DNA of 8,108 nt from an uncultured Brevundimonas sp. (GTDB lineage Bacteria; Pseudomonadota; Alphaproteobacteria; Caulobacterales; Caulobacteraceae): assembly GCA_946481405.1 (NCBI GenBank), contig CAMLNY010000032.1:1-8108 (forward strand), given 5' to 3'. Position numbers and translations under genes: made by a program. Numbering within the stretch: position 1 is the first letter of the stretch; each line of letters opens with the position of its first letter. This document shows, piece after piece, positions 1 to 8,108 of this stretch. Under the pieces are notes generated by a model that saw nothing but the letters and a program-made list of their open reading frames with translations, ran no database searches and had not been told where the DNA came from.

Positions 1-38
1 GTCAGCCGGGTGCTGAGGCTCCGGAACCGGTCGGACAT
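1..38 (-). CDS. 5' end of a downstream gene, product unknown (possibly a membrane signalling protein)
   Basis: Only the first 12 codons and part of the 13th are present, reading MSDRFRSLSTRLT. The ATG shares one base with the stop codon of the upstream cupredoxin-like gene (TGATG arrangement), which is typical of translationally coupled genes in one operon. A short, basic N-terminus of this style often precedes the first membrane segment of sensor kinases or GGDEF/EAL proteins, and genes of that kind are often found next to 'methylamine utilization protein' genes. That identity is inference from memory of similar loci; no domain is visible in the window. Confidence 0.5.
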   Translation of the reverse strand, partial: MSDRFRSLSTRL

Positions 39-685
39 CATCGGATCGCGGCTCTGGCCGAGAAGTCGCCGGTGGCCGTCTGGCGTCCCGCGCCGGCGCC
101 GATGGTCAGGGTGTAGGCCTGTTCGTTTCCACGCACGTTCAGCTGCGGATGCCAGACCACCAGCCGGGCCGCGCCCGCCGGGATCGCGGGGATGACCACG
201 TCGCCGTTGGCTCCGGTCTTGCCGGCGTACGGGGTGTCGACCACCCGCACATAGGCCAGCATCTGGTCGTGGATGTTGCAGCCCAGGGCCGCCACGCCGG
301 CGGCGGCAAAGGCATGGGTCCGCGTCTGGTCGCGACCGAACAGCTCGATCTCGAACCGGTTGCCGCGCGAGAAGGAATAGATGTGGTGGCGGACCCGAAC
401 CAGGTTCGGGAAGGCCACGGCCTGTCCTGCCGGCGCGATCAACACATAGGGCTGGAACTGGATGTCCTGCTGCACGATGCGCAGCGGCCAGGAAAAGCGG
501 ATCGGTCCGCGCGGAACCCCGGCGTTCGGCGTCACCGTGACCACGGCGTCGCGCACCGGCCGTCCGGCGTTGTCGCGAACGCTGACGGTCAGGTCGCAGA
601 ATGATCGCGAGAAGAAGACGCATAGACCTTCTGTAATCAGGCGACGTGAAGTTGGCGTAAACCAAAATGCAACCGAAAGTAGCAT
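38..685 (-). CDS. Cupredoxin-like periplasmic protein ('methylamine utilization protein' type), N-terminus damaged or mis-started
   Basis: The body of the protein, from about residue 31 (DLTVSVRD) to the end at residue 215, looks like a plastocyanin/azurin-like fold. It has a His-His pair at 100-101 (in RHHIYSFS) and a GCNIHDQM motif with Cys136, His139 and Met142, which together match type I copper ligands. The middle and C-terminal part (YAGKTGANG, then WHPQLNV) resembles the carboxypeptidase-regulatory-like segment that follows in this family. Such proteins are secreted, but residues 1-30 from the ATG at 685 are not a convincing signal peptide and that ATG has no ribosome binding site. A better start, MRLLLAIIL at 623 with AGAAGG just upstream, is in another frame and meets the body after 28 bases. 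A small deletion there is likely. The name 'methylamine utilization' is a database label; nothing here supports methylamine metabolism. The role is probably electron transfer or metal handling in the periplasm. Confidence 0.75.
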   Translation of the reverse strand: MLLSVAFWFTPTSRRLITEGLCVFFSRSFCDLTVSVRDNAGRPVRDAVVTVTPNAGVPRGPIRFSWPLRIVQQDIQFQPYVLIAPAGQAVAFPNLVRVRHHIYSFSRGNRFEIELFGRDQTRTHAFAAAGVAALGCNIHDQMLAYVRVVDTPYAGKTGANGDVVIPAIPAGAARLVVWHPQLNVRGNEQAYTLTIGAGAGRQTATGDFSARAAIR

Positions 686-732
686 AAGGCTGTTCTGGAA
701 GCGCCGGCGCCATGTCCGGTTGCTGACGCCGC

Positions 733-747
733 TTTACTTGAGTTTAA
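733..747 (+). promoter_or_regulatory. Possible CtrA-like site in the divergent intergenic region
   Basis: TTTA, seven bases, then TTAA followed by CC differs by one base from the TTAA-N7-TTAA consensus bound by the alphaproteobacterial cell-cycle regulator CtrA. It lies 53 bases before the GTG start of the DUF3034 gene and in the region that must hold the promoters of both divergent units (686-799). An AT-rich match of this length can arise by chance, so this is only a candidate. No clear -35/-10 pair could be assigned. Confidence 0.2.
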
Positions 748-799
748 CCACGAGGGCCTAGACGGGACCGAACAACGGTTCCCGTACAAGGCTCTTCCC

Positions 800-1693
800 G
801 TGAAGGTTATTTCCTGTGCGCTTGCCGTTCTGGCTGTGATGGCTGCGCCCATGGCCGCCTCGGCCCAGGCCTTCGACTGGATTCCGGAGAGCCGTATCGG
901 CGGCAAGCTCCTGCTGACCGGCGGCGTCTCGACGGTCGAGGGCTCCGGCGGCGGCGGCCTCGCCACCTGGGCGACCACCACCGGCTATGGCGACGAGGAC
1001 GGCATCGGCGGCAACGTCCACGCGACCTATGTGAACCTGCCCGACTATGAACTGCGCGCGTGGGGCGCGGCGGTCGGGCTGTGGGACCGGGTCGAACTGT
1101 CGGTCGCGCGTCAGGAGTTCGACACCGGCGACACCGGCGCCCTTCTCGGCCTCGGTCAGGGCTTCACCTTCACCCAGGACATCGTGGGCGTGAAGGTCAA
1201 GCTGGTCGGCGACGCCATCTATGATCAGGACACCTGGCTGCCCCAGGTCGCCGTCGGCCTTCAGCACAAGTCCAACGACCAGGGCGCCATCATCCGCGCT
1301 GTCGGCGGCGAGGATGACGAGGGTACGGAGTATTATGTCGCCGCGACCAAGCTGTTCCTCGCCGACAGCCTCCTGCTCTCCGGCACGGTCCGTTTCACCG
1401 ACGCGAACCAGACGGGCCTTCTCGGCTTCGGCGGCGACCGCAACTCCGACATGGAGCCCCAGTTCGAGGGTTCGGTCGGCTATCTGCTGAACCGCAATCT
1501 GGTCGTCGGCGCCGAATACCGGACAAAGCCCGACAATCTCGGCTTCGCGGGCGAGGACGACTGGCTGGACGTCTATGCCGCCTGGGCCCTGAACCGCCAT
1601 CTGTCCGTCACGGCCGCGTACGTCGATCTGGGCGCCATCGCGACCTTCCAGGACCAGCGCGGCTTCTATCTCTCGCTCCAGGCCGGGTTCTGA
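800..1693 (+). CDS. DUF3034 family protein, probable outer-membrane beta-barrel
   Basis: This 297-residue protein begins with a clear signal peptide (MKVISCALAVLAVMAAPMAA, with SAQA near residue 23 as the likely cleavage site). The rest consists of alternating short amphipathic strands and Gly/Asp-rich turns, ending in FYLSLQAGF with a C-terminal Phe, as in outer-membrane barrels. The IGGKLLLTGGVSTVEG opening and the GLATWATTTGYG segment resemble DUF3034 proteins; this is family recognition by eye. The start is GTG, with AAGG about eight bases upstream. The next gene starts two bases after the stop, so the two are surely one operon. The function of DUF3034 is unknown; a passive porin or a structural partner for the haemoglobin and cupredoxin next door are both possible. 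The reading frame is intact throughout. Confidence 0.85.
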   Translation: MKVISCALAVLAVMAAPMAASAQAFDWIPESRIGGKLLLTGGVSTVEGSGGGGLATWATTTGYGDEDGIGGNVHATYVNLPDYELRAWGAAVGLWDRVELSVARQEFDTGDTGALLGLGQGFTFTQDIVGVKVKLVGDAIYDQDTWLPQVAVGLQHKSNDQGAIIRAVGGEDDEGTEYYVAATKLFLADSLLLSGTVRFTDANQTGLLGFGGDRNSDMEPQFEGSVGYLLNRNLVVGAEYRTKPDNLGFAGEDDWLDVYAAWALNRHLSVTAAYVDLGAIATFQDQRGFYLSLQAGF

Positions 1694-1695
1694 CC

Positions 1696-2232
1696 ATGCG
1701 CATCCTGATCCTCGCCTCGGCGGTCACCCTGCTGGCCGCGCCCGCCTTCGCCCAGGACACGTCACAGGACGACTTCGCGGCGCCGCCCATCGTCATGTCG
1801 ACCGAGCATCCGGATGAAGAGGCGGTCGAACCCTATGAGCGGTCCAACGCCCACGCCGGCGCGACCCCGTTCGAGGGCACGACCATGTGGGAGGCCTTCC
1901 ATGGCGCCGAGGGCGTGTCGCGCATCGTCGACGCTCTCGTTGACCGCAGCACGGCCGACCCGCGTATCTCCGAAACCTTCGTCAGCCACGATCTGGTCCG
2001 CCTGCGTCGCGTGCTGAAGGAGCAGTTCGGCTACATCCTCGGCGGGCCGGTCACCTATTCCGGACGCGATATGGCGACCTCGCACCGTGACCTGGGTCTT
2101 CAGCCCTCGGACATGGGCGCCCTGGTCGAGAACCTGCAGATCGCCATGTCGGAGGAGGGCGTGGCCTTCCCGGCCCAGAACCGCTTCCTGGCAAAACTTG
2201 CACCGATGCGGCGCGATGTTGTGACCCGCTAG
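1696..2232 (+). CDS. Exported group 1 truncated haemoglobin
   Basis: The protein has 178 residues. Residues 1-19 form a signal peptide (ending APAFA before Gln20), followed by an acidic linker to about residue 60 and then a 2-on-2 globin domain of about 115 residues. Support for the group 1 truncated globin family comes from the LGGPVTYSGRDM segment (115-126), the probable proximal haem ligand His130 in SHRDLGL, and the C-terminal helix pattern LVENLQIAMSEEGV. Phe95 lies where the B-helix distal pocket aromatic is expected. Family members bind O2, NO or CO and can detoxify NO. Most are cytoplasmic, so a Sec signal is unusual and would put this one in the periplasm, beside the DUF3034 barrel encoded immediately upstream. 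Its electron donor is unknown; the divergently encoded cupredoxin is a speculative candidate. Confidence in the family is good; the physiological role is open. Confidence 0.87.
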   Translation: MRILILASAVTLLAAPAFAQDTSQDDFAAPPIVMSTEHPDEEAVEPYERSNAHAGATPFEGTTMWEAFHGAEGVSRIVDALVDRSTADPRISETFVSHDLVRLRRVLKEQFGYILGGPVTYSGRDMATSHRDLGLQPSDMGALVENLQIAMSEEGVAFPAQNRFLAKLAPMRRDVVTR

Positions 2233-2261
2233 GGTTCCAGACCAGAAAACCTGTATCGCAC

Positions 2262-2279
2262 CGCAACAAAACTGTTGCG
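2262..2279. promoter_or_regulatory. Perfect 7-bp palindrome (hairpin or operator) between the globin and the Anbu cluster
   Basis: CGCAACA and TGTTGCG are perfect reverse complements around a four-base AAAC centre, 30 bases after the globin stop and 69 bases before the ATP-grasp ATG. There is no T tract after it, so it is a poor intrinsic terminator. It could stall or process the upstream transcript, or act as a dimeric repressor operator for the downstream cluster. Which one cannot be told from the sequence. Confidence 0.4.
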
Positions 2280-2347
2280 CATCGGTTGTCGCCCGGTCCA
2301 CGCTGGCTGTTCAGCAAGACGCGGGAGCGACCGTCACGTTCGACGAA

Positions 2348-3734
2348 ATGTCAGGCCATGCCGGATCGGAGGAGGTCCGCAAGAGCTACCGGACGCTCGC
2401 GCGGTGGCTCGAGACCGCGCCGCCGGACCTGCTCCAGGCCCGCTCGCGTCAGGCGGAGCTGTTCTTCCGCCGCATGGGGGTGACCTTCGCCGTCTATGGC
2501 GACGTGGAGTCCAATGAACGCCTGATCCCCTTCGATGTAGTGCCGCGCATTATCGGCAAGTCCGAATGGGACGAGCTGGAAAAGGGGCTGAAGCAGCGCG
2601 TCAGCGCGATCAACGCCTTCCTGAAGGACATCTACGGACCGCAGGATTGCATCAAGGCCGGCATCGTCCCGGCCGAACTGATCTTCACCAACCCCCACTA
2701 CCGGCCCGAGATGCAGGGCCGCCGCCCGCCGGGCGACATCTGGACCCACATCTGCGGCGTCGATCTGGTGCGCACGGGCGAGGACGGCTTCGTGGTGCTT
2801 GAGGACAACTGCCGCACCCCTTCGGGCGTCTCCTACATGCTGGAGAACCGCGAGATGATGATGCGGCTGTTCCCGGACCTGTTCGCCGAGCACCGCATCC
2901 GCCCGGTCGAGACCTATACGGACATGCTGCTGGCCAGCCTTCGCGCCAGCGCCCCGGACCACGCCGGCGCGGACCCCAACATCGTAGTCCTGACCCCCGG
3001 GCCGTTCAATTCGGCCTACTACGAACACTCCTTCCTGGCCGACAAGCTGGGGGTGGAGCTGGTCGAGGGCGGGGATCTGTTCGTCGATGACGACGTCGTT
3101 TTCATGCGCACGACCGAGGGCCCCCAACGGGTCGACGTCATCTATCGCCGGGTCGACGACGACTGGCTGGATCCGCTGACCTTCCGCCCCGACTCCTCCG
3201 TCGGCCTATGCTGCGGGCAATGTGACCCTGGCCAACGCGGTCGGCACGGGCGTGGCGGACGACAAGGCCGTCTACACCTACATGCCGGATATCATTAAGT
3301 TCTTCTCCGGCGGCGACCCCATTCTCGGCAATGTCCCCACCTGGCGCTGTCGCGAGCCCGACGCGTTGAAGGAGGTCCTCGACAAGCTCCCCGAGCTGGT
3401 CGTGAAAGAGGTTGGCGGCTCCGGCGGTTACGGCATGCTGGTCGGCCCCGCCTCAACCAGGGCCGAGATCGAGGACTTCCGGAAAAAGCTCATCGCCGAT
3501 CCCGACGACTTCATCGCCCAGCCGACCTTGTCGCTGTCGACGGCCCCGACGCTCGACGGCTCCGGCGCCCTGTCGCCCCGCCACGTCGACCTGCGTCCCT
3601 TCGTCCTGTCCAGCCCCGCCGGCGTCCGCGTCGCCCCGGGCGGCCTGACGCGGGTGGCGCTGAAACAGGGGTCGCTGGTGGTCAACTCCAGCCAGGGCGG
3701 AGGCACGAAAGACACCTGGGTGCTGGACGACTGA
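2348..3734 (+). pseudogene. Circularly permuted ATP-grasp protein of the Anbu cluster (DUF404/DUF407 type), frameshifted
   Basis: Two adjacent reading frames together make one family member. The first part (from 2348 to about 3205) has FAVYGD, RLIPFDVVPRII, ICGVDLVR, EDNCRTPSGVSYMLENR, LTPGPFNSAYYEHSFLA and DVIYRRVDDDWLDPL. The second part (3207-3734, another frame) continues [46 protein letters not shown] and [13 protein letters not shown], which form the ATP-binding part of the fold. Between FRPDSSVG and YAAGNV, family members have about seven residues (VPGLxxA); here one base remains, so about 20 bases appear to be missing. Translated as is, the first part runs into an out-of-frame tail ending at 3298. 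The family is predicted to be an amidoligase joining a carboxylate to an amine using ATP. The annotated ATG may not be the original start (see findings). The stop overlaps the alpha-E start by one base. The gene is non-functional as written, unless the lesion is an assembly error. Confidence 0.85.
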
Positions 3735-4672
3735 TGCTGAGCCGCACCGCAGAGAGCCTGTACTGGACGGGCCGCTATATGGAGCGGGCCGATTTCCTCG
3801 CGCGCATTCTGGAGGCGGCCCTGCGTCTGGCCGCCCTTCCGGCCCGCGACGGCGCCGCCGCCACGGCCTGGGCCTCGGCCATCGCCTCGGCGGGGGTGTC
3901 GCGTCAGTTCGCCGCCAGCGCCCGCACACCGTCCGAGAAATCGGTCCGCGAATACCTCGCCTTCGCCCCGGACAATCCGTCGTCGATCCGCGCCTGCATC
4001 ACTGCGGCCCGCACCAACGCCCGTTCGGTCCGCACAGCCCTGACCATCGAGCTCTGGGAAGCCATCAACGGCGCCTGGAACGGTCTGGGCGAGTTCGGCG
4101 AGCCGACCAAGCGCGACGACTTCGTCCGCTTCCTGGAATGGGTGAAGGGCGTGTCGCTGGCCGTCGAGGGCGCCTCCTCGCGGACCATGCTGCGCAACGA
4201 CGCCTACTGGTTCCTGCGACTGGGGATGGCGATCGAGCGGGCCGACAACACCGCCCGCCTGCTGGACGTGAAATACCATCTGCTGCTGCCGGCCGGTGAG
4301 CGGGTCGGCGGTCAGCTCGACTATTTCCAGTGGACGACGCTGCTGCGCGAGGTCTCGGCCCTGACCGCCTATCGCTGGGTCTATCGTGAGAGTGTCCGGC
4401 CGTGGCTGGTCGCCGACCTGATGGTCCTGAACCGCCAGATGCCGCGCTCCCTGGCCAGCTGTCAGGCCATGATCGTCTCCTATCTGGAGAAGCTGGCCGC
4501 CGACTACGGCCGGCGCGGTCCGGCCCAGCGCCTCGCCTCGGCCCGTCTGACCCGGTTCAACGAGACCAGTATCGAAGAGATCTTTCAGTCGGGTCTGCAC
4601 GAATACATCCTGGCCTTCCTGAGCGAGAACAACGCCCTGGCCAGCGCCATCCACGACCAGTACCTGGTGTAG
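3734..4672 (+). CDS. Alpha-E domain protein of the Anbu cluster
   Basis: This 312-residue, almost entirely helical protein opens with MLSRTAESLYWTGRYMERAD, the hallmark of the alpha-E family. It also carries DNPSSI, NARSVR and, at about residues 152-181, MLRNDAYWFLRLGMAIERAD followed by NTARLLDVKY. The length matches the family (about 310) and no lesion is visible. It starts on the last base of the ATP-grasp stop (TGATG), so its translation is probably coupled to that gene. A premature stop in the broken upstream frame at 3296-3298 could therefore reduce its expression. Its stop is six bases before the transglutaminase start. Alpha-E proteins nearly always accompany this ATP-grasp and transglutaminase pair. 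Their biochemical role is unknown; they are proposed to act with the amidoligase as a partner or scaffold. Confidence 0.92.
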   Translation: MLSRTAESLYWTGRYMERADFLARILEAALRLAALPARDGAAATAWASAIASAGVSRQFAASARTPSEKSVREYLAFAPDNPSSIRACITAARTNARSVRTALTIELWEAINGAWNGLGEFGEPTKRDDFVRFLEWVKGVSLAVEGASSRTMLRNDAYWFLRLGMAIERADNTARLLDVKYHLLLPAGERVGGQLDYFQWTTLLREVSALTAYRWVYRESVRPWLVADLMVLNRQMPRSLASCQAMIVSYLEKLAADYGRRGPAQRLASARLTRFNETSIEEIFQSGLHEYILAFLSENNALASAIHDQYLV

Positions 4673-4678
4673 GCGGCG

Positions 4679-5512
4679 ATGCGCATCCGGATCGATCACG
4701 AAACCCGATACGCCTACGACCGCGCCGCCCGGTTCATCGTCCAGGTGCTGCGCCTGACGCCGCGCTCGACCGAGGGCCAGCAGGTCCGCGACTGGCGTAT
4801 CGAGACCGACGTCGACGCCCATCTGCGCCGGTCCGAGGACGCCTTCGGCAACATCGTCCACTCCCTCTATACCGAGCGTCCGACCAACGGCCTGATGGTC
4901 CGGGTGACTGGCGAGATCGCCACGGTCGACACCGGCGGCGTCCTGCGCGGCAGCCCCGAACGCCTGTCTCCGCTGGTCTTCCTTCGCGACACCCCCCTGA
5001 CCCAGGCCGACGCCGCCCTGCGCCAGCTGGCCGCCGAGGCGGGGAGGGCGACTCGCTGACCCGCCTGCACCGGCTGATGGCCCTGATCCACGGCCAGGTC
5101 GCCTTCATGGTCGGCGCCACCACCCCCGATCACACCGCCGCTGACGCCTTCGCCCAGAAGCAGGGCGTCTGTCAGGATCACGCCCAGATCTTCATCTCGG
5201 CCGCCCGGCGCATGGGCATCCCGGCCCGCTATGTCTCGGGCCATCTGCATCGCACCGACGGCATCGAACATCAGGAGGCCGCCCACGCCTGGGCCGAGGC
5301 CTGGGTCGAGGATCTGGGCTGGGTTCGACGCGGCCAACGGCGTCTGTCCGACCGAACATTATGTCCGCGTCGCCTGCGGCCTTGACGCGCTCGGCGCCTC
5401 GCCGATCCGGGGGACCAGCTACGGCGGCGGTCGCGAGACGATGAGCGTGGCCCTGCGTGTGCGTCAGATGCAACAGACCCAGCAGCAACAGCAGCGGCAG
5501 GGCTGGTCGTGA
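4679..5512 (+). pseudogene. Transglutaminase-like cysteine peptidase of the Anbu cluster, two frameshifts
   Basis: Three reading frames in series rebuild one protein of about 280 residues. The N-terminal part (4679 to about 5044) starts MRIRIDHETRYAYDRAARF, the usual beginning of bacterial transglutaminase-like proteins. The core (5044-5323, shifted) has the catalytic Cys in GVCQDHA (codon 5170-5172) and His in AAHAWAEAW (codon 5284-5286). The C-terminal part (from 5324) begins FDAANG with the catalytic Asp (codon 5327-5329) and runs to SYGGGRETMSV and a Gln-rich tail. All three catalytic residues survive but in different frames. The first break is one missing G in a G run at 5041-5044. The second is just after TGG at 5320-5322, where family members read WVGFD and about five bases are missing. 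As written, translation from 4679 stops at 5059. Members of this fold cleave or cross-link peptides at Gln or amide bonds; here it probably acts on the product of the ATP-grasp enzyme. Confidence 0.87.
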
Positions 5513-5516
5513 ACGC

Positions 5517-5551
5517 CGTTAACCTCGTCTTGAATCCCGAATCTGTTAACG
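5517..5551. promoter_or_regulatory. Paired GTTAAC inverted repeat upstream of the Anbu gene
   Basis: CGTTAAC (5517-5523) and GTTAACG (5545-5551) are perfect seven-base inverted arms with a 21-base spacer, in the 88-base gap between the transglutaminase stop and the Anbu ATG. A TTGAAT at 5530-5535 lies between them and could be a -35 element, with the second arm overlapping a possible -10. The arrangement suits a separate, regulated promoter for the protease, but the core promoter assignment is weak. TTAA motifs also resemble CtrA half-sites; the spacing does not fit a full CtrA site. Confidence 0.35.
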
Positions 5552-5552
5552 T

Positions 5553-5577
5553 GATCCCTTCTTCCCGGTGGGGGATC
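5553..5577 (+). other. Small hairpin in the leader of the Anbu gene
   Basis: GATCCC (5553-5558) and GGGATC (5572-5577) form a six-base stem with a 13-base loop, ending 23 bases before the Anbu ATG. No good Shine-Dalgarno lies in the usual position before that ATG, so the leader structure may matter for translation, or may simply reflect GC-rich sequence. Confidence 0.25.
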
Positions 5578-5600
5578 GGCGCGGGGGCCGGTCTATCGCT

Positions 5601-6377
5601 ATGACTTACTGCGTCGGCATGATGGTGAACGAGGGTCTGGCGATGATCGCCGACACCCGCACGAACGCCGGCGTCGACAACATTTCCTCCTACAAAAAGC
5701 TGCACGTCACCGAGGTGACGGGCGAGCGCGTCGTCGCTATCGCCACGGCCGGCAACCTGTCCGTGACCCAGACGGCGCTGGCCATGCTGGCCGACGGCGT
5801 GGTCATGCCCGGCCACGAGGAGCCGGAGACGCTTCAGACCGCTCCGACCCTGTTCCGCGCGGCCCAGCTTGCCGGCTACTGCCTGAACCAGGTGCGCCAG
5901 GATTTGCAGCCGACCATGGCCGCCGAGGCGCTGAAGATCACCGCCTCCATGCTGCTGGGTGGCCAGATCAGGGGGGGCCGCATGGGGCTCTATCTGATCT
6001 ACGCCCAGGGCAACTTCATCGAGTGCGGGACCGACACCCCCTATCTCCAGATCGGCGAACTCAAATACGGCAAGCCCATTCTGGACCGGGCGCTGCGTCC
6101 CGAGACCCCCATGGCTGAGGCGGTCAAACTGGGGCTGATCAGTTTCGATTCGACCATCCGCTCCAACATCGCTGTGGGTCCGCCGTTCGACATGATCGTC
6201 ATCCCGCGTGACGAGATGCACGGCGACCAGCGCCGCATCGAGGCCGACGATCCCTATTTCAAGGATCTCGGCCGCCGCTGGTCCGAAGCCCTCGCCCAGG
6301 CCCACCGCGCGATGCCCGCCCCGCCCTGGATGGAGCCCGCCGCCCAGAGCCGCCCCAGCATTTCTGTGGTGGGCTAG
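5601..6377 (+). CDS. Anbu, proteasome-like N-terminal-threonine peptidase
   Basis: Starting at this ATG gives 258 residues beginning MTYCVGMMVNEGLAMIADTR. Removing Met exposes Thr1, the expected catalytic nucleophile of the Ntn-hydrolase fold. Asp17 (in IADTRTNAG) and the Lys pair at mature 31-32 (SSYKKLHV) fill the places of the proteasomal Asp17 and Lys33, and ATAGNLSVTQ holds the oxyanion-hole Gly. GTDTPYLQIGELKYGKPILD and IRSNIAVGPPFDM are further family segments. A GTG at 5568 would extend the frame by 11 residues, but this would bury the threonine, so it was rejected. The C-terminus ends in a Pro-rich tail (PAPPWMEP). Anbu forms large open-ring or helical assemblies in characterised species, is related to HslV, and lacks a known unfoldase partner. 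The gene follows the transglutaminase by 88 bases and is intact, unlike two of its three cluster mates. It may have its own promoter. The physiological substrate is unknown. Confidence 0.93.
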   Translation: MTYCVGMMVNEGLAMIADTRTNAGVDNISSYKKLHVTEVTGERVVAIATAGNLSVTQTALAMLADGVVMPGHEEPETLQTAPTLFRAAQLAGYCLNQVRQDLQPTMAAEALKITASMLLGGQIRGGRMGLYLIYAQGNFIECGTDTPYLQIGELKYGKPILDRALRPETPMAEAVKLGLISFDSTIRSNIAVGPPFDMIVIPRDEMHGDQRRIEADDPYFKDLGRRWSEALAQAHRAMPAPPWMEPAAQSRPSISVVG

Positions 6378-6394
6378 AGGCTTACGCCTCCCAC
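6369..6394 (+). terminator. Hairpin at the end of the Anbu gene, possible terminator
   Basis: GAGGC (6377-6381) pairs with GCCTC (6386-6390) around a TTAC loop. Outside it, GTGG (6369-6372) pairs with CCAC (6391-6394), leaving a four-base bulge. The stem overlaps the TAG stop of the Anbu gene. It is a strong GC-rich stem at the right place for transcript end formation, but no T tract follows (the next bases are GGGGCG). It may instead be a 3'-end stabiliser or part of Rho-dependent ending. Confidence 0.4.
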
Positions 6395-6431
6395 GGGGCG
6401 AGACCGTCCCGACCTCGACCACTTTCCGGCA

Positions 6432-6456
6432 ATCGACGTGCAGACGTGACGTCGAT
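6432..6456. repeat. 8-bp inverted repeat between Anbu and the TonB receptor
   Basis: ATCGACGT (6432-6439) and ACGTCGAT (6449-6456) are perfect inverted arms with a nine-base spacer. Further GACGT/GTGACG copies follow up to about 6472, giving the stretch a repetitive look. It could be an operator for the receptor gene or a hairpin of the preceding transcript; no function can be assigned. Confidence 0.3.
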
Positions 6457-6474
6457 GACGCATGTGTGACGTTC

Positions 6475-6501
6475 TGCGAATGAAACTGCGATCTATTCGC
6501 A
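6475..6501. promoter_or_regulatory. 7-bp inverted repeat in the TonB receptor promoter region
   Basis: TGCGAAT (6475-6481) and ATTCGCA (6495-6501) are perfect inverted arms with a 13-base spacer, 70 bases before the receptor start. The neighbouring GCAAATTGGCTTGC (6499-6512) has some likeness to the GCAAAT-type sites bound by alphaproteobacterial Fur/Mur proteins, but it is too degenerate to call. Position and symmetry suggest a repressor site for an iron-regulated gene; this is inference. Confidence 0.3.
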
Positions 6502-6554
6502 AATTGGCTTGCCTGCGACGGTCAAGCTGCTATTGCGACCGCATCGCAGTTTCA
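6481..6554. promoter_or_regulatory. Perfect 12-bp inverted repeat with 50-base spacer upstream of the TonB receptor
   Basis: TGAAACTGCGAT (6481-6492) and ATCGCAGTTTCA (6543-6554) are exact reverse complements. The second arm ends 16 bases before the GTG start. The centres are 62 bases apart, close to six helical turns, which would suit two operator sites on the same face of the DNA. Alternatively a transcript covering both arms could fold and change access to the start codon. The leader has no good Shine-Dalgarno, in keeping with structure-dependent translation. The perfection of the arms is seen directly; the role is inference. Confidence 0.4.
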
Positions 6555-6570
6555 ACGCCGGATCGCCACA

Positions 6571-8108
6571 GTGTCCCTCCCCAACGCTCTCGCTCTCCGC
6601 ACCCTGCTCGGCGCCTCGACGGCCGCCGGCATGTTGTGCGCCGCGCCCGCCTTCGCTTCTGATCCCGCGACCGTCGCGCCCGCTGCAGATCCGGCCAGCG
6701 CACAGGAGACCCAGCCGACCTCAACCCTCGAAACCGTCGACGTCGAGGGCCGACGCGTCCGTCGCGAGCCGAACTCGCCGCAATTCACCGCCGACGTCGT
6801 CGACACCCCGCGCGCCGTCACCGTGATCCCGCAGCGGATCATCGAGCAGACCGGCGCCACCTCGCTGCAGGACCTGCTGCGCACCTCGCCGGGCATCACC
6901 TTCGGCGCCGGCGAGGGTGGCCAGCCCCTGGCCGACCGTCCTTTCATCCGCGGTCAGGCCTCGGCCAACAACGTCTTCCTCGACGGCATCCGCGACACCG
7001 GCGGCCAACAACGTGAGGTCTTCGCCCTGGAGCAGGTCGAGGTCATCAAGGGCCCGGACTCGGTCTATTCCGGCCGCGGCTCGGGCGGCGGCGCCATCAA
7101 CCTGTCGACCAAGTCGCCGCGTCTCGAGCGTTTCACGACGATGTCGCTGGGCGGCGGCACGGACGGCTATCTGCGCGGCACGGTCGACTGGAACGCCCCG
7201 CTCGGCGAAACGGCGGCGCTCCGCGTCAACCTGATGGGCGCGCAAGGGGACGTCCCCGGCCGCGACGCCGTCGACTATGACAAGTGGGGCGTCCTCGTCT
7301 CGGCAGGCATCGGTCTGGGGACCGACACCCATCTGACGGCCAGCTACTACCACCTGACCTCAAACCAGATGCCCGACTACGGCATCCCGCTGTTCACCAA
7401 GATCGGCGTGCGCACCACGGACTCGGGCGTTCTCGACGTCCCCTACGACAGCTTCTACGGCTTGACGGCGCGCGACTATCTGATCGGCGAGACCGACGCT
7501 TTCACCCTGGACTTCCAGAAGCGGCTGTCGGACGCCGTCACCATCCGCAACGTCACCCGCTATTCCGAGAACCTGAACGACTACGTCGTGACCAACCCGG
7601 GCGACGGCGGCAACACGGCTTCGGCGCCCCCCGGCGTGGCCCTGATAAACGGCGTCTACTGGATGAAGCGAGGCCTGAAGTCGCGCTGGAACCCGACGAA
7701 GACCCTGTCCAACGTCACCGACATCTTCGGCACGGTGAGCTGGGGCGGCCTGACCCACTCCTATGACGTCGGGCTGGAGCTGAGCCGCGAGCGCAACAAC
7801 AATGCGTCCTGGACCGTCACGACCCTGACCGGCACGGCTTGCCCCGCGCCCTTGACGGGTCCGGACTGCACCCGTCTGTACGACCCGAACCCGTCCGATC
7901 CCTGGACCGGCACGATCGTGAAGGGCGTGGTCTCGACCAATCTGGCCGAGACGACCGGCCTCTACGCCTTCGACTCCATCGCGATTGGCGAGCAGTGGAT
8001 CGTCAACCTCGGCGTCCGCTACGACCAGTATTCGGTCGAGGGCACGGATGCGACCGGCACGATCGCCGCCCCTGTCTACACCCCGCGCAACGGCGACTGG
8101 GACTTCGT
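6571..8108 (+). CDS. TonB-dependent catecholate-siderophore-type receptor, 3' end outside the window
   Basis: The open frame runs 512 codons to the window edge without a stop. A GTG start gives MSLPNALALRTLLGASTAAG and then MLCAAPAFA, a signal peptide cleaved near residue 29. A TonB-box-like ETVDVEG lies at 54-60. The plug follows: DTPRAVTVIPQRII, LQDLLRTSPGITFG, RPFIRGQASANNVFLDGIRD, and EVFALEQVEVIKGPDSVYSG before RGSGGGAINLSTKSP. The RDTGGQQRE stretch next to the plug's VEVIKGP is very like the Fiu group of catecholate receptors. The rest is the first strands of the 22-strand barrel, rich in Tyr/Trp turns, with a Cys pair in an extracellular loop (TACPAPLTGPDC). The protein imports Fe-siderophore across the outer membrane using TonB-ExbBD energy. 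The upstream stop at 6481-6483 limits the start to this GTG or nearby; the ribosome binding site is weak. The ligand cannot be stated with certainty. Confidence 0.9.
   Translation, partial: MSLPNALALRTLLGASTAAGMLCAAPAFASDPATVAPAADPASAQETQPTSTLETVDVEGRRVRREPNSPQFTADVVDTPRAVTVIPQRIIEQTGATSLQDLLRTSPGITFGAGEGGQPLADRPFIRGQASANNVFLDGIRDTGGQQREVFALEQVEVIKGPDSVYSGRGSGGGAINLSTKSPRLERFTTMSLGGGTDGYLRGTVDWNAPLGETAALRVNLMGAQGDVPGRDAVDYDKWGVLVSAGIGLGTDTHLTASYYHLTSNQMPDYGIPLFTKIGVRTTDSGVLDVPYDSFYGLTARDYLIGETDAFTLDFQKRLSDAVTIRNVTRYSENLNDYVVTNPGDGGNTASAPPGVALINGVYWMKRGLKSRWNPTKTLSNVTDIFGTVSWGGLTHSYDVGLELSRERNNNASWTVTTLTGTACPAPLTGPDCTRLYDPNPSDPWTGTIVKGVVSTNLAETTGLYAFDSIAIGEQWIVNLGVRYDQYSVEGTDATGTIAAPVYTPRNGDWDF

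Follow-up and report, generated by a model that had tools for sequence, protein, structure and literature searches.

The cluster to which the present locus belongs has been described before. The accessible parts of PMC6376114 and PMC5666114 credit the Anbu operon to Valas and Bourne (2008) and Iyer et al. (2009), and describe the substrates and role of Anbu as unconfirmed. For the Yersinia bercovieri set, the available text of PMC6376114 reports phosphate release by the ATP-grasp protein, which was not stimulated by glutamine or glutamate; neither Anbu peptidase activity nor a specific interaction was found. The authors of PMC5666114 state, in the sections available, that their own results lower the likelihood of the peptide-synthesis proposal. 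A preliminary description of the locus had named the cluster and presented tagging or peptide synthesis as proposed and unproven, in agreement with these excerpts; the synthesis-and-degradation cycle that it also suggested can, given the published phosphate release and absence of Anbu peptidase activity, be maintained only as a conjecture. The cluster itself being already known, our additions are the broken genes of this copy and the glutamine tail that relatives carry on the transglutaminase-like protein of the cluster (TG throughout), of which no mention was found in the available text of PMC6376114 and PMC5666114.

Two further systems are comparable by analogy only. In the Pup-proteasome system, the C-terminal Gln of Pup is deamidated and then ligated (PMC8599861, available part); the likeness lies in a Gln at a C-terminus, a ligase that makes amide bonds and a protease of proteasome type. 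However, the ligase of the present cluster is an ATP-grasp enzyme and not glutamine-synthetase-like, the Gln tail sits here on a transglutaminase fold, and Pfam searches of 10 pieces from the window (the whole stretch of 8,108 nucleotides analysed) gave no match to Pup, PafA or Dop. RimK, an ATP-grasp ligase, adds Glu to the C-terminus of RpsF and a protease removes it (PMC12239564 and PMC11957791, available parts), and the resemblance lies in an ATP-grasp ligase that is directed at the C-terminus of a protein and paired with an opposing protease; the window cluster differs by a circularly permuted ATP-grasp and by Anbu as the protease. A RimK-type ATP-grasp domain was absent from both ATP-grasp pieces, which match only CP_ATPgrasp_1 and CP_ATPgrasp_2 (Pfam, E up to 0.001). 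We know of no link of the Anbu cluster to RpsF.

The window carries the four families of the Anbu operon in the same order and all on the + strand, as the preliminary description had it. The circularly permuted ATP-grasp ligase gene (2348–3734; assigned by Pfam, relatives and the solved relative 3n6x) and the TG gene (4679–5512; Pfam on the pieces and alignment to relatives) are frame-broken, whereas the Alpha-E gene (3734–4672, 312 aa; PF04168, 1.1e-89) is intact; the Anbu gene (258 aa) spans 5601–6377. The profile assignments proposed earlier were recovered: the two ATP-grasp pieces match CP_ATPgrasp_1 (1.5e-102) and CP_ATPgrasp_2 (5.1e-53), respectively, the first two TG pieces Bact_transglu_N (1.1e-22) and Transglut_core (6.1e-20), and the remaining products Alpha-E and Proteasome. 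With Pfam E-values from 7e-5 (Anbu) to 1.5e-102, these family matches exceed chance. Read from the sequence, the ATP-grasp stop codon (3732–3734) overlaps the Alpha-E start (3734) by 1 base and 6 bases separate the Alpha-E stop from the TG start, which is the tight spacing previously claimed for the first three genes; 88 bases lie between the TG stop (5512) and the Anbu ATG (5601). The predicted structure of Alpha-E consists of helices only (AlphaFold2, mean pLDDT 94.8). TG ends, in its first frame again, with the glutamine-rich tail QMQQTQQQQQRQGWS (5465–5509, +), delimited from the sequence and the tails of relatives. Apart from these four genes, the larger ORFs in the window are a minus-strand ORF (38–685), a DUF3034 ORF, a globin-like ORF and a TonB receptor reaching the window end.

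The Anbu product, weakly matched in Pfam, strongly matches the solved Anbu 5loy (1.7e-77). When translation starts at the ATG at 5601, Thr is the second codon (5604–5606) and would become the catalytic residue at the N-terminus; a longer ORF with a GTG start at 5568 would bury it. The proteasome-type Ntn hydrolase residues Thr1, Asp17 and Lys32 (Lys32/33 in the family) are all present, their roles in Anbu being described in the available parts of PMC6376114 and PMC5666114. The S1 pocket is amphiphilic in Anbu-1 (T20, F30, T48, L52, S55) and basic in Anbu-2 (PMC5666114, available part). The window pocket, T-Y-T-L-T, is of Anbu-1 type with two conservative differences, and eight Anbu-2-like loci have I/V-A-x-R-R. 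For other Anbu proteins an open-ring oligomer has been reported.

The neighbourhood had been called complete, which is wrong for the sequenced copy: ORFs and alignment to relatives show that it differs from the known operon in two frame-broken genes. The ATP-grasp gene consists of two ORFs in different frames (2348–3298 and 3222–3734) and the TG gene of three pieces (4679–5059, another frame to about 5323, and the first frame again to 5512). Alignment to seven Brevundimonas-clade relatives, six of which were re-examined in a second comparison, located 20 missing bases after 3203 in the ATP-grasp gene and, in the TG gene, 4 missing bases after 5044 (1 when the reference is the three relatives with 3 fewer bases at that point) and 5 after 5323. 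The ATP-grasp and TG genes of the relatives have internal gaps of 3 bases only, longer gaps being found at gene junctions. Among the 12 Brevundimonas-clade loci L001–L012, ATP-grasp is a single full-length ORF in 10, the other two being truncated where their contigs stop, and TG in all 12. All four genes are open in relatives, whereas ATP-grasp and TG are broken in the window; similarly, the Cys-His-Asp triad lies in one frame in the relatives' TGs, whereas the window has the Cys and His codons in the shifted piece and the Asp codon in the last. The window thus carries the known Anbu operon in a copy whose ligase and transglutaminase-like genes are frame-broken.

Between the window and L001, the ATP-grasp genes differ by 0.046, 0.022 and 0.237 at codon positions 1, 2 and 3, and the constraint on the window TG gene is similar to that between L001 and L002. 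Selection on the broken genes thus either continues or ceased only very recently and, because these patterns persist, the breaks are either very recent or sequence errors. Whether errors of sequencing or assembly produced the three deletions, the cluster being in reality intact, is evenly balanced: the selection described above fits such errors, but the sizes of the deletions (20, 1 or 4, and 5 bases) and their setting at what appears by eye to be a run of G or short direct repeats suggest slippage rather than single-base read errors, and all three breaks fall in two cluster genes, the remaining larger ORFs, Alpha-E and Anbu among them, being open in the ORF listing. If the breaks are real, the ligase and the transglutaminase of the window would be dead and Alpha-E and Anbu would remain. 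Annotating this cluster as complete should be avoided.

The tail of TG is often QSQSQ-like, and its length and exact letters vary between TGs. In the 61 four-gene operons found among 299 drawn Pseudomonadota genomes, Gln is the last TG residue in 44 and is within the last three in 59. Among the 152 distinct TGs lying between Alpha-E and Anbu in the loci collected to that point, 107 end in Gln, 45 end in another residue and 4 have no Gln in the last eight; 34 of the 44 representatives at 60% identity end in Gln. Gln accounts for 122 of the 352 residues in the last eight positions and for 3.8% of TG bodies, and Gln ends are rare in the partners (2/44 ATP-grasp, 4/45 Alpha-E and 2/31 Anbu proteins at representative loci). 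As Gln ends persist where TG and Anbu are at least 50 bases apart (12 of 19 representatives, with Gln in the last three in 16 of 19), the tail is more than a ribosome-site effect. A second Alpha-E system, a grouping made in this analysis, has the domain families of the Anbu operon, but ATP-grasp is fused to Alpha-E and accompanied by a small TG and often by a TG of roughly 1100 aa. None of the 28 small paralogous TGs adjoining these fusions ends in Gln (0/21 representatives); in 4 it occurs among the last three residues, and 22 lack it in the last eight. The contrast in Gln ends between Anbu-operon and fused-system TGs is marked (Fisher p 7e-10, kinship ignored). TGs adjoining Alpha-E without Anbu next to them lack a Gln end in 6 of 12 cases. 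In Deinococcus and Paenibacillus, the eight C-terminal residues of TGs encoded beside Alpha-E contain no Gln.

From the families, gene order, breaks and tail distribution established above, we infer the steps that follow. We tentatively favour a possible reading in which the Gln-rich tail may be the acceptor modified by the ATP-grasp ligase, with predicted trimming by Anbu. In intact relatives, ATP-grasp would form an amide bond on the tail, at the C-terminal carboxylate or on a deamidated Gln side chain; the transglutaminase fold would present the tail, TGs with the triad might deamidate it or transfer on it, Alpha-E, usually encoded beside the ligase, could be its helper or adaptor, and Anbu, where present, would remove the added group or degrade the tagged protein. 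This reading is favoured by the distribution of the tail, by its retention in TGs without the catalytic Cys, by its presence beside ligase and Alpha-E in genomes without an Anbu match, and by the precedents of Pup and RpsF; it is weakened by the largely inherited character of the tail, by Anbu genes that lack a Q-tailed TG, by the TGs that do not end in Gln and by the published assays. The conserved tail offers a concrete place to seek the product of the operon, namely the C-terminus of one protein. A bolder version, built on the analogy with Pup and rather unlikely, would make TG itself the substrate: a self-presenting carrier whose C-terminal glutamines accept a tag, peptide or amine, that ATP-grasp and Alpha-E build and Anbu reads or removes. 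The fold would now be a carrier and only secondarily an enzyme. In some TGs (L091, L088 and L231) the catalytic Cys is replaced by Y, S or G and the tail is retained; the tail can outlive the catalytic Cys. The same three TGs speak against the idea, unlikely in our view, that TG acts on its own tail or a neighbouring subunit's, by crosslinking or deamidation, and ATP-grasp on something else, an idea that the triad in 124 of 130 TGs, the frequent QSQSQ-like tails and the action of transglutaminases at Gln residues (PMC6376114, available part) would nevertheless suit.

A role of the tail as a peptide that activates Anbu by docking, like the HslU C-terminus on HslV, is improbable. The tail is C-terminal and found mainly in Anbu-containing operons, and a groove between Anbu subunits could take an HslU-like tail (PMC6376114, available part). 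However, the tail occurs together with ligase and Alpha-E in genomes in which a single Anbu query matched nothing (L144, L146, L149, L088/L285 and L289), which would constrain models, and S. meliloti pSymB encodes a Q-tailed TG with ligase and Alpha-E and no adjoining Anbu. Conversely, among 18 genomes picked for an Anbu lying away from a small TG, a TG of the subfamily (score over 200) was found in 3 and a Q-rich tail in 1 of these (L290); as only 1 of the 18 has such a tailed TG, Anbu does not need it. On a tree of 130 TGs the trait requires only 8 changes (1 of 26 fused-system TGs being counted as tailed under the looser criterion of the tree), and an independent-pair test on 5 pairs, which had no power, gave no support for a tie between tail and Anbu (median p 1); therefore, the tie of the tail to Anbu as such is not established, and the tail is mostly one inherited trait of the subfamily. 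These results, and the variable length and letters, would suit an inherited low-complexity end unrelated to the product of the operon. We nevertheless think such a functionless end unlikely: Gln is retained in 81 of the 86 Anbu-operon TGs (75% identity cut) while other tail letters and length change, the fused-system paralogs do not have Gln as last residue, and two CAA codons are fixed in the tail at 11 Brevundimonas-clade loci in which CAA is otherwise rare.

The four genes might also not form one pathway, Anbu being a general protease for nitrogen-poor conditions. This is quite unlikely, although Anbu upregulation in nitrogen-limited Pseudomonas putida is cited in the available parts of PMC5666114 and PMC6376114, Anbu binds a proteasome inhibitor (PMC5666114, available part), and 12 of the 95 classed Anbu places have no ATP-grasp or Alpha-E nearby. 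The fused Alpha-E system or its long TG adjoins Anbu at 15 of these places. The co-occurrence implied by the preliminary description withstood the survey and was strong: Anbu is widespread, with a match in 101 of the 299 drawn genomes, Alpha-E was also present in 100 of these 101, and the four genes lie on one strand at 61 of the 95 classed places.

All four genes of the Anbu cluster lie on the + strand of the 8108-base window by ORF reading: an ATP-grasp gene (Pfam CP_ATPgrasp_1/2), an Alpha-E gene (3734-4672; Pfam Alpha-E), a transglutaminase-like (TG) gene (Pfam Bact_transglu_N and Transglut_core) and the Anbu gene (ATG at 5601; Pfam Proteasome). The preliminary description had called the cluster (2348..6377) complete; however, the reading frames of both the ATP-grasp and the TG genes are interrupted, and the Pfam matches of each are spread over two pieces. 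ATP-grasp is read in one frame until a stop at 3298 and in a second frame onward to 3734, and TG meets a stop at 5059, continues in a shifted frame and at about 5324 regains its first frame, in which it runs to 5512. Compared with seven Brevundimonas-clade loci, six of which were re-aligned in a later check with codon positions, ATP-grasp lacks 20 bases after 3203, and TG lacks 4 bases after 5044 (a deficit of 1 base relative to three of the seven, themselves 3 bases shorter there) and 5 bases after 5323. Gaps within the relatives' ATP-grasp and TG genes are of size 3 only, the larger ones being confined to gene junctions. Differences from the Brevundimonas locus L001 at codon positions 1, 2 and 3 are 0.046, 0.022 and 0.237 for ATP-grasp and 0.073, 0.047 and 0.251 for TG; because of this pattern, either the proteins were under selection until very recently or the genes are intact and the window sequence contains errors. 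L001 and L002, also from Brevundimonas, are the closest in DNA among 80 loci (∼87–88% identity across the cluster), and the top Anbu match in the species-genome collection has 89% identity, so this collection probably lacks the species of origin. As sequenced, the locus is a damaged copy of an already known kind of Anbu operon. Just upstream (800-2232) lie two genes whose products Pfam assigns as DUF3034 and as bacterial globin-like, across which the DNA alignment continues in several relatives (e.g., L003, L004, L009 and L011). The window also holds a 215-aa ORF on the minus strand (38-685), with a weak, below-cutoff match to CarboxypepD_reg, and a TonB-dependent receptor gene (6571-8108) running past the window end, nearest to Fiu although under that model's cut-off in the partial stretch.

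Read from ATG 5601, Anbu would carry Thr1 at the head of the mature protein, and it has Asp17 and Lys32. Its matches to solved Anbu chains range from 1.7e-77 (5loy) to 8.6e-56, and residue comparison places its S1 pocket in the Anbu-1 kind, using the pocket residues given in PMC5666114. The window Alpha-E is confidently predicted to be all-helical (mean pLDDT 94.8), and a Foldseek search of this model against the PDB gave no significant match. The TG of a relative, L013, modelled from a 70-row alignment (mean pLDDT 96.1; last block 83), has as best solved match the Cytophaga hutchinsonii structure 3isr (TM-score 0.81, normalised to the length of the model). The Cys-His-Asp triad is present in 124/130 TGs; L091, L088 and L231 lack the Cys and retain the C-terminal tail, whereas neither Cys nor tail is left in L102 and L153, and L156 deviates at the Asp.

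All four genes were found in 74 of the 80 loci, a set chosen for likeness to the window Anbu; contig ends cut some of the remaining six (L005, L010, L030, L045, L058, L079). Broader draws were searched for Anbu with one protein query (E 1e-10) and for Alpha-E with the Pfam family. In the class draw (142 genomes), Alpha-E occurred in 48, including all 35 genomes with Anbu; in the phylum draw (299 genomes), Alpha-E occurred in 156, Anbu in 101 and both in 100. The latter draw gave 102 Anbu places, 95 of which were classed, the other 7 being in genomes already met. By raw counts, related genomes included, 61/95 had the four genes on one strand, 15 adjoined a second system (fused ATP-grasp/Alpha-E and/or long TG), 12 had Anbu alone in the fetched stretch, 4 had ATP-grasp and Alpha-E on the opposite strand and 3 lacked TG. 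At L260, L263, L266, L268-L270, L274, L278-L280 and L282, Anbu adjoins the fused system with long TG, and a separate ATP-grasp/Alpha-E pair lies nearby. Enemella evansiae belongs to the Actinomycetota; a contig filed under this species (L023) holds an Anbu operon resembling those of Rhodobacterales, perhaps a contamination.

The tail of the relatives' TGs is as a rule Gln-rich or Gln-ended. The distinct small TGs from all loci gathered for this count were sorted by gene context. Between Alpha-E and Anbu, the final residue was Gln in 107/152, Gln stood in the last three in 136/152, and only L102, L259, L265 and L038 (4/152) had none in the last eight. Beside the fused ATP-grasp/Alpha-E, the corresponding counts were 0/28 and 4/28, with 22/28 free of Gln in the last eight. 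Where Alpha-E was the neighbour and Anbu did not come next, 6/12 ended in Gln. A further 8 TGs fell into small odd classes. Among representatives at 60% identity, final Gln was found in 34/44, 0/21 and 5/11 of these three contexts, respectively; counting only the four-gene loci from the phylum draw gave 44/61 (59/61 for the last three). Final Gln is rare in other proteins from the same loci, and the tail is kept even where at least 50 bases separate TG from Anbu.

A tree was computed for 130 TGs with their last 25 residues removed. On it, tailed proteins (final Gln, or at least two Gln among the last eight residues) comprised 81/86 from Anbu operons, 1/26 from fused systems and 8/18 others. 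Because the trait needs few changes (8) on this tree and its five independent pairs allow no test of a tie to Anbu, the tail marks a TG subfamily and is not demonstrably tied to Anbu as such. The tail accompanies ATP-grasp and Alpha-E at L144, L146, L149, L088/L285 and L289, in whose possibly incomplete genomes the Anbu query matched nothing, and on S. meliloti pSymB (VEQQGQSQAQN), where Anbu does not adjoin. Anbu also exists without a Gln-tailed TG: among 18 genomes chosen for Anbu away from a small TG, 3 had a TG of the subfamily, with tails QAQVQTQS, SQGRGYRRF and DKITLEP.

We infer that the tail would be the acceptor for the ATP-grasp ligase reaction, since it accompanies the ligase and Alpha-E even without Anbu or without the TG's own Cys, and since known systems likewise act at a C-terminal end: Pup, whose C-terminal Gln is deamidated by Dop before ligation (PMC8599861), and RimK/RpsF (PMC12239564 and PMC11957791). 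Published biochemistry is neutral to negative for such a mechanism: in PMC6376114, glutamine or glutamate gave no stimulation of phosphate release by the ATP-grasp protein, none of three peptides tested was cleaved by Anbu, and the search for a specific interaction was negative. The Gln tail is the feature of the locus that deserves further attention.

In the Gln run of TG (5471-5488 in the window), two CAA codons are fixed in 11/11 Brevundimonas-clade loci (L001-L011), and the window carries CAA at both of these positions. Across L001-L011, CAA accounts for 30/92 Gln codons in the tail versus 12/376 in the rest of the four genes, CAG being otherwise nearly always used; the fixed pair may interrupt a CAG repeat that would slip.
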